DNA from: Colwellia sp. M166
Lineage (GTDB): Bacteria > Pseudomonadota > Gammaproteobacteria > Enterobacterales > Alteromonadaceae
DNA: 64,000 nucleotides
Direction of reading: 5' to 3'
Assembly (NCBI RefSeq): GCF_024585285.1
Contig: NZ_CP040755.1
Location: 620,001 to 684,000 of the forward strand
Part shown: in pieces, positions 1 to 64,000 of the stretch
How the letters are laid out: every line of letters starts with the position of its first letter
Numbering within the stretch: the first letter of the stretch is position 1
The notes under the pieces: model-generated
Database searches by the model: none
Told to the model about the DNA's origin: nothing
What the model saw: only the letters and a program-made list of their open reading frames with translations
Made by a program: the position numbers and the translations under genes

Positions 1-789
1 TTCATTCTCAAGCTGTTCGTCGGTTAAATCATCATCAGCCCAAGACTGCAATGTATCAACAACTTTGAACTCGGTTTGAATTGTACCAAATTCAATCAAC
101 TTGTATGTTTCAGTACTGGCCCATGCTTTAATTTCATCATGACTAAAGCGATTTTCATCAAATAAACTGTTATCACCAACACCTTTATCGCATAGCGCAA
201 TAAATTGAGCTTTAAAATCATCAAGTTGATAAGTAATACAAGCATCCGCTAATGCACTAAGTAAAAAACAATTGCTGATACCCGGTAAAGCTAAAAATGC
301 CGATAACCATCGATTAATATGTGCTGTTAACTGAACTTTAGTAATCACCCCAACCTCGTATTGAGCAAATACCGCTTCAATAGCCGATGCTTTGCAATAC
401 ATAGCTTGATGACCATCAACAATATAATCAGACAAAGCTTGAGTATTACCATCAGCAACATTATAAAACACGCTTGGGGTTAACTCGGTAAGTGCATCGC
501 CAAATACCGCCTCAATGGGGGTTAAAAAGGTGTCACTGCGCGAAAATAGCTGCAAACATTTTGCCAAGGCTGGCGCATATTTTAATTCGGCTAATAATAA
601 AGTACCGAAAAATAAAACGCCCTGTTGCTCTTCAGTTAATGATGTATCATCCGCGATAAATTGATCTATTAGCCGTTCTAATTCTGGGTAAAATACTGGC
701 CAATGTGTTTTAGCCGCTTCAAGGGCTTCTATCGGTAGCTCATTGTCGTTTGAATTACCCAGTGCCAGTAAAATTTCTGCTAGATTCAT
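1..789 (-). CDS. DUF1186 family protein, 3' part missing at the window edge
   Basis: An open frame runs leftwards from an ATG at 789 and is still open at position 1, so the C-terminus lies outside the window. The visible 263 residues begin MNLAEILLALGN and are mostly helical, with the pattern of DUF1186 proteins: an LPIEALEAAK start, a repeat-like FGTLLLAELKYAPAL segment, and a later run of short helices around the SDYIVDGHQAMYCKASAIEA stretch. DUF1186 members have no known function, and some carry a C-terminal SEC-C zinc motif, which cannot be checked here. The family call comes from recognition of the pattern. No partner gene is close by, as 386 bp separate it from the next gene. Confidence 0.6.
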   Translation of the reverse strand, partial: MNLAEILLALGNSNDNELPIEALEAAKTHWPVFYPELERLIDQFIADDTSLTEEQQGVLFFGTLLLAELKYAPALAKCLQLFSRSDTFLTPIEAVFGDALTELTPSVFYNVADGNTQALSDYIVDGHQAMYCKASAIEAVFAQYEVGVITKVQLTAHINRWLSAFLALPGISNCFLLSALADACITYQLDDFKAQFIALCDKGVGDNSLFDENRFSHDEIKAWASTETYKLIEFGTIQTEFKVVDTLQSWADDDLTDEQLENE

Positions 790-1130
790 GTAAATTCCGC
801 GTTAAATCATTAATTATAAGAGGCAAATGCCAAAGGTTATATATTAACGTCTTCCTGTTAGCGTTACCATTTAAAGCAGAGAATTAGCGTGAAAAAACGC
901 ACTTGGTTACTGTTATAAGTTTAATCATGTGATGGTGAGTAAAGCTTTACCGTCATTAGGCGCATTTTTCGTATGGCCCTTTGTGTAAGAGTTATTTTCT
1001 TTAATATATGGAAGAACATGAGCTATTCGTCTAGACTTTATCCTCGCTCAAATAATCGCTTTACGTGCCTCCTCAAAACTAAAAGTCCACTAATGCGACT
1101 ACAGTTTTGTTAGCAACCGACAGATAAAGA

Positions 1131-1159
1131 AAAACCAGCTTCTGAAAGCAAAAGCTGGC
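1131..1159 (-). terminator. Rho-independent terminator after the Rad50/RloC-like gene
   Basis: On the minus strand a CCAGCTT/AAGCTGG stem is followed by a T-run, 17 bp after the stop codon of the ATPase gene at 1176. The remaining spacer between 790 and 1130 shows no gene or recognisable site. Confidence 0.7.
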
Positions 1160-1175
1160 TTAACAAGATGTTAAA

Positions 1176-3793
1176 CTATAGCGCCAGATCCAATGACTCG
1201 ATTGCAGCTACAATTGTATGAACAGAGTTTCTGTCAAACTCTGCTCGATCTACTTCTTCATGAGTACCTTTGTTCAGATACCGCCATTCGCGAGAATCAC
1301 CATTAACACCTAATAACTGATCTATGGGTGATAAAACATTATGTTTATTGGGATCAGTGAAGTCACCTTTGTTAATCTTAGTTTTAAGTTGATCTGTTAA
1401 CTGACGCAACTCAATTGGCGCATTTGCGGTACGTAATTTGATACTTAAATTGCCATCTCCATGCTTACTGACATATCGCCATACTTTTCCTTTAGTTAAT
1501 AATTCTAACGCTTGGCGAGATTTACCCAATGCAAATCGTATTTCATTTTTACGAATATGTTCTAATGCTCCTTCTATATAGTTTCGTGGGGCGCAATTGA
1601 AATCAACTTGTATATGCGGCTCATCAATACGAGGTAAAAACGCCAACCGCTGGCTACTTCTGGCTTGCTCTACTGATAACATGTTTTGGATATCTTTAAA
1701 GAGTTCCTCTCCATGACATGTCAAGATAATCTGCTTTCCATCAAAGTAATCATCTTCAAATAGAGTGCGCCTGATGGACTCTCGGTGGTCATCATCAATA
1801 GCATTAACCGGGTCATCAAAGATAAGAAGAGGGCAACCTTCTTTTATGTTTTTCGCCAATAGTATTGCCAAACCAATGCAACGAATATGCCCTTCACTTA
1901 ATACATGGAGAGCATCAAAATACTTTTCAGGCTCGTTTTGATAAGAAATTTTTAGCTTCTGGTTTTGTGCTAGCGGTAGCTGAATTGATGCCAATAACTC
2001 TGTTGGCGCATCGTTACGGTTGAATGCATTATATAATTTAACAACTTCATCACCTAAGTTTTCGACTAGCAGTGCAGGCAGCTTCTTACGATAGGTATTA
2101 AGTAAAGCTACAAACTGCTGGTAGGACTCTCTGATTTCAATATTCTGCTCCACAATAGGCTTTTCCTGCTCGACTTCACCGATGAGTGATTTATTTTCTT
2201 CGTCAAATTCACTAATTAGCTTTTGAGCACCTTCAATTGCTTTGATTGCTGCACTCTTCGAAGCAGCTAGCTTTTGAGCGTCATTTAAAAAAACTTTTAA
2301 TCGGTTTAATTCTAGTTGCTGAGCTTTCTTATTCTGTTCAATTTGAACACTTTCAGTATCCTGTTTTTCTAGGGAGTTTACTTGTGTATCAATATGCTGA
2401 ATGGCTGATGTGCCATCACCTAACACAACATTCAAACTATTCCACCATGTCACATTTAATTGAGACATATCAGCTAGCTTGAATGGTGCTAACTTGTTAT
2501 CAATGGAATAAAAATTTAAGCAAGTGGATAATATCTGATGCAATTCTTGAAGCTTTTGAAGCACTGTTTGCTCAAGTTGTTTTATTTTAGTTTGCAATTC
2601 AGCTAAGTGTTGAAGTTTGACTAGCTCCTCTCCTGCATGAGTGAAAGGATTAACGGTTACTTCCGTTAATGGGGTTAAACATGCTGGGCATTTATCAGGA
2701 CTAATTTGCTGAACTTGAGTTACCGATTCAAATAGCCGTTGGAAAGATACTTGTTGGCTTGCATTCGCTAATTCTTCTTTTTTTGTTTATGGTCATTTAG
2801 ACTACTTGCTAACGTTTGTTTGATTAAGGCTAAGTTAGCAGCGGTTAGGTTACTTTTTTGCGGAGCAGGCTTTTGCAGCTCTGCTTCTAATAAAGGTATT
2901 TGCCCTTGCCTTTCCTCAGACCCATTAAGCTCAAACATCATTTTCAGTAAAGTACAGCCTTCTCTATAGCGTGTTGCTAGTGAAGTTTCTTCACCCTTCA
3001 CCTGTTCAACAATGCCTTTATTAAGCTTTATTTGCTGTTCAGCGCCTTGGAGTTGAAGCCGTTTTTGAGAAAGCTTCTTTGCTTTGACACCTTCTACATC
3101 AATGTGTTTTCCATCCATTTCAGGAGAGAAGTTTTTAACAAACTCATTAAACGCATCAAGGCCAAATAGTGTTGATATTAGTTCTGACTGTTTGGCTGGA
3201 GCTTGTGCAGCAATACGCGAAAAGCTATCTATTCGATTTTTCTCAACAAAGCAAAATCGATAAAGAGCATCATTAGGTTTGATATTGACATCACTGCCTT
3301 GAGCATCAATTCCGATCAATTTGGGAGGTACGAATTTATTGGTATGGGCATTTTTCAAATAAGCTTCAACATCTCTAAAACGTTTACTTTCAGCTTCTGC
3401 CACAGAACCTAATAACGCATATTCCAATGCTTCACAGAAACTTGACTTACCTGTACCATTTGGCCCAAAGATAAGAACTAATATACTTTTTAGATCAAAA
3501 GTTTCTTCACGGCTAAATCCCCGAAATGAATCAACAGTCAATTCTTTGAGTAGAGTAAAAGATGCAACATCTGATGTTATATCTTCAAGATCAGTTGGGA
3601 TATCCGCATCTAAATTAGCCCAATATTTTTGAGCAAGCTTTGCGACATTTTTAACCCTTTGTCCCTGATACGTACCTAGAGGAACAATTTTATCTAGGTT
3701 CTTTAGTACCAAGTTAGCGAATTTATGAACTGACTCACTAGATGGAGATGATAGTAAAGTTTGAAGAAAACGTTGATATTCAGACTGGATCAT
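1176..3793 (-). pseudogene. Rad50/RloC-like zinc-hook ATPase, split by a frameshift at an A7 run (possible -1 programmed frameshift)
   Basis: Two adjacent frames together encode an 872-residue SMC/Rad50-type ATPase. The first (3793-2768, 341 aa) has Walker A GPNGTGKS at about residues 110-117 and starts a coiled coil. The second has no start of its own at the junction and continues the coiled coil. Its CPAC motif (about residues 369-372) resembles a Rad50 zinc hook. It also has an ABC-type LSEGH signature (about 632) and Walker B LLIFDDP (about 656-662). The C-terminal helical domain ends with R-x6-H (about R838, H845), a pattern like HEPN ribonucleases such as RloC. The frames meet at C-AAAAAAA-G, where frame 0 reads A_AAA_AAG and stops two codons later at TAG. 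A -1 slip restores the full protein. A good AAGG ribosome site precedes the ATG at 3793. It may be a real two-product gene, a mutant, or a sequencing error. Defence or DNA-damage roles are inference. Confidence 0.7.
2777..2783 (-). promoter_or_regulatory. A_AAA_AAG slippery heptamer at the frame junction
   Basis: On the minus strand the frame-0 codons CAA AAA AAG contain A_AAA_AAG in exactly the phase used by the dnaX -1 frameshift site. A stop (TAG, 2770-2768) follows two codons later in frame 0, while the -1 frame is open for another 533 residues. I see no strong Shine-Dalgarno-like stimulator about 10 nt upstream, and only a weak AGCC/GGCT pairing downstream. The stimulatory parts of a classic site are therefore weak or absent. 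Confidence 0.45.
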
Positions 3794-3948
3794 ACCTTCC
3801 CTTATATTTGATAAATTGTCAGATTGCTCAGCAGAGCCTTAACCTAACGATAATGTCCTTTGTAAATCCTGTTATCAAAGTTATCAGTTTAAAAAACGTA
3901 AGTAAATCAACACGCGACCTAATGCTAATTACTTTGATTTTACACAAT

Positions 3949-4223
3949 AAAAAGACCGTCAATCTTACGAATAAAGGGCTTCTCTTAATCTGGCGATGAG
4001 ATAGAGCTTTAAACTCTTCTCGAAGGTTTAGCGCTACAAACCCTCGTAGCTTTATTTGCATTCAAATAGCAAAAAGGCGCTAACCTTTCGATTAGCGCCT
4101 TCTCTTAATTTGGCGATGAGATAGAGCTTTGAACTCTACGCGAAGGTCTAGCGCTACAAACCCATTACTAAAATAAACGTTCAGATAGCAAAAAGCCCGT
4201 CAATCTTGCGATTAACGGGCTTC
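3949..4223 (-). repeat. tRNA-Ser tail array A: two tandem partial tRNA copies with terminators
   Basis: Reading away from the tRNA on the minus strand, two units follow at a period of 120-121 bp. Each has a spacer starting GCTAT(C/T)TGAA, a copy of the tRNA from the variable arm through the T-arm to CCA (4163-4111 and 4043-3991), then a Rho-independent hairpin. Hairpins lie at 4190-4223 (right after the tRNA), 4071-4102, and a degenerate one at 3949-3983. In the first copy the T-arm still pairs (TAGAG-TTCAAAG-CTCTA) and the variable arm forms GGTTT/AGACC. The 5' half of the tRNA is absent, so these copies cannot be tRNAs. The organisation resembles the rtT repeats after E. coli tyrT. Confidence 0.85.
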
Positions 4224-4231
4224 TCTTAATG

Positions 4232-4322
4232 TGGCGGTGAGATAGAGATTTGAACTCTAGAAGGGCTACAAACCCTTGCCGGTTTTCAAGACCGGTGCTT
4301 TCGACCACTCAGCCATCTCACC
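4232..4322 (-). tRNA. tRNA-Ser(UGA), copy A
   Basis: The minus strand gives a 91-nt class II tRNA with encoded CCA. The acceptor stem is GGTGAGA/TCTCACC with discriminator G. The anticodon loop CTTGAAA contains TGA (4288-4286). The long variable arm is AAGGG-TTTGTAG-CCCTT, and the T-arm is TAGAG-TTCAAAT-CTCTA. It decodes UCA and related serine codons. The gene is identical in length and near-identical in sequence to the copy at 34766-34856, including about 36 bp of leader. Its 3' side is followed by the tail array. Confidence 0.97.
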
Positions 4323-4358
4323 TGAACTCTAAAGCATTGCTGCTTCAGAACGAGGCGA

Positions 4359-4387
4359 ATATTAAATACCTGAGGCGCTTTTGTAAA
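4359..4387 (-). promoter_or_regulatory. Promoter of tRNA-Ser copy A
   Basis: On the minus strand TTTACA (4387-4382), a 17-bp spacer, and TAATAT (4364-4359) form a near-consensus sigma-70 promoter. A GC-rich discriminator (TCGCCTCG) follows, typical of stringently controlled stable-RNA promoters. The second tRNA-Ser copy has the same boxes at the same spacing, although its spacer sequence differs. Confidence 0.8.
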
Positions 4388-4585
4388 GTGCTAATTGCGC
4401 TTATTTTGCATTTTATTTAATTTTTTGTGCCAAGTGCTGAATAATTCATCAAATATCAGATTTTAACTGCCCTTTCGATGTTTATTTGTTCATTTTTAAA
4501 ACGTACGATTTGTAACAATCGTAACGATCCGTATTTATCACGGCAACTGGTATACTATGCTACTGCATATTTACTAGGAGGTGTT

Positions 4586-6047
4586 GTGCCAAAAACTAAC
4601 CAATCTGTTGCTGATCGTAGTCTGCTGAGTTTAACTTGGCCTATTTTTATCGATTTATTTTTCATTTTCATGATCAATGTTACTGATGCTTGGTTTTTAA
4701 GTCGTATTTCTGATTCGGCTGCCGCATCTGTGGGTGCTGTTATGCCGATATTAGGTATTGCCTTCGCACTTTATAGTACATTGCATCAAGGTGGCAGTAG
4801 TGTTGCTTCGCAACGAATTGGCGCTGGTGATCATAAAAAGCTAGCCACTACCTATGGCGCTTTGTTTGTTATTCTTCTATTTGGCGGTATGTTCTTAACC
4901 GTAATGATGTTTTCATTTGCCCCTACTTTTGCACAGTGGATGGGGTTAAATGACAGTATGGCTGATATGGCTAGTATCTATTTAAAAACCATTGGTATGG
5001 GAACATGGATATTAGCCATTAGGTTCGCTGCCGCTGCCATTTTAACGTCGCAAGGTAAAACGCATTGGAACATGTGGTCAACGTTCGTTATGACCGTAGT
5101 AAATATTGTTTTTAACTATTTATTAATTGATGGCAAGTTTGGTTTTCCTGCTTTAGGTGTACAAGGTGTTGCTTATGCGTCAGTTATCGCGTGGGCGGTA
5201 AGCTTATGTTTCACCTTAGTGATTATTATCAGGCATTTAAAAATCAACGTTGCGCTTCCTAAAAGCTGGAGTTTATTTAAGAAAGACAGTGCGCCTATTT
5301 TAAAAATATCCATGCCGTCAGTGCTAGAGCCAATGTCGTGGCAATTAACGCAAATTTTAATGACTGTGATGATCGTCACTATGGGTGAGCTAGCATTAGC
5401 AACGCGCATTTATAGCTTTAACTTGCTTTTTACCGCTATTCTTTACGGTTTTGCCGTTAGTGCGGGTGTGCAAATAAAAGTGGCGCATTATATTGGCGCT
5501 AAACGTTTTGATGATGCGCACAAGCAGCTAATACTGGGGTTAAAACTTGGCGTTGTTGGCGCGATGTTTTTTTGTCTTCACTTTATTAGCTTTCTCAGAT
5601 CAGCTATTTGCGCTATTTACCGAGAATGTTGATATTTGGGCGTTAGGTAAGTTAATACTGCTAGTGGCCATTATGGGCGAGTTTGGTAGAAGTTTTAATT
5701 TAATTGTTGGTTCGTCTTTACGTGCTTCAGGTGATGCGCGTTACGTGTCAATTGTTGGCTTTGTTTTAATGTGGTTTATTGCCCTGCCGTTAGCTTGGCT
5801 ATTAGGGCTACATTATGCTTATGGCCTGGTAGGAATTTGGATAGCAACAAGTTTAGATGAATGTATACGCGGCATTATTGCTTTTAAACGTTGGAATAGC
5901 GGTAAATGGCGCAGCAAAGGCGTATATGCTGAAGAAGTACCAGTACATGATCCAAGCTTAAATGAGCGCGTTGATTGCCAGGAAGCTAATGATTGTCGTA
6001 ATGTTTTTAACCAAGAACCTGAAAAACCAACAAATGATAAAAGCTAA
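4586..6047 (+). pseudogene. MATE family efflux transporter with a frameshift in a T7 run
   Basis: The gene encodes a multidrug and toxin extrusion type inner-membrane exporter, which normally uses an ion gradient to expel drugs or dyes. Two frames make up one protein of about 486 residues: the first carries the SLLSLTWPIFIDLFF start and most membrane helices, and the second continues after GAMFF into VFTLLAFSDQLFALF. The break is the TTTTTTT run at 5567-5573, where removing one T restores the frame. In the frame as read the protein stops at 5632. The likely start is GTG 4586, preceded by AGGAGGT. An ATG upstream at 4478 is open in the same frame but would add an odd, non-family N-terminus. 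It is either an inactivated gene, a phase-variable tract, or a homopolymer sequencing error. Confidence 0.8.
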
Positions 6048-6110
6048 AGCTATAGTTTGTCGCCATAATTTATCAACCTAGGCAAAGCTAATTAACCATC
6101 AGAATGAACA

Positions 6111-6141
6111 AAGCCGCTAAACATACTGTTAGCGGCTTTTT
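6111..6141 (+). terminator. Terminator after the MATE gene
   Basis: GCCGCTAA and TTAGCGGC form an 8-bp stem followed by TTTTT on the plus strand. It lies between the convergent MATE and membrane-anchor genes and could also stop minus-strand transcripts weakly. Confidence 0.85.
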
Positions 6142-6160
6142 GTTGCTAGTATTTTGGCAA

Positions 6161-6697
6161 TTAGCCTTTAATAAGGTAGTAACCTTTCGTTGTTAACGAT
6201 ACGGTTATTGGTTGCTGGCTGCGGTTTTTCCAATACCAACCATGCACGCCTTTGAAAGGTGTGGTTAATGAACCTTTCATGTTGTTTGAAGTTGTAATGG
6301 AGTAACTTTCAAAATAGCCTGTGGTGTCGCCTTCTGGCTCGCCGTGAAAATCAAAATAAAGCACTTCGCCATCGGTTTTCCACTCATATTCTAAATGAGC
6401 ATATTTTTCCATATAGAATTTATATTCTAAGCCCTTATCTGCGGGGATCACAATATCAATACTGTCGTTACGTAATACATGAATTTGCTGACCGTGATCA
6501 ACCACTAAGCTTGGCGACTTTTCAGAGGCTTGAGCAATAGCCGTTAAGCCTAGCGCTTTGCCAATACCTGTTGGGTCAATGTTATATTCTGCCGGTAAAA
6601 TACAGGTAATAAGTAAAACAATAGCAACAATAATTGCCATCATGCCTGCTTTGGTTAACGTGCGTGTGCTATGTACAGGAACTTTAAATTCATTCAT
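6161..6697 (-). CDS. Transmembrane anchor protein, partner of HupE/UreJ
   Basis: This 178-residue protein has a single N-terminal membrane helix (about residues 17-36) followed by LPAEYNIDPTGIGKALGLT, a segment typical of proteins annotated as transmembrane anchor proteins beside HupE/UreJ genes. The remaining 130 residues should face the periplasm and form a beta-rich domain ending in GVHGWYWKNRSQQPITVSL. Members of the family are usually longer. This one lacks the coiled spacer often found between helix and beta domain. It lies 81 bp downstream of the HupE/UreJ gene on the same strand, which suggests one transcript. The exact role is unknown; a link to metal handling is a guess from the neighbour. 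Confidence 0.7.
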   Translation of the reverse strand: MNEFKVPVHSTRTLTKAGMMAIIVAIVLLITCILPAEYNIDPTGIGKALGLTAIAQASEKSPSLVVDHGQQIHVLRNDSIDIVIPADKGLEYKFYMEKYAHLEYEWKTDGEVLYFDFHGEPEGDTTGYFESYSITTSNNMKGSLTTPFKGVHGWYWKNRSQQPITVSLTTKGYYLIKG

Positions 6698-6778
6698 TTT
6701 CTATCCAAATTTACTTCATATGTTGGGGCAAGTTTTAGTTTTGCCGAATTTATCAGAATTATTTTACTTATTGCTGCG

Positions 6779-7474
6779 CTAAGTGATTAAGTAGCCAGTA
6801 AGCTGTAGGCCTATTAGCATAAAACCGGCACTCATTAATGCGGTATTTGTTAGCGTTGCAAAGTGTAAATAGCTTTTATGCCTGCGCCAAAAACTTAATA
6901 TTATTAACACTATGGCTAGCGCTATAAACTGGCCTAGTTCAACACCTATATTGAATGAAATAATGTTACTGACTAAACCATTACTCGGTAATTGAAACTC
7001 TTGTATTTTAGTGGCTAAGCCAAAGCCGTGGAACAAACCGAAAACAATCACGGCAATTTTTGTATTGGGTTGGTAGTGAAATACGCGCTGAAAGCCACCT
7101 AAGTTATCAAAACCTTTATAAACCACTGACAGGCCAATGATAGCGTCGATGATATAAGGGTTAATGTTAATATGGCTAAGTACGCCAAAGAGTAAAGTTA
7201 AGCTGTGTCCAAGGGTAAATAAGCTTACATAAAGCAAAATATCTCGGCCGCGAAACAGAAAAAATATCACACCAACAAGAAACAATAAGTGATCATAGCC
7301 TGTTAGCATATGTTTAGCACCAATATACATAAATGGTATGATGGCAACACCTTGATTTGCTTCTAAAAATTGTCGAGTTACTTCATCTACACCATGTGCC
7401 GATACCGATAAGGAACTCATCATAGCGATAAGCGGCAATAGCCAAGGCAGTATGTTTTTAACGATTTTGTACAC
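6779..7474 (-). CDS. HupE/UreJ family membrane protein
   Basis: The 231-residue product has a signal-like first helix ending near SVSAHG, then about six membrane segments. Family motifs are clear: HMLTGYDHLLFLVG, LGHSLTLLFG and GLFHGFGLA, whose histidines and acidic residues are thought to bind nickel, cobalt or another metal in HupE/UreJ permeases. There are no hydrogenase or urease genes in the window, so the substrate is open. The start is GTG at 7474 with AAGGA seven bases upstream. An ATG four bases upstream is in another frame. It probably forms an operon with the anchor protein downstream. Confidence 0.8.
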   Translation of the reverse strand: MYKIVKNILPWLLPLIAMMSSLSVSAHGVDEVTRQFLEANQGVAIIPFMYIGAKHMLTGYDHLLFLVGVIFFLFRGRDILLYVSLFTLGHSLTLLFGVLSHININPYIIDAIIGLSVVYKGFDNLGGFQRVFHYQPNTKIAVIVFGLFHGFGLATKIQEFQLPSNGLVSNIISFNIGVELGQFIALAIVLIILSFWRRHKSYLHFATLTNTALMSAGFMLIGLQLTGYLIT

Positions 7475-7654
7475 GCATGTGTCCTTATTTGAAATAGCAA
7501 ATTATCAAGGCTGTTCAGCCAACGTTTATACACTATGCTTGGCTGTAATGGGAATATAATTACCTTTTTTAGCAAAAGTGATGCGCGAAGCTCTATCTCC
7601 TGTCATAAAAATAATAAATAATAGTTTACCCTTATCTAATTATTACTTTTGCTG

Positions 7655-8389
7655 ATGAATGACACACTGCAAGTGATCAGTTTACTTGATCTTTCTATTG
7701 CTTTTATCCCGGTGCTGATCGCGATTATTTTTTTGTATCTATGGTCATTAGATGTAAAACAAGCCAGTTATGCCCTTTCGCGTATGCTAGTGCAGTTATT
7801 GCTGATAGGTTATGTGCTGAGCTATATTTTTTATTCTGATAATGCTGGGCTAATTGTCGCTATTTTATTTGCGATGGTGACTATTTCATGTTGGATAGCA
7901 TTACGAACATTAAATGAATACCGCATGTTGTTATTCAAACAGGGATTTGTTGCCATTTTATGTGGTGGTGGCTTTACTTTAGTTGTGATCAGCCAAGGAG
8001 CATTATCAATAACGCCTTGGTATCAACCGCAAGTAATTATTCCATTGGCGGGGATGATATTTGCTACAGCGATGAACAGTATCAGTTTAAGTGCTGAGCG
8101 AATGTTTTCTGAAATTGACAATAAAACCCCGTATTCATTAGCCCGAAAACATGCGCTAAATGCAGCAACTATTCCGGTTATAAATTCTTTATTTGCTGTT
8201 GGTTTAGTGTCAATTCCTGGCATGATGACAGGGCAAATTTTATCTGGTGTTTCACCATTAATTGCGGCCAGATATCAAATAATTGTAATGTGTATGATAT
8301 TTGGCTCTGCAATATTGTCTACGGTGATTTTCTTATTGTTATCTAAGCCTAAAATACAGCAAATTATCACTACAAAAAGTAACGCGTAA
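7655..8389 (+). CDS. FetB-like ABC permease (UPF0014 family)
   Basis: The protein of about 244 residues has roughly seven hydrophobic segments and the UPF0014/FetB signature MNSISLSAERMFSEI followed by a basic ARKHALNAATIPVINS stretch and GLVSIPGMMTGQIL. E. coli FetAB is a putative iron exporter linked to oxidative-stress resistance. The ATPase partner FetA is not adjacent here, which is unusual; it would have to be encoded elsewhere or the permease works without it. The open frame extends upstream to TTG 7649, but ATG 7655 is the more likely start. It is convergent with the radical SAM gene. Confidence 0.8.
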   Translation: MNDTLQVISLLDLSIAFIPVLIAIIFLYLWSLDVKQASYALSRMLVQLLLIGYVLSYIFYSDNAGLIVAILFAMVTISCWIALRTLNEYRMLLFKQGFVAILCGGGFTLVVISQGALSITPWYQPQVIIPLAGMIFATAMNSISLSAERMFSEIDNKTPYSLARKHALNAATIPVINSLFAVGLVSIPGMMTGQILSGVSPLIAARYQIIVMCMIFGSAILSTVIFLLLSKPKIQQIITTKSNA

Positions 8390-8424
8390 TCGTTTTTATT
8401 ATGTACTGACAGCGTCACTAATTT

Positions 8425-9354
8425 CTACAAACCCCTTTGCCACTCTTGTCTGAGCGGAATTGCTTGCGGTTGAGTAATTGCCATATTTACTTTATCGAGT
8501 AAGGCTTGCTTGTCTTTACCTAAAATACCTTTTAGCACCAAGTAATTAGATGCGTGATCAGAGCGGAAAATGGTTTTATCTAAGGTTAAAGTCGTTAATA
8601 AGGTTGCCATTTCTTGAAATAATTCTTGTTGATTTAACTGTCTGAAACGGCCGTTAAAATTTTTGGCAAAACGCTCTTCACCTAAGGGAAAAGATACCAC
8701 TAAAGTGGATAAAAAATCAGGCTGCGCAGCATTCATTAATTTGGCTGAATTTATCGCATGTTGTTGCAAAAGTTCGGGGCCACCCAGACCGTTTAAAATC
8801 ATTACCGATGATTTAATACCGGCTTGTTTTATTTTAGTCAGTGCGGCTAAAGAGCTGTCAAAACTCTCACCCTTTTCAATTAACGTTAGCACTTCATCGT
8901 CGCCACTTTCACAACCGATATACATGAGTGTTAAGCCTAAAGATTTCAACTCAGCTAATTGTTCAACCGTTTTGTTACCTAAATTACGTGGTAAACAATA
9001 ACTCGATACACGGGTTACTTGAGGTAAATGCTTTTTGATCAATAAAAGAATATCTTTTAAGCGCTTAAAGGGTAGCATCATTGCATCACCATCAGCCAAA
9101 AATACCCTGCCCACTGGCAACTTAGATGCCACTATGGTTAATAATTCTTGCTCAATAATCTCGGGCTTCTTGGGTTTAAATTTTTTATTGTCGTTGGTAT
9201 ACATGTCACAGAAGGTGCATTGATTCCACGAACAACCGTTAGTCACTTGTAATATTAAGCTTTTCCACTCACTGGGCGGGCGAAATACAGGTTCGATATA
9301 ATTTAATGGGTACACGGAAAGTCTCGACAACAAAGTAGCAATATTTAACGACAT
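8425..9354 (-). CDS. Radical SAM protein with a CX4CX2C cluster motif
   Basis: This 309-residue enzyme has GCSWNQCTFCDMY near residue 40, giving a C-x4-C-x2-C [4Fe-4S] motif, which belongs to a radical SAM group whose members usually read GCSxNxCTFCxMY. Downstream, FLADGDAMMLP and YIGCESGDDEVL match the SAM-binding strands of the TIM barrel. No extra iron-sulfur or B12 domain is visible. The substrate of this group is not known to me. The gene stands alone, 43 bp downstream of a strong minus-strand terminator and convergent with the FetB-like gene. Confidence 0.75.
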   Translation of the reverse strand: MSLNIATLLSRLSVYPLNYIEPVFRPPSEWKSLILQVTNGCSWNQCTFCDMYTNDNKKFKPKKPEIIEQELLTIVASKLPVGRVFLADGDAMMLPFKRLKDILLLIKKHLPQVTRVSSYCLPRNLGNKTVEQLAELKSLGLTLMYIGCESGDDEVLTLIEKGESFDSSLAALTKIKQAGIKSSVMILNGLGGPELLQQHAINSAKLMNAAQPDFLSTLVVSFPLGEERFAKNFNGRFRQLNQQELFQEMATLLTTLTLDKTIFRSDHASNYLVLKGILGKDKQALLDKVNMAITQPQAIPLRQEWQRGL

Positions 9355-9396
9355 ATTATATTTATGACACTAAATTTAGCTACACAAATTACAAAA

Positions 9397-9429
9397 AAAC
9401 CGATAACACAGCTAGCATGTTATCGGTTT
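9397..9429 (-). terminator. Strong terminator between the DUF3012 and radical SAM genes
   Basis: AAACCGATAACA and TGTTATCGGTTT form a perfect 12-bp stem, and the minus strand continues the T-run to seven bases. A second hairpin, ATCGGTTA/TAACCGAT at 9442-9466, repeats the same ATCGGTT core just before it. Confidence 0.8.
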
Positions 9430-9475
9430 AAGTAAGCTTATATCGGTTAGGTATGGTTTAACCGATGACAGCAAA

Positions 9476-9634
9476 TTAAAAAATACAATGTTTAGTAAAA
9501 TCTTTGGCTTCTGTTGCTGTCCAATCACCTTTTGGTTTGTCTTTTAATTGTTTGCACCAATCGTCACTACCTACTTCTGGCGCACAAGCTGTTGTTAACA
9601 ATACGGTGAATAGTACTAATGATAATTTTTTCAT
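9476..9634 (-). CDS. Small DUF3012 lipoprotein
   Basis: A 52-residue frame starts MKKLSLVLFTVLLTTAC and so carries a lipoprotein signal with Cys17 as the lipid-modified residue. The mature part contains APEVGSDDWCKQL and ends AKDFTKHCIF, with two further cysteines (27 and 50) that could form a disulfide. This is the DUF3012 pattern, widespread in Alteromonadales and Vibrionales with no known function. The gene lies 78 bp downstream of the TM2 gene and is followed by a terminator. Confidence 0.8.
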   Translation of the reverse strand: MKKLSLVLFTVLLTTACAPEVGSDDWCKQLKDKPKGDWTATEAKDFTKHCIF

Positions 9635-9711
9635 AATGTTCCCTTCGCAGTCTTTGCTGCTTGTTTAGTTAAATTCATTAACGCTTATCATGTGTTATAG
9701 CTTCAATAAGA

Positions 9712-10038
9712 TTAAAATATTGGACTTAAGATGTTGCCATCCGCATCTTCAAAGCGTCCAGCGAGTATGGTAATTAAATCTGCAACCCACCAAACCCCCA
9801 AACCGCCCAAGGTAAATAACATAAAAACCCCGCTCCGCTTTTTACCATAAACGAAACGATGAACGCCAAATACACCGAGTAATAAACAATAGATAAAGGC
9901 GAACAAGCCTTGTGCGTTTTTACTGGCAACACCGCCAAAAGCACTGGGTAAGTGTTGCTCTGCGCCACAATGTTGGCAATCTTTAGCGCTATCAATGATG
10001 TGATCACCACAATAACGGCAAAAAACTGTTGTACTCAT
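9712..10038 (-). CDS. TM2 domain protein with an N-terminal zinc ribbon
   Basis: The 108-residue protein starts with a zinc-ribbon CRYCGDHI...CQHCGAEQ (two C-x2-C knuckles, residues 7-26) and continues into a TM2 domain: two membrane helices with the connecting motif LGVFGVHRFVYGKKRSG and a GLGVWWVADL second half. TM2 proteins are small inner-membrane proteins without a settled role. The last residues are hydrophilic. It may share a transcript with the DUF3012 gene. Confidence 0.85.
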   Translation of the reverse strand: MSTTVFCRYCGDHIIDSAKDCQHCGAEQHLPSAFGGVASKNAQGLFAFIYCLLLGVFGVHRFVYGKKRSGVFMLFTLGGLGVWWVADLITILAGRFEDADGNILSPIF

Positions 10039-10254
10039 GCTATGCCCTTTTTATTAGTCAAATATGTCTGCATGTGATTAACGCTAAACCGACAATATAT
10101 TATTTTCGATAATGAAATATAAGGTAAAAATAAATAAAAACATAGCATTACTGTTACTTTTGATGGATTAATATCATGACCGTTATCTTTCTTACCAAGC
10201 AGTTTGTGCTGTAATGTTCATGACTTATTTCGATTTAATACACATGCGATTAGG

Positions 10255-10443
10255 TTATTCATCACAATGAAACCATATTTCAATTTCATCGGTTGCTTGT
10301 TCAAACTTAGCGCTGTGCTCGACATTATTGGGCCCATGATACCACTGGCCAGTTTTAATTTGATTTGAATATTGGCCTACCATAAATGTCTTTTTATTAC
10401 TCAGCTCTAGTGATAGTAAATATATGTTGAAAAATATCAGCAC
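10255..10443 (-). CDS. Small hypothetical protein, uncertain
   Basis: A frame of 62 residues lies 23 bp downstream of the effector-binding gene. The N-terminal 20 residues are hydrophobic; an internal ATG would give a soluble 42-residue protein (MVGQYSNQIKTG...WFHCDE). Neither start has a strong ribosome site, and I recognise no family. It is kept because the C-terminal part has a coding-like composition and no larger frame overlaps it. Confidence 0.3.
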   Translation of the reverse strand: MLIFFNIYLLSLELSNKKTFMVGQYSNQIKTGQWYHGPNNVEHSAKFEQATDEIEIWFHCDE

Positions 10444-10466
10444 TAAGAATAACGTTAATTACCGTA

Positions 10467-10916
10467 CTACTTTTCTTTTACTGCGATATAGATATCAAAT
10501 GAAGATGGGCTTTTAAAATGCTCAAAATCTGCGGTATAAGCACGTTGGTAATGAGTATCTTCATTACTGAAATACTCCCAAATATGTCCCCACAACTCGA
10601 TGATAGCGTTTGGTAGTTCGCCTTGTGCTGAAAAGACATAATATAAGCCAGCCGCTATGCTTAACGAGCTTAATTGATCATCATTGATTGATGTATCTGT
10701 AGCGGCAAAAACACGATAATCGCCACTAAAATCTGAGTCGTAATCAGTGTACACACCATAAACATTTGATCGCTCGGTTAACTTGCTACCTTGTTGACTA
10801 TAAAACTGTGCCCATAGATCACCAATTTTAGCTGTTTCCGGCTGCATTTCATCTAGGTTGGAGGTTCGAACTGAGTAACCGGTTAATTGAAAACCATTAA
10901 CTTTTACGGGTTGCAT
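10467..10916 (-). CDS. GyrI-like effector-binding domain protein
   Basis: The 149-residue product consists of a single GyrI-like (AraC effector-binding) domain: an N-terminal strand VNGFQLTGYSVRTSN, helix TAKIGDLWAQFYSQ, the central YGVYTDYDSDFSGDYRVFAA motif, and the C-terminal ELWGHIWEYF...FEHF segment. Stand-alone members bind small cationic or drug-like molecules, or act as decoy proteins for gyrase inhibitors. There is no DNA-binding domain. The ATG at 10916 follows AAGGATAG. The 320-bp spacer upstream (10917-11238) contains only a long hairpin at its far end. Confidence 0.8.
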   Translation of the reverse strand: MQPVKVNGFQLTGYSVRTSNLDEMQPETAKIGDLWAQFYSQQGSKLTERSNVYGVYTDYDSDFSGDYRVFAATDTSINDDQLSSLSIAAGLYYVFSAQGELPNAIIELWGHIWEYFSNEDTHYQRAYTADFEHFKSPSSFDIYIAVKEK

Positions 10917-11165
10917 TTAACTATCCTTGTTCTTATTTTTTAGCAGCTTGGAGCTGTTTGAGATTAATTAATTATTCGTCTTGATTTATCACAAAAAAAT
11001 TTAATATTTAAATACTTAATATACATTCAGCTTTAAATTAACAAATAAGCGTAGTCAGATACACGCTAAAATCAATGTAGTTTCAACAAGATAACCATCA
11101 ATGTGTCGCTACAATAATAATGTCATATTTCCTTCGCGTGGCTGGTGAAGTTAAGCATTAAACAA

Positions 11166-11220
11166 AAGGCGATGAGGATATTTTTCATCTATGGTTTACA
11201 TCATTTCCTTTTATCGCCTT
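11166..11220 (-). terminator. Likely terminator of the M23 peptidase gene
   Basis: AAGGCGAT and ATCGCCTT pair over a long internal loop that itself contains GGA/TCC pairing; the minus strand ends TTTTG. It lies 19 bp after the peptidase stop. The stem is interrupted, so efficiency is uncertain. Confidence 0.45.
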
Positions 11221-11238
11221 GGTAAATTTAAATAACTT

Positions 11239-12069
11239 TTATTTTAAAGGCGTTAGTTTTAAAACCAATGCCGGATCTAATCTGACATCAAACCAATTTA
11301 TCCGCCAATCTAAGTGTGGACCTGTGGCTCTACCACTTGAGCCAACCGCAGCAACAAGTTGTCCCTTGACCACTTTATCGCCAACGTTTACATAAGCATC
11401 ACTCAAATGCAAAAATGTTGAACTGACGCCATGGCCGTGATCTATGATCATCGTGCCACCAGAATAAAACATATCAGGCACATACATAAGTACAACACCA
11501 TCAGCAGGTGCTTTCACAGGGTCACCGGTATTACCGGCATAATCTAAGCCGTAATGTGGCCACTTAGGCACGCCATTATAGTAACGTTGACTGCCATAAA
11601 CGCCAGTAATAGTGCCTTCAATGGGGGCAATAAACCCTTGTGCAAAAGCCGTTAAGTTACTATCTATGGTACGCGCTGCTTTGATCTTTTTATTATCTTC
11701 GCCAACACGAATATTCGCTTTTTTGTTGGGATTCATAATTTTCTTTGCAATGCCTTCAATTCGTTGAATATTGTACTCACGCTTTAAGGGTTTTAAAGTA
11801 CGCTTTTCAATTTCACCGCTTGGGCTAGTAATCGTTAGTACGCTATTATTTTTTTCATCACGGCTAAAACCTAATGCATAGTCACCTGAAGCAGATACTT
11901 TGATGGCTTTACCATTTAACATCACTCTATTTTCAGGCGCTGTTTTACCAACAATTAATGCACCTTGAAAAAATTGCTCCGTTAATTGTGTTTTTGCACT
12001 GGCAACATGCGTTTTAGTTAGCCCCAACATCAAGGTAAATACAATGAATAGCGCAGGTAACTTAGCCAT
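11239..12069 (-). CDS. Periplasmic M23 family metallopeptidase (LytM-like)
   Basis: The protein has a signal peptide ending near HVASA and a C-terminal M23 domain with the zinc motif HYGLDYA, HGHGVSSTFLHLS, and GPHLDWRINW. The last motif normally reads HxH; here the third ligand position is HLD, so the last histidine has been replaced by aspartate. M23 enzymes cut peptidoglycan cross-links or regulate amidases. The ATG at 12069 overlaps the end of the QueD-like gene by 8 bp and is preceded by AAGGAG, pointing to translational coupling. An in-frame TTG two codons upstream sits too close to that site. Confidence 0.85.
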   Translation of the reverse strand: MAKLPALFIVFTLMLGLTKTHVASAKTQLTEQFFQGALIVGKTAPENRVMLNGKAIKVSASGDYALGFSRDEKNNSVLTITSPSGEIEKRTLKPLKREYNIQRIEGIAKKIMNPNKKANIRVGEDNKKIKAARTIDSNLTAFAQGFIAPIEGTITGVYGSQRYYNGVPKWPHYGLDYAGNTGDPVKAPADGVVLMYVPDMFYSGGTMIIDHGHGVSSTFLHLSDAYVNVGDKVVKGQLVAAVGSSGRATGPHLDWRINWFDVRLDPALVLKLTPLK

Positions 12070-12943
12070 TAGCAATAGCTCCTTTTGCTACACCTTCAAA
12101 GGCAACCACTTTGAATTCGTTATCTGGTGATTGCTGTTTTAGCTGTCGTAGAATGAAGTCAGCTAATAATTCCACCGTAGAATCGCAATCAACAACATCT
12201 AAAACATTACTCGGTACGGCAATATCAAATCGACCTTGTGGCGCAAAATAAGAAAACAATTGCTGATCAGCACTTAAGTTTTCAGTGGCGTTAGCAGACA
12301 ATTCAATATCAGCTAAAGCGATGCGATCAGCCTCGCTCGCTAAATAAATATCGTTCCAACGTAAGCTCCATGCTGCCTCTAGATCTGCTGAGCGTTGACC
12401 ATTTTGATAAATATGAATTTTTGAACGATGACCATGAGCTATACGTTGACAATTACCATCATGAAGTTTTAACCCATGCGTGTAATGATAAAAAGCGCCA
12501 TCAATGTTTTCAGCACGTAAATTTAAGGTTAACCCTTGAACATTTTTTGGTAATTGCTCAAGAATAATTTCGGTTAAGTAGCTTGTTACCGATGCTATAT
12601 CAATTTTATCAGATGAAATTTTAGCAAATGCACAGCGAGGTGACTGTAAATTGTAACTGCCCTGCTTGGATTTAAAATCAACAAATTCATGACCTTCACG
12701 ATAAGTTGAATCGCTAACGGTTATGGCTTTATCTAACATAGGTAGCAATAACTTATGATCAACGGCATCATCAATAATGGCCTTGATTTGCTTTTTAACG
12801 ACAGCGAAATCAAGCACCATGCTCATTTCATTTAAACTACCATCAAGCAACACATCAACTATCCAGCTTTCACCAACAATACCGCGCTCAGTACAACAAT
12901 AAGAAAAGTCGATAACGGTCAAGTCATTTACAAATAACTGCAT
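12062..12943 (-). CDS. 6-pyruvoyl-tetrahydropterin synthase-like protein (two-domain)
   Basis: The 293-residue protein has two related halves. Each has T-fold features of the PTPS/QueD family: the N-terminal half with LDFAVVKKQIKAIIDDAVDHKLLLP, and the C-terminal half with a LRAENIDGAFYHYTHGLKLHDGNCQRIAHGHRS-like region cut in pieces (YHYTHGLKLHDGNC, AHGHRSKI). QueD makes 6-carboxytetrahydropterin for queuosine. Double-domain homologues in marine gammaproteobacteria have no assigned reaction. The zinc histidines are clear in the second half (HGH) and less so in the first. It has a GTAGGAG ribosome site before ATG 12943, lies 10 bp after pyrC, and overlaps the M23 gene. Confidence 0.75.
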   Translation of the reverse strand: MQLFVNDLTVIDFSYCCTERGIVGESWIVDVLLDGSLNEMSMVLDFAVVKKQIKAIIDDAVDHKLLLPMLDKAITVSDSTYREGHEFVDFKSKQGSYNLQSPRCAFAKISSDKIDIASVTSYLTEIILEQLPKNVQGLTLNLRAENIDGAFYHYTHGLKLHDGNCQRIAHGHRSKIHIYQNGQRSADLEAAWSLRWNDIYLASEADRIALADIELSANATENLSADQQLFSYFAPQGRFDIAVPSNVLDVVDCDSTVELLADFILRQLKQQSPDNEFKVVAFEGVAKGAIANG

Positions 12944-12953
12944 TTATAATCTC

Positions 12954-13985
12954 CTACAACTTTACTTGCCAAGCAATGCTTTCGCTTGCTCGAATAGGCA
13001 CAACAACATCGTCACCAAATGCCATAGTAGCAGGTACAGGCCATGACACTTTTTCTAAAGTAATTTTATCGTCGTTAATGGGTAAGTTATAAAAATTAGG
13101 ACCATTTAAGCTTGCAAATGCTTCTAATTTATCAAGCGCACCGGCTTGTTCAAAGGCTTCGGCATAGAGTTCAATTGCCGCATGTGCAGTATAAGCACCC
13201 GCGCAGCCACAAGCTGATTCTTTGGCATTTTGTGGATGTGGTGCGGAATCTGTACCTAAGAAAAACTTAGCACTACCACTTGTAGCAGCTTCAATAAGTG
13301 CATGTTGATGAATATTACGCTTGAGTATTGGCAAGCAATAAAAATGTGGGCGTATACCGCCAACCAACATGTGGTTACGGTTGAATAATAAATGATGAAC
13401 AGTAATTGTTGCTGCAACGTTATCACCTGCTGCTTTAACGAAATCAACGGCATTTTTAGTGGTGATATGCTCTAACACTATTTTCAGTGTTGGATACTTT
13501 GCAACTAATGGACGTAATATACTATCGATAAACACCGCTTCACGATCGAATATGTCGATATCGTGATCAGTGACTTCACCGTGTACCAACAGTGGCATAT
13601 TCACTTCTTCCATTGCTGCTAATACTGAGGCAATGTTATCTACATTGGTAACACCAGAAGATGAATTGGTTGTTGCACCTGCTGGATATAGCTTTGCGGC
13701 ATAAACTATACCTGATGCTTTTGCCGCTTTAATATCTTCAGCTGTTGTTTGGTCTGTTAAGTACAACACCATTAACGGCTGGAATTGAGCGCTTGGCTTA
13801 GCGGCCATAATGCGTTGGTGATATTGCATTGCAAGTTCAGCATTGGTTACTGGCGGCACTAAATTTGGCATGACAATCGCACGGCCAAAATAGCGGCTAA
13901 TATCAGCTACGGTGTTAGTTAAAGCGGCGCCATCGCGCAAATGTACATGCCAATCGTCTGGACGTGTGATTGTGATAGTCGTCAT
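12954..13985 (-). CDS. pyrC: Dihydroorotase
   Basis: PyrC closes carbamoyl-aspartate to dihydroorotate in pyrimidine synthesis. The protein starts [19 protein letters not shown] with the metal-binding HVHLRDG, and contains [14 protein letters not shown] (the lysine is normally carboxylated), [17 protein letters not shown] and FLGTDSAPH, which cover the binuclear zinc ligands. At about 343 residues it matches class II dihydroorotases. The frame is open to 14021, but ATG 13985 is preceded by TAGGAAATAAA and matches the family start. It heads a three-gene set with the QueD-like and M23 genes. Confidence 0.95.
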
Positions 13986-14070
13986 TTTATTTCCTATTAA
14001 TTCTTTGCGTTCTACAGCCATTTTCAGGCCGTATATTTGTGTTTTACTGCGCTAGCATATTAGCTTAGTG

Positions 14071-15168
14071 CTAAAAGTCATTTTCTGAGTCTTCGTTACT
14101 AGACTCTACTGCCATTGTTGCTGGCTGATTTTGTTTCGCGTTGTTTTCTAATAAGGCAAGTAACTGGGCTTTTAAGTTTGGTGGTACTTTAAATATAGTA
14201 ATACTTTCGTTAGCTTGGTTATAAACTACATCTTGACCCAAATGGCTGCGCTCAAAACTTAAGCTGATACCATTACCGTATCCTGAATATTTCGTGACTT
14301 TGTTAACAACAGCTTGATCATGAGGGAATGACTCCTCAATTGGGTATGATTGCTCTTGGCAAAATTTATAAAAATCTTGGCCATTTTCTTCAGTTTTGAT
14401 GACATTGCCAAGTTCTTGTAACGATACATCTTGGGCTGACTCTTTTTGCTCTTTACAGTAAGTTAATAACTCTTTTCGCGTTTGTTGTTTTTCATCAGCG
14501 TCAAATTGATTAACCGCAACAAAGTCTTCTACTGCTTGTACTAATGTTTGCGTTTGCTCTTTTGCGTTTAAACCTTCTTCACAACTTAAAAAGTCTAAGA
14601 AAAAGTCAGAAACTTTACGTCCCGCACGGCCTTTAATAAAAGAAATATAACGATTACCTTCAGCATTATCTTGATAATCAAACAAGTCTATACGAGCGGC
14701 TAGCTGTAATTTACTGGTGTCTAAATGTTGATCGGCAGAAATATTTAATTCACCGTCAACAGAGTAATGCTCTGAAATTGGAATAATAGCGGCTAGTAAA
14801 TAACGGCCTCCCATATACTCGTAATGACAAACAATTAAATAGCCAGTTTCAGCAAGATCGTATTTTTCTAATTCGTTTTTAAGTAAATTTGCTGCTTGGC
14901 TGCTAAATTGGTGAAAACTATGTACATCGCCCAAGTAGCTTTCCATAATGTCAACAAAACGAGCGCTATCGCCCTCAGCTGGCATGGAAGAAAAATGTCC
15001 ATATGCTTTACTGCCTTTACTGTTGTAAATTTTATGTAAGGCATCAACAAAACTTTCAATTTTGCTGCTTGCGGCGACATCTTCAGGACCTAACCTGAGT
15101 AAAACTTCACCAGTTTCTTCTTTTTTTGATAAAAAATGCAGTGCAATGTTCGAAATTATTAAACTCAT
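14071..15168 (-). CDS. yejK: Nucleoid-associated protein YejK/NdpA
   Basis: The protein begins MSLIISNIALHFLSKKEE and contains FIKGRAGRKVSDFFLDFLSC, both typical of NdpA/YejK, a protein found on the nucleoid in E. coli. At 365 residues it is about 30 longer than the E. coli protein, the excess being an acidic C-terminal tail. It is divergent from yejL-yejM with 78 bp between the starts, the same arrangement as in Enterobacteria. The intergenic stretch must hold both promoters. Confidence 0.93.
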   Translation of the reverse strand: MSLIISNIALHFLSKKEETGEVLLRLGPEDVAASSKIESFVDALHKIYNSKGSKAYGHFSSMPAEGDSARFVDIMESYLGDVHSFHQFSSQAANLLKNELEKYDLAETGYLIVCHYEYMGGRYLLAAIIPISEHYSVDGELNISADQHLDTSKLQLAARIDLFDYQDNAEGNRYISFIKGRAGRKVSDFFLDFLSCEEGLNAKEQTQTLVQAVEDFVAVNQFDADEKQQTRKELLTYCKEQKESAQDVSLQELGNVIKTEENGQDFYKFCQEQSYPIEESFPHDQAVVNKVTKYSGYGNGISLSFERSHLGQDVVYNQANESITIFKVPPNLKAQLLALLENNAKQNQPATMAVESSNEDSENDF

Positions 15169-15246
15169 AGATAAAGGTCAGTATTATATTGTTCGGGCAT
15201 TTGATAAACTTAAGTCTGTTTATTAAATTACCATTAAGTGTTTAAG

Positions 15247-15468
15247 ATGCCTATTGTATCCAAGTATTCCAACGAACGTGTAGAAAAAATTATTAAAGAT
15301 TTGCATAATGTACTCGTAAAAGAGTCTGCAACCCCTGATCTAGCGCTGATGTGCCTAGGAAATACCCTGACAGAAATTATTATAAATAATATTCCAGAAG
15401 AGCAACGTGAAGTTATAGTAAACAATTTTGCCGGTGCATTAAAACAATCTATACAAAAATCTAAATAA
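15247..15468 (+). CDS. yejL: YejL family protein (UPF0352)
   Basis: A 73-residue helical protein starting [16 protein letters not shown], which lines up with the MPQISRYSDEQVEQLL start of E. coli YejL; later [18 protein letters not shown] and [17 protein letters not shown] match too. The open frame begins at GTG 15238 but the family start is ATG 15247. No function is known. It precedes yejM by 56 bp. Confidence 0.92.
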
Positions 15469-15524
15469 AACGTATAACTTGAAAGCGACAATGACAAACA
15501 ATAATAAGAGAATTAAACGACGCA

Positions 15525-17219
15525 ATGGTTTCATTTGAATCAAAACCCTATAGTAAGCGCCTATTACAGTTAGTTAGCTGGAGCCATTGGTTCACCTTTT
15601 TTAATATTATTGCTGCGATATTATTATCGTCTATTTATATATTAAGTGAGTCGATGCCTGACACCTTATTAGGTAAAACCTATTTGGTTACGACGTGGTT
15701 AAGCCACATGGCGTTTTTAACTTTTATGAGTTTTGTACTCATTTTGTTCCCGATCACCTTATTATTTCCAAGAACGAGGTTTATACGGGTTGTCGCTTCT
15801 ATCATTTTTACCGCCGAGTTATTACTATTATTACTCGACGCATATATCTACACACGATTAGGCTACCATTTAAATATTTCTTCAAGTGCCCCGATACTTG
15901 AGCTTATTAGTAATGAAATACAGCAAAATAGTCGTGCATTTTGGTTTGTTAGTTTAGTACTGACCATGGTGATTTTATCTTTTGAACTAATCACCTCAAA
16001 CTATGCATGGAAGCATTTAAAAGAATTACAAAAAACAATTTTTGCCAGGTTCATTGTTATCCCGTTAGTGGCCTTTTTCTTTTTAAGTCACATTGTTCAT
16101 ATATGGGCTGACGCTAACCTTGAATATGACGTATTACGTCAAGATACCGTATTACCGTTGTCATACCCATCAACCGCTAAAACCCTATTAACAAAATATG
16201 GCATGTTCGATGAAGTTGACTATATTGCTCGCCGAACCAGCCCACTTGCCTTTACGGATTCAGTGCCTCAATACCCGACTTACCAAGGGCAATGCCCGAG
16301 CGATAACGCATTAAAACAATCTGTTTTTATGGTGATATCAGATCAAACATTGCAAGTTAAGCAATTAGATAAAATTAAGCATAGAATCAAGCAAGGCAAG
16401 CTCTCGCTTGATAATCATGTCGATAACGCGTTACCAAAAGAGGCTTGGTTTAACCTGTTTTATAGTTTGCCAAGTATCTATAAAAAAGCGCTAACAGAAC
16501 AACAAGCACAACCTTTGCTATTGCAAATTATGGCGAGGAAAGATTTAGCAAAATCATTTACCGTTGTCGGTGAAAGTAGCAACGAACAACCTGTAAATGA
16601 CATGAGCTTATTCACGCTAACAGATAAATTATTTCCAGAGAAAACAAAGTTAGATGACATTTCAAGTTTGATATTTGCCGATAAACTTAATAGCTACGCA
16701 CCGGGTTTACATTTGTTCTATTTTAAAGGTAATAATAGTTATCAGTTTGAATTATTTTTAGACGCCTTGATATCAGCGCAAAATAAGAAGCAGCAAAAAG
16801 ATATTCTATGGATCAGCTCGATTGGCAATCATACGTTTGACACAAGTTTATCCATTAAACCAGCGCTACTGGTTTTACCTGAAAGTAAAAACAGATCTAT
16901 TGACAAATTAACTAGCCACATGGATGTACAGCCGACATTAATTAAGCGCTGGCTATCATGTGATGTTGAAGCTAAAAGTTATAGTAATGGTACCGATATT
17001 AAAGAGTTAAGTCATGACCGTATTATTGCTAATACTATGGATAATGGCATCGTCGTTTTTAATAAAGACAAGTCAATGTTTGTTGACCAAAATGGTAATT
17101 TCCAAAGCTATTCTATTCAACTTACCGCGCCAATTACCGCTAAACCTGACTTTCCACTGATGATTGATGGCGTGCACTTTATCAAGCAATTCAGTAAACA
17201 AGGAAATAACGTACAATAA
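15525..17219 (+). CDS. yejM: Inner-membrane protein YejM/PbgA/LapC-like
   Basis: The 564-residue protein has five N-terminal membrane helices (about residues 20-190) followed by a periplasmic sulfatase-like domain. The N-terminal part (DUF3413) matches YejM with SKRLLQLVSWSHWFTFFNI and LLLLLDAYIYTRLGYHLN. In E. coli YejM controls lipopolysaccharide synthesis by inhibiting LapB-driven LpxC breakdown and binds cardiolipin or LPS. The sulfatase part here is divergent: the start of the domain reads VFMVISDQTL, and many alkaline-phosphatase-fold motifs are weak, in keeping with a signalling role without catalysis. yejL precedes it, tRNA-Pro follows. Confidence 0.88.
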   Translation: MVSFESKPYSKRLLQLVSWSHWFTFFNIIAAILLSSIYILSESMPDTLLGKTYLVTTWLSHMAFLTFMSFVLILFPITLLFPRTRFIRVVASIIFTAELLLLLLDAYIYTRLGYHLNISSSAPILELISNEIQQNSRAFWFVSLVLTMVILSFELITSNYAWKHLKELQKTIFARFIVIPLVAFFFLSHIVHIWADANLEYDVLRQDTVLPLSYPSTAKTLLTKYGMFDEVDYIARRTSPLAFTDSVPQYPTYQGQCPSDNALKQSVFMVISDQTLQVKQLDKIKHRIKQGKLSLDNHVDNALPKEAWFNLFYSLPSIYKKALTEQQAQPLLLQIMARKDLAKSFTVVGESSNEQPVNDMSLFTLTDKLFPEKTKLDDISSLIFADKLNSYAPGLHLFYFKGNNSYQFELFLDALISAQNKKQQKDILWISSIGNHTFDTSLSIKPALLVLPESKNRSIDKLTSHMDVQPTLIKRWLSCDVEAKSYSNGTDIKELSHDRIIANTMDNGIVVFNKDKSMFVDQNGNFQSYSIQLTAPITAKPDFPLMIDGVHFIKQFSKQGNNVQ

Positions 17220-17283
17220 TTAGTCGCTTAGCGAGTAGAATGTGTTTTTTAATTGCATTTGAAGCGTAAATCATTATTATACA

Positions 17284-17317
17284 ATGATAAGCTTTTATCC
17301 CCATTAAGCTTATCATT
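17284..17317 (+). promoter_or_regulatory. Perfect 12-bp inverted repeat in the tRNA-Pro leader
   Basis: AATGATAAGCTT (17284-17295) and AAGCTTATCATT (17306-17317) are exact inverted repeats separated by a 10-nt loop, and the right arm ends directly at the first base of the mature tRNA. A weak TTGCAT/ATTATA promoter lies about 40 bp further upstream. Confidence 0.6.
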
Positions 17318-17394
17318 CGGGGTATAGCGCAGCTTGGTAGCGCGTGCGTCTGGGGGACGTGAGGTCGCAAGTTCGAATCTTGCTACTCCGACCA
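17318..17394 (+). tRNA. tRNA-Pro(GGG)
   Basis: A 77-nt cloverleaf with CGGGGTA/TACTCCG acceptor stem, D-loop AGCTTGGTA, anticodon loop CTGGGGG (anticodon GGG), GTTCGAATC T-loop region and encoded CCA. It decodes CCC (and CCU). It is a stand-alone gene with a leader hairpin and its own terminator. Confidence 0.97.
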
Positions 17395-17409
17395 AATATA
17401 AAATATTAA

Positions 17410-17436
17410 AGCCTTGTTTTTACAAGGCTTTTTTAT
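17410..17436 (+). terminator. Terminator of tRNA-Pro
   Basis: AGCCTTG and CAAGGCT form the stem, followed by TTTTTT on the plus strand, 16 bp after the CCA end. Confidence 0.9.
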
Positions 17437-17660
17437 TGCCTAAATTCACGTACTCATAAGTTGTCCGTAAGCGAGATAAAGTTCTGCGGTTATACCTTTA
17501 CCATTGTTTATAATCACCTCTGCTTAAAGTTACAATCTAACTTATATATGAATAAATATTATCAATGGTTATGGTCAGTTAACGATAAAGTAGGTAAATT
17601 ACCCCGTAAATATGTGCTTTAGTACTTACTGCACAAATAATATCTTCTAGGACTCTGTAG

Positions 17661-18443
17661 ATGAGAAACAAAATTAACGCCAGTGCAATACTCTTACTAT
17701 CATTTTTAAGTACTTCTACATTAGCACTTGGCCAAAATGGGCACCGTATTGTTGCCGATATAGCAGAAGAACACTTAACCCCTGAAGCTAAAGCTGCCCT
17801 TATGGAAATAACTAATGGTGATCCTTTAGCAAAATTAGCCACTTGGCCTGATGAAATACGTTCAGATAAACACTGGGACTTTGCAAAACCTTGGCATTAT
17901 GTTTCTGTCGATGATGATGAGTCCTTTGATGGATTTACTCGTTCTAAAGAAGGCGATATTTTAAAAGCTTTATCTGACTATGAACTTCAACTGAGAGACA
18001 AGACACTTACGCGTGAAGAAAAGTGGCAAGCATTGGCATTTTTTATTCATTTTACTGGTGATATACATCAACCGCTGCATGTGGGTCGCAGGGATGACCG
18101 TGGCGGCAATGACATTACCGTTAAGTGGTTTGGAAAAGATACCAGACTTCATGCTGTATGGGATACATCATTGATAGCGCATCAAAAACTGTCATATAGC
18201 GAATATGCCGAATTTTTAAATAATTATCCTCAAGATACTGTAGAATCTTGGCAAAAGTCGGATTACCTAGATTGGGCTAAAGACTCAAAATCTATTAGAG
18301 GAAATGTATATAACCTCCCAGAAGACATGGAGATAGGCTACCAATACGCTTACAAAAACACGCCTTTATTAAATCAGCAATTGTCGAAAGCAGGCGTTCG
18401 TCTAGCAGGAAAATTAAACGAAATTTTTAAAGCACAAAAATAA
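17661..18443 (+). CDS. Secreted S1/P1-type nuclease
   Basis: The 260-residue protein has a signal peptide (MRNKINASAILLLSFLSTSTLA) and an S1/P1 nuclease domain: GQNGHRIVADIAEEHL, LATWPDEIR, WHYVSV, FFIHFTGDIHQPLHVGRRDDRGGND and LHAVWD supply the trinuclear zinc ligands. These enzymes degrade single-stranded DNA and RNA to 5'-nucleotides in the periplasm or medium. In most members the mature protein starts with a conserved tryptophan (WGxxGH); here the predicted first residue is leucine (LGQNGH). Since the ligands are backbone amine and carbonyl atoms, activity may be kept. It stands alone. Confidence 0.9.
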   Translation: MRNKINASAILLLSFLSTSTLALGQNGHRIVADIAEEHLTPEAKAALMEITNGDPLAKLATWPDEIRSDKHWDFAKPWHYVSVDDDESFDGFTRSKEGDILKALSDYELQLRDKTLTREEKWQALAFFIHFTGDIHQPLHVGRRDDRGGNDITVKWFGKDTRLHAVWDTSLIAHQKLSYSEYAEFLNNYPQDTVESWQKSDYLDWAKDSKSIRGNVYNLPEDMEIGYQYAYKNTPLLNQQLSKAGVRLAGKLNEIFKAQK

Positions 18444-18726
18444 TATTAAATATTGCCCAGCCATCACGTTACAATTATTTGCTTTATTGACATGAAACTA
18501 TATTGAGTTGGCTATTCACAAGCTTATTAACGTTAACTTAGCCCACGAAATAATTGTTATTGAATGGGCTATTGAATTGAGCGTTTCACTGAGATAAATC
18601 CAATCATTATCTTCCAGTTGAGCTTAAAGTTCTCTGCCGGCATTGTTGACGTAACCACTTGAAAAGCTTAAGGTCAGTGTTACTGAATTAGAACCATTTT
18701 TAACTGCCGTCGAAAATAATTAGCGC

Positions 18727-19458
18727 ATGATGGATGTAGACATGAACACTTTATTAATTGTTATCACATGCTCCCTGCTTGCCGGTTTAGCCATGGCTTT
18801 AGGGGCAGTGTTAGCGTACTTAGAAAAAATTGATAATCAGTGGATTGAAGACGAGTTAAGACATGGCATTACCGCTTTTGGTGGTGGTGCACTTTTATCT
18901 GCTGTCGCTTTGGTTTTAGTGCCGGAGGGTATTGCTAACCTTAAACCAGTATCGGCAAGTATTTGGTTTCTCTCAGGTGTTGTTTGTTTTATGCTGCTCG
19001 ATATTTTTCTTAAAAAAATCAATACACCAGCTAGCCAACTTGCAGCTATGTTGTCTGATTTTATTCCTGAATCTATTGCTCTTGGCGCTGCTTTTGCTAC
19101 TGGCAGTAGTAATGCCTATTTACTGGCAGCCCTTATTGCCCTACAAAACTTACCTGAAGGTTTTAGTGCTTATCGAGAATTAAATTCAACCGCGGCGTAT
19201 AAACCTAAAAAAATTATTACGGTGTTTGCGTTAATGGCGATACTGGGCCCTATTTCTGGTGTTTCTGGCTACTTTTGGCTGTCAGAATTTCCGCAGGCTA
19301 TCTCAGCGATTATGTTGTTTGCTTCTGGTGGTATTCTTTACTCTATCTTCCAAGATTTAGCACCACAAGTTAAGTTAGAAAAACATTGGGCACCACCCAT
19401 GGGTGCCTTACTGGGATTTGTTTTAGGAATGCTTGGCTTAATGTTGACAACACATTGA
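18727..19458 (+). CDS. ZIP family metal transporter
   Basis: The 243-residue protein has about eight membrane helices. Helix IV-V motifs are recognisable in altered form: DFIPESIALGAAF and ALQNLPEGFSAYRE, where ZIP proteins usually carry HxxPE pairs. Aspartate and glutamine stand in place of the usual histidines, so the metal may differ from zinc or the protein may be an atypical member. Three ATG codons lie within the first six codons; the exact start is unclear. The preceding 283 bp contain no gene. Confidence 0.75.
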   Translation: MMDVDMNTLLIVITCSLLAGLAMALGAVLAYLEKIDNQWIEDELRHGITAFGGGALLSAVALVLVPEGIANLKPVSASIWFLSGVVCFMLLDIFLKKINTPASQLAAMLSDFIPESIALGAAFATGSSNAYLLAALIALQNLPEGFSAYRELNSTAAYKPKKIITVFALMAILGPISGVSGYFWLSEFPQAISAIMLFASGGILYSIFQDLAPQVKLEKHWAPPMGALLGFVLGMLGLMLTTH

Positions 19459-20106
19459 TTTATTCATGTAAACTGTGGTTAATTGAAAAGCCTCTAGCAC
19501 CATTGCCACTCAATTGCCTTTGCATCTGATAGCGAGTGACATCGAACTATACCAGGTTATGTCTGCCTTATTAGGACTGTTGTCTTTGGATAAATTGAAA
19601 ACGGCTAACGTAAACTTCTGGCCACTTTGAAGTCCTAAGATTTTAGTACTATAACGACAGTTCAGGGGCAGCAAGCGGTCATGATTTTCGAAACAAAATC
19701 ACTATATCTAGCAGTCACAAGGAGCCTAAAATAGTCATTAGCTGGTTGGATATTACAGTTAATTCGGATTAGATTTTATACCTCTAACGTCTCCCTAAAT
19801 GATGGAGTTATTTGGCACATGTTGTTGTTTGTTTTGCAAAGTCCGACAACTTACCAAATCTGTTTTGAGCAATCTTTGTTCAGGTAGAATTCATTTTAGT
19901 GCTGTCATATTTGAATGATATGACAGCACTGTTATCCTTGTTTGTCTTTAAATAGAAGCTAAATTCAAGGCAAATATTAACTTTAGAACACCTACCAAAT
20001 TACCGCTATACCACAAACCTTCAACCACAGATAATATCAAAGAACTATAAAAAGCTTTACTCTCTACGTATTACTGCTTTGATGTATAAAATGAAACATT
20101 CCATTT
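19459..20106. other. 648-bp spacer with one perfect hairpin
   Basis: No convincing frame or RNA gene is visible. The only clear structure is a perfect 13-bp inverted repeat AGTGCTGTCATAT/ATATGACAGCACT with a 7-nt loop at 19898-19930. It has no T-run on either strand, so it is not a standard terminator. The rest may be decayed DNA. Confidence 0.5.
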
Positions 20107-21600
20107 TTAGGTTTTTTTAAGCTTTTTTAATTGTTTTTTAGCGTATTTATTATCCGGCTTTAACCCAAGTACTTTTTTATAATGCTCAACTGCTTTATCT
20201 GTATCACCTAACAACCAATAAGTTTCCGCCAAGCTATCGTGTGTATTAGCACTTAAGGGGAACAGATAGGTATTCAATTTAAAAATGGCTAGCGCTTGTT
20301 TTTTCTTCTTTTGCTCAATCAGTTTATAACCCCAGGTATTTAACTCGTCCTCTTCAAGCTTTAGTTGATGAGTCTTCTGCAACTCTTTCACAACCTGAAC
20401 CGCCTGTTCATATCCTTTTGACTCTAAAGACTTCCAGAGTGTTTTTATGGCAGGAGGCAAACCAAAACCATTTTCCGCTTTCATTTGAGGAATATAAAAA
20501 CCGGCAATTTCATCGATAAAGAGTGATGGAAGGCCGCCCATTAAATTGGTGAGTACCACAATAGACAGATCATCTTCTGGGTAAACAAAAAATGCGGCAC
20601 GATTCCCTCCTGAAGGCGCAACAGCTGGATGTTCATGCCTAGCAACTACAGGCCATCCTAATGCATAACCATTTAACAAATTATTAAAACCTTTTGTTTT
20701 ACCGTTAGTGAGTACCGCTGGTGTCCATAGAGTCTCGATACTTGAAGGCTTACTTAAGAGTTCTCCGTTTTGTAAGGCAATTACCCAAGTAGCAATTTCT
20801 TTAGCGCTAGAACTCATGCCTGCCGCAGTACGAAGAAACTCAGGGAAGTCAATCGCTTTTACGTTAGCAATTTCCCCCGCTCCATAATAATAAGTATAAC
20901 GACGCGCCGAGTGCGCTATAACGTCATGAAGGTTTGAAAAACCAGCTTCTTCAGTTCTTTTCATGCCTGCTTTGCGTAATTGATTTTGCGTTATATAGTC
21001 AATAAAATTTTGACCACTCACACTGTCGATAATTTTACCTATCAGCAAATAATTCGTTTGGTTATAACTAAACTGGCTATTGGCTGCAAAATCTAGCGGT
21101 CGTTGTTTAACCAACTCCCATGACGCCTTTGCACCCTCATTAGAAATTAACTTACCCGTGTCACCGTTCATAATATCTGGAAGCCCTGAAGTATGGGTCA
21201 ATAACTGTTTTACTGTGACGTTATGCCACTCAACGGGTAAATCTGCTAAATATTTAGAGATTTTGGCTGATAGTTCAAGTTTACCTTGTTCAACCAATTG
21301 CATTACCGCGACACCGGTAAATGCTTTAGTAATTGAGTTAATCGAAAATACCGTGTCATCGTCTACCGCAACAGCATCTTGAATGTTAGCGAGTCCATAA
21401 CTGGCGGTTTTAATTATTTTTCCATTTTTAACAACAGCCAGTTGTAAACCTGGAATTTTTCTTTCGAGCATTTCAGCACGCAGAAAATCGTCTATTTCGT
21501 CGGCCTGTACCAAACTACTTGTTAGCCCCACTAATAGACTTAGTGAAAGTACACTAGCTTTCATAAACTTTGCTGTATTATAACCAATTGACCTGCTCAT
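20107..21600 (-). CDS. Secreted serine hydrolase (class C beta-lactamase fold) with TPR tail
   Basis: The 497-residue protein has a signal peptide ending near SLVQA and a beta-lactamase/transpeptidase-like domain. The catalytic SxxK is SITK (about residues 91-94), followed by LLTHTSGLPD and FSYNQTNYLLIGKII, where the usual YxN reads Y-N-Q. The C-terminal 100 residues form TPR-like helices (AETYWLLGDTDKAVEHYKKVLGLKPD in parts). Members act as esterases, peptidases or unknown hydrolases; antibiotic resistance should not be assumed. ATG 21600 has AGGAT upstream. It lies 238 bp downstream of a same-strand AraC regulator. Confidence 0.85.
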   Translation of the reverse strand: MSRSIGYNTAKFMKASVLSLSLLVGLTSSLVQADEIDDFLRAEMLERKIPGLQLAVVKNGKIIKTASYGLANIQDAVAVDDDTVFSINSITKAFTGVAVMQLVEQGKLELSAKISKYLADLPVEWHNVTVKQLLTHTSGLPDIMNGDTGKLISNEGAKASWELVKQRPLDFAANSQFSYNQTNYLLIGKIIDSVSGQNFIDYITQNQLRKAGMKRTEEAGFSNLHDVIAHSARRYTYYYGAGEIANVKAIDFPEFLRTAAGMSSSAKEIATWVIALQNGELLSKPSSIETLWTPAVLTNGKTKGFNNLLNGYALGWPVVARHEHPAVAPSGGNRAAFFVYPEDDLSIVVLTNLMGGLPSLFIDEIAGFYIPQMKAENGFGLPPAIKTLWKSLESKGYEQAVQVVKELQKTHQLKLEEDELNTWGYKLIEQKKKKQALAIFKLNTYLFPLSANTHDSLAETYWLLGDTDKAVEHYKKVLGLKPDNKYAKKQLKKLKKT

Positions 21601-21744
21601 TTTTTATCCTTTATATACTAAACATGAAACCCAATAGTAAATATTTCCCTCCTAACTTAGTCATGGAGGCAGTCGTTATTGGGCGATCGTTCCACCTTTC
21701 GTTAAATCGAAATGGCGTTAACATTGAAGGCTATAATGGCGTAG

Positions 21745-21778
21745 TTCTCATGAGAATTCGACCGACTAAAAAAGTCGG
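21745..21778. promoter_or_regulatory. Palindrome and hairpin upstream of the serine hydrolase
   Basis: TTCTCATGAGAA at 21745-21756 is a perfect 12-bp palindrome, and CCGACT/AGTCGG at 21762-21778 forms a short hairpin. Both lie in the 238-bp gap between the AraC regulator and the hydrolase it may control. Binding is not shown. Confidence 0.35.
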
Positions 21779-21838
21779 ACCTTACATTTATATTGGGGTA
21801 GAGCGATTAATGAAAATTAATTCATTCTTCTTGATAAT

Positions 21839-23002
21839 TTATGAATGTAATTTTCGATATTGAGAAGGTGTCATCAAAAGGTGTTTTTTAAAGGCGGTAT
21901 TGAACGATGATTTTGAATTAAACCCTACCTCGTACAAGATCTCTAATACCGTTTTTTGTTGTTGCTCATCTGTGAGCAGCATTTCGGCAGCTAAATTGAT
22001 TCGATAAGAATTCACGAAATCAAAAAAATGTTGCCCAATGATTCTGTTGATAGTAAGTGAAAGTTCACTGCTAGGTAGATTAATTTGTTCTGCCAAAGTT
22101 TCTACGCTCAAAGAGGGATCTAAAAAAGGTTTGCGCAGCTGCATGTAGTCCCTTAACCTTGAAACAATCGCATCATATTTTTCAGTTTCGATAACACTAA
22201 TCGTAGGATCACTTGAGTTTTCTTGGCTCGCAACCAGTTCATCAATAACTTCTATGGTTGAACTTACTCCGGTAAATAGGTTGGGTTTATGCAGTGCTTG
22301 CCACAATATCCAACAAATACTCAATAACGCCAAAATAATCATGATTAGTTGCACTAATCTTTCATATTCATAATTTTGGTAAATAGAGAACCTAAAATAC
22401 ATTCTCCCTAAACCTATGAGATAGATCAGAGTAAACAAAAATATCAGTTGGGTTAACCAACGTTTGTTTAATCTATCTGCATCAGAGTAATTTTCTACAA
22501 CAAATTTTCGATACCTTATTATATGTTTATAAATAAAAAAAAGGTAAAAGCCCAGTAGTATAGACGTCATGAAATGAATAAAGGTTAATTCAGGCACATC
22601 AGTGAAGTTGTCATACCAAAGCTGTTTTGAAGCATTATCTACACTGAAAAAATTGGGTATCATCACGAGACAAGCTATGAAGTAAGGAATGGTGTGCAGT
22701 AAGTGTTTAATTTTTAATGTAAAGTCATCATAAATAGCTGCTTTAACATAAAGGTATAAAGTAGGCCCCATAAACAGTGAAATATTATATCTGAGCATAT
22801 CTAGATCGGGATATGCTTGGTAAAAGTCGTTAAATATGATGTTACTCAAATCAATGACTACAACCAGTAAATAAGCTGCAAGTAGTTTATGACTTAAGCG
22901 ATTGCCAGAACTGAGACTACAAAGATAGGTGGCTACAAATAAATAAGAAAAAAATACCACTAAGACAATATTTTCAAACATTAATACAATACTTTCAACC
23001 AC
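21839..23002 (-). CDS. Membrane-anchored AraC family regulator
   Basis: The 387-residue protein has about seven N-terminal membrane helices (residues 8-235) and a cytoplasmic AraC-type double helix-turn-helix at the C-terminus, with the hallmark EILYEVGFNSKSSFNTAFKK and TPSQYRK. Such regulators sense envelope or periplasmic signals and act on a neighbouring gene. The start is GTG 23002 with AGGAAA upstream; ATG 22981 is an alternative. It precedes the serine hydrolase on the same strand. The 426-bp spacer upstream of it (23003-23428) shows nothing recognisable. Confidence 0.85.
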   Translation of the reverse strand: MVESIVLMFENIVLVVFFSYLFVATYLCSLSSGNRLSHKLLAAYLLVVVIDLSNIIFNDFYQAYPDLDMLRYNISLFMGPTLYLYVKAAIYDDFTLKIKHLLHTIPYFIACLVMIPNFFSVDNASKQLWYDNFTDVPELTFIHFMTSILLGFYLFFIYKHIIRYRKFVVENYSDADRLNKRWLTQLIFLFTLIYLIGLGRMYFRFSIYQNYEYERLVQLIMIILALLSICWILWQALHKPNLFTGVSSTIEVIDELVASQENSSDPTISVIETEKYDAIVSRLRDYMQLRKPFLDPSLSVETLAEQINLPSSELSLTINRIIGQHFFDFVNSYRINLAAEMLLTDEQQQKTVLEILYEVGFNSKSSFNTAFKKHLLMTPSQYRKLHS

Positions 23003-23428
23003 TAAATACTTTCCTGTTTTAAATGCTATCGATGGTTCAAATATAAGAATTATATCAAAATTATCAACTGTTGCGGTGCCATGGATTATAACAACGTTGA
23101 GGTTATTTTACTTTTCTCAAGTTCGTTTATTATTTCATAACGGATAAAGTTAGCGGAAAAAAACTATTTTAACTCAACAACCATTATATGGTTCAGTATC
23201 AGGCTTTGAAAGCGCAAGCAGGCCTTTTTTATTATTCTAAATTTCTGCAAAAGCGAGTTAGTTATTCTAATTTCGTTTATGCACCAATGCGCACAAAGCG
23301 ATCTTAATTTATTGATGGCAAACCTAACGTTATCGGAGATCACAGTAAACGTTATTAGATGGTAGTGTTAAATAATAATGATAAGTTTTACCAATGCAAT
23401 TAAATGGCACTACAGATGTAAATCATGG

Positions 23429-24016
23429 TTAATCTTGTAATTGATTAAAAATATCATCAATAAATTTTTCTATTACTGAGCTATTATTTGCAATTTGCGC
23501 ATAGGTTTTCAAACCAATAAGCTGAATTTGAAAAAAACGGGCTAATTCTGCGGGATCTTTATCTGTTTTGATTTCACCGTTACTGATGGCTTGACGAAAT
23601 ATATCAGTAAACGACGCCTCTACGTTGACTAAAATTGTTTTTGCTACGGCAAGTAACTCAGGACTATCGTTTTGTGTCAATTCTGCAATACTTTTAACGA
23701 TCATGCACATACCATTTGGCGCTGAATCTCCATTGCATATTGCTACGCTATTTATGAATAATTTAAGCCCTTCCAGTACTTTAGATTCTGCTGCAATGCA
23801 GTTAGCAAGATGCTCAGTGCTTTCTTGAGCGTAACAATTTAAAGCTTCTTTAAATAAGTTATCTTTACTTCCAAAAGCCGCATAAATGCTACCAGGACGC
23901 ATATCGATAACATCTTGTAGGTTTCTCATTGATGTGGCGTGATAGCCTTTTTCCCAATAAAGGTTCTTGGCTTTTTCAATCACCTCTGCGCGATCAAATT
24001 TTGCTTTCGTACTCAT
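23429..24016 (-). CDS. TetR/AcrR family repressor
   Basis: The 195-residue protein has an N-terminal helix-turn-helix (KGYHATSMRNLQDVIDMRPGS, split) followed by YAAFGSKDNLF, the usual TetR recognition helix ending, and a variable ligand domain with three cysteines. It is the last gene of a three-gene minus-strand set after two glutathione-transferase genes and probably controls that operon through the operator pair at 25746-25782. Its two cysteines near residues 93-101 (CNGDSAPNGMC) could sense electrophiles, as in NemR; this is inference. Confidence 0.85.
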   Translation of the reverse strand: MSTKAKFDRAEVIEKAKNLYWEKGYHATSMRNLQDVIDMRPGSIYAAFGSKDNLFKEALNCYAQESTEHLANCIAAESKVLEGLKLFINSVAICNGDSAPNGMCMIVKSIAELTQNDSPELLAVAKTILVNVEASFTDIFRQAISNGEIKTDKDPAELARFFQIQLIGLKTYAQIANNSSVIEKFIDDIFNQLQD

Positions 24017-24121
24017 ATCTACTTAATAGTCTCTTGCTTAATAATAAATAAATGATAAAAATTGAGTAACAATAATGTTACTCAATTTTTAATTTTATCA
24101 TTTAAAGCTATTGCTCGTCAC

Positions 24122-24979
24122 CTAAACTGGTTTAAGCGCTAAAACGTTATCGATATCTTCAGCGCTATGGCGATTTTCAAGCTGTTCCCAAGCTTCTCCC
24201 CAGGTTCGATTAACAATGCAACCACGTTGCACAGCCGGTCTAGCTAGCATAGCTTTAGCCCAACGTTGAATATGGTTATAGTCTGCAACTTGTAGAAAAT
24301 CTTTTGCATCGTAAAGCTTACCTAAAATTAAATTACCATACCAAGGCCAAGTGGCTATATCGGCAATGCTATATTCGTCACCGGCAATAAATTCATGCTT
24401 AGCTAACTGTTTGTCCAATACATCTAATTGGCGTTTTGTTTCCATGGTAAAACGATCAATAGCATATTCAAATTTTTCTGGTGCATAAGCGTAGAAATGG
24501 CCAAAACCGCCCCCTAAATAAGGAGCAGAGCCGTGTAACCAAAATAACCAATTCATCACTTGTGTACGCTGAGTACTTTTTTCAGGTAATAAGGCTGAAA
24601 ATTTCTCGGCTAAATAAACTAAAATTGACGCAGATTCAAATACAGTCTCAGCGCCATCAGGGGTATGATCAACCAAAGCAGGAATTTTAGAGTTAGGATT
24701 AATATCAACAAAGCCTGATGAAAACTGATCACCTTCAGTAATTTTAATCATATGGGCATCATATTCAGCAGATTTACCAAGGGCAAGTAGTTCTTCTAAC
24801 ATGATAGTGATTTTTTGCCCATTGGGTGTACCCATTGAGTATAACTGCAAAGCATGTTCACCAACAGGGAGTATTTTGGTATGTGTAGCACCAGAAACTG
24901 GGCGATTAATACTTGCCCATTTACCACCGCTTTCAGCGTCATGAGTCCATATTGTAGGGGGTGTATATTGTTCTTTCAT
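24122..24979 (-). CDS. yghU: YghU-type glutathione-dependent disulfide reductase
   Basis: The 285-residue protein has an extended N-terminus (PPTIWTHDAESGGKWASINRP) typical of YghU, then an N-terminal thioredoxin-fold GST domain with LQLYSMGTPNGQKITIMLEEL and NPNSKIPALVDH, and an all-helical C-terminal domain with GDEYSIADIATWPWYG. E. coli YghU binds two glutathiones and reduces disulfides. It lies 24 bp after a second GST gene and before the TetR gene, suggesting a detoxification operon. Confidence 0.88.
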   Translation of the reverse strand: MKEQYTPPTIWTHDAESGGKWASINRPVSGATHTKILPVGEHALQLYSMGTPNGQKITIMLEELLALGKSAEYDAHMIKITEGDQFSSGFVDINPNSKIPALVDHTPDGAETVFESASILVYLAEKFSALLPEKSTQRTQVMNWLFWLHGSAPYLGGGFGHFYAYAPEKFEYAIDRFTMETKRQLDVLDKQLAKHEFIAGDEYSIADIATWPWYGNLILGKLYDAKDFLQVADYNHIQRWAKAMLARPAVQRGCIVNRTWGEAWEQLENRHSAEDIDNVLALKPV

Positions 24980-25003
24980 TTTATGAGTCCTAAAATTCTA
25001 TGC

Positions 25004-25678
25004 TTATTCGGTGAAGTTTTGCGGATAAAGTGCGCGGGCAGCTTCATCATCAAAATCTGATTTAAATGCTATATCTTTGGCAATGTTTCGTGCTTTTTCC
25101 ACTGCAGGTCGAGTATTAATACTCTCAAACCAACGTTTTAAATTTGGATAACTTGCTAAACCATCTTCACCTAACACTACGGTTGCTTTATCAATCCAGC
25201 CCCAAGCAGAAATATCAGCAATTGAATATTCATCGCCGACAATATATTCACGCCCTTCCAGATGTATTTCTAACACTTCATAATGGCGTTTAGCTTCAAA
25301 TAAGTAGCGATTAATAGCATAAGGTACTTGTTCAGGAGCTGCGTGTCTAAAATGTACTGATTGACCAGAAAATGGTGCTAAACCTGTAGCTAAAAACATT
25401 AACCATGAAAGCATTTCACTACGATCTTCTGTTTTACCTGCCAATAATCCTGTTTTTTCAGACAAGTACATTAAAATAGCATTAGAATCGAATACTCTCT
25501 TGCCATTATCGACAATTGTTGGTGCTTTACCATTTGGATTCATTACCCGATATTCAGCTGTATGTTGCTGCCCTTTTAAGGTGTCTACAGGTATCAACTC
25601 GTAAGGCAAGGCTAACTCTTCTAAGCACAGAGCAACTTTCATTGGATTTGGTGTTGGGTGAAAATAAAATTTAATCAT
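25004..25678 (-). CDS. Glutathione S-transferase family protein
   Basis: The 224-residue protein has a GST N-domain starting IKFYFHPTPNPMKVALCLEEL with NPNGKAPTIVDNGKRVFDSNAIL, and a C-domain with GDEYSIADISAWGWID. It resembles YfcG/YghU-type bacterial GSTs in the threonine-asparagine active site (TPNP). It is the first gene after the operon promoter at 25732-25760. Confidence 0.88.
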   Translation of the reverse strand: MIKFYFHPTPNPMKVALCLEELALPYELIPVDTLKGQQHTAEYRVMNPNGKAPTIVDNGKRVFDSNAILMYLSEKTGLLAGKTEDRSEMLSWLMFLATGLAPFSGQSVHFRHAAPEQVPYAINRYLFEAKRHYEVLEIHLEGREYIVGDEYSIADISAWGWIDKATVVLGEDGLASYPNLKRWFESINTRPAVEKARNIAKDIAFKSDFDDEAARALYPQNFTE

Positions 25679-25731
25679 ACTTAACCTATCAATTGTTTAG
25701 ATCTGGAATGTCGGTTCTTAACGTTGCCTCT

Positions 25732-25760
25732 ACTATAAAGATCTATGAACAGTCGTTCAA
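25732..25760 (-). promoter_or_regulatory. Promoter of the GST-yghU-tetR operon
   Basis: On the minus strand TTGAAC (25760-25755), a 17-bp spacer and TATAGT (25737-25732) make a good sigma-70 promoter 54 bp upstream of the first start codon. The -35 box lies inside the operator. Confidence 0.65.
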
Positions 25761-25782
25761 GTGATTTTTGAGTGACCGTTCA
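25746..25782. promoter_or_regulatory. Two TetR-type operator copies
   Basis: TGAAC-AGTC-GTTCA (25746-25759) is a perfect 14-bp inverted repeat overlapping the -35 box. A degenerate copy, TGAGT-GACC-GTTCA, lies at 25769-25782, 23 bp centre to centre. The position suits repression by the TetR protein encoded by the last gene of the operon. Confidence 0.6.
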
Positions 25783-25943
25783 AGCTGATTATAATCGTTA
25801 GATTACTATCAGATAGAACAGAATAAGCGCTTAAAGCTTGAATGAGATTTTGATTAACTACAGTTAAGAGTATGATAATTTAGATTAATCGGCGGATGTC
25901 AATTTTATAATTTTTGGGTAAGTACTTATGATATTAAGCGATA

Positions 25944-25986
25944 GCCAACAGCGGTAAAATGTAATGTAAGTTTTACCGCTGTTGGC
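25944..25986. other. Perfect 16-bp inverted repeat downstream of the SulP gene
   Basis: GCCAACAGCGGTAAAA and its exact complement flank an 11-nt loop. Neither strand has a good T-run after it, so it may be a transcript-stabilising hairpin or a weak bidirectional terminator between the SulP gene and the GST promoter. Confidence 0.55.
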
Positions 25987-26051
25987 ATACTTTGTTGCTA
26001 TTTTGTTTATCTGAGTTATCGACAAATAATACTGGGCTAAAACACCATCAA

Positions 26052-27716
26052 TTAACTCACATCACTCGAGAGACTTTCAACATAGGCTAATGATGCTAAA
26101 AGTGCTTCATGACGAAAATCATAAACGTTTTCCTTAGGTACTCTGTCTAATAATTCGAATTTAGCCAATTGTTGTCGAGTTTGTTGATTCGGACAAAGTA
26201 AGAATACAGCGCAGTTTGCTTCTTGCGCATCTTTAATCGCATTTTCAAGTGCTAAGCCTACGGTAACGTCAAACATAGGTACATCGGTTAAATCTAGTAT
26301 CATAGCTTGGTAGTCACCTACACGGCTATGTTGACGAGAAATAGCTTTTGAAACACTAAAAATCATTGGTCCTGATAAATAGAAAAACAACACCTTGCCA
26401 TTGGCTCTATCAAGTAACACACGTTCACTGTCTGTTAATGGCACAACATCTTGATCGTTATCACTAATGGCTTTTACTTGTCTTGCTTGCTCTCTACTTA
26501 ATTGCTCGATAATAATGATATTAGAAATAAATACGCCAAGCCCTACTGCAACAATTAAGTCAACAAACACGGTAAGTAGCATTACGCCGTACATGATCAT
26601 CATGCCTTGTAAGCTGACTTTATGTGCGCGTTGTATAAAACTCCAATCTAAAATATTAAAACCGACATAAACTGCAATACCAGCTAGTACAGCCATAGGA
26701 ATAGGCTCTGTTAACCCGCCCGCAATTAACACCACTAAGGCAAGTACTAGCGCCCTAACAATGCCTGATAAAGGTGAACGAGCGCCAACCTGAATATTTG
26801 TTACTGTGCCCATAGTGGCACCCGCACCAGGTAATGCGCCAAATAAACCAGAAATCATATTAGCAAGGCCTTGTCCGCGAAGCTCCTTGTCTGAGTCGTG
26901 CTCGGTTCGGGTTAATGAATCACCAATAACCGCTGTTAATAAGGTATCGATACAACCTAATGTGCCTAGTACCAGTGCATCGACAATCATGGTCATAAAC
27001 ATATCGGCATTAAAGTGTGGGATAACAATTGAGGGTAAACCGGCGGGTATTTCACCGATACGTCGTATGCTGTCAGTATCAAAAAATATAACGGATAATA
27101 AGGTAATGGCAACGAGCGCTACCAACTGAGGAGGCACATATTTACGATAGTGTTTTGGGAAAAAGAACAACACCGCTAGCGTTAAAATACCCAATAGTAA
27201 CTCGCTAAAATTAATATTCGATAAAATATTAGGTAGCGCTGAAATAGTGCCTAAAACACCGCCGGCCGGAGCCGCTTGTCCTAACAGTGGTGATAACTGC
27301 AAAATAATTAAAATAACCCCAATACCTGACATAAAGCCAGAAACCACACTGTATGGCATTAAAGTGACATATTTGCCAAGTTTGAGCGTACCAATTAAAA
27401 TTTGAAAAGCCCCCGCCATCATCACAACGGTAAAGGCCATCGCCATACCTGATTCTGGGTATTTTGCCATCATACTGGTGAGAACCGCCGTCATGATCAC
27501 GGTCATTGGACCCGTAGGCTCAGATATTAACGAGGTTGAACCACCAAATAAAGCCGCAAAAAGGCCAACTAAAATGGCGCCCCAAAGCCCGGCTTCAGCA
27601 CCTGCGCCAGAGGCAACACCAAAAGCGAGTGCTAAAGGTAAAGATATAATTGCTGTTGTGACACCACCAAATATATCACCTTTAAAACTTATATGATTAA
27701 AGCGACCAGCAAACAA
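26052..27716 (-). CDS. SulP family anion transporter with STAS domain
   Basis: The 554-residue protein has the SulP membrane domain (residues about 1-400) with PLALAFGVASGAGAEAGLWG, GSTSLISEPTGP and the FGALPGAGATMGTV helix, followed by a C-terminal STAS domain (about 435-545) with MILDLTDVPMFDVTVGLAL. Bacterial members carry bicarbonate, sulfate or dicarboxylates, often with sodium. This one resembles BicA-type bicarbonate transporters in its N-terminus, but substrate cannot be set from sequence alone. The start is a TTG at 27716 with AAGGA eight bases upstream. Confidence 0.88.
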   Translation of the reverse strand: MFAGRFNHISFKGDIFGGVTTAIISLPLALAFGVASGAGAEAGLWGAILVGLFAALFGGSTSLISEPTGPMTVIMTAVLTSMMAKYPESGMAMAFTVVMMAGAFQILIGTLKLGKYVTLMPYSVVSGFMSGIGVILIILQLSPLLGQAAPAGGVLGTISALPNILSNINFSELLLGILTLAVLFFFPKHYRKYVPPQLVALVAITLLSVIFFDTDSIRRIGEIPAGLPSIVIPHFNADMFMTMIVDALVLGTLGCIDTLLTAVIGDSLTRTEHDSDKELRGQGLANMISGLFGALPGAGATMGTVTNIQVGARSPLSGIVRALVLALVVLIAGGLTEPIPMAVLAGIAVYVGFNILDWSFIQRAHKVSLQGMMIMYGVMLLTVFVDLIVAVGLGVFISNIIIIEQLSREQARQVKAISDNDQDVVPLTDSERVLLDRANGKVLFFYLSGPMIFSVSKAISRQHSRVGDYQAMILDLTDVPMFDVTVGLALENAIKDAQEANCAVFLLCPNQQTRQQLAKFELLDRVPKENVYDFRHEALLASLAYVESLSSDVS

Positions 27717-27927
27717 AGTTCAATTCCTTAGCTAAATTTCAATGCGGCAATTCTACCAAAACTTTTTCGGGATAAGTATAAAATCAGCGTGAGAACATCA
27801 GAAAATTATGCACTGTAAGTACATTTTACCAAGGACTAGCGGCAATTGTGTCACTTGACGCCAAATAGTTTTCAAACGAGCGTGACTATTAAGCGCTGCA
27901 CAGAGCTGCTGAAAATGACGACTAGGT

Positions 27928-28590
27928 TTAACTGCTGACCTTGGCATTGTAGAGTGAATACGATAAAGCCAATAACAAACATAAGCCCGCAGGAATAAAT
28001 AACGCGTGGAATTTATAAAGGCTAAAAAAGAATGCGCCTGAAGTACCGCCCATGATAAAACCGGTAATAATCAAAACTAACAACAGTGCTTTGCGTTTAT
28101 CAAACACTTCGCCCCGCAACTTAGCTCCTAACATAATACCTAAGTCGGTAAATATACCGGTAACATGAGTGGTTCTGATAATAGCGCCACTAAAGGTGCT
28201 CGCAAGTGCATTTTGAAGTCCACAAGCTGCTGAAGCTAAGTAATGGCCGTTAAGAGAGTCATTGGTTAAGAAGTATGTCGCACCAAGAAGAAATATCACT
28301 TCAACATAAAGTAAGCCACTGTAATTACGGCCTAACTTTAAAGCCCCATTACGTAAAAAATAACCGGATATCGCAGCACCAATAACAAAACTAACAATAA
28401 CGATTGATAAATGCAGTACATCCGAGGCCGTTGAATTGAACATACCGGTGCCAATCAGTGTGGCTGTGCCTGATAAATGTGAAATAGATTGATGTTTAAA
28501 CCCAAGTAAGCCAATAGCATTAACAAGCCCAGCAATGAGTGCAAGCAAAAATGAACCATATTCTACCCAGCGAGGTAATTTTGAAATCAC
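27928..28590 (-). CDS. YoaK family (DUF1275) membrane protein
   Basis: The 220-residue protein has six predicted membrane helices and the family features AGLVNAIGLLGF, SHLSGT, CGLQNALASTFSGAIIRTTHVTG and TDLGIMLG. DUF1275/YoaK proteins have no established role. It is divergent from the antiporter gene across a 708-bp spacer. Confidence 0.85.
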   Translation of the reverse strand: MISKLPRWVEYGSFLLALIAGLVNAIGLLGFKHQSISHLSGTATLIGTGMFNSTASDVLHLSIVIVSFVIGAAISGYFLRNGALKLGRNYSGLLYVEVIFLLGATYFLTNDSLNGHYLASAACGLQNALASTFSGAIIRTTHVTGIFTDLGIMLGAKLRGEVFDKRKALLLVLIITGFIMGGTSGAFFFSLYKFHALFIPAGLCLLLALSYSLYNAKVSS

Positions 28591-29298
28591 GACAACCCTT
28601 AATGTGCATTTTAATTAGGACGTTACAGTTATTTTATTCTCAAAAAACCAAATGTAAACTGAATATAAATAACCAAAACTAAACCGGCCTTGCTGAAACC
28701 TTACGACACGATGTTATAACCCCTTACTATCAACCTGATGACATCATTTTTAATGATTCTGACATTGCATGGAAAAGGGATTTTGTCCTACATTTAGCTC
28801 ATAGTAAATGATGAGCTAAAATACTGAGTTTTATTTAGTCATATCTCTGAGTAAGTCTGGCGAACAATCAACTCTTAGCACTAGCGTCAGTGCTAATTTA
28901 GTAAAGGTTTACGATGACTTAGCTTATCTTATTATTCGATTACTGATAAGTGAAGCTTCTATAAATCTTTCTAGGTAATTAGATCAGGATCATTTACTCG
29001 TCAATTACGCGCTAAATATTCTAACAAGTACATTGTCTAAAGCCAATTTGCCTGAGCTTTTGAACGAGCGATTAACAGAAAAGACCAATTTACACACAAA
29101 TCGTTTAAAACTAACACAATTAAACGTTCAGCATAAATAACGCAAGCTGATTAATAAGATTAACGCGCTAAGCTGTGGGTATAATACAGTGTAGAGAGGT
29201 GAATAGATTAAGAGCTAAACCAAGGTTATGTATATTAAAAAAAGTACTAACATTATAAAAATGCAGTTGTTAATTAACATTATTAAAAAGAGAATCAT
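28591..29298. other. 708-bp spacer with a possible decayed reading frame
   Basis: On the plus strand one frame is open from 28820 to 29140 except for a single TAA at 28976-28978, giving 52 and 53 codons on either side. The second half ends LTEKTNLHTNRLKLTQLNV, with a coding-like look. I recognise no family and no start codon context, so this may be chance or a gene remnant. The antiporter promoter must lie near 29200. Confidence 0.3.
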
Positions 29299-31182
29299 AT
29301 GTTAGAAATGGCAGTCATCTATTTAGCCGCAGCCATTGTCGCTGTGCCGATTGCAAAGCGATTAGGCTTAGGCTCTGTGCTAGGTTATCTCATTGCAGGT
29401 ATTATTATTGGGCCTTTTGCCTTCGGACTTGTTGGCGATCAAACTGATGTTATGCACTTTGCTGAGTTCGGTGTGGTGATGATGTTGTTTTTAGTTGGCT
29501 TAGAGCTACAACCTTCAAGGTTATGGAAACTTAGGCATTCCATTATGGGCTTAGGTGGACTGCAAGTTTTGCTGACAAGTTCGCTATTTTTTGTTGTTGG
29601 CTATTTTATTTTAAACTTACGCTGGGAAACGGCTTTAGCTATAGGCTTAATGCTTGCGTTATCATCAACCGCAATTGTATTACAGACCTTAGCTGAAAAA
29701 GGTTGGATCAAACAAGAAGCGGGACAAAATGCTTTTTCAGTCTTGCTATTTCAAGATATTGCCGTTATTCCGATTTTAGCATTATTGCCCTTGCTAGCCT
29801 TTACTGAAATTAGCCATGTTGCCTCCAGCCATAGCAATTTAATTGAACATTTACCTGTTTACGCTCAGGTATTAATATCTTTAGCGACCATTGCCGCGAT
29901 CATTTTTTCTGGTCGATATATTTCTGCACCACTTTTTCGTTATATCGCGGAAACACGCTTGCGCGAGCTGTTTACCCTTTTTGCCTTATTTTTAGTGATC
30001 GTTATTGCTGTCGTTATGCAAAAAATTGGTTTATCACCAGCACTGGGCACATTTTTAGCCGGTGTAGTATTAGCAGAAAGTGAATTCAGACATGAATTAG
30101 AAGTTGATATTGAACCTTTTAAAGGTTTATTACTTGGGTTATTTTTTATCACTGTAGGGGCATCAATCGATTTTCCGCTATTAATTGAGCAATTTAGCAA
30201 CGTCATGATCTTTGTCATGGGTTTAATTGTCATTAAAGCATTGGTGTTATATGCCCTTGCTTACGTTTTTAACATTAAAAGCAAACAAAAGTTGCTGTTC
30301 ACATTGGCCCTAGCGCAAGGTGGAGAGTTTGCCTTTGTTTTGCTCTCTCTCACCAGCTCACTAGAAATTCTGACTGTTGAACAAACCAAGTTAACCACCT
30401 TAGTAGTTGCTATATCTATGCTAATGGCCCCTTTACTATTGATGTTTTATGAAAAAATAATCAACCGAGAAGATAACGCACAGCAAGCCTTTGATGAACC
30501 TGAAAAAATAGAAGCCACTAAAAATGTCATCATTGCGGGTTATGGTCGTTTTGGTCAAGTTATTGGTCGTTTATTGACAGCACAAGGTTATCATTTATCA
30601 ATTTTGGACCATAGCCCGAGCCAAATAGAACTATTAAGACGTTTTGGCAACAAAGTTTTTTATGGTGATGCAGCACGTAAAGACTTGCTAGAAGCGTCAG
30701 GCGCTAATGAAGCACAACTGCTAGTGATAGCAATTGATGATGCGGATAAAATACTGGAAATAGCGACACTGGCCCAAAAGCACTACCCTGGGTTAAAAAT
30801 TGTCGCGCGGGCAATTGATCGTCGCCATGCCTACCAATTAATGAATCTTGGCATTACTGCTTTTAAACGCGAAACCTTTGATTCCGCGCTTAATCTAGGG
30901 GTCGAAGCTCTGGCATTGTTAGGTAATGAGCAGAAAAATGCTGAACGCGCGGGTAGAATATTCGCCCGGCATGATAACGAATCATTAGTCGCTTTAGCTA
31001 GCTTATGGGGTGATGATCACAGCTACGGTATCGCGGTAAGACAACGCACTGCAGATTTAAAACAAGTGTTAAGCACAGATAAAGCAGAGCAAGATAAGCT
31101 AAACACTTGTCGTAATAGTGACGGTAGCCCTTGTGAAGATAGTGACAAAAATGCTGTTACAACAGCGCCAATAACAAATTAA
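29299..31182 (+). CDS. CPA2 cation:proton antiporter, KefB/KefC-like
   Basis: The 627-residue protein has about twelve membrane helices (residues 1-385), including GLELQPSRLWKLR and LALSSTAIVLQTL, then a TrkA-N/RCK domain beginning VIIAGYGRFGQVIGRLL near residue 413 with the downstream VFYGDAARKDLLEASG. Kef systems release potassium in exchange for protons when electrophiles are bound as glutathione adducts. The C-terminal 60 residues are polar and poorly conserved. A LysR gene follows after 11 bp, so the two are likely co-transcribed. Confidence 0.88.
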   Translation: MLEMAVIYLAAAIVAVPIAKRLGLGSVLGYLIAGIIIGPFAFGLVGDQTDVMHFAEFGVVMMLFLVGLELQPSRLWKLRHSIMGLGGLQVLLTSSLFFVVGYFILNLRWETALAIGLMLALSSTAIVLQTLAEKGWIKQEAGQNAFSVLLFQDIAVIPILALLPLLAFTEISHVASSHSNLIEHLPVYAQVLISLATIAAIIFSGRYISAPLFRYIAETRLRELFTLFALFLVIVIAVVMQKIGLSPALGTFLAGVVLAESEFRHELEVDIEPFKGLLLGLFFITVGASIDFPLLIEQFSNVMIFVMGLIVIKALVLYALAYVFNIKSKQKLLFTLALAQGGEFAFVLLSLTSSLEILTVEQTKLTTLVVAISMLMAPLLLMFYEKIINREDNAQQAFDEPEKIEATKNVIIAGYGRFGQVIGRLLTAQGYHLSILDHSPSQIELLRRFGNKVFYGDAARKDLLEASGANEAQLLVIAIDDADKILEIATLAQKHYPGLKIVARAIDRRHAYQLMNLGITAFKRETFDSALNLGVEALALLGNEQKNAERAGRIFARHDNESLVALASLWGDDHSYGIAVRQRTADLKQVLSTDKAEQDKLNTCRNSDGSPCEDSDKNAVTTAPITN

Positions 31183-31193
31183 GCGAGTGTAAA

Positions 31194-32096
31194 ATGCTGA
31201 GGATTTCTCTAGAACAATGGCGTATGTTTCATGCGGTAGTTGAATTTGGTGGTTTTAATCAAGCATCACAAGGTGTTCATAAAAGCCAATCAAGTATTCA
31301 TAATGCGGTTAGCAAAATAGAAGAGTCATTAGATGTAAAGCTATTCAAAATAGTTGGCCGAAAAACAGTATTAACAGAAGCCGGTCAATTAATGTTGCAA
31401 CGGGCAGATTATTTACTAGCAGAAGCTAGGAAAATTGAAGCTATTGGCCACACCTTAAGCCAAGGCATTGAAACTAAACTAAAAGTTGCTGTTGATGAAA
31501 TATTTCCTCGCTCGGTGTTATATCAAGTACTTGAAAATGTTTCCGTACAATATCCTTTACTGCAAATTGAATTAATTGAAACCATACTCAGCGGCGCTAG
31601 TGAGTTACTAGGTAAGGATGATGTTGAAATTGCTATATCACCTATTTCGCTAGGTGCTGGCTTTAGTGAAAGCTTGTGCTATATCACCTTTAACGCTGTT
31701 GCTAGCCCTACTCACCCTTTGCATAAACTTAAGCGCAAGCTCAGCTTAGAAGACCTGAAGTCTTACCGACAAATAGTGGTGCGAGATTCAGCACAGCTAA
31801 ATAAAGACAACAAAGTCAGTGAAGGCTGGCTAGAAGCAAATCAGCGCTGGACAGTTAGCCATTTGCAAAGTTCAATTGACATGATTTGTCAGGGCTTAGG
31901 TTTTGCTTGGTTACCTGTTAACTTAATTGAGCAACACCTGAACAATAAGCAACTAATACCCTTAAAGTTAAATGAGAATAGACAACGCTCTACCCAACTT
32001 TATCTTACATTTAAAGATGGTGACTCACTTGGCCCTGCCGCTAGAAGTTTTATAACAGAGCTGAGGTTACAATGCCTGAACTTGCAAAACACTTAA
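31194..32096 (+). CDS. LysR family regulator
   Basis: The 300-residue protein has an N-terminal winged helix (FGGFNQASQGVHKSQSSIHNA, split; AVSKIEESLDVKLFKI) and a LysR substrate domain with FAWLP late. It sits 11 bp after the antiporter gene and 119 bp before the pirin gene; the latter is a plausible target. Confidence 0.85.
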   Translation: MLRISLEQWRMFHAVVEFGGFNQASQGVHKSQSSIHNAVSKIEESLDVKLFKIVGRKTVLTEAGQLMLQRADYLLAEARKIEAIGHTLSQGIETKLKVAVDEIFPRSVLYQVLENVSVQYPLLQIELIETILSGASELLGKDDVEIAISPISLGAGFSESLCYITFNAVASPTHPLHKLKRKLSLEDLKSYRQIVVRDSAQLNKDNKVSEGWLEANQRWTVSHLQSSIDMICQGLGFAWLPVNLIEQHLNNKQLIPLKLNENRQRSTQLYLTFKDGDSLGPAARSFITELRLQCLNLQNT

Positions 32097-32215
32097 CAAT
32101 AAGGACTTTATAAACATTCTTAAAATACGAATAACATATACTAATAATGCTAATTTTAAGCTGTAAATAAGAACGATATAATCACTTCAAGTAAATCAAT
32201 TGAAGGCGTTTATCC

Positions 32216-32908
32216 ATGAAATATATTAGAAAGTCAGCAGATCGAGGCAAAGCAAATTTTGGCTGGTTAGATAGCAAACATAGTTTTTCGTTTGGTAATT
32301 ACTACGACAAAAAACATATGGGTGTTTCGGTGTTACGGGTAATCAACGATGACATGGTTATGCCAGGTAAAGGTTTTGGTGAACATGGTCACCGCGATAT
32401 GGAAATTATTTCCTATGTTATCGAAGGCGCGCTACAACACGAAGATAGTACTGGAAACAGCTATAAAGTACCTGCCGGTGACGTGCAGCGTATGAGTGCT
32501 GGTCGTGGTGTAATGCACTCTGAGTTTAATGCTTCAAAAAAAGATAAAGTAAAATTTTTGCAAATTTGGATACAACCTAATATCACCGGCATTAAACCGA
32601 GTTATCAGCAAAAGAGTATTCGCCAAAAAGGTCAATTAACCTCATTAGTTAACCCTAATGGTGATAACGGCGCTTTGTCAATCAACCAAGATGCAAGCTT
32701 GTCACGTTTAGTGTTGAAAAAAGGTGAAGATATTACCTTTAACACCAAACAACGTATTGGCTATTTACATATCATTAAAGGCCAATTAAAAGCTAACACT
32801 GAACAATTTTCAGCCGGTGATGGCTTTGCGGTTGAAGCCGAACAAGTACTAGAAATAAATGCACACTCAGGTGTTGAAGCGCTATGGTTTGATTTACCCA
32901 TCGTTTAA
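32216..32908 (+). CDS. Pirin family protein
   Basis: The 230-residue bicupin keeps the metal ligands of pirins: H57 and H59 in GEHGHRDME, and H101 and E103 in GVMHSEF. Bacterial pirins such as YhhW have quercetinase activity; others bind pyruvate dehydrogenase or act in stress response. The overall length and the N-terminal RKSADRGKANFGWLDSKHSF fit the family. It follows the LysR gene and precedes a TSUP exporter. Confidence 0.92.
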   Translation: MKYIRKSADRGKANFGWLDSKHSFSFGNYYDKKHMGVSVLRVINDDMVMPGKGFGEHGHRDMEIISYVIEGALQHEDSTGNSYKVPAGDVQRMSAGRGVMHSEFNASKKDKVKFLQIWIQPNITGIKPSYQQKSIRQKGQLTSLVNPNGDNGALSINQDASLSRLVLKKGEDITFNTKQRIGYLHIIKGQLKANTEQFSAGDGFAVEAEQVLEINAHSGVEALWFDLPIV

Positions 32909-32974
32909 CTTATGGATGTTTGGAAATAGAAAGTTGAGTTTAAATAATTTAATAAAGGCAAAGTTGTAATTAAT

Positions 32975-33703
32975 ATGGAAATATCAGCAATAATACTTAT
33001 CGCTAGTGTAGTGTTACTTATTGGTATTTCCAAATCAGCTTTTGCGGGTGCACTTGGCATATTTGCCGTACCGATTTTAATGTTTAAATTCAGCGCTATT
33101 GAAGCAATAACCTTGATGCTACCCTTGCTGATTATCGCAGATATGATGAGCGTAAAAATTTTTTGGAAAAAGTGGGACAAAGCGCTATTGGCCAAGTTAA
33201 TACCCGGCGCCATTATCGGTATTGTCTGCGCTAATTTACTGATGGACTTTGTTAACGCAGATCATCTACGTTTTTTTATCGCCTTTATTTGTATTGCCTT
33301 TGCGGTTAAAAATATGGGCTTTAAAAAACGGCAACTCAGCTTGGTTAATAATCGCTTCGGCGCGTATGTTATGTCTGCAACGTCAGGCATAACCAGTACA
33401 TTAGTTCACGCCGGCGGCCCGCCCTTAATCATCTACTTTACCGCTATAGGTTTAGCGCAAACGAAATTTGTTGCAACCGCAGCCGCCTTTTTTGCCATCA
33501 TGAACATTGTTAAATTAATCGCTGTTGTTTCTTTAGGGCTACTATCACTTGATACGATATTAACCGCACTGGCTTTTTTTCCTTTAGCGTTCCTAGGTAA
33601 TTGGCTAGGGGTTAAAATTAATCAACATTTAGATAAACAACTGTTTTTAAAAGTAATGAATTATCTACTTTTAATTCTAGGTATTTGGCTTTTGTCTCAG
33701 TAA
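32975..33703 (+). CDS. TSUP (TauE/SafE) family permease
   Basis: The 242-residue protein has about eight membrane helices with the two TSUP half-motifs: GISKSAFAGALGIFAVPIL near the N-terminus and GITSTLVHAGGPPLIIYF in the middle. Members export sulfite, sulfoacetate or related sulfur-containing anions. It follows the pirin gene by 66 bp on the same strand; the substrate is not indicated by the neighbours. Confidence 0.88.
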   Translation: MEISAIILIASVVLLIGISKSAFAGALGIFAVPILMFKFSAIEAITLMLPLLIIADMMSVKIFWKKWDKALLAKLIPGAIIGIVCANLLMDFVNADHLRFFIAFICIAFAVKNMGFKKRQLSLVNNRFGAYVMSATSGITSTLVHAGGPPLIIYFTAIGLAQTKFVATAAAFFAIMNIVKLIAVVSLGLLSLDTILTALAFFPLAFLGNWLGVKINQHLDKQLFLKVMNYLLLILGIWLLSQ

Positions 33704-33752
33704 ATATGTGGCCATAGCACGGTTATATTTGTAGATACTGGCAATTAGTTTT

Positions 33753-34319
33753 TTAGTCAGGTTTTCGCGCTAACATAGTCGCAAACTGTAATTTTGCCCC
33801 ATTATGCATAGTACCAACATCTTCATTGTACTTAATAAATTCCCAACCATCATAAGCTTCACGTAATTGCCCCGTTTTTAGGGTAAATGGAAAGCGTACT
33901 GGGCATGGGTGCTCTTCAGTGCTCATGGCGCATACAATTAAGTTATAGCCTCCAGACAGCGTTCGCTTTTGGATATCAGCTATAACGTCATCAACACGAG
34001 ATGGGTCGATAAACATTAACGTTACGGTACAGGAAATAAAACCATAGTCTTCACTAAGGCTTGCATTATTAATATCGTACACCTGCGGCTTAATATTATT
34101 CATATTTTGTTCAAGACTAATACTTTGCAGCATATCAATAGCCCCTGCATTGGTGTCTATCGCGGTAACATTAAACCCGAGTTGGCTGAGATACAGAGCA
34201 TTACGACCATTTGAACAGCCCATATCTAAGGCATGGCATGGTTTAACAATTTTGCATGCTTCGACAACTTCGCTATGCACAGGAGTTAAGCCGTAGCGGC
34301 TATTTAGATCTTCTATCAT
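33753..34319 (-). CDS. tehB: SAM-dependent methyltransferase, TehB-like
   Basis: The 188-residue protein has the class I methyltransferase motif ALDMGCSNGRNALYLSQLGFNV (in part LDMGCSNGRN) at about residues 31-50 and IDTNAGAID as motif II. The compact length and the late VRFPFTLKTGQLREAYDGWEF segment (in part) match TehB-type tellurite/thiopurine methyltransferases. It is convergent with the TSUP gene; its upstream side is the tRNA-Ser tail array B. Confidence 0.8.
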   Translation of the reverse strand: MIEDLNSRYGLTPVHSEVVEACKIVKPCHALDMGCSNGRNALYLSQLGFNVTAIDTNAGAIDMLQSISLEQNMNNIKPQVYDINNASLSEDYGFISCTVTLMFIDPSRVDDVIADIQKRTLSGGYNLIVCAMSTEEHPCPVRFPFTLKTGQLREAYDGWEFIKYNEDVGTMHNGAKLQFATMLARKPD

Positions 34320-34488
34320 GGTAACAACTTAGTTTTGAAATAAAGGCCGTTATCTTACTACTGATGTAACTCGACTGAATATCAATAGTCATATTTTCTA
34401 GATTTCACTTGACCTTAATCAACAACATTCACTGTTGAGATCGGATATTTTGCATTCCCATTAATAATATTTTTTATATTCAGTAAGC

Positions 34489-34757
34489 AAAAAGCCTGTC
34501 AATCTTTTGATTAACGGGCTTCTATTTAATGTGGCGGTGAGATAGAGCTTTGAACTCTACTCGAAGGTTTAGCGCTACAAACCTCTTTCTAAAATAAACG
34601 CTCAGATAGCAAAAAGCCCGTCACTTTCGTAACGGGCTTTTCTTAATGTGGCAGTGAGATAGAGATTTGAACTCTACTCGAAGGTTTAGCGCTACAAACC
34701 TCTTTCTAAAATAAACGCTCAGATAGCAAAAAGCCCGTCACTTTCGTAACGGGCTTT
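34489..34757 (-). repeat. tRNA-Ser tail array B: two tandem partial tRNA copies with terminators
   Basis: After the tRNA on the minus strand come two units at an exact 117-bp period. Each partial copy (34700-34649, 34583-34532) runs from the variable arm to CCA, followed by a Rho-independent hairpin: 34728-34757 directly after the tRNA, 34611-34640, and 34489-34521. The copies form AGGTTT/AAACCT (a variable-arm hairpin different from the tRNA's own AAGGG/CCCTT) and keep the T-arm (TAGAG-TTCAAAT-CTCTA in unit 1). The units are closer to one another than those of array A, so they look younger or homogenised. Confidence 0.87.
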
Positions 34758-34765
34758 TCTGAATG

Positions 34766-34856
34766 TGGCGGTGAGATAGAGATTTGAACTCTAGAAGGGC
34801 TACAAACCCTTGCCGGTTTTCAAGACCGGTGCTTTCGACCACTCAGCCATCTCACC
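34766..34856 (-). tRNA. tRNA-Ser(UGA), copy B
   Basis: The same 91-nt tRNA-Ser(UGA) as at 4232-4322, same strand, with acceptor GGTGAGA/TCTCACC, anticodon TGA, long variable arm and encoded CCA. The duplicated stretch includes the leader up to the -10 box. The promoter spacer differs, so the copies are not a recent perfect duplication, or they are kept alike by gene conversion. Confidence 0.97.
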
Positions 34857-34893
34857 TGAAGTTAAAAAGCATTGCTGCTTCAGAACGAGGCGA

Positions 34894-34922
34894 ATATTAA
34901 AGACTCGATATTGTCTTGTAAA
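34894..34922 (-). promoter_or_regulatory. Promoter of tRNA-Ser copy B
   Basis: TTTACA (34922-34917), a 17-bp spacer and TAATAT (34899-34894) on the minus strand, followed by the GC-rich TCGCCTCG discriminator. Confidence 0.8.
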
Positions 34923-35018
34923 GCATTTATTCTATAAAAAAGTTTGTTTGCTAAAAAAATCAACAATTTGCCATTTATTTAAACAAATACTGTCAGTTTT
35001 TACATTTAAGGAAAGTTT

Positions 35019-35636
35019 GTGAGTGAAAAAAAACCTTGCCGTTGCCCATGGCTTGATACATCAAAGCCAGATTATGTTGCTTATCATGATGAAGAATGGG
35101 GCGTACCCGTACTAGATGATAATAAAATGTTTGAATACCTTGTGCTTGAATCTGCGCAAGCAGGATTAAGCTGGTACACAATTTTAAAAAGACGTGATGG
35201 CTACAGAAAAGCCTTTGCCAATTTTGATGTCGATAAAGTTGCAAAATTCACTTCTGAAGATGAAGCTCGTTTAGTGCTAGATGCTGGAATTATTCGCCAT
35301 AAAGGTAAGATTGCCGCGACAGTCAATAATGCAAAGTGCTTTATCGCAATTCAACAGGAGTTTGACAGTTTTATTAACTACATTTGGTCTTTCGTTGATA
35401 ATAAGGTGCAAGTCAATAGTGTAAAAGAGTTGGGGGACTACCCTGCTACCTCGCCAATATCAGATACCTTAAGTAAAGATTTAAAGCAACGTGGCTTTAA
35501 GTTTGTTGGTTCGACGATTATTTATGCGCATTTACAAGCGGCAGGTTTGATCAATGATCACAGTAGCAATTGCTATAGAAAGCAGGAAGTTATCGACAGC
35601 TACGAAAAACTTGGTGTTGCTTGGCAGCAATGCTAA
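35019..35636 (+). CDS. tag: DNA-3-methyladenine glycosylase I
   Basis: Tag removes 3-methyladenine from alkylated DNA. The 205-residue protein has the zinc ligands C9 and H23 (CPWL, YHDEEWGVP) and the C-terminal H-x3-C (NDHSSNCY), and the active-site E44 in LESAQAGLSW. The start is GTG 35019, preceded by AAGGAAA six bases upstream. The gene is divergent from tRNA-Ser copy B; its promoter must overlap the tRNA promoter region. Confidence 0.95.
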   Translation: MSEKKPCRCPWLDTSKPDYVAYHDEEWGVPVLDDNKMFEYLVLESAQAGLSWYTILKRRDGYRKAFANFDVDKVAKFTSEDEARLVLDAGIIRHKGKIAATVNNAKCFIAIQQEFDSFINYIWSFVDNKVQVNSVKELGDYPATSPISDTLSKDLKQRGFKFVGSTIIYAHLQAAGLINDHSSNCYRKQEVIDSYEKLGVAWQQC

Positions 35637-35901
35637 CCATTAAAACCTAAATAATTCATTGAGCGGAGTTATTCGTATTCGGCACAATAATGACTGTTAC
35701 AAACTTTGACAATTTATTGATGAATATCAGCTATGTTAAAGATAGTAATTAAAAAAATAGCATGCCATAATATGTCAATATGGTTTGTGGTTAATTTTAA
35801 CTTGTAGTGTCAGAGTAAAGGTTAAATATTTGATTCATCCTTGAACTTTTGACATTTGACCATATCTAAAAAATATAATTAGCGAACTTAGAGGAAATTT
35901 T

Positions 35902-36567
35902 ATGCAATCAAATATTAGTTTAAATGCTAGTAGAAGTTCAGCGATTGAAATTAACAAGGTATTGAAAAATACTTATATGTTACTTTCGATGACTTTGGCG
36001 TTTAGTGCCGTAACGGCTGGTGTTTCTATGGCAATGGGCTTGTCTCATATGGCTGCCCTAGTAATGACCTTAGTTTCATTCGGTTTATTATTTGTTGTTA
36101 ATAAGAATGCCGATAAAGCGAGTGGTATTTTTTGGATTTTTGCCTTTACTGGTTTAATGGGGGCCTCTTTAGGACCAATGCTTAACTATTATGCTGCAAT
36201 GCCAAACGGTGCTTCATTAATTATGCAAGCATTAGGTGGTACGGCATTAATTTTCTTTGCACTTTCTGGCTACGCGTTAACCAGTAAAAAAGACTTCTCA
36301 TTTATGGGTGGTTTTTTAATGGTAGGTTTAATTGTTGCTGTTATTGCCATGGTAGCAAACATATTTTTCCAAATACCTGCGTTATCTTTAGCAATTAGTG
36401 CTGCAATTATTATGATCATGTCTGGTTTGATTTTATTTGATACTAGCCGTATTATTCACGGTGGTGAAACAAACTACATTCGTGCAACTGTTTCTCTATA
36501 CTTGAATATTTATAATATCTTCGTACATTTGTTAAGCCTGTTAGGTGTTTTCGGTGGCGATGACTAA
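35902..36567 (+). CDS. yccA: Bax inhibitor-1/YccA family membrane protein
   Basis: The 221-residue protein has seven membrane helices, a polar N-terminus, the LKNTYMLLSMTLAFSA first helix, and the ending ILFDTSRIIHGGETNYIRAT followed by LYLNIYNIFVHLLSLLG, all typical of YccA, an inhibitor or modulator of FtsH in E. coli. GAGGAAA precedes the ATG. It lies before the tus operon, as in other gammaproteobacteria, but with its own terminator after it. Confidence 0.93.
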   Translation: MQSNISLNASRSSAIEINKVLKNTYMLLSMTLAFSAVTAGVSMAMGLSHMAALVMTLVSFGLLFVVNKNADKASGIFWIFAFTGLMGASLGPMLNYYAAMPNGASLIMQALGGTALIFFALSGYALTSKKDFSFMGGFLMVGLIVAVIAMVANIFFQIPALSLAISAAIIMIMSGLILFDTSRIIHGGETNYIRATVSLYLNIYNIFVHLLSLLGVFGGDD

Positions 36568-36626
36568 TTAGCAGTTAAAAATCATTAAATGTGATTAGTA
36601 ATTGTTTATACTCTACGTATAAAATA

Positions 36627-36655
36627 TAAAGCCTCACTATTGAGGCTTTTTTATT
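36627..36655 (+). terminator. Terminator between yccA and tusD
   Basis: AAGCCTCA and TGAGGCTT form the stem with TTTTTT following on the plus strand, 24 bp before the tusD start. The tus transcript therefore needs read-through or a promoter in or near this hairpin. Confidence 0.85.
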
Positions 36656-36678
36656 ATCTGTTTTTAAGTAAGGCGATT

Positions 36679-37056
36679 ATGCAGAACACTTTAGCTTTGG
36701 TGGTTACTACACCGCCAAATAGTAATTTAACCACAAGCGCAATTAAGCTTGTGCAGACGGCAATTGAGAATAATATAAAACTTATTGGCGTGTTTTTTTA
36801 TCAGGATGGTGTGTTAAATGCAGCTAAGCACTTATCAATACCTAGCGATGAGTTCCAAGCATTATCCCGATGGCAGCAACTCAATAACGACTATAATGTA
36901 CCACTATATTTGTGTATTACAGCAGCTGAAAAACGTGGTTTAAGTGACGAATTAAGTAGTGATGAACATTCTAATATTGATGCCGCCTTTACGGTATCAG
37001 GTTTAGGTGAGTTAGTTGAGTTAACCAATAAAGCCGAACGTGTGGTGCAATTATAA
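36679..37056 (+). CDS. tusD: Sulfurtransferase TusD
   Basis: TusD is part of the TusBCD complex that passes persulfide sulfur from TusA to TusE for 2-thiouridine in tRNA wobble positions. The DsrE-like protein of about 125 residues has the active cysteine C79 (LYLCITAAEKRG) matching Cys78 of E. coli. An open frame begins earlier at 36640, but ATG 36679 matches the family start MQNTLALVVTTPP. Its stop overlaps tusC. Confidence 0.93.
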   Translation: MQNTLALVVTTPPNSNLTTSAIKLVQTAIENNIKLIGVFFYQDGVLNAAKHLSIPSDEFQALSRWQQLNNDYNVPLYLCITAAEKRGLSDELSSDEHSNIDAAFTVSGLGELVELTNKAERVVQL

Positions 37057-37433
37057 TGACAGAGCTAACGCAAGCGACTAAGACGGTTGCTATTGTTAAT
37101 ACCCAAGCGCCCTTTTCGAGCGCTACCGGGAAAGAAGCACTAGATGCAGCATTAATATTTGGCTCATTTGAACAAGCCACTTCATTATTTTTTATTGGCG
37201 ATGGTGTATTTCAGATGATCGGGAGTCAAAATGCCTCATCAATTGAGATTAAAGATTATTTAAAAACATTTTCAGCATTAGCGTTTTATGACATTGAAAA
37301 TATTTATGTTTGCCAAGAATCATTAACCGAACGAAACTTACCCGCTAATTTTCATATCGATAATATACAAGTATTAACGACAGCGGAGTTCAGCCAGCAC
37401 TTACATTCACATCAAGTGATTTACAGGTTTTAA
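37056..37433 (+). CDS. tusC: Sulfur relay protein TusC
   Basis: The 125-residue DsrF-like subunit has KTVAIVNTQAPFSSATGKEALDAALIFGSF in shortened family form (APFSSATGKEALDAALIF). It carries no active cysteine equivalent to TusD's and acts as a structural part of the heterohexamer. ATG overlaps the tusD stop (TAATGA type), showing translational coupling. Confidence 0.93.
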   Translation: MTELTQATKTVAIVNTQAPFSSATGKEALDAALIFGSFEQATSLFFIGDGVFQMIGSQNASSIEIKDYLKTFSALAFYDIENIYVCQESLTERNLPANFHIDNIQVLTTAEFSQHLHSHQVIYRF

Positions 37434-37434
37434 C

Positions 37435-37731
37435 ATGGCAATGTTACATATAATTAGAAATTCAGGTTTTACCAATAATACCTTATCACAATGCTTAAAT
37501 ATGAGCTTGCCACAAGATGCTATATTATTAATGGACGACGGTTGTTATAATTTGCAGCATCCATTACTACTCGAGGCGCTAACAAAGCAAGCTGAAATAA
37601 CGGTATACTACGTTAGCCTACACGCAAGTGCTCGGGCACAAAACAGTGAACAGGCATTATTTACTGCCATTAGCTTTGATGATGTGCTTAAACTTATTTT
37701 TACATTCGACAATTCAATTACTTGGTCATGA
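37435..37731 (+). CDS. tusB: Sulfurtransferase complex subunit TusB
   Basis: The 98-residue DsrH-like protein begins [19 protein letters not shown] (after an optional MA) and has [11 protein letters not shown], the usual TusB centre. It follows tusC by one base and overlaps tusE by four (ATGA). Confidence 0.92.
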
Positions 37732-38060
37732 CAATACAATATAACAACACTCAATTAGCGACCGACAAGCAAGGTTACTTACTCGATTTTACCCAATGGA
37801 ATGAAGAGGTGGCAGTTTTATTGGCCGAAAGTGATGAGATAGAACTTTTAGAAGCACACTGGGAAGTTATTCGTTTTGTTAGAGAGTTTTACTTAACTTA
37901 CAATACATCACCCGCTATTCGTGCCTTAACCAAAGCGATGAAAGCTGAGTTTGGTGAAGAAAAAGCCAGCAGCCGCTATTTATATCGTTTATTTAAGCAA
38001 GGTCCGGCCAAACAAGCGACTAAATATGCCGGGCTGCCTAAGCCCGCTCGTTGTATATAA
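37728..38060 (+). CDS. tusE: Sulfurtransferase TusE
   Basis: The 110-residue DsrC-like protein contains [22 protein letters not shown] (in part) and ends KPARCI, with the penultimate cysteine (C109) as sulfur acceptor, as in E. coli TusE. It hands sulfur to MnmA. The frame is open to TTG 37722, but ATG 37728 with the ATGA overlap is preferred. Confidence 0.94.
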
Positions 38061-38077
38061 ACTGAGTTTATTTAGCT

Positions 38078-38278
38078 TTAAACTTTAATGTTAATATTTT
38101 GCCCGCTATTGCCTGATGCGGGTAAACTAATATTATCAACAACCGCTGTGGCAATTAAATCTAATGCCATTTGACCTTCCAACTCCTTTTGTGACTTAAC
38201 TAAATTTGCAGTTTTAAGTCCAACTGCTGTATCTGTATTTAATGATACAGCGCTATTTGCATTTAATTCAATTGACAT
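38078..38278 (-). CDS. Small YjfB-like putative motility protein
   Basis: The 66-residue protein begins MSIELNANSAVSLNTDTAVGLKTANLVKSQ (first 17 shown in family form) and ends with a glycine/asparagine-rich tail. The short helical core with KSQKELEGQMALDLI resembles YjfB-type proteins, annotated as putative motility proteins without proven role. ATG 38278 has GGTGAGG upstream; an upstream start at 38290 is less likely. It is convergent with tusE. Confidence 0.55.
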   Translation of the reverse strand: MSIELNANSAVSLNTDTAVGLKTANLVKSQKELEGQMALDLIATAVVDNISLPASGNSGQNINIKV

Positions 38279-38372
38279 ATTCAACCTCACCTTCTACTCA
38301 TAATTAAACTCACTATAGGATTATATCGGCACTCTAATGACTAACTTTAATCTTATTTGAAAAATTGCAATA

Positions 38373-38404
38373 AAAAAGCGCTTACCTAAAAGGTAAACGC
38401 TTTT
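38373..38404 (-). terminator. Terminator after the long GAPDH gene
   Basis: AAAAGCG(C)TTACC and GGTAAACGCTTTT form an imperfect stem with T-runs on both strands, 47 bp after the stop of the minus-strand GAPDH gene. Confidence 0.75.
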
Positions 38405-38450
38405 CAAACATGCAAGCTTTAAGAAGCTAAGCGCTGTTAAATACCATTGA

Positions 38451-39899
38451 CTAAGTTAGTGGTAATGTCGGTACGTTGATATCAGCCATGGCTAACATAA
38501 CACGTACAACTTGACAGCTATAACCAAATTCATTGTCATACCATACGTAAAGTACAGCGCGATCACCGTCAACAATTGTTGCTTGTGAATCAACAACACC
38601 TGCATAGCGAGAACCCACTAAATCGGTCGATACAATTTCTGTAGAAGCCGTATAATCAACTTGATTTTGAAGCTTAGAGTTCAAAGAAATCTGACGTAAG
38701 TAATCATTTAATGCTGCTTTGTCTGTCGATTTTTTCAAGTTCAAGTTCATGATAGCCATTGAAACGTTTGGTGTAGGAACTCGAATTGCGTTACCTGTTA
38801 ATAAACCTTTCAATTCTGGTAATGCTTTAGCTACGGCTTTAGCAGCACCTGTAGTACTGATAACCATATTTAATGGCGCACTACGACCGCGACGAGGCGC
38901 AGGATGGTAGTTATCAATTAAGTTTTGATCGTTAGTATAAGAATGCACAGTTTCAACGTGACCATTACGAATACCAAACTCGTCGTTTAACGCTTTAAGT
39001 ACTGGAGTAATAGCGTTAGTTGTACAACTGGCCGCAGAAACAATCTTATCTTCAGATAAAATCATATCTTCGTTTACGCCATAAACAATGTTCTTGATAT
39101 CGCCTTTAGCTGGTGCAGTAAGCAACACTTTAGCAACACCTTTAGATTGAAGATGTTGACCAAGACCGTCTTCATCGCTCCAAATACCGGTGTTATCTAC
39201 CACTAGCGCATTGTTGATACCGTATGCAGTGTAATCAATTTCTGAAGGTGATTTAGCGTAAATGATTTTGATAAAAGCGCCATTAGCTTTAATAACGTTA
39301 TGTTCTTTATCAATAGTGATACTGCCGTTAAAGGCACCGTGAACTGAGTCACGACGAAGTAAGCTAGCACGCTTTTCTAAATCATCTTCTTTACCTGGAC
39401 GAATAACAATAGCACGTAAATTTAATTTAGCGTTTGGACCGGCTCGTTCAATTAACAAACGTGCTAATAAACGACCTATACGGCCAAAACCGTAAAGTAC
39501 AACATCTTTAGATTCTTGCAGGTCGGTATCTTTTGCAATAGTGCTTAATTCTTTTTCTAAAAATTGTTCAATTGACAAGCCGTTCGCTTCACCTTTAAAT
39601 AAATAGCGATAAGCTAACTTACCCACATCAATGCGCGCAGGTGCCAATGACATGCTAGCTAATGCTTGCACGAATGGGAAACTTTCACGTAAGCGTAATT
39701 TATTTTCTTCGTGTAAAGCCACTGATTTATGTGCTTTAATAATGTCAATAGCAGAAGCATTTACTAGTGGGCGGCCATAAATAGAAATTTCGATGCCGTT
39801 ATTTCTAAATAATTGTCCGATGATCGGCTGCATGTTTTCAGCGAATGTTTGACGTTCTTGCCAACTAGTTTGATATTGTTCCTCAAGATGAGAAGTCAT
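38451..39899 (-). CDS. Glyceraldehyde-3-phosphate dehydrogenase with N-terminal extension
   Basis: The 482-residue enzyme is about 150 longer than classic GAPDH. Residues 1-130 form a helical extension (LEEQYQTSWQERQTFAENMQP and others), and the NAD-binding domain starts at VVLYGFGRIGRLLAR. The catalytic cysteine is in SAASCTTNAITP, and the phosphate-binding STTGAAKAVAKALPEL is intact. This long type occurs in marine gammaproteobacteria alongside gapA and is thought to serve gluconeogenesis, perhaps with NADP. No HexR-like site is visible before it. The upstream neighbour is a DUF2989 gene in divergent orientation. Confidence 0.9.
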   Translation of the reverse strand: MTSHLEEQYQTSWQERQTFAENMQPIIGQLFRNNGIEISIYGRPLVNASAIDIIKAHKSVALHEENKLRLRESFPFVQALASMSLAPARIDVGKLAYRYLFKGEANGLSIEQFLEKELSTIAKDTDLQESKDVVLYGFGRIGRLLARLLIERAGPNAKLNLRAIVIRPGKEDDLEKRASLLRRDSVHGAFNGSITIDKEHNVIKANGAFIKIIYAKSPSEIDYTAYGINNALVVDNTGIWSDEDGLGQHLQSKGVAKVLLTAPAKGDIKNIVYGVNEDMILSEDKIVSAASCTTNAITPVLKALNDEFGIRNGHVETVHSYTNDQNLIDNYHPAPRRGRSAPLNMVISTTGAAKAVAKALPELKGLLTGNAIRVPTPNVSMAIMNLNLKKSTDKAALNDYLRQISLNSKLQNQVDYTASTEIVSTDLVGSRYAGVVDSQATIVDGDRAVLYVWYDNEFGYSCQVVRVMLAMADINVPTLPLT

Positions 39900-40053
39900 T
39901 GCGTAAACCTTTTATTTCAGTCAATTGAACGATGGGCTATTATTAATTTAAACTAACTATTAGTAATAACTAAATGCGGCGCATATTGTAATCTAACACG
40001 AATTATTTCGCCACCAGTTACAGACGTTTTTCAGGGGTATAATAGAGAAAAAT

Positions 40054-40857
40054 ATGACATTTTATAAAATTGCCAGCATTTTACCATTATGTGTATTAAT
40101 GGCTTGTGAAAACGGACCTAATTTTGCTGAGTTATGTGAACAGAATCCAGAAATTTGTCTGGAGTTTCAAGAAGACACTTGGTGTAAGCGAGAGCGCATA
40201 GCCGTTGGTTTTGCCAATTTAGCGGACAAAGTTGAAGCAAACGATAGCAATAAATTTCAACAACTTATTGCTTATGAAGGCTATGCAAAGTGTATGGCGC
40301 ATGCGTCAAAGATTGAGCATATAAAATTAAAAATTAAAAAGACCATACGCATTAATAATGTCATGAAAGCACAAGAAAAAATAAAAGAAATATCGTTGGC
40401 AACACGTAATTCTGAACACCCTGATCTGTTATTTTTTCATTGGTCTCGCTACTTAAATGAGCATTCATTAGCGAAGTTTGTTGCTCTAGAAGGTAATGAG
40501 TTACTAGAAAAGCCAAATCGACAAGTTAACTTAGCGAGCTTTTATGCTAAACGTGATCCTAATAAAACCTTAAAGTTGCTATACCATGCCCTTGAGCTTT
40601 ATGAAAGCGATGCCACGCTTGATACTGAAATATTTAAATCGATCGCCAGTATTTTTGCCGATAAAAAAGAGCATAAGCAAGCTTATATTTGGTCAAAAAT
40701 ATTACATTTATATAATCCAGAAGACACCAACATAACCGATAAAAGCCTCGATAGTTACGCCAAAGGCAGTGGTTTAAATCATGAGTTCTTAGACAAGGTA
40801 GCAAATTCAACATTAAACAAAATTATTGCCGGTAAATTTAAATCACCACATAGTTAA
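40054..40857 (+). CDS. DUF2989 family lipoprotein
   Basis: The 267-residue protein has a lipoprotein signal with lipobox LMAC (Cys18) and a mature part with paired cysteines (LCEQNPEICLEF, WCKRER). Helical repeats with a TPR-like feel follow (KTLKLLYHALELYESDATLDTEIF in parts). DUF2989 proteins are restricted to Alteromonadales and relatives and have no known function. It ends before a perfect bidirectional terminator hairpin. Confidence 0.82.
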   Translation: MTFYKIASILPLCVLMACENGPNFAELCEQNPEICLEFQEDTWCKRERIAVGFANLADKVEANDSNKFQQLIAYEGYAKCMAHASKIEHIKLKIKKTIRINNVMKAQEKIKEISLATRNSEHPDLLFFHWSRYLNEHSLAKFVALEGNELLEKPNRQVNLASFYAKRDPNKTLKLLYHALELYESDATLDTEIFKSIASIFADKKEHKQAYIWSKILHLYNPEDTNITDKSLDSYAKGSGLNHEFLDKVANSTLNKIIAGKFKSPHS

Positions 40858-40887
40858 AATTTTGCTTCAAGGTATCTAACTCAAGTT

Positions 40888-40934
40888 AACACTCCAGCTA
40901 AGTACTTTTTTATCACTTAGCTGGAGTGTTTATT
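40888..40934. terminator. Terminator after the DUF2989 gene
   Basis: AACACTCCAGCTAAGT and its exact complement (16 bp) flank an 11-nt loop; the plus strand ends TTTATTA. Confidence 0.75.
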
Positions 40935-40988
40935 ACTTCCTAAATATCGACCACTTAATCGACCACTTAATCGATAGCAACAAAACTG

Positions 40989-41258
40989 ATACCAAGTCTA
41001 TTAAGTTTGTTCCCTCTCAGCGCTTACCAAGGATTATTTTAAAAGGCTTACCGTCGGTGTTATTGATTTTGACAAGGTGCTCACAGGGATATGAGTCATT
41101 AGAACAACGCAGGAGCAGTTGTCGAGAGTAACCATTATCTTCAATTAATGCCTTGCCTGCATGGATGTAGGTACTGAAGCTCAGTCTGGGACTGTAAAGC
41201 TGTGCCGCTAAGCCTTTTAAATTTCACTGAGTGGGAAGAAACTTAGTAGCATTGGTAT
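40989..41258. repeat. MITE-like element, 270 bp, with 34-bp imperfect terminal inverted repeats
   Basis: The left end (ATACCAAGTCTATTAAGTTT...) and the inverted right end (ATACCAATGCTACTAAGTTT...) agree at 28 of 34 positions. There is no coding frame inside. A third copy of the same terminal sequence stands alone at 59868-59905. Such non-autonomous elements usually depend on a transposase elsewhere. Confidence 0.6.
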
Positions 41259-41544
41259 GATAATTTAATCGACTGCTTTCACCTGCTAAACATATACGCT
41301 AGAAAAGTCACACTGTACTTTATTACGCATCTCATAGTACTGTTCGAGTAGTACAACCCGCACGAAAAACCTAGCGATACATCACAAGCAAAAAAAACAC
41401 ATAATAACTGAAAATAAAAACATATAGATTTGAAGGTAACTAGCCTTAATAAAGCCCACCCCAACAAATAAATGTAATAAAACAAGAATTAAATCAATAA
41501 AAGTCGTTAATATCGATATAACCCTTGTATTTTTCTGTAAATGA

Positions 41545-41559
41545 TGTAATTTTACTACA
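41545..41559. promoter_or_regulatory. HexR-like site upstream of gapA
   Basis: TGTAATTTTACTACA fits the known HexR consensus TGTARTnnnAYTACA. It lies 22 bp before the gapA ATG. An identical 15-mer lies upstream of zwf at 48710-48724. Confidence 0.8.
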
Positions 41560-41572
41560 TAAATAATTTTAA

Positions 41573-42580
<1,008 letters not shown>

Positions 42581-42621
42581 AGCTATTGCTTTCGCATTAA
42601 CATACCAGCGAATAAAAACTA

Positions 42622-42649
42622 AAAGCCAGAATAAATTCTGGCTTTTTTT
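42622..42649 (+). terminator. Terminator of gapA
   Basis: AGCCAGAA and TTCTGGCT form the stem with TTTTTT after it. From here to 42871 no gene is seen. Confidence 0.9.
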
Positions 42650-42871
42650 GTGTTCAATATAACCTCATAATCTCAGGACTTAGCTCTGAGACTATAATCA
42701 ATGCAAAGCTATCTGATATCGCTTTATAACGAGGTATGACTCAATAGTGTTGTGTCAGTATTGACATTAATGAAATAAAACAACAAAATTTAGATATTTG
42801 CTTATTTCGAGCATTATCAATCAAATACTTAGGATAGTACGCTCATTCGTGCGCTTGCCCTTTCGAGCAAT

Positions 42872-42897
42872 AAAAAAGCCAGTCTATTGCCTGGCTC
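42872..42897 (-). terminator. Terminator of the zwf-pgl-edd-glk-eda operon
   Basis: On the minus strand AGCCAG and CTGGCT form the stem with TTTTTTA following, 44 bp after the eda stop. Confidence 0.85.
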
Positions 42898-42940
42898 TAT
42901 AAATTTGACTAGCAATGAGGCTAGCTAATGTTTCATGGTA

Positions 42941-43588
42941 TTACTTTACATGTGCTAACGCTTGTTTAGCTAAACGGGTAATTTCTTTCCAGTTAGCTTG
43001 CTTAATAATCTCATCCGATACTAACCATGAACCACCACAACATGAAACATTAGGTAATGCTAAATAATCACGGACATTATTTAAGTTAATTCCGCCTGTT
43101 GGGCAAAACTTAATATCAGGAAATGGCCCTCCAATCGATTGAATGGCTTTCACACCGCCAGAAGCTTCTGCTGGGAAAAATTTCAAGTGATCATAGCCAC
43201 TATCAATACCATCCATTAGCTCTGAAATTGAAGAAATACCCGGGATCAGGGCAAGGTTACCTTCTTTTCCTGCTTGTAATAAATCTTTCGTTAAGCCAGG
43301 GCTGATAGCAAATTTTGCCCCTGCGTCGTAAGATTTTTGTAACAAGTCACGGTTGGTTACTGTACCTGCTCCAATGACTGCTTCAGGTAAATGCTTTGCG
43401 ATAATGCTGATCACATCTAGCGCTGCCGGTGTCCGTAATGTTACTTCGAGCACTTTAATATCGGCTGCAAGTAGTGCTTCTGCGATTGGCAGTGCATCTT
43501 CAACATTTTTTATCACCAACACAGGAACTATTGGACCCATGGCAAAAAGATCCGATGGCTGCATTTGCCAATTATTTGATAACGTCAT
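42941..43588 (-). CDS. eda: KHG/KDPG aldolase
   Basis: Eda splits 2-keto-3-deoxy-6-phosphogluconate into pyruvate and glyceraldehyde-3-phosphate. The 215-residue protein has the catalytic glutamate in KVLEVTLRTPAAL, the GAGTVTNRD strand, and the Schiff-base lysine in HLKFFPAEASGG. It starts eight bases after the glk stop as last gene of the operon. Confidence 0.96.
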   Translation of the reverse strand: MTLSNNWQMQPSDLFAMGPIVPVLVIKNVEDALPIAEALLAADIKVLEVTLRTPAALDVISIIAKHLPEAVIGAGTVTNRDLLQKSYDAGAKFAISPGLTKDLLQAGKEGNLALIPGISSISELMDGIDSGYDHLKFFPAEASGGVKAIQSIGGPFPDIKFCPTGGINLNNVRDYLALPNVSCCGGSWLVSDEIIKQANWKEITRLAKQALAHVK

Positions 43589-43596
43589 AATCCCTC

Positions 43597-44595
43597 TTAA
43601 TTCTTGATTGTGTTAGTTGTTTTATTTTGGTCTGACATAAACTGTTTAAGATATGCAGAAGCGCCGAGTAAGCCGGGTTGTTCTTCCGTAACGACAAAGG
43701 TCGGAATAGGTTGATTAGAGCCCGACATACGCCCTTTTGCTTCAAATCTCATTCTAAAATCACTGGTTTGGAAGTAATCAATAAAACGAGGGACAATTCC
43801 GCCTGCAATGTAAACGCCGCCATAACTACCGAGCGTTAAAGCAAGATTACCGGCAAAACTGCCCAACACACGGCAAAATTGTGCAAGAGTTTCAGCACAT
43901 AGTTCACAATGATTGGCTAAACCGTTAGTGGTGATTTCTTTTGCTGATAACTGCGAAGCCATACCGTTTTTAATGAAACTCAGTGCTTGATATATTTGTT
44001 CTAAACCTAGTCCAGAGAGTAACTGTTCATATGAAACTCGTGCATACTTGGTCATTAAGAATTTTAAAATTTCTATTTCCTGTTGATCAACAGGCGCAAA
44101 GTCGACATGTCCGCCCTCACCGCTCAAGCTATGCCAAGCAGTATCTATCGCAACTAAATTGGCAACACCTAAACCCGTACCTGGACCACAAATTGAGATT
44201 GGTTTACCGTTAATAACGTCACCAACACCAATTTGCACTTTTTGCTTAACCGATAATTGCGGTATAGCATGAGCAATGGCTGTAAAGTCGTTAATCAACA
44301 CCAGTTGATGCAAGTGTAATTGTGCTTTTAACGCTTGCTGAGAAAACTGCCAAGGCAAGTTAGTCATGACAATTAAATCTTTATCAACCGGACATGCAAT
44401 GGCTAAACAAGCATTAATTTTTTTACCAAGCAATTGATGTTGGGTCAAAAAATTTGTTAGCACTTCTGCTAGCCCTGCATAATCAGCACATGCGTATATT
44501 TCAATATTTGAGATATTGCCCTGTTCATTGATCTGCGCAACACGCATATTGGTGCCACCAATGTCAGCAATAATGTTGATTTCATTACCTATCAT
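43597..44595 (-). CDS. glk: Glucokinase
   Basis: The 332-residue ROK-unrelated bacterial glucokinase has ADIGGTNMRVAQI, LINDFTAIAHAIP, GPGTGLGVANLV and GEGGHVDFAP, the standard ATP and glucose sites. It supplies glucose-6-phosphate to Zwf, so the operon covers glucose phosphorylation to pyruvate. It starts two bases after the edd stop. Length and motifs match E. coli Glk. Confidence 0.95.
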   Translation of the reverse strand: MIGNEINIIADIGGTNMRVAQINEQGNISNIEIYACADYAGLAEVLTNFLTQHQLLGKKINACLAIACPVDKDLIVMTNLPWQFSQQALKAQLHLHQLVLINDFTAIAHAIPQLSVKQKVQIGVGDVINGKPISICGPGTGLGVANLVAIDTAWHSLSGEGGHVDFAPVDQQEIEILKFLMTKYARVSYEQLLSGLGLEQIYQALSFIKNGMASQLSAKEITTNGLANHCELCAETLAQFCRVLGSFAGNLALTLGSYGGVYIAGGIVPRFIDYFQTSDFRMRFEAKGRMSGSNQPIPTFVVTEEQPGLLGASAYLKQFMSDQNKTTNTIKN

Positions 44596-44597
44596 GG

Positions 44598-46448
44598 TTA
44601 GATCTCACTCTCTATGCCATCGTCGAATAGTGAACAAGCACCGGTTTCAGCAGAGCTAAGATTACGTCGCATGAAACCAAACAATTCACGGCCCATGCCT
44701 TGATGATGGCCATTAACCTTAAATACTGAGTTTTCGCGCTTTGATAATTCGCTTTCTTCAACTAACAAGGTTAACTCGCCACTTTCACCATCAAGTAAAA
44801 TCATGTCACCCGTTTGTATTTTTGCGATCAAACCACCATCTAAGGCTTCAGGGCATAAGTGAATTGCCGCAGGAACTTTACCTGACGCACCTGACATGCG
44901 ACCGTCCGTCACTAAGGCAACTTTAAAGCCTTTATCTTGTAACACACCTAATGGCGGCGTGAGTTTATGTAATTCAGGCATACCTCGAGCTTTTGGCCCT
45001 TGAAAACGAACCACGGCAATAAAGTCTTTATCTAGCTCACCGGCATTAAAGGCAATATCAAGTTCATGTTGATCTTCAAAAACAACAGCAGGTGCTTTAA
45101 TAACAAAACTACCTTCACGCAATGATGAGGTTTTTAATACTGAAACCCCTAAATTACCCTTCATAACTTTTAAGCCGCCGTGGCTACTGAAAGGATTTGC
45201 TGTTGTTGCAATGATTTCGCTATCGCCTGAACTTGTTGCGCCGTCAACCCAGAGTAATTTGCCATTTTCTAAAATAGGTTTTTGGGTATAACGCGTTAAG
45301 CCACGACCACAAATAGTTTCAACGTCTTCATGTACCAAACCAGCATCAATAAGTTCTTTGAATAACAATGCCATGCCACCCGCTTCTTGAAATTGGTTTA
45401 TATCAGCATGTCCATTCGGGTAAATACGCGTTAATAACGGCACTGCGTCAGATAAATCATTAAAATCTTGGAAGTTAATAATAACCCCTGCAGCTTTAGC
45501 AAAAGCGATGATATGCATGGTTAAGTTCGTTGAACCCCCTGTTGCTAACAAGGCAACAATGGCATTAACGAATGAACGCTCATCAATCATTTTACCAATT
45601 GGCATATAATTACCCGATTGCTGTGTCAAACGTGTAACTTGTCTTGCCGCAGCTTTCGTTAATTCCTCACGTAAAGCTGTATTTGGTGCGATAAATGAAG
45701 CACCAGGTAAATGTAAACCCATCACCTCAACCACTAACTGATTAGAATTTGCCGTACCAAAGAAAGTACAAGTACCGGCACTGTGATAAGACGCAGACTC
45801 AGCTGCTAATAACTCTTCTTCGCCCACTTCGCCTTGAGCATATTGTTGACGTACACGAGCTTTATCTTTGTTTGGTAAACCAGAGGGCATAGGACCCGCA
45901 GGTACAAATACCGTTGGTAAGTGACCAAATGTCATACTGGCGATCATTAGTCCTGGGACTATTTTGTCGCAAATACCTAACATAAGTGCGCCGTCAAACA
46001 TATTATGTGACAACGCAACAGCCGTCGACATCGCAATAACATCACGGCTCATCAGGCTTAAATCCATACCCGGTTGCCCTTGTGTAACACCATCACACAT
46101 CGCCGGTACACCACCGGCAAATTGTGCTACACCACCAGTTTCTTTAACTGCCGCTTTAATAATGTCAGGGTAAGTCTGATACGGTTGATGTGCAGAAAGC
46201 ATGTCATTATAAGCCGAAACAATAGCGACATCAGAATGGTTAACACCACGTAATGTTGCTTTGTCATCTTTACCACACGCGGCAAAACCATGAGCTAAGT
46301 TGCCACAAGACAAGTTAGCGCGATGCACAGTCGTTGATTTTTCACCCGCAATTTTATCAAGGTAAGCAGCACGAGTGGCTTTACTTCGGTCGATAATGCG
46401 TTGTGTGATCCGTAAAACATTTTCATTCATAACATTTTTATTCATCAT
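44598..46448 (-). CDS. edd: Phosphogluconate dehydratase
   Basis: Edd converts 6-phosphogluconate to KDPG with a [4Fe-4S] cluster. The protein of about 616 residues has [41 protein letters not shown], and [13 protein letters not shown], whose cysteines bind the cluster, and the late [18 protein letters not shown]. The frame extends upstream to TTG 46460; ATG 46448 shares bases with the pgl stop (TAATG). Further ATG codons follow in the next 21 bases, so the exact start is uncertain. Confidence 0.95.
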
Positions 46449-47140
46449 TATTCCGCCCAATAAACTTGTGTATTAACGTCTGGCGCTTGTAGAAAAGCCC
46501 TAATTGGCATTTCTTTACATTCCTGTCCGGCAATAGCTTTAGCTAACACCTGCTTTTTGCTGACGCCACTAATATGTAAAAAGGTAGTTTTACTTTTAGC
46601 TAAGGCAGCAAAACTAAAACTAATACGCTGATATGGCGCCGTTTTTGGTACAACTTTTAAGAGTGCTTCGCTATCAAGTGCTAAGCATTGCACTATTTCA
46701 TCACTACAAGGAAACAACGAGGCGGTATGACCGTCTTCGCCCATACCTAAGATAAGCACATCTAAAGGCAATAACTGTTGCTCAGCCGCTAGATTTAAAT
46801 CTGCTAAGGTTTCCTCGGTGAGCGCCTCACCCTGCTTCAAATGGAAAAACTTAGCTTTGATTGCTTCATTTTGTAATAAATACTCATGTACTAACTTAGT
46901 GTTACTGTCAGTAGAGTCAATATCAACCCAACGTTCATCTGCTAAAGTGATAGTAATGGCATGCCAAGCAATTTTTTTCTTCGATAAGGCTTGAAAAAAG
47001 CCTTTCGGTGTTGAACCACCAGAAACGGCTAGGCTGGCTTTACCTTTGATTTTTACAGCTGCAGAAAGTAAGTTGGCAACCTGCTCTGCAAGCGCACTAT
47101 CAAGTAGCTCGCGTTGTTCAAATTCATTAAATTGATACAT
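46448..47140 (-). CDS. pgl: 6-phosphogluconolactonase
   Basis: The 230-residue DevB-type lactonase has LAVSGGSTPKGFF, LADERWV and GMGEDGHTASLFP. It hydrolyses 6-phosphogluconolactone from Zwf. ATG 47140 overlaps the zwf stop as TAATG; an upstream TTG-type start is less likely. The C-terminus reads WAE and the stop overlaps edd in the same TAATG pattern. Confidence 0.94.
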   Translation of the reverse strand: MYQFNEFEQRELLDSALAEQVANLLSAAVKIKGKASLAVSGGSTPKGFFQALSKKKIAWHAITITLADERWVDIDSTDSNTKLVHEYLLQNEAIKAKFFHLKQGEALTEETLADLNLAAEQQLLPLDVLILGMGEDGHTASLFPCSDEIVQCLALDSEALLKVVPKTAPYQRISFSFAALAKSKTTFLHISGVSKKQVLAKAIAGQECKEMPIRAFLQAPDVNTQVYWAE

Positions 47141-48609
47141 TATTCCACCCATTGGCGATCATCGCGTGCAATTAAAGAAATTGATGAAACAGGCCCCCAA
47201 GAACCAGCTGCATAGGGTTTAGGGGCATCATGAGTTGCTTTCCACGCGGCAATAATGCTGTCCGCCCATTGCCAAGCAGCTTCAACTTCATCACGGCGAA
47301 CAAATAGCGACTGGTTGCCATTAATCACTTCCAGAATTAAGCGCTCATAAGCATCAACAACGCGTTGGTTATCGTAAGCTTGCGAGAAACTTAAATCTAA
47401 TTTATTTTCGTGAATTTGCATTTGCGATGAAATACCCGGAATTTTATTCATCATTTCAAGCTCTACACCTTCATCGGGTTGTAAGCGGATGGTCAACTTA
47501 TTTGATGGTAAATCGGTATAACTTTCGCTAAAAATATTATGAGCTTGCTGCTTAAAATGCACAACAATTTCACTGTGTTTTTGTGGCATACGCTTACCTG
47601 TACGAAGGTAAAATGGCACGCCAGCCCAACGCCAATTATCAATTTCAGCTTTTATCGCAACAAAAGTTTCCGTAGCGCTATTGGCTTTAGCGCCCTCTTC
47701 ATTCAAATAACCAGGTACTGCAACACCATTTAGGTAACCATCTGCATACTGACCTCGCACAGTTTTTTCTTTAACGTTTTGGCGAGTAATAGGTTTAAGC
47801 GCTTTAATGACTTTTAACTTTTCATCACGAATACTATCAGCACTTAAGTCTGCCGGTGGCTCCATCGCTAATAACGACAGCACTTGCAATAAGTGGTTTT
47901 GCACCATATCACGCATTTGCCCTGCTTCATCATAAAAGCCCCAACGGCCTTCAATACCAACGCTTTCAGCGACGGTAATTTGTACATGGTCAATACAGTT
48001 TCGATCCCAGTTATTGGTGAAAAGTGTATTAGCAAAACGTAATACCAACAGATTTAACACCGTTTCTTTGCCTAAGTAGTGATCAATGCGGTAAATTTGA
48101 TTTTCGTTAAAGTAACGAGACACCTGATCATTAATCACTTTTGATGATTCTAAACAATGACCAATAGGTTTTTCCATGACCACTCTATCGACATCATTAA
48201 TTAATTTGGCTGACTTTAAGCCTTCACTAATATCACCATAAATAGCCGGTGGTGTTGAAAAGTAGTAAACACGTGCAGCATTTGCTGAAACTAAGGTTTT
48301 TGCTAGTTTGCTGTAAGATTTTGTCTCTTTAAAATCAAGCTGCTGATACACCAATTTAGCTAGAAACTTGGTCACTGTATTGCTATCTAATGCTTCAGTG
48401 ATGAATTCATTTAAGCTTTCGTCAATTTGTTGGCTAAATTGCGCAAGGGTGAGATCATCTCGTGCAACAGCGATAATACGGGTATCGTCACTCAACAAGC
48501 CGGCTAATTCTAATTGATATAAAGAAGGTAGAAGTTTACGACGAGATAAATCTCCAAGCGCTCCAAAAATAACAATTTCGTTTGCTAACGGGCAATCTAT
48601 GTTTTTCAT
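47140..48609 (-). CDS. zwf: Glucose-6-phosphate 1-dehydrogenase
   Basis: The 489-residue enzyme has the NADP-binding IFGALGDLSRRKLLPSLY, the active-site RIDHYLGKETVLNLL and the KPIGHCLESS strand. The first gene of the ED operon. The frame extends to TTG 48624, but ATG 48609 (MKNIDCPLANEIVIFG) fits the family. Two HexR-like sites lie 40 and 101 bp upstream; one is placed downstream of a probable TTTACT/TAAATT promoter, which suits roadblock repression. Confidence 0.95.
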   Translation of the reverse strand: MKNIDCPLANEIVIFGALGDLSRRKLLPSLYQLELAGLLSDDTRIIAVARDDLTLAQFSQQIDESLNEFITEALDSNTVTKFLAKLVYQQLDFKETKSYSKLAKTLVSANAARVYYFSTPPAIYGDISEGLKSAKLINDVDRVVMEKPIGHCLESSKVINDQVSRYFNENQIYRIDHYLGKETVLNLLVLRFANTLFTNNWDRNCIDHVQITVAESVGIEGRWGFYDEAGQMRDMVQNHLLQVLSLLAMEPPADLSADSIRDEKLKVIKALKPITRQNVKEKTVRGQYADGYLNGVAVPGYLNEEGAKANSATETFVAIKAEIDNWRWAGVPFYLRTGKRMPQKHSEIVVHFKQQAHNIFSESYTDLPSNKLTIRLQPDEGVELEMMNKIPGISSQMQIHENKLDLSFSQAYDNQRVVDAYERLILEVINGNQSLFVRRDEVEAAWQWADSIIAAWKATHDAPKPYAAGSWGPVSSISLIARDDRQWVE

Positions 48610-48648
48610 AGCATCTGTTCTCAATTATTTTATCTATATTAGTTTTAT

Positions 48649-48663
48649 TGTAACTAAACTACA
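48649..48663. promoter_or_regulatory. HexR-like site 1 upstream of zwf
   Basis: TGTAACTAAACTACA keeps both half sites (TGTA, CTACA) of the HexR consensus, with C in place of T at position 6. It sits 40 bp before zwf, downstream of the probable -10 box. Confidence 0.65.
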
Positions 48664-48709
48664 TTTAAAGTTAATTTATCGACTATAGCGTCAGTAGTAA
48701 AGCATTTTA

Positions 48710-48724
48710 TGTAATTTTACTACA
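48710..48724. promoter_or_regulatory. HexR-like site 2 between zwf and hexR
   Basis: TGTAATTTTACTACA is identical to the gapA site. It lies just upstream of the probable zwf -35 box (TTTACT) and could also act on the divergent hexR promoter. The rest of the 330-bp zwf-hexR gap contains only AT-rich promoter-like DNA. Confidence 0.8.
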
Positions 48725-48939
48725 TTTATCGTATTTCAATAGAAAATAGCGTGCTTAAGTACGGTTACGAGCTGAAAATTGATTAAATATTTGCTAATTT
48801 TGACACTTTTGCTTTATATTAGCCTTAAATATGAAATAAATTTTCATAATTTCTGTTATTAAAGCAGAAAATAAATTACAGTTACACTAGATTTGGTTAG
48901 TATAGTACCAGTTAAGTAATCCGTTAAGGCTTAAACGCA

Positions 48940-49788
48940 ATGAATATATTAGAAAAGATCGCCAACGAGTTAGATACTTTCAGTAAGTCTGAGCGTAAGG
49001 TGGCTGAAGTTATATTATCATCGCCAAGTACCGTCATTCATGCCAGTATCGCGGCATTGGCTAAACAAGCTAATATCAGTGAACCGACAGTGAATCGCTT
49101 TTGTCGACGACTAGACACTAAAGGTTATCCAGATTTTAAGCTGCATTTAGCACAAAGCTTAGCTAATGGTACACCTTACGTTAATCGCCATGTAGATGAA
49201 AATGATTCGGCGGAAGAATACACCTCAAAGATTTTCGAATCGACTATGGCCAACCTTGAACTTGCCCGTAAAAGTCTTGATACATCAACAATCAACCGTT
49301 CCGTTGACCTACTTACCCAAGCCAATAAAATTTCCTTTTTTGGTTTAGGTGCTTCAGCGGTTGTTGCTCATGATGCACAAAACAAATTTTTTCGCTTTAA
49401 TGTCCCTGTGGTTTATTTTGATGACATATTAATGCAACGTATGAGTGCTATAAATAGTCGTCAAGGTGATGTTGTGGTCGTTATCTCCCACACTGGTCGC
49501 ACTAAATCATTGGTTGATGTTGCCAGTTTAGCCCGTGAAAATGATGCCACTGTTATTGGTATTACCACCGCAGGAACACCATTAGCGAAAGAGTGTAATA
49601 TTGTACTATCAGTTGATGTTGCCGAAGATACCGACTTATATATGCCCATGGCATCACGTATTGCTCAACTCACCTTAATTGATTGTTTGGCTACCGGCTT
49701 TACTTTGCGCCGTGGCACAAAATTTAGAGATAATTTGAAGAAAGTTAAAGACAGTTTGCGTAGTTCTCGTTTTGAACGTAAAGATTAA
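48940..49788 (+). CDS. hexR: RpiR-family regulator HexR
   Basis: The 282-residue protein has an N-terminal RpiR helix-turn-helix (ALAKQANISEPTVNRFCRRL, residues 39-58) and a C-terminal SIS sugar-phosphate domain with ISFFGLGASAVVAHDAQ and VVVISHTGRTKSLVD. HexR represses glycolytic and ED genes in gammaproteobacteria and is released by KDPG. Its position opposite zwf and before pykA is the standard one. The matching sites at zwf and gapA support this identification. Confidence 0.95.
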   Translation: MNILEKIANELDTFSKSERKVAEVILSSPSTVIHASIAALAKQANISEPTVNRFCRRLDTKGYPDFKLHLAQSLANGTPYVNRHVDENDSAEEYTSKIFESTMANLELARKSLDTSTINRSVDLLTQANKISFFGLGASAVVAHDAQNKFFRFNVPVVYFDDILMQRMSAINSRQGDVVVVISHTGRTKSLVDVASLARENDATVIGITTAGTPLAKECNIVLSVDVAEDTDLYMPMASRIAQLTLIDCLATGFTLRRGTKFRDNLKKVKDSLRSSRFERKD

Positions 49789-49856
49789 TTTTCTGCTATT
49801 GGTAGCTTATCTATAGTGGTTTTAAAGTAAAATATTGCATAAATTTAAGGATTATC

Positions 49857-51311
49857 ATGCCTAGAAGAACCAAAATTGTCGCGACCTTAGGTCCGGCAAC
49901 TGACGAAAGAGCTGTATTAAAAGAAGTGCTTGCTGCTGGTGTAAATGTTGTTAGATTGAATTTCTCTCACGGCATTCCACAAGATCATATCAACCGTGCC
50001 AATACCGTACGTGAATTAGCAAAAGAGCTTGGCATTTATGTTGGTATTTTAGGTGACTTACAAGGGCCTAAAATTCGTGTTTCAACCTTTAAAGATGGTC
50101 CGATCAGACTTGCCATTGGCGATAAGTTTGAATTAGACGCCGCCTTAGGGAAAGGTGAAGGTAACCAAGAAAAAGTCGGCATTGATTACAAGAAACTTCC
50201 GCAAGATGTCATCCCTGGTGATATTTTATTGCTTGATGATGGCCGTGTGCAACTACGTGTACTTGAAACCAAAGACCAATCCGTTTTTACTGAAGTCACG
50301 GTTGGTGGACCTTTATCAAACAACAAAGGTATCAACCGACAAGGTGGTGGTCTTACAGCCCCTGCTTTAACAGACAAAGATAAAGAAGATATCAAATTAG
50401 CCGCAAAAATTAATGTCGATTTTCTTGCCGTATCATTTCCACGTGACGCAGCTGATATGCGCGAAGCGCGTTTATTGGCTCAAGAAGCCGGCTGTGACGC
50501 CCGCTTAGTTTCAAAAATTGAACGTGCTGAAGCGGTAAACGACGATAAAGTACTCGATGGTATTATTTTAGCCTCTGATGTTGTTATGGTTGCACGTGGC
50601 GATCTTGGTGTTGAAATTGGCGATGCTGCTTTAGTTGGTAAACAAAAGCACATCATTGCACGTAGCCGTCAATTGAACCGCGTAGTGATCACGGCGACAC
50701 AAATGATGGAAACCATGATTGAGCAACCTATGCCAACACGTGCCGAAGTCATGGATGTGGCTAACGCCGTACTAGATGGTACTGATGCCGTAATGCTTTC
50801 TGCAGAAACAGCCGCAGGTAAATATCCTGTTGAAACTGTTAAGGCTATGGCCGCTGTATGTATTGGTGCCGAGAAGGAAAGCTCGATTACTACCTCTAAA
50901 CATCGCGTTGAAATGACCTTTGCTGAAGTTTCTGAAACTATTGCTATGTCTGCAATGTATGCGGCAAACCATTTAGATGGCGTTAAAGCGATTATCGCTT
51001 TAACCGAATCAGGCCAAACTAGCAAAATCATGTCACGTATTTCATCAGGCTTACCTATTTATTCACTATCACGTCACAGTAAAACGTTGACTAAAACAGC
51101 GATTTATCGTGGCGTTTACCCGGTTTCTTATGACTCTACTAGTTGTGATAATGATGATAAATTGGCTCAAGACGTGTTAGCGCTTGTCGCTAAAGGCTCT
51201 GAATTAAAAACCGGTGATAAAGTGATATTAACCCATGGTGATTTGATGGAAACGGTTGGTGCAACCAATACTTTAAAGATTTTAACTTTAGCGAAAAAAC
51301 ATTTTGCCTAA
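49857..51311 (+). CDS. pykA: Pyruvate kinase II type
   Basis: The 484-residue enzyme begins [20 protein letters not shown] and has [40 protein letters not shown] and a C-terminal domain with [17 protein letters not shown]. It makes pyruvate and ATP from phosphoenolpyruvate. It follows hexR by 68 bp, without a HexR-like site of its own in the gap. Its terminator was probably cut by the IS element. Confidence 0.96.
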
Positions 51312-51359
51312 TGGTCTAATATCAAACCGTTCTATACCAAGCAATGTAATTAAAAAGGT

Positions 51360-51371
51360 AGCGTAAATGTT
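51360..51371 (+). repeat. Left 12-bp target duplication of the IS4-family element
   Basis: AGCGTAAATGTT, matched exactly at 52793-52804. Confidence 0.9.
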
Positions 51372-51426
51372 CAATGCCGATCAGTTAAGAAAATGACCTG
51401 TTGACCGATCCAAACGATCATGCAAA

Positions 51427-51461
51427 ATCCGTAGTTAGGAAACTAACTACGGATTTTTTTT
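51427..51461 (+). terminator. Terminator hairpin at the IS left end, directly before the transposase start
   Basis: ATCCGTAGTTAG and its exact complement enclose a GAAA tetraloop and are followed by eight T. The transposase GTG starts one base or less after the T-run, so transcripts entering from outside would stop, or would have the start region next to a stable hairpin. Confidence 0.85.
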
Positions 51462-52727
51462 GTGAATATAGAACAAGCACTGCAAGCAACACTTGAAGAA
51501 AGCAACCGATACCATACCTTTGAAAAATTATCAGAAATTCTTGACCCTGAAATCATTGAACAAGGCTTTCAACAAGCAGGGATTGCTACCGTTCGTAAGC
51601 GAAGGTTACCGCTTGAGGCTGTTTTGTGGTCAGTTATTGGCATGGCATTATTTCGAAAAGAATCGGTTTGGAATATCGCCAATAAGCTAGATATCATGCT
51701 ACCTGGCAAAAACCAACTCGTTGCTCCAAGTGCAATGGTACAAGCGAGACAAAGGTTAGGTGATGACGCCGTTAAACAGGTTTTCAATAAATCTGCTCAA
51801 TCAATGTATAAGCAACAGTCATTCGAAACATGGAATGGTTTGAATCTATTAGCGGTTGACGGTGTTGTGTGGCGAACAGCCGACACGCCTGACAATCGTA
51901 AAGCATTCTCTTCTGGTAGCAACCAATATGGTGATACAGCCTTTCCTCAAATACGCATGGTCTGTCATATGGAATTGACCAGCCATCAACTACTCAGTAG
52001 CGAGTTTGATAACTATAAAACCAACGAGATGAAATTAGCTGAGCGTTTAATTGAACGTACACCAGATAATTCACTAACTATGTTTGATAAAGGATATTAT
52101 TCTTTAGGCCTGTTAAATCGTTGGCACCAAACTGGGAGTATGAGGCACTGGCTGATACCAGCAAGGCCCGACTTACAGTATGAAATCATCTCTAGCGCGG
52201 GTAAAAATGATCATATCATTGAATTGAAAACAACCAAGCATGCACAAAAAAACTTTCCCGATGTTCCTGAAACGATTAAAGCGAGATTAATCAGTAAAAC
52301 AATCAAGGGCAAAAGCTACCGTATATTGACCTCGATGACGGATAGATTGCGTTTTCCATGCAATGAAATTGTTGAATTATACTGTCATCGTTGGGAGATA
52401 GAACTTGGATTTCGAGAAATCAAAAAAACCATGCTTGATAGCGCATACCATTTGAGAAGTAAGCGTCCAGACATGGTACGTCAGGAGCTATGGGGTGTGT
52501 TACTCGCCTATAATTTAATACGAAGAATAATGACGATGGCAGCAACAGTCACAGGGATATGGCCTAACCAGCTAAGTTTCTCTAGCAGTTCGATGGCTGT
52601 CATTCAGTATTTCTCATCAATATCTATAATGAGTCCAGGGAACATTCCAATACACTGGCAGCACTTACTCAATACACTGGTCTTATTTAAGCTTCCAACT
52701 AGACGAGAAGATATCCCCGATGGGTGA
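51462..52727 (+). CDS. IS4-family DDE transposase
   Basis: The 421-residue protein has an N-terminal DUF4372-like part ([22 protein letters not shown], split), then the DDE core: the first D in [13 protein letters not shown], the second in [10 protein letters not shown], and the E in [14 protein letters not shown], which is the Y-R-E signature of IS4 ([18 protein letters not shown]). All catalytic residues are intact. The start is GTG 51462 without an obvious ribosome site, since the hairpin occupies that region. Expression is probably kept low. Confidence 0.93.
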
Positions 52728-52762
52728 AGCCAAAACCATCTAAGTACCCCCATAAAAAAGAA

Positions 52763-52791
52763 AATGCCAGTCAGCTTAACTGACTGGCATT
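52763..52791 (-). terminator. Hairpin at the IS right end
   Basis: AATGCCAGTCAG and CTGACTGGCATT form a perfect 12-bp stem; the minus strand continues TTTTCTTTTTTA. It includes the terminal inverted repeat itself and would stop transcripts entering the element from the right. Confidence 0.75.
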
Positions 52792-52792
52792 G

Positions 52793-52804
52793 AGCGTAAA
52801 TGTT
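52793..52804 (+). repeat. Right 12-bp target duplication of the IS4-family element
   Basis: AGCGTAAATGTT, identical to 51360-51371. Confidence 0.9.
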
Positions 52805-52871
52805 ACCTTTTATTTTTCGATTTTTAACCTCAGAATAAATACTTTCAACAGACACTTTACTACTGACTAAG

Positions 52872-53723
52872 TCAGTCATTAGCAATCAAGTAATTTAAAT
52901 CACCTACAACCGTATTAATTTTTTTATTAATACGTTTACGTTGTTTGTCTGTTGCTGAGGTGGCCATGTAAACAAAAATGCGGGCAAATAGCTGATTATT
53001 ATTTTTAGTAATAGCATTTAAATTATCATCTCGTAAACTGCGACCATTAACGAACAAGCGATAGAACTCAAACTTGAATTGGTGCTCTGGTAGCTCCGCA
53101 TTTAGCAGTTCAGCAAATTGATTAGTCCAATGTTGACGATAGTTCATTCTAGGTTCGAACGAACGCTGATAAGATTGACTCAGCAAGCTAACTTGTTCTT
53201 TCTGTCTTGGTGTTAACCTACCAAACCAGGCTTTAAGTTGATCTATTTGCTGCTCAGCTCGTACTTCAAACCATTGTTGTTGAGTAAGCATTTCATTATC
53301 GTCGATCTGCTCTTGCTGTGCGGCTTTTAATGCCAAGAGTAATTGTTGTTTTTGTTTAGCTGATAAACTAAAAGCTAAAGGTTGTAGTTTAGGTTCAACA
53401 GCAATTAAAATATTTTGCCAATGCTCAAGTAATTGGGTTAAGTTTTCTGCTACTTGCTGTTCACCTAGGTCATTATTGATCGAAAATTGTAGTGCCTTTA
53501 GCTGTTTAACATAAAGAGGTAGTTGTGTTGTACGATGCCAGTCGTGTAACGCTTCGAAAGACGTATCAAAAGCTTGCTGTTGTAATTCAGTCAAGGTGAC
53601 ATAGTCATCAAGATACCAATTTGCCCACCAATCTAAATGATTATAGATAAAACGAAAACCACAACCAGAGACAAGAATTGCCAGTACACACGCCAGTAAA
53701 TTAGTTCTGAAATTATTCATCAA
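52872..53723 (-). CDS. DUF6279 family lipoprotein
   Basis: The 283-residue protein has a lipoprotein signal (lipobox SGC, Cys21) directly followed by GFRFIYNHLDWWANWYLDDYVTLT in family form (FIYNHLDWWANWYLDDYV). The rest is helical and glutamine-rich. DUF6279 proteins are found in marine gammaproteobacteria with unknown role. It is convergent with pykA, now separated by the IS. Confidence 0.85.
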   Translation of the reverse strand: MMNNFRTNLLACVLAILVSGCGFRFIYNHLDWWANWYLDDYVTLTELQQQAFDTSFEALHDWHRTTQLPLYVKQLKALQFSINNDLGEQQVAENLTQLLEHWQNILIAVEPKLQPLAFSLSAKQKQQLLLALKAAQQEQIDDNEMLTQQQWFEVRAEQQIDQLKAWFGRLTPRQKEQVSLLSQSYQRSFEPRMNYRQHWTNQFAELLNAELPEHQFKFEFYRLFVNGRSLRDDNLNAITKNNNQLFARIFVYMATSATDKQRKRINKKINTVVGDLNYLIAND

Positions 53724-53906
53724 AGTCCTATATGGTAAATTTTACACACTTTATGTCGCTTAATTATATAAAATGATAAAACTGTTATTGACTTACATTA
53801 AGATAAGCGTGCTTTAAAAGAAAACTATTTTTACTTTTGCTCAACAATTGTTAGTTTAGATAAGCTTGTTAAATTTTAGTTATCGGTTAGTCATCAGCAG
53901 GAAGTT

Positions 53907-54950
53907 ATGCAAAAAAATATTCAAACAGTAAAAAAAATTGCCATTTTAACCAGTGGTGGTGATGCTCCAGGCATGAATGCGGCTATTCGAGCTATTGTTA
54001 TCGCTGCACAGCATTATCACCTAGAGGTGACTGGTTTTTATGCCGGCTTTAATGGCTTGATTGACGATGTTTCAGTGCCGCTAGGCCTAAAAGATGTTAG
54101 TCATATTATCCATCGCGGCGGCACTATCTTAAAAAGTGCTCGCTGCCCGGCGATGGAAACAACATTAGGCATAGCACAAGCCACTAGTACACTATTAAAA
54201 GCACAAATAGATGCCTTAATTGTCATTGGAGGCGACGGTTCATTTACCGGTTTAATTGCTTTACAAAAACAGTGGTCTGGGCAAGTTATCGGTATCCCCG
54301 GTACCATAGATAATGATATTGATGGTACTGATTTTACTATAGGATTTTCTACGGCGATTAATACCGCTATCGAAGCTATTGATAAAATCCGCGACACAGC
54401 AGAAGCATTTGAGCGAATTTTTATTGTTGAATTAATGGGCCGGCACAGTGGTCATATCGCTTTTAATGTTGGTATTGCCTGTGCCGCTGAACAAATCATT
54501 TCATTTGAGAACTTTTCATTTGATAAAAATGCTAATCATAATGAAGCTGAGAAGCTAAAAGCACTTGCCAAGGAAATTAAACAAGCACAAGCGAATCGTC
54601 ACGCGAGTTATATTATCGTGCTTGCCGAAAATTTATGGCGAGGTGGCGCTTCAGCGCTCGCTCAACAATTACAAACCATAGCTAAAATCGATTGTACGCC
54701 ATGTATTCTTGGTCATGTACAGCGCGGTGGCTCACCAGTTGCTAAGGATAGAATTTTAGCGACCAAGATGGGCGTTGCTGCCGTACAGGCCATTATATCT
54801 GGACAATCCAATATCATGATTGCCGAACAAAGCAATACCATAGCCCATGTTGCCTTACCAATCGCCATTATGCATCAACAAGGCGTCAGCGAAAGTTTAG
54901 TACAAGCACAAGAGAATATTTTAGCCTTAACTGCACAGCACTTATCTTAG
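53907..54950 (+). CDS. pfkA: 6-phosphofructokinase
   Basis: The 347-residue enzyme has LTSGGDAPGMNAAIR, RGGTILKSARCP, GGDGSFTG (108-112), PGTIDNDIDGTD with the catalytic aspartate (about 135) and MGRHSGHIA. Glycine at the fourth position of GGDGS indicates ATP and not pyrophosphate as donor. It is longer than E. coli PfkA by about 27 residues. An organism with a complete ED operon and a PFK can run both glycolytic routes. No HexR-like site is seen before it. Confidence 0.93.
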   Translation: MQKNIQTVKKIAILTSGGDAPGMNAAIRAIVIAAQHYHLEVTGFYAGFNGLIDDVSVPLGLKDVSHIIHRGGTILKSARCPAMETTLGIAQATSTLLKAQIDALIVIGGDGSFTGLIALQKQWSGQVIGIPGTIDNDIDGTDFTIGFSTAINTAIEAIDKIRDTAEAFERIFIVELMGRHSGHIAFNVGIACAAEQIISFENFSFDKNANHNEAEKLKALAKEIKQAQANRHASYIIVLAENLWRGGASALAQQLQTIAKIDCTPCILGHVQRGGSPVAKDRILATKMGVAAVQAIISGQSNIMIAEQSNTIAHVALPIAIMHQQGVSESLVQAQENILALTAQHLS

Positions 54951-54983
54951 CTATCGCAAGTTAGCTTCTATAAGCTCATTACC

Positions 54984-55898
54984 TCAGCTTGTCGCTAAAT
55001 TAGCCTGTTGCTGGGTAAAAAATTGGCTAAGAAAATCGATTAATAACCGCAACTTTTTAGAGTTAGCCGCACCTGGCGGAAAAACTCCATAAACGTCTAT
55101 CGGCTTTGCTTGATAGTCATCTAATATGGTTTGCAAACGTCCAGCTTTAATCTTTGGCCAAGCGTCATACATAGGGATGCGTGCTAAGCCATGTCCGCCT
55201 TCAACGAAAGCCGTTCTTGCTGTCGCATTATTCGTCGCGATTGTACCTTTCACCTCGAATGAGTAACTTCGTCCGGCTTTTTCTAAGCTTATTTTATTAC
55301 TGGTCAGTTTATAAATAATCCAATGATGTTGGCTTAATTCATTGAGCTGTTCGGGACGGCCATATTGTTGAAAATATGCAGGAGAGCCACAAAGGCAGGT
55401 TGCAAGCACGGCAAGTTTACGCGCTTGTAAACCAGAATCCGATAAAGGTGCTCCTCTGATGGCCAGATCAATACCTTCTTTAACAATATTAACCACTTCA
55501 TCTGTTAACATCAGATCAAGTTCAATTTTTGGATAGATTTTACGAAACTTATCTAGCGCGGGCACAATGGTATGTAGTCCAACACTCACCGGACAAGTGA
55601 TTTTTAACAGGCCTTCTGGTTCATTTTTAATATTTTCAATTTGTTGATTCGCAGCACTCGCCTGTTGAGCAATAATACGGCAACGTTGATAATAATTACT
55701 TCCTGCTTCTGTCAGGGCAATAGAGCGTGTAGAACGATTTAAAAGCGTAATGCCAAGCTGTCGCTCAAGTTTTTTAATATGGTAGCTTACTACAGCCCTA
55801 GAGAGGCCAATATGCTTTGCTGCCGCACTAAAACTACCTTGTTCAACGACATGGGAAAAAACCACCATGCTTTTCAACTGCTCGAAAGAAATATCCAC
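54984..55898 (-). CDS. LysR family regulator
   Basis: The 304-residue protein has an N-terminal winged helix (QGSFSAAAKHIGLSRAVVSYHI, in part; LERQLGITLLNRSTRSIALTEAG, in part) of the CrgA/DsdC-like group and a LysR ligand domain. The start is GTG 55898 with GGAG upstream. It is divergent from the DJ-1 family gene, a common pairing. The 314-bp gap holds TATCAAT/ATTGAT half sites around 56045-56097 that could be its operator. Confidence 0.85.
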   Translation of the reverse strand: MDISFEQLKSMVVFSHVVEQGSFSAAAKHIGLSRAVVSYHIKKLERQLGITLLNRSTRSIALTEAGSNYYQRCRIIAQQASAANQQIENIKNEPEGLLKITCPVSVGLHTIVPALDKFRKIYPKIELDLMLTDEVVNIVKEGIDLAIRGAPLSDSGLQARKLAVLATCLCGSPAYFQQYGRPEQLNELSQHHWIIYKLTSNKISLEKAGRSYSFEVKGTIATNNATARTAFVEGGHGLARIPMYDAWPKIKAGRLQTILDDYQAKPIDVYGVFPPGAANSKKLRLLIDFLSQFFTQQQANLATS

Positions 55899-56212
55899 TC
55901 ACGTCTCCTACTTGTTTAATGACTTGCCACTTGCTTTAACACACCGACTACCGATTAACAGCACTACGATACTCGTAAAATATTGCTACCAAAAAAACAA
56001 AGCATGGGCTACTTGCCGGATATTACGTAGCGGAAAAGCCATTGTATCAATTATTAAAACAAAGTTATCAATTTTATCAGCATTGTATAAATATTGATTG
56101 AGCATATACTCGTTTACATCAACAAATAAGTACCAGCTGAAACGGCAAATAAGGTCGTTTCACTATTTCATGCTCACCGACAAGTCGCTTATAAAAGCGT
56201 AGGATAATTAAC

Positions 56213-56917
56213 ATGACTACAAAGAATTCAGCACTTTCAACAGCAGTATTAATGGTATTAACCTCACATGACAAATTGGGCGATACCGGAGAAAAAACCG
56301 GATTTTGGTTAGAAGAATTTGCTTCGCCTTATTATCAATTAGTCGACGCTGGCTTCAATGTTACACTGGCATCACCTTTAGGTGGACAACCACCACTAGA
56401 TCCAAAAAGTGCAGAAGTTGACTTTCAAACTGATGCTACTCGTCGCTTTGAGCAAGACAGCGCTAGCCAAGCAGTATTAGCAAATACTAAAAAGCTCAAT
56501 TTGATTGATGCCAATGACTATGCCGCTGTTTTCTATCCTGGTGGCCATGGCCCAATGTGGGATTTAACCAACGATCAGCACTCAATTGCTTTGATTTCAG
56601 CATTTATTAAACAAAATAAACCTGTAGCAGTGGTTTGTCATGCAACTGCTGTATTGCTTAATGTTAAGGATGCTAATGGTGATGCCATCGTCAAAGGTAA
56701 AAAAATCGCTGGTTTTACTAATAGTGAAGAAGCAGCCGTACAGCTAACTGATATTGTGCCTTTTTTACTTGAAGATGAATTAATTAAACTAGGGGCTAAC
56801 TACCAAAAAAGTGACGACTGGGCTTCTTTTGTGGTTGAAGATGGCGATATTATCAGTGGGCAGAATCCAGCAAGTTCAAGTGAAGCTGCAGCACGTTTAA
56901 TTATCAAGTTAAGCTAA
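56213..56917 (+). CDS. DJ-1/PfpI family protein (Hsp31-like)
   Basis: The 234-residue protein has FYPGGHGPMWDL and the nucleophile elbow VAVVCHATAVLL, with cysteine followed by histidine, and GFTNSEEAAVQLTD late. These belong to the class I glutamine amidotransferase-like fold of Hsp31/glyoxalase III or related enzymes acting on methylglyoxal-type aldehydes. The lack of an obvious further subunit suggests stand-alone action. It is divergent from a LysR gene. Confidence 0.88.
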   Translation: MTTKNSALSTAVLMVLTSHDKLGDTGEKTGFWLEEFASPYYQLVDAGFNVTLASPLGGQPPLDPKSAEVDFQTDATRRFEQDSASQAVLANTKKLNLIDANDYAAVFYPGGHGPMWDLTNDQHSIALISAFIKQNKPVAVVCHATAVLLNVKDANGDAIVKGKKIAGFTNSEEAAVQLTDIVPFLLEDELIKLGANYQKSDDWASFVVEDGDIISGQNPASSSEAAARLIIKLS

Positions 56918-57063
56918 CAGCATTGCTTTTAGTCGAGGTGAATGAGTAAAGGTAGCGGCTAAAGCTACATACTGAAGCTTTACTGAAATTAGTATTAATA
57001 TTACATAGTTGAAAAATAGTCGACACATAAGAAAGCGTGTTCGACTATTTTTTTAACTATATA

Positions 57064-57223
57064 ATACCAATTGAAATAAACAATTGATCATTTTAAGGCG
57101 GTTTAAATCTCCAATAACTGCGTTGCTTTCAATCACAATAGCTAGCTATTACTCAATCAAGCGCCTTATTCTTGAAAATTTACCCTCGCTTAAAATTGAT
57201 CGATAACTTATTACATTTGGTAT
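57064..57223. repeat. MITE-like element, 160 bp, with long imperfect terminal inverted repeats
   Basis: The left end (ATACCAATTGAAATAA) and inverted right end (ATACCAAATGTAATAA) match at 14 of 16 positions; similarity continues inward through GATC and TTTTAAG(G)CG. In the middle is AATAGCTAGCTATT, a perfect palindrome. No coding frame. The adjoining 57224-57334 contains further ATACC-like fragments, perhaps older copies. Confidence 0.65.
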
Positions 57224-57334
57224 AACATCACTTATACCGAGTATCATTTTATACCAATCATCATTTATGATTATCAGATTACGGTCTTATGTGTATAATT
57301 AACAACGATTTAAATGTAGGTTATTCTGAATAAA

Positions 57335-57784
57335 TTAAAGCGTGTTAAAACGATCGAGCCAAGCACTAAAAGTATCTGCCACTAGGCTAACTGTACGTAA
57401 GTCATGATTATAAAACCACACAGGAACCTCTTGGTTGTTCGTTCCACAATCACTTAGTTTGAAACAGAACATATTGCCTTTACAATCTGAGGCAAACAAA
57501 ATATGCCCTTTCGGCATCCCAGTCATTTCATAAAGCTTAGATAATGAGTAAACATCTTCGAGACTTAAAAAGTCTTGTACTTCGCTGATATCGACACCCA
57601 AATCACATATTTTAGTCAGTACGTTCGGTGAATGTACTAAGCCATAATGCAATAATAGATATTTATACGATTCTGGTAATGTTGCCGCTAATCGTGCTTC
57701 AAGCGCTGAAATATCAGCACGTGCTATCGGGCTCATCACTTGCTTGTTGGCCCAGTTTTTTACAAAGAGATCAATACTGTTCAT
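57335..57784 (-). CDS. SMI1/KNR4 (SUKH) family protein
   Basis: The 149-residue protein has the SUKH pattern: ISALEARLAATLPESYKYLLLHYG (in part), then FLSLEDVYSLSKLYEM, ILFASDCKGNMFCFKLSD and VWFYNHDLRTVSLVADTFSAWLDRF (in part). Many SUKH proteins are immunity factors for contact-dependent or type VI toxins. No toxin gene is nearby, so it may be an orphan immunity gene or have a housekeeping role. Confidence 0.82.
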   Translation of the reverse strand: MNSIDLFVKNWANKQVMSPIARADISALEARLAATLPESYKYLLLHYGLVHSPNVLTKICDLGVDISEVQDFLSLEDVYSLSKLYEMTGMPKGHILFASDCKGNMFCFKLSDCGTNNQEVPVWFYNHDLRTVSLVADTFSAWLDRFNTL

Positions 57785-57879
57785 TGAGAAAACTCCAAAC
57801 GCGTGGGTCTGTTAAAGAAAAGGTTTATTTAAGAAAAGTACTGATACTGAATTAATGGGTAGAATAGCGTAACGCTGCG

Positions 57880-58704
57880 TTAAGCCACTACCGCTTTTTT
57901 GACTTTTTCTTTATAACTGCGACTAACTTTTAACTCTTTGCCATTGGTCATCACTAAATAATATTCGCCATTGAGTTGGCTGCAAAACTTATCAATGTAA
58001 CTTTTGTTGACAATAGTTGAGCGATGACTACGTAAAAAACGCCGAGGATCTAAAATTTCTTCAAGTTGTTTCATGGTTTTTCGCAAAATATGGGTATTAT
58101 CGTGGGTATGTACACACATATAATCACCAGCAGCATCTATCCATAAAATATCTTTGACCGGTACTCTACTGACTTCACCTGCATCTTTAATCGCTAAAAC
58201 GTCAGAGTAACTTGAAATGCTAACCGGCTCGTTATTTTCTAATTCCTGCAAAATTTTATCACAGTCATTACCAGTAACATCACTGACTAAACGTATCAGT
58301 TTCGATTTATGTATCGCATTGACTTCACTATTAATGCTCAAACGTATTTTGTCTAAGGTTTGTGCCAAACGCTGCTCGTCGGCTGGTTTGAGCAAATAGT
58401 CCTGAGCATGGACTTCAAAAGCTTGCATCGCATATTGGTCAAAAGCGCTAACAAATACCACCATAGGCAATGATAAGCCCTGCTCGATAATCGCCTCAAC
58501 AACTTCAAAACCGTTTAAGCCTGGCATTTGAATATCAAGAAACATCAGATCCGGTTGATAAGCCCTTACAGCTTCAACGGCTTCTCGACCATTGGTGCAC
58601 TGCGCAATAATGTCGATATCTTTATGATCTTCCAAACGCACCGCAAGGCCTTTTCTTGCTAAGGGTTCATCATCAACAATAATGGTAGAGAGCTGCTTGC
58701 TCAT
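57880..58704 (-). CDS. LytTR family response regulator
   Basis: The 274-residue protein has a receiver domain (residues 5-125) with acidic DDEP, phosphorylation site D57 in MFLDIQMPGLNG and VVFVSAFDQYA, a linker, and a C-terminal LytTR DNA-binding domain with ILWIDAAGDYMCVHTHD and FLRSHRSTIVN. It overlaps the kinase gene by four bases (ATGA), so the pair is translationally coupled. The target genes are not evident. Confidence 0.92.
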   Translation of the reverse strand: MSKQLSTIIVDDEPLARKGLAVRLEDHKDIDIIAQCTNGREAVEAVRAYQPDLMFLDIQMPGLNGFEVVEAIIEQGLSLPMVVFVSAFDQYAMQAFEVHAQDYLLKPADEQRLAQTLDKIRLSINSEVNAIHKSKLIRLVSDVTGNDCDKILQELENNEPVSISSYSDVLAIKDAGEVSRVPVKDILWIDAAGDYMCVHTHDNTHILRKTMKQLEEILDPRRFLRSHRSTIVNKSYIDKFCSQLNGEYYLVMTNGKELKVSRSYKEKVKKAVVA

Positions 58705-59774
58705 ACTGGATGGCCAACTTCATAGGGAATTCGTATACTGATTTTAACACCAGTTGGTACATTGTTGGCAACAACTAAAGAAAAATCATTCTGATATAAT
58801 GCTTGCAAGCGTTCACGGGTATTGACTAAACCAACACCATTTTCACGAAATAAATTACCATTTTTAATTTCTGCGCCGGGGCCATTATCCGATAATTCAA
58901 TTAGTAAATCATTTGCAAAACGATAGACAGCAACCTTAATTTCTCCGCCTTGTTCTTGTACCGCTACCGCATGTTTAATAGCATTTTCAGCTAACGGCTG
59001 CAAGATCATGCTAGGCACTAATGCCAATTTACAATCGCCAGCAATATCAAAATTAACCTGTAAACGTTCTTCAAAGCGCACTTGCTCTATATCTAAATAA
59101 AGCCTTAATGCCTGCAACTCACTGTTCAGTGTTACCCGCTTCATTGGGTCTTTATCTAAAGAGTAACGTAAAAACTCACTTAATTTAGTTACCATAGCAT
59201 TCGCGGTTTTATTCTCTTTTACTAAGATTAAAGTTGAAATTGCGTTCAAGGTATTGAACAAAAAATGCGGGTTAAGTTGATAACGCAACATTTTTAGCTG
59301 CGCTTGATGAGCAACAGTATTCGCACGTAAGACATTTTGTTTTTCTTTTTGCAGCATTTGGTAATATTTAGTACCAAAATATAGGCCGCTCCAACTTAAA
59401 ATAATGAAGAATGATAACAGGCTATTTTTTGTATAAAACAACCAAAAATCAGGTCGGTAGCCATGTTTATATATTTCCCAATAATTGATATTTTTAACTA
59501 CTTGCCATAACACGCCGGTGCAATAGGAAGTTAATATAACCACAATGGCAATTTTTAACGGGGTAAAATTCCAAATACGGCGATAAATATATCTTAGCGG
59601 TACGGTGAATAGCCAACCAGCGTAGGCATTTAGTAAAATGATGATCAGAAAAATATCACGTAAATCGTGCAGTAAAGAACCTAAGTAATGCACCAAGGCA
59701 AAACCACACCAGCCAGCAGTATGTACCAACCAAAATAAGCGATTTCTGTTTTCAATAAACTCTTTCCAATTCAC
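58701..59774 (-). CDS. LytS-type sensor histidine kinase
   Basis: The 357-residue kinase has four N-terminal membrane helices (about 12-135) without a large sensor domain, then a His_kinase domain with the phospho-accepting H170 in QLNPHFLFNTLNAIS and an ATPase domain with LQPLAENAIKHAV, DNGPG and GVGLVNTRERL. The start appears to be GTG 59774; no good ribosome site is visible. The signal is unknown. Confidence 0.9.
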   Translation of the reverse strand: MNWKEFIENRNRLFWLVHTAGWCGFALVHYLGSLLHDLRDIFLIIILLNAYAGWLFTVPLRYIYRRIWNFTPLKIAIVVILTSYCTGVLWQVVKNINYWEIYKHGYRPDFWLFYTKNSLLSFFIILSWSGLYFGTKYYQMLQKEKQNVLRANTVAHQAQLKMLRYQLNPHFLFNTLNAISTLILVKENKTANAMVTKLSEFLRYSLDKDPMKRVTLNSELQALRLYLDIEQVRFEERLQVNFDIAGDCKLALVPSMILQPLAENAIKHAVAVQEQGGEIKVAVYRFANDLLIELSDNGPGAEIKNGNLFRENGVGLVNTRERLQALYQNDFSLVVANNVPTGVKISIRIPYEVGHPV

Positions 59775-59867
59775 ACAATATAACCATTTAATAATCTTAG
59801 GTTAATTATGCGCTAAGCACGCTATTCTAGCACTACCACTAGTCGTAGGATCTAGGCACCTTATCTC

Positions 59868-59905
59868 ATTTCACTGAGTGGGAAGAAACTTATTAGAATT
59901 GGTAT
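59868..59905. repeat. Solo end of the 40989-41258 MITE family
   Basis: The 38 bp, read inverted, begin ATACCAATTCTAATAAGTTT and match the right end of the 270-bp element except for a few bases. No partner end is seen nearby. It lies between the histidine-kinase and phosphotransferase genes. Confidence 0.6.
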
Positions 59906-61014
59906 AACTCAGGATAGCTTTTTGCCAGCAGCTGCAGTTGCTTAAGTGCCAAGTTTTTGTATTTTAGTTGCTGTCGAGACTGATACGCTACAAAGTACCA
60001 TAAGCCATTGATTAAAATAGACAAGTCATAGTAACACGTAACCAACTTAGATGATAAGCTCTTAACATTCATCAGCTCAACGGAAGAATTGTCGACAATT
60101 TCATGGGCATTCCCCTGTTTATTTAACGCGGTTAATCCCTGCAGATAAAGCTGATAAATGATCTCAATTTTATTGGCTTCAATGCCGTTTACCGCCATCA
60201 TCATTGCTAAATCATATTCGATAGGTGCAATACAAGCACATTCAAAATCCACCAATAAATAGTCATGAGTATTGGGTGAACTAAGGTTATTTTTAACGAG
60301 CAAAACATTACTAAAATTAGCGTCACCATGACAAAATACTTGCCTGATATTACCCGCTTGCTCATTAGCTTTGTTAAGGTTTTGCATTAATTTTTTAGAT
60401 AGCTGTTTCAGTTGTTGGTTTTGCTGGTCGCTGAGTTCAAGCTGCTGCAATAAATCATCTATCACTGCTGTAACATTAAGTTTAGGTAAGGCTGATAACT
60501 TATCTTTCTGCTTTCTTATCGGCTTGAGTGACGTAGCCCCTGCCGAGCTAACTGCTGAGTTGAAAGTCAAATGACTTGCTTTATAAAAGACGCTATCAAG
60601 TTGCTCATTGTGATGCTGACTATCACTGTGCTCATCAATTTGATGACATTGAGCTAACATGGTGAGCATGAGTGTTATCTTTTCATTTTCAGATAAGTCA
60701 GCTGTATTAAGCTCCTGAGCAACTTTAAATTCAGTAACTAACCAGTTATTACCGGCATAAACTACCTTGGGTGCAATGCCATAAAATGCAGCTATCTGAC
60801 TAGCCGTGGTTTCAACATAGCTACCAGTGAGATATTTGGCAAAATAGCGCTGGTTTGTATCATCAACTTGAAAGCAGGATTGGCTTAATCCTACGTCAAT
60901 AACAGCAATGTTATCGATTGTTAGTGAATTAAAGCAAGGTAACTGGCATAGCTCTAGCGCGAGTTTTTTGTGCGTTTCATCTAATATCGGCATATTCTCA
61001 TGGTCAAGGCTCAA
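59893..61014 (-). CDS. APH-type phosphotransferase, probable thiamine (or related vitamin) kinase
   Basis: The 373-residue protein has the aminoglycoside/choline kinase fold: a nucleotide lobe with CFQVDDTNQRYFAKYL, and the catalytic FCHGDANFSNVLL followed by LVDFECACIAPIEYDLAMM. Drug resistance is unlikely; the operon context with PnuC-type and YkoF-like genes suggests phosphorylation of thiamine or a precursor, which would trap it in the cell, as YcfN does. The frame begins TTG 61014 with AGGA seven bases upstream; ATG 60993 is an alternative. The C-terminal end overlaps the solo MITE end, so the repeat supplies the last codons. Confidence 0.7.
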   Translation of the reverse strand: MSLDHENMPILDETHKKLALELCQLPCFNSLTIDNIAVIDVGLSQSCFQVDDTNQRYFAKYLTGSYVETTASQIAAFYGIAPKVVYAGNNWLVTEFKVAQELNTADLSENEKITLMLTMLAQCHQIDEHSDSQHHNEQLDSVFYKASHLTFNSAVSSAGATSLKPIRKQKDKLSALPKLNVTAVIDDLLQQLELSDQQNQQLKQLSKKLMQNLNKANEQAGNIRQVFCHGDANFSNVLLVKNNLSSPNTHDYLLVDFECACIAPIEYDLAMMMAVNGIEANKIEIIYQLYLQGLTALNKQGNAHEIVDNSSVELMNVKSLSSKLVTCYYDLSILINGLWYFVAYQSRQQLKYKNLALKQLQLLAKSYPELYQF

Positions 61015-61059
61015 AACAATTTCCTGTCAAACTCGATTAAATTAAACTAAAGCTGCCAC

Positions 61060-61731
61060 TTATCCGGTCACAGAATGGCGACTATAGAGTTCAGACTGAT
61101 CTTGGTTAAATTGTAATTTATATTGCTTACGCCATTGCCAATAACCATAACCCGCCAGCACAACATAAACGCTAAATAGTGCTGCCGTAGGCACAAGTGA
61201 TTTTTCGATATAGAGATAAATTGAAACAAAATCAATGACAATGAAATATAACCAATTCTCTAGTACTTTTTGCGTCACTAAATAGGTAGCAAATACCGCA
61301 AAAACGGTTGTTGCACTATCAAGATAAGGGAAATGTGCCGGTGTATAGTTTGCTATTAACCAGCCTAAAGCTAAAGATAGTAGCGTTAAAGCTAGAATAA
61401 TGCTGCTATGTCGTTGTATCGTCCATTGGCTATAAAGCAGTGCTTTAGCGGTGTTTTTTTTACTTTTGATATTTTTCTGCCAACAAAACCAACCATACAC
61501 CGCCATCAATAAATAATAGAGTTGTAAAGCACTGTCCATCAATAAATAGACATCATAGAAAATGACGGTATATAACACAGTGCTCAAGATAGCCGCGGGC
61601 CAACACCATATATTGCCTTTTGCTGCCAGCAGCACATACAACAAAGATGCTGCAACAGCAATCAGCTCTAATATTGGCAAGGTGGTAAAATAATTTACTA
61701 TTTCATTGGCTGCACTGATGGAACTTGCCAT
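61060..61731 (-). CDS. pnuT: PnuC-family transporter, probably PnuT (thiamine)
   Basis: The 223-residue protein has seven membrane helices and the PnuC features AAKGNIWCWPAAILSTVLYTVIFY (in part), LYYLLMAVYGWFCW and ENWLYFIVIDFVSIYLYIEKSL (in part). PnuC members carry nicotinamide riboside, PnuT thiamine, PnuX riboflavin. The neighbours (YkoF-like, APH kinase, TonB receptor) favour thiamine. Its ATG shares bases with the YkoF-like stop (TAATG). Confidence 0.8.
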   Translation of the reverse strand: MASSISAANEIVNYFTTLPILELIAVAASLLYVLLAAKGNIWCWPAAILSTVLYTVIFYDVYLLMDSALQLYYLLMAVYGWFCWQKNIKSKKNTAKALLYSQWTIQRHSSIILALTLLSLALGWLIANYTPAHFPYLDSATTVFAVFATYLVTQKVLENWLYFIVIDFVSIYLYIEKSLVPTAALFSVYVVLAGYGYWQWRKQYKLQFNQDQSELYSRHSVTG

Positions 61732-61997
61732 TATGACTCGGCTTCAACAACAGATCGGTCACCACCAATAAACTTACAAACAAATACTGCAGCATTAAGT
61801 GTTTGATGAACATGTTTAATTTCCGCCATAACATGGTTAGTGGCCAAGTCGTAGTCGCCAAATACTTGTGTACTCATGCCATTGGTAATTACATTCAGTC
61901 CTTCAACCAAGCGTAAACGTTTAATAAAGGTCCAAATTTCAGTTTTAAATTTTTCTTCTGCAAGCGGATATAGACTAATTTCAATTGATACTTTCAT
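61731..61997 (-). CDS. YkoF-like thiamine/HMP-binding protein
   Basis: The 88-residue protein has VSIEISLYPLAEEKFKTEIWTF and NVITNGMSTQVFGDYDLATNHV in family form (STQVFGDYD), which match the ferredoxin-fold half of YkoF and related thiamine-binding proteins. B. subtilis YkoF binds thiamine and hydroxymethylpyrimidine. No signal peptide is seen, so it would act in the cytoplasm. It lies between the TonB receptor and the PnuC-type gene in one apparent operon. Confidence 0.7.
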   Translation of the reverse strand: MKVSIEISLYPLAEEKFKTEIWTFIKRLRLVEGLNVITNGMSTQVFGDYDLATNHVMAEIKHVHQTLNAAVFVCKFIGGDRSVVEAES

Positions 61998-62129
61998 GGT
62001 TTTACTCTTTCCTTCACATTGCTCTTAATCATTTAGCGTGCTTTGCTGAGGCCAGCGTTCAACAAAACACACATTTTTAATTTAAAATAAGTTCACTAAA
62101 TACGTTAAGTTATGGCTTAACTTAGCAAA

Positions 62130-64000
62130 TTAAAAATTATAATCTACGGTTACACCAACTTGTCTTGGCGCGCCGTAACGGACATATTTCTTTGCAGTCC
62201 AGTCTAGGTCAGGTTCATTACCAAAGAAAAAGCCGCGCGTTGCTACTTTTTCATCAGTTAAGTTTCTCGCCCAAAGTGAAACGGACCAATCAGAAAATTC
62301 ATAAGCTATTTTAGCATTCAGTAAGTTTGAACTTGCCGCCTTTTCACTGTGACTATCTGAGAAATAAAATTCGTCTTTACCTGTCCAGTTTATATTTGCC
62401 ATCAGACCGTCATCATTACGATAAGTGGCACCCAAACTAAAAGTATAGTTAGGTGCATGTGCAAGCTCTCGACCTGAGATATCGATATTTGCGCCATACT
62501 TATCTTGATAAGCATAGTCATCATAAGTTGCTTTTAAATAGCCGATAGTAGAATCAATCGATAAATTATTGCTAACTTGGTATTTTAGTTCAAGCTCTAA
62601 ACCATAGCTGCTTGAGCTTGTCGCATTAGCTGTGTAAATAGTAAACTGCTGAGGCTTATCTGGATTTTGTTGAGAAGCGTTAACTTGTTGGTCTTTACGG
62701 TCCATATAAAATACCGCTAGACGACTGCTTAAGGTATTTTCTAATAAAGTTGATTGCACACCAAACTCGTAGTTAACCAAAGTTTCTGTATCAAATTCTT
62801 TATATTGGCTTAATTGCGCTGGTAAGCCCATATTAAAGCCTCCCGCTTTATAGCCTTGCGCGATACGGATATAAGCAGATTGTTCGCTGTTTATCGCTTT
62901 ACTTAAAGCAATATGACCACCCCACATAGTTTCAGAAGGGTCAAACTTGTCACCCACGCTATCTGAATAGTCTGCTGAGCGATTTTCAATACGTAAACCT
63001 ACAGACAGCTGATGCCCATAAGATAAAATACTATCTAGTTGAGTGAATACAGCATAGTTACTGGCTGAGTATTCAGAGTCAACAACCTCATCTGGCCAAC
63101 CATTATATGACGAGTCTAAATCGTTACTTTCATCAAGCTCACTGATATAAGCGCCTACCAGCCATGCTGTTGTATTATCAAAAATACGAGACGATTCATT
63201 TGAGGTCAACCTAAATTCTTGCGACCATACATCTCTTTTTGCCGTTTTGTTCCAGAGATAGTTATATTCACAAGGAGCAGCAACATCGTCATCGATACAC
63301 GACTTACTAGCCCAGTAATCATCATTAGCCCAGTCACCGTCATAACCGTGTTGATGTTCAGTCGTGGTGTAACTAGTGATAGCATCAAAGCTAGCAAAAG
63401 ATAAACCGTTATAACTAAACTTTAACGCTGCACCGTGAGATTTTTGTTTATCAACACCAGGATCGTCAGTAGTGGTATCAAAGCCATTATTATCGAGTGT
63501 CCAGGCATCAAAACCATTGTCGTTATCAGCAAATAGATAGGTAAAATCGATATTAAGATCATCACTGGCAATGTAACGCAGTTTAAACTTACCAGAGAAC
63601 TCATCAATTGCATTGGTATCATCTTTATTAAGATAAACGTTATCTCGATAGCCATTTTGTTGATGCTGCTCTACTGAAACTCGATAACTCAGCTTGTCAG
63701 TAATGGCACCAGCGCTATAACCCGCTAGGTTAAATAAATCGTCATTACCTGCTGTGGCTTTAAAACCATGCTCTGGTGTTTGAGTAGGATCGTTTGATTT
63801 GATATATATCAGTCCCGCCAGTGCGTTGGCGCCATATCGAGCACCTTGTGGCCCTCTTAAGACTTCAACTTGCTGCACGTCGTACATTGACGCAGCCATT
63901 CCCAAACCGGAGAGGTTAATATCATCAACGATAAAACCAACAGATGAATTTGGCGCACCACGATATTCTGAACGCTCCCCGACACCGCGGATTTGTAAGT
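62130..64000 (-). CDS. TonB-dependent receptor, N-terminus beyond the window
   Basis: The frame is open through position 64000, so the signal peptide, TonB box and part of the plug are missing. The visible part has plug motifs IRGVGERSEYRGAPN, VDDINLSGLG and VEVLRGPQGARYGANALAG, then a 22-strand type barrel ending in DYNF with the terminal aromatic residue. Context predicts thiamine or a related pyrimidine as substrate. The pattern also fits general vitamin or siderophore receptors. Confidence 0.85.
   Translation of the reverse strand, partial: LQIRGVGERSEYRGAPNSSVGFIVDDINLSGLGMAASMYDVQQVEVLRGPQGARYGANALAGLIYIKSNDPTQTPEHGFKATAGNDDLFNLAGYSAGAITDKLSYRVSVEQHQQNGYRDNVYLNKDDTNAIDEFSGKFKLRYIASDDLNIDFTYLFADNDNGFDAWTLDNNGFDTTTDDPGVDKQKSHGAALKFSYNGLSFASFDAITSYTTTEHQHGYDGDWANDDYWASKSCIDDDVAAPCEYNYLWNKTAKRDVWSQEFRLTSNESSRIFDNTTAWLVGAYISELDESNDLDSSYNGWPDEVVDSEYSASNYAVFTQLDSILSYGHQLSVGLRIENRSADYSDSVGDKFDPSETMWGGHIALSKAINSEQSAYIRIAQGYKAGGFNMGLPAQLSQYKEFDTETLVNYEFGVQSTLLENTLSSRLAVFYMDRKDQQVNASQQNPDKPQQFTIYTANATSSSSYGLELELKYQVSNNLSIDSTIGYLKATYDDYAYQDKYGANIDISGRELAHAPNYTFSLGATYRNDDGLMANINWTGKDEFYFSDSHSEKAASSNLLNAKIAYEFSDWSVSLWARNLTDEKVATRGFFFGNEPDLDWTAKKYVRYGAPRQVGVTVDYNF

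What the first reader, a model, noticed from the sequence alone, without database searches (positions are those of the whole stretch)
3949..4322. tRNA-Ser(UGA) with a tandem tail of its own 3' halves, each with a terminator (array A)
Seen: two partial tRNA copies (variable arm to CCA) follow the gene at 120-121 bp period, each ending with a Rho-independent hairpin. Known: E. coli tyrT has similar rtT repeats carrying the tRNA 3' end. Inference: read-through transcripts would yield short RNAs with tRNA-like T-arm and CCA, which could act on tRNA-processing enzymes, aminoacyl handling, or as sRNA sponges; or the array may simply drive unequal recombination.
Basis: partly seen in the sequence, partly recalled or inferred. 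Interest (0 to 1): 0.75.

Follow-up and report, generated by a model that had tools for sequence, protein, structure and literature searches.

The report
Tandem terminator tail behind a tRNA gene
Behind both serine-tRNA genes of this marine bacterium lie repeated, truncated copies of the gene's own 3' half, mostly followed by a transcription stop signal; related bacteria carry the same tail, which looks like a recombining DNA satellite of spare stop signals rather than a set of structured tRNA-like RNAs.

Summary
In detail: tRNA-Ser(UGA) at 4232-4322(-) is followed by two tRNA 3'-half units at 121 and 120 bp spacing. The second tRNA-Ser(UGA) (34766-34856) has the same tail at 117 bp. Units occur in 16 of 17 genomes of the genus (the miss is 66% complete) and in other genera.

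The terminator keeps pairing through compensatory change (z about 8), and 46 of 48 non-last units carry one. The T arm and the unit's new hairpin are not constrained beyond controls, apart from a weak T-arm signal. T-stem alleles follow the neighbouring tRNA gene.

Best reading: a concertedly evolving satellite of a truncated tRNA 3' half plus terminator, kept by recombination and serving at most as spare terminators. A consensus scan saw no promoter inside the tails, and RtT RNA was not found in the genus. The sRNA reading is disfavoured, not excluded; conservation of the unit's inserted segment stays unexplained.

Similar tails, apparently separate in origin, occur on tRNA-Asn, tRNA-Val and, in another family, tRNA-Ser. 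New variant of a known kind (E. coli tyrT tail).

The parts
4359..4387 (-). promoter-like site of tRNA-Ser A (TTTACA-17-TAATAT)
   Evidence: consensus match only, 3 sites found in the region against 1.4 in shuffles
4232..4322 (-). tRNA-Ser(UGA), copy A
   Evidence: ARAGORN; RF00005 61 bits
4193..4222 (-). intrinsic terminator of tRNA-Ser A (-20.5 kcal/mol)
4111..4163 (-). unit A1: variable-arm-like segment, T arm (4138..4122), acceptor 3' strand, CCA
4074..4101 (-). terminator of unit A1 (-18.9 kcal/mol)
   Evidence: (stem seen on the + strand)
3991..4043 (-). unit A2, with CCA
3952..3981 (-). decayed terminator of unit A2 (best hairpin -4.3 kcal/mol)
34894..34922 (-). promoter-like site of tRNA-Ser B
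   Evidence: consensus match only, 2 found against 1.4 in shuffles
34766..34856 (-). tRNA-Ser(UGA), copy B
34731..34756 (-). terminator of tRNA-Ser B (-18.3 kcal/mol)
34649..34700 (-). unit B1
34614..34639 (-). terminator of unit B1 (-18.3 kcal/mol)
34532..34583 (-). unit B2
34492..34521 (-). terminator of unit B2 (-12.6 kcal/mol)

Best explanation
The tail is a tandem DNA satellite derived from the tRNA-Ser(UGA) gene: a truncated copy (variable-arm remnant, T arm, acceptor 3' strand, CCA) with its intrinsic terminator, amplified, shortened and homogenised by homologous recombination between units, between the two loci of a genome, and with the tRNA gene's own 3' half. Shown: the layout, its spread, marks of concerted evolution, maintained terminators, and no structural constraint beyond controls on the tRNA-like part (apart from a weak T-arm signal). 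Inferred: a single origin in the ancestry of these genera (from the shared insertion), unequal exchange as the engine, and termination as the only activity under selection (a cascade of spare terminators behind a strong stable-RNA promoter). In relatives the locus is also an integration site of mobilizable elements, which move or cut the arrays.
For: Units in 16 of 17 genomes of the genus and, with several units per array, in other genera of the family. In the T-arm scan, 87 units in 39 arrays of 31 genomes, 1-6 per array (the scan undercounts, e.g. 1 in L034 where the profile shows 4 full units and a fragment). Concerted evolution: unit identity 0.90 within an array, 0.90 between arrays of one genome, 0.76 between genomes; units next to a TAGGG-allele tRNA carry an AGGG stem in 15 of 17, and 0 of 70 units next to a TAGAG-allele tRNA carry TAGGG. 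Terminator: 92.1% paired against 78.9% under random substitution (z 8.4; column permutation z 8.2), unlike T arm (z 2.4; 1.1) and unit hairpin (z 1.2; -0.1) on the 49 aligned units; repeated on the 59 of 70 candidates of 80 nt or more: terminator z 8.5 and 8.9 (10 gapped rows left out), T arm 1.7 and 0.3, hairpin 0.5 and -0.2. 7 of 9 terminator pairs show two-sided changes. Terminator in 46 of 48 non-last units against 1.7% of shuffles, and in 8 of 9 non-last units whose trailer differs from that of the local tRNA. T stems decay as at random. A tail of another type in G061, not seen at unit length in the 8 other genomes of its family, and tails on Asn and Val argue for a recurring mutational process.
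Against: The 15-nt segment between variable-arm remnant and T arm stays 0.76 identical between genomes while the adjoining spacer is at the shuffle baseline (0.587 against 0.576). Part of that segment (CCTTC) has a counterpart in the tRNA, but recombination with the tRNA cannot maintain the inserted letters, so selection or horizontal spread is needed for them. T-loop letters change less than stem letters (25 in 7 nt against 80 in 10 nt). The T-arm z of 2.4 is a weak signal the other way. Spare terminators do not favour arrays facing co-directional genes (15 against 15, 6 without ORF, 3 stretches too short), so no benefit of insulation shows. Allele tracking rests on few lineages, because the TAGGG loci are L017, L020, L021, L081 and L156 only, and one unit outside that scan (L035 1501-1569) carries TAGGG beside a TAGAG tRNA. 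Detection by homology inflates conservation of the unit, though the scan used the T arm to CCA alone. In one search the 45-nt window misses terminators lying beyond inserts.
Confidence: 0.66

Rival explanations
1. [quoted passage not shown] coli RtT RNA or the rrA/rrB/rrF RNAs between dual rrn terminators.
For: Inserted letters conserved between genomes while the spacer is saturated; intact terminator after 46 of 48 non-last units; weak T-arm signal (z 2.4); precedent of sRNAs between dual terminators of rrn operons expressed by read-through (PMC8144298, abstract and discussion passages) and of RtT (PMC4986893, passages).
Against: No structural constraint on T arm or hairpin beyond controls in most tests; no promoter-like site inside the tails in a consensus scan; RF00391 found in 0 of 17 genus genomes with the E. 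coli control positive; unit number varies 0-6 between related loci.
Confidence: 0.15
2. The tail is a by-product of site-specific integration: mobilizable elements enter at the 3' part of tRNA-Ser(UGA), leave 3'-half scars, and units serve as (decoy) attachment sites.
For: In G008 a 12.6-kb stretch with a tyrosine integrase, MobC and relaxase lies between an intact tRNA-Ser(UGA) and a decayed displaced 3' half plus a unit; L006 and L019 start inside the anticodon stem. The same element end (GGGCTGCAC... and TTCCGAATA in G008 and G005; only the first part seen in G016) follows the tRNA's CCA in G008 but a unit's CCA in G005 and G016. The last unit shows no terminator within 45 nt in 16 of 39 arrays; 6 of these 16 are insert-bearing, and of the other 10 several lose likeness right after CCA.
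Against: The Colwellia-type units read here share the inserted segment and a similar spacing, as expected of tandem duplication rather than separate integrations. Units lack the anticodon arm where displaced heads begin. No integrase among the 7 of 14 long ORFs tested in the G005 stretch.
Confidence: 0.15
3. Plain tRNA pseudogenes without any activity, kept only because deletion is slow.
For: T stems decay as under random substitution; similar degenerate units at Asn and Val loci.
Against: Terminators are conserved by compensatory change, also where they differ from the local tRNA's; the inserted segment outlasts the spacer.
Confidence: 0.2

Closest known systems
E. coli tyrT operon tail (3.14 repeats of 178 bp holding the tRNA-Tyr 3' end; RtT RNA, RF00391)
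   Same: A tRNA operon followed by tandem repeats, each holding a 3' piece of the tRNA (details of the E. coli tail recalled; RtT as an RNA freed from a tRNA operon transcript read in passages of PMC4986893).
   Different: Here the repeat is mostly 111-129 bp, carries about 50 nt of tRNA 3'-half character, has its own intrinsic terminator, belongs to tRNA-Ser(UGA), and RF00391 was not found in the genus.
Photobacterium phosphoreum repetitive tRNA-Pro/tRNA-His cluster (recalled only; one search listed no paper)
   Same: Marine gammaproteobacterial tRNA cluster with degenerate tRNA copies (recalled).
   Different: Other tRNAs; sequence not compared here.
rrA/rrB/rrF small RNAs between dual terminators of E. 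coli rrn operons (PMC8144298, abstract and discussion passages)
   Same: Stable-RNA operon ending in more than one terminator, with short sequence between that read-through would transcribe.
   Different: The rrn RNAs are reported conserved in structure and shown to be made; units here show no clear structural constraint outside the terminator, and expression is unknown.
Integration sites of mobile elements in tRNA genes
   Same: Direct repeats of a tRNA 3' end; element with integrase at the locus in a relative.
   Different: Tandem units of one common type with terminators, about 120 bp apart, with no room for an element between them in the window.

Membership tests
RtT RNA (RF00391) | match to the covariance model | tested here: not met
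   0 of 17 genus genomes at E <= 1, E. coli control positive; not among the 16 matches listed for 3800-4450 up to E 10
tyrT-type repeat tail | tandem repeats behind a tRNA gene that each include the tRNA 3' end with CCA (definition recalled) | tested here: met
tyrT-type repeat tail | release of a stable RNA during tRNA processing | not testable with these tools
   no expression data
tRNA gene | cloverleaf scored as tRNA | tested here: not met
   units not reported by ARAGORN or RF00005 at its cut-off
structured small RNA | helices kept by compensatory change beyond chance | tested here: not met
   clear for the terminator only; T arm z 2.4 and 1.1 (49 units), 1.7 and 0.3 (59 units); unit hairpin z 1.2 and -0.1, 0.5 and -0.2, with two pairs of five showing a two-sided change in one cell each
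intrinsic terminator | G+C-rich hairpin followed by T run | tested here: met
   46 of 48 non-last units, 23 of 39 last units, shuffles 1.7% of 240; in the window A1, B1, B2 good, A2 decayed
integration site (att) | integrase gene beside the repeat with 3'-half duplication | tested here: inconclusive
   seen in relative G008; the window's 30-kb stretch between the two genes was not examined for an element

The most novel reading that the evidence does not exclude
The tail is a sacrificial landing strip: repeated T-arm-to-CCA segments, insulated by terminators, draw integrative mobilizable elements that recognise the tRNA 3' end away from the tRNA-Ser(UGA) genes and let them insert without stopping the tRNA or reading into the element. 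In G005 and G016 the element end abuts a unit's CCA, not the gene's.
Probability: 0.1. Interest if true: 0.75.

Novelty: new variant of a known kind. Interest (0 to 1): 0.42.

Why it matters
Repeat tails behind tRNA genes have been known since the E. coli tyrT work without, to my recollection, an agreed function. A set with dozens of arrays across related genera lets one ask by comparison which part is under selection. Here the clear answer is the terminator, not the tRNA-like part. The recurrence on Ser, Asn and Val tRNAs suggests that tRNA genes may shed such tails as a by-product of recombination. It also warns annotators: some degenerate Asn units are called tRNA-Tyr or undetermined tRNA by ARAGORN.

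Tried and rejected
Structured tRNA-mimic RNA: tested and not supported. RNAalifold on the whole alignment found only terminator-region pairs. Unit as part of a virus: the two viral hits of an 18-mer are judged chance from the sequence around them, which holds neither T arm nor terminator. The third own-genome hit is 23S rRNA by inspection. Rfam below cut-off: STnc400 27.5 of 80 bits and sX4 44.6 of 70 bits, read as terminator or tRNA likeness. Insulation of co-directional genes: 15 against 15. Insert-bearing units were sought in the own genome with one insert as query: only the tRNA-derived end (E 0.004) and an 18-nt match (E 0.6) came up. A first, stricter terminator scan without mismatches gave 37 of 54 non-last and 16 of 42 last units (G061 rows included); one search replaced it, with an energy criterion and without G061 (L078-L080) and L157. 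Rows dropped before counts: one search listed 70 candidate units after removing displaced tRNA heads, units longer than 110 nt, units not reaching CCA, G061 units and exact duplicates. By hand I aligned 49 of the 70, leaving out those without terminator region, some near-duplicates and also some divergent full-length ones (such as L016 1781, L035 858 and 1380, L036 2058, L009 1894, L081 973). Because that choice could flatter the terminator, repeats the test on the 59 of 70 of at least 80 nt, with the same outcome. One search scored 20-letter cores only (48 that differ from the reference). The variable-loop comparison failed (pattern did not match the tRNA side) and is not used. Paper searches showed, by titles and abstract starts, no paper on these tails; the library lacks most subscription papers.

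Full report
What is there. On the minus strand, tRNA-Ser(UGA) (4322..4232) is followed by terminator, unit A1 (4163..4111), terminator, unit A2 (4043..3991) and a decayed terminator. A second tRNA-Ser(UGA) 30 kb away (34856..34766) has the same tail with 117-bp spacing. A unit carries the 5' part of the long variable arm (GGGTTTGTAGC), an insertion absent from the tRNA around a CCTTC that the tRNA has, then T arm, acceptor 3' strand, CCA, a short A-rich stretch and the terminator. The array as query finds only these two Ser arrays in the own genome; a third weak hit is 23S rRNA by inspection.

Other tRNAs of this genome. RF00005 has 86 matches in the genome (150 of 373 candidates scored). I scanned 75 ARAGORN genes in 23 fetched loci plus the window for a copy of their last 26 nt in the 900 nt downstream, up to 8 mismatches. 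Besides Ser there are two 98-bp Asn-like units after the first tRNA-Asn(GUU) (L065), and one exact and one degenerate 3' half in the tRNA-Val(UAC) cluster (L047). No other scanned gene had one at that threshold; the tRNAs of six rRNA operons were not fetched.

Relatives. With the array as query, 65 of 78 related genomes match, many only by the tRNA itself. With a covariance model of 49 units, 16 of 17 genomes of the genus match, and reading the list of places against the tRNA genes shows a unit beyond the gene in each of the 16; the miss is a 66% complete genome. The model was built partly from these genomes. In a draw of 295 genomes of the family, 106 match at E <= 1e-6, again including plain tRNA 3' halves. 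Fetched arrays from other genera hold up to four units in the T-arm scan, and six loci of that scan have none (L015, L018, L070, L075, L082, L159). A pattern scan of named genomes gave 10 stretches: Colwellia maritima, C. polaris, C. hornerae, other Colwellia and one Alteromonadaceae MAG. In another family of the order, genome G061 has its own Ser tail with about 112-114 bp spacing and a different inserted segment. Of the 8 other genomes of that family, 7 match only the end of the query (acceptor and terminator side) and one not at all, at E <= 1e-8. That tail therefore looks separate and young.

Which part is under constraint. On 49 aligned units the terminator has two-sided changes in 7 of 9 pairs; the T arm in 1 of 5, the same A-U to G-C change as in the local tRNA; the unit hairpin in 2 of 5, one cell each, while one of its pairs is unpaired in 22 of 49. 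Against random substitution the terminator stands out (z 8.4), the T arm weakly (2.4), the hairpin not (1.2); column permutation gives 8.2, 1.1 and -0.1. The 49 were chosen by hand from 70; on the 59 of at least 80 nt the values are 8.5, 1.7 and 0.5, and 8.9, 0.3 and -0.2 (10 gapped rows left out for the terminator). Two further controls are negative: unit hairpin energies (-3.21 observed, -3.02 random mutants, lower in 25 of 48; -3.38 same-position mutants, lower in 17 of 48) and T stems relative to the local tRNA gene (4.04 observed, 4.09 expected, 47 distinct combinations, G061 rows included). Terminators within 45 nt of CCA: 46 of 48 non-last units and 23 of 39 last units, 1.7% in shuffles. 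Of 30 units whose trailer is less than 75% like that of the local tRNA, 16 have one, and of the 9 non-last among them 8. Six of the 16 last units without one (L007, L014, L041, L069, L083, L156) hold an insert that fills the 45-nt window, so a terminator beyond it would be missed.

Concerted evolution. Unit identity is 0.901 within arrays, 0.899 between arrays of one genome and 0.759 between genomes; T-stem alleles follow the local tRNA in 15 of 17 units beside a TAGGG gene and 0 of 70 units beside a TAGAG gene carry TAGGG. The TAGGG loci are few (L017, L020, L021, L081, L156), and one unit outside that scan, L035 1501-1569, carries TAGGG beside a TAGAG gene. Terminators are shared along some arrays, for example in C. 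maritima L034. These are marks of recombination between units, loci and the gene. The exception is the 15-nt segment with the insertion, which keeps 0.761 identity between genomes while the spacer (0.587) is at its shuffle baseline (0.576). Gene conversion from the tRNA cannot do that for the inserted letters. Selection on sequence, or spread by mobile elements, is the open point.

Mobile elements. L006 and L019 are arrays whose head lacks the 5' part of the tRNA and starts in the anticodon stem. In G008 an intact tRNA and a decayed displaced 3' half with a unit flank 12.6 kb with a tyrosine integrase, MobC and relaxase. In G005 the same element end follows a unit's CCA, and the first part of it does so in G016 (L013). 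I tested 7 of 14 long ORFs of the G005 stretch and found no integrase.

How it most likely works. Transcription starts at the promoter-like site upstream and, judged by hairpin energy, mostly stops at the first terminator. Units act, if at all, as second and third terminators for read-through. Their tRNA-like part is a homology tract that lets the array grow, shrink and exchange with the gene without harming it, because units lack promoter and 5' half. Only the layout, conservation, terminator constraint and exchange marks are shown; termination efficiency, read-through and dynamics are inferred.

Known relatives. The layout is that of the E. coli tyrT tail (details recalled), whose RtT RNA was reported as freed from a tRNA operon transcript and linked to amino-acid limitation (PMC4986893, passages). 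RtT itself was not found in the 17 genomes of the genus. Small RNAs between the dual terminators of three E. coli rrn operons (PMC8144298, abstract and discussion passages) show that read-through between terminators can yield RNAs; these are reported conserved in structure, which the Ser units are not outside the terminator.

Verdict. A real, widespread tail of a known general kind, not met in the paper searches made here. The regulatory-RNA reading loses ground; the recombination reading gains. The recurrence across tRNAs and the integration-site link give it moderate interest.

Noticed in passing
L065 2206..2000(-); L086-L095, L097-L099: tRNA-Asn(GUU) clusters of Colwellia and a related genus carry Asn-like units with an expanded anticodon arm and mostly intact T arm and CCA, often behind the last gene, with terminators between in the two arrays read in full (14 of 17 loci scanned have one; loci chosen by similarity). 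ARAGORN calls some of them tRNA-Tyr or undetermined tRNA.
   Followed up: partly
L047 1146-1188 and 1845-1875: tRNA-Val(UAC) cluster of the own genome holds an exact and a degenerate 3' half without the rest of the gene.
   Followed up: no
L007, L014, L041, L068, L069, L072, L083, L156: Some units carry an insert of about 50 nt in the acceptor strand with, by eye, two hairpins whose loops read ATCCNT; the opposite strand reads CAGGGATG and CAAGGATG, like CsrA-binding loops (motif recalled). Not found in the own genome.
   Followed up: partly
L163 230-12461: Integrative mobilizable element with tyrosine integrase, MobC and relaxase in tRNA-Ser(UGA) of genome G008, with a terminator-like hairpin directly after the gene's CCA.
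   Followed up: partly
window 1176-3793 (-): N-terminal part (AAA_23) and C-terminal part (SMC_N, below cut-off) of a defence-type ATPase resembling LmuB, AriA and DndD models lie on two separate ORFs just downstream of array A.
   Followed up: no
L009 1894-1975, L019 1321-1234, L081 1062-973: Last units in three genomes end in one shared terminator type (CCTCTGTTTTACAGGGG or close variants), possibly the old end of the locus.
   Followed up: no
L022 2156-1520 (-): In genome G028 four complete tRNA-Ser(UGA) genes stand in tandem and no unit was seen in that locus; the first differs from the others in T stem and acceptor.
   Followed up: no
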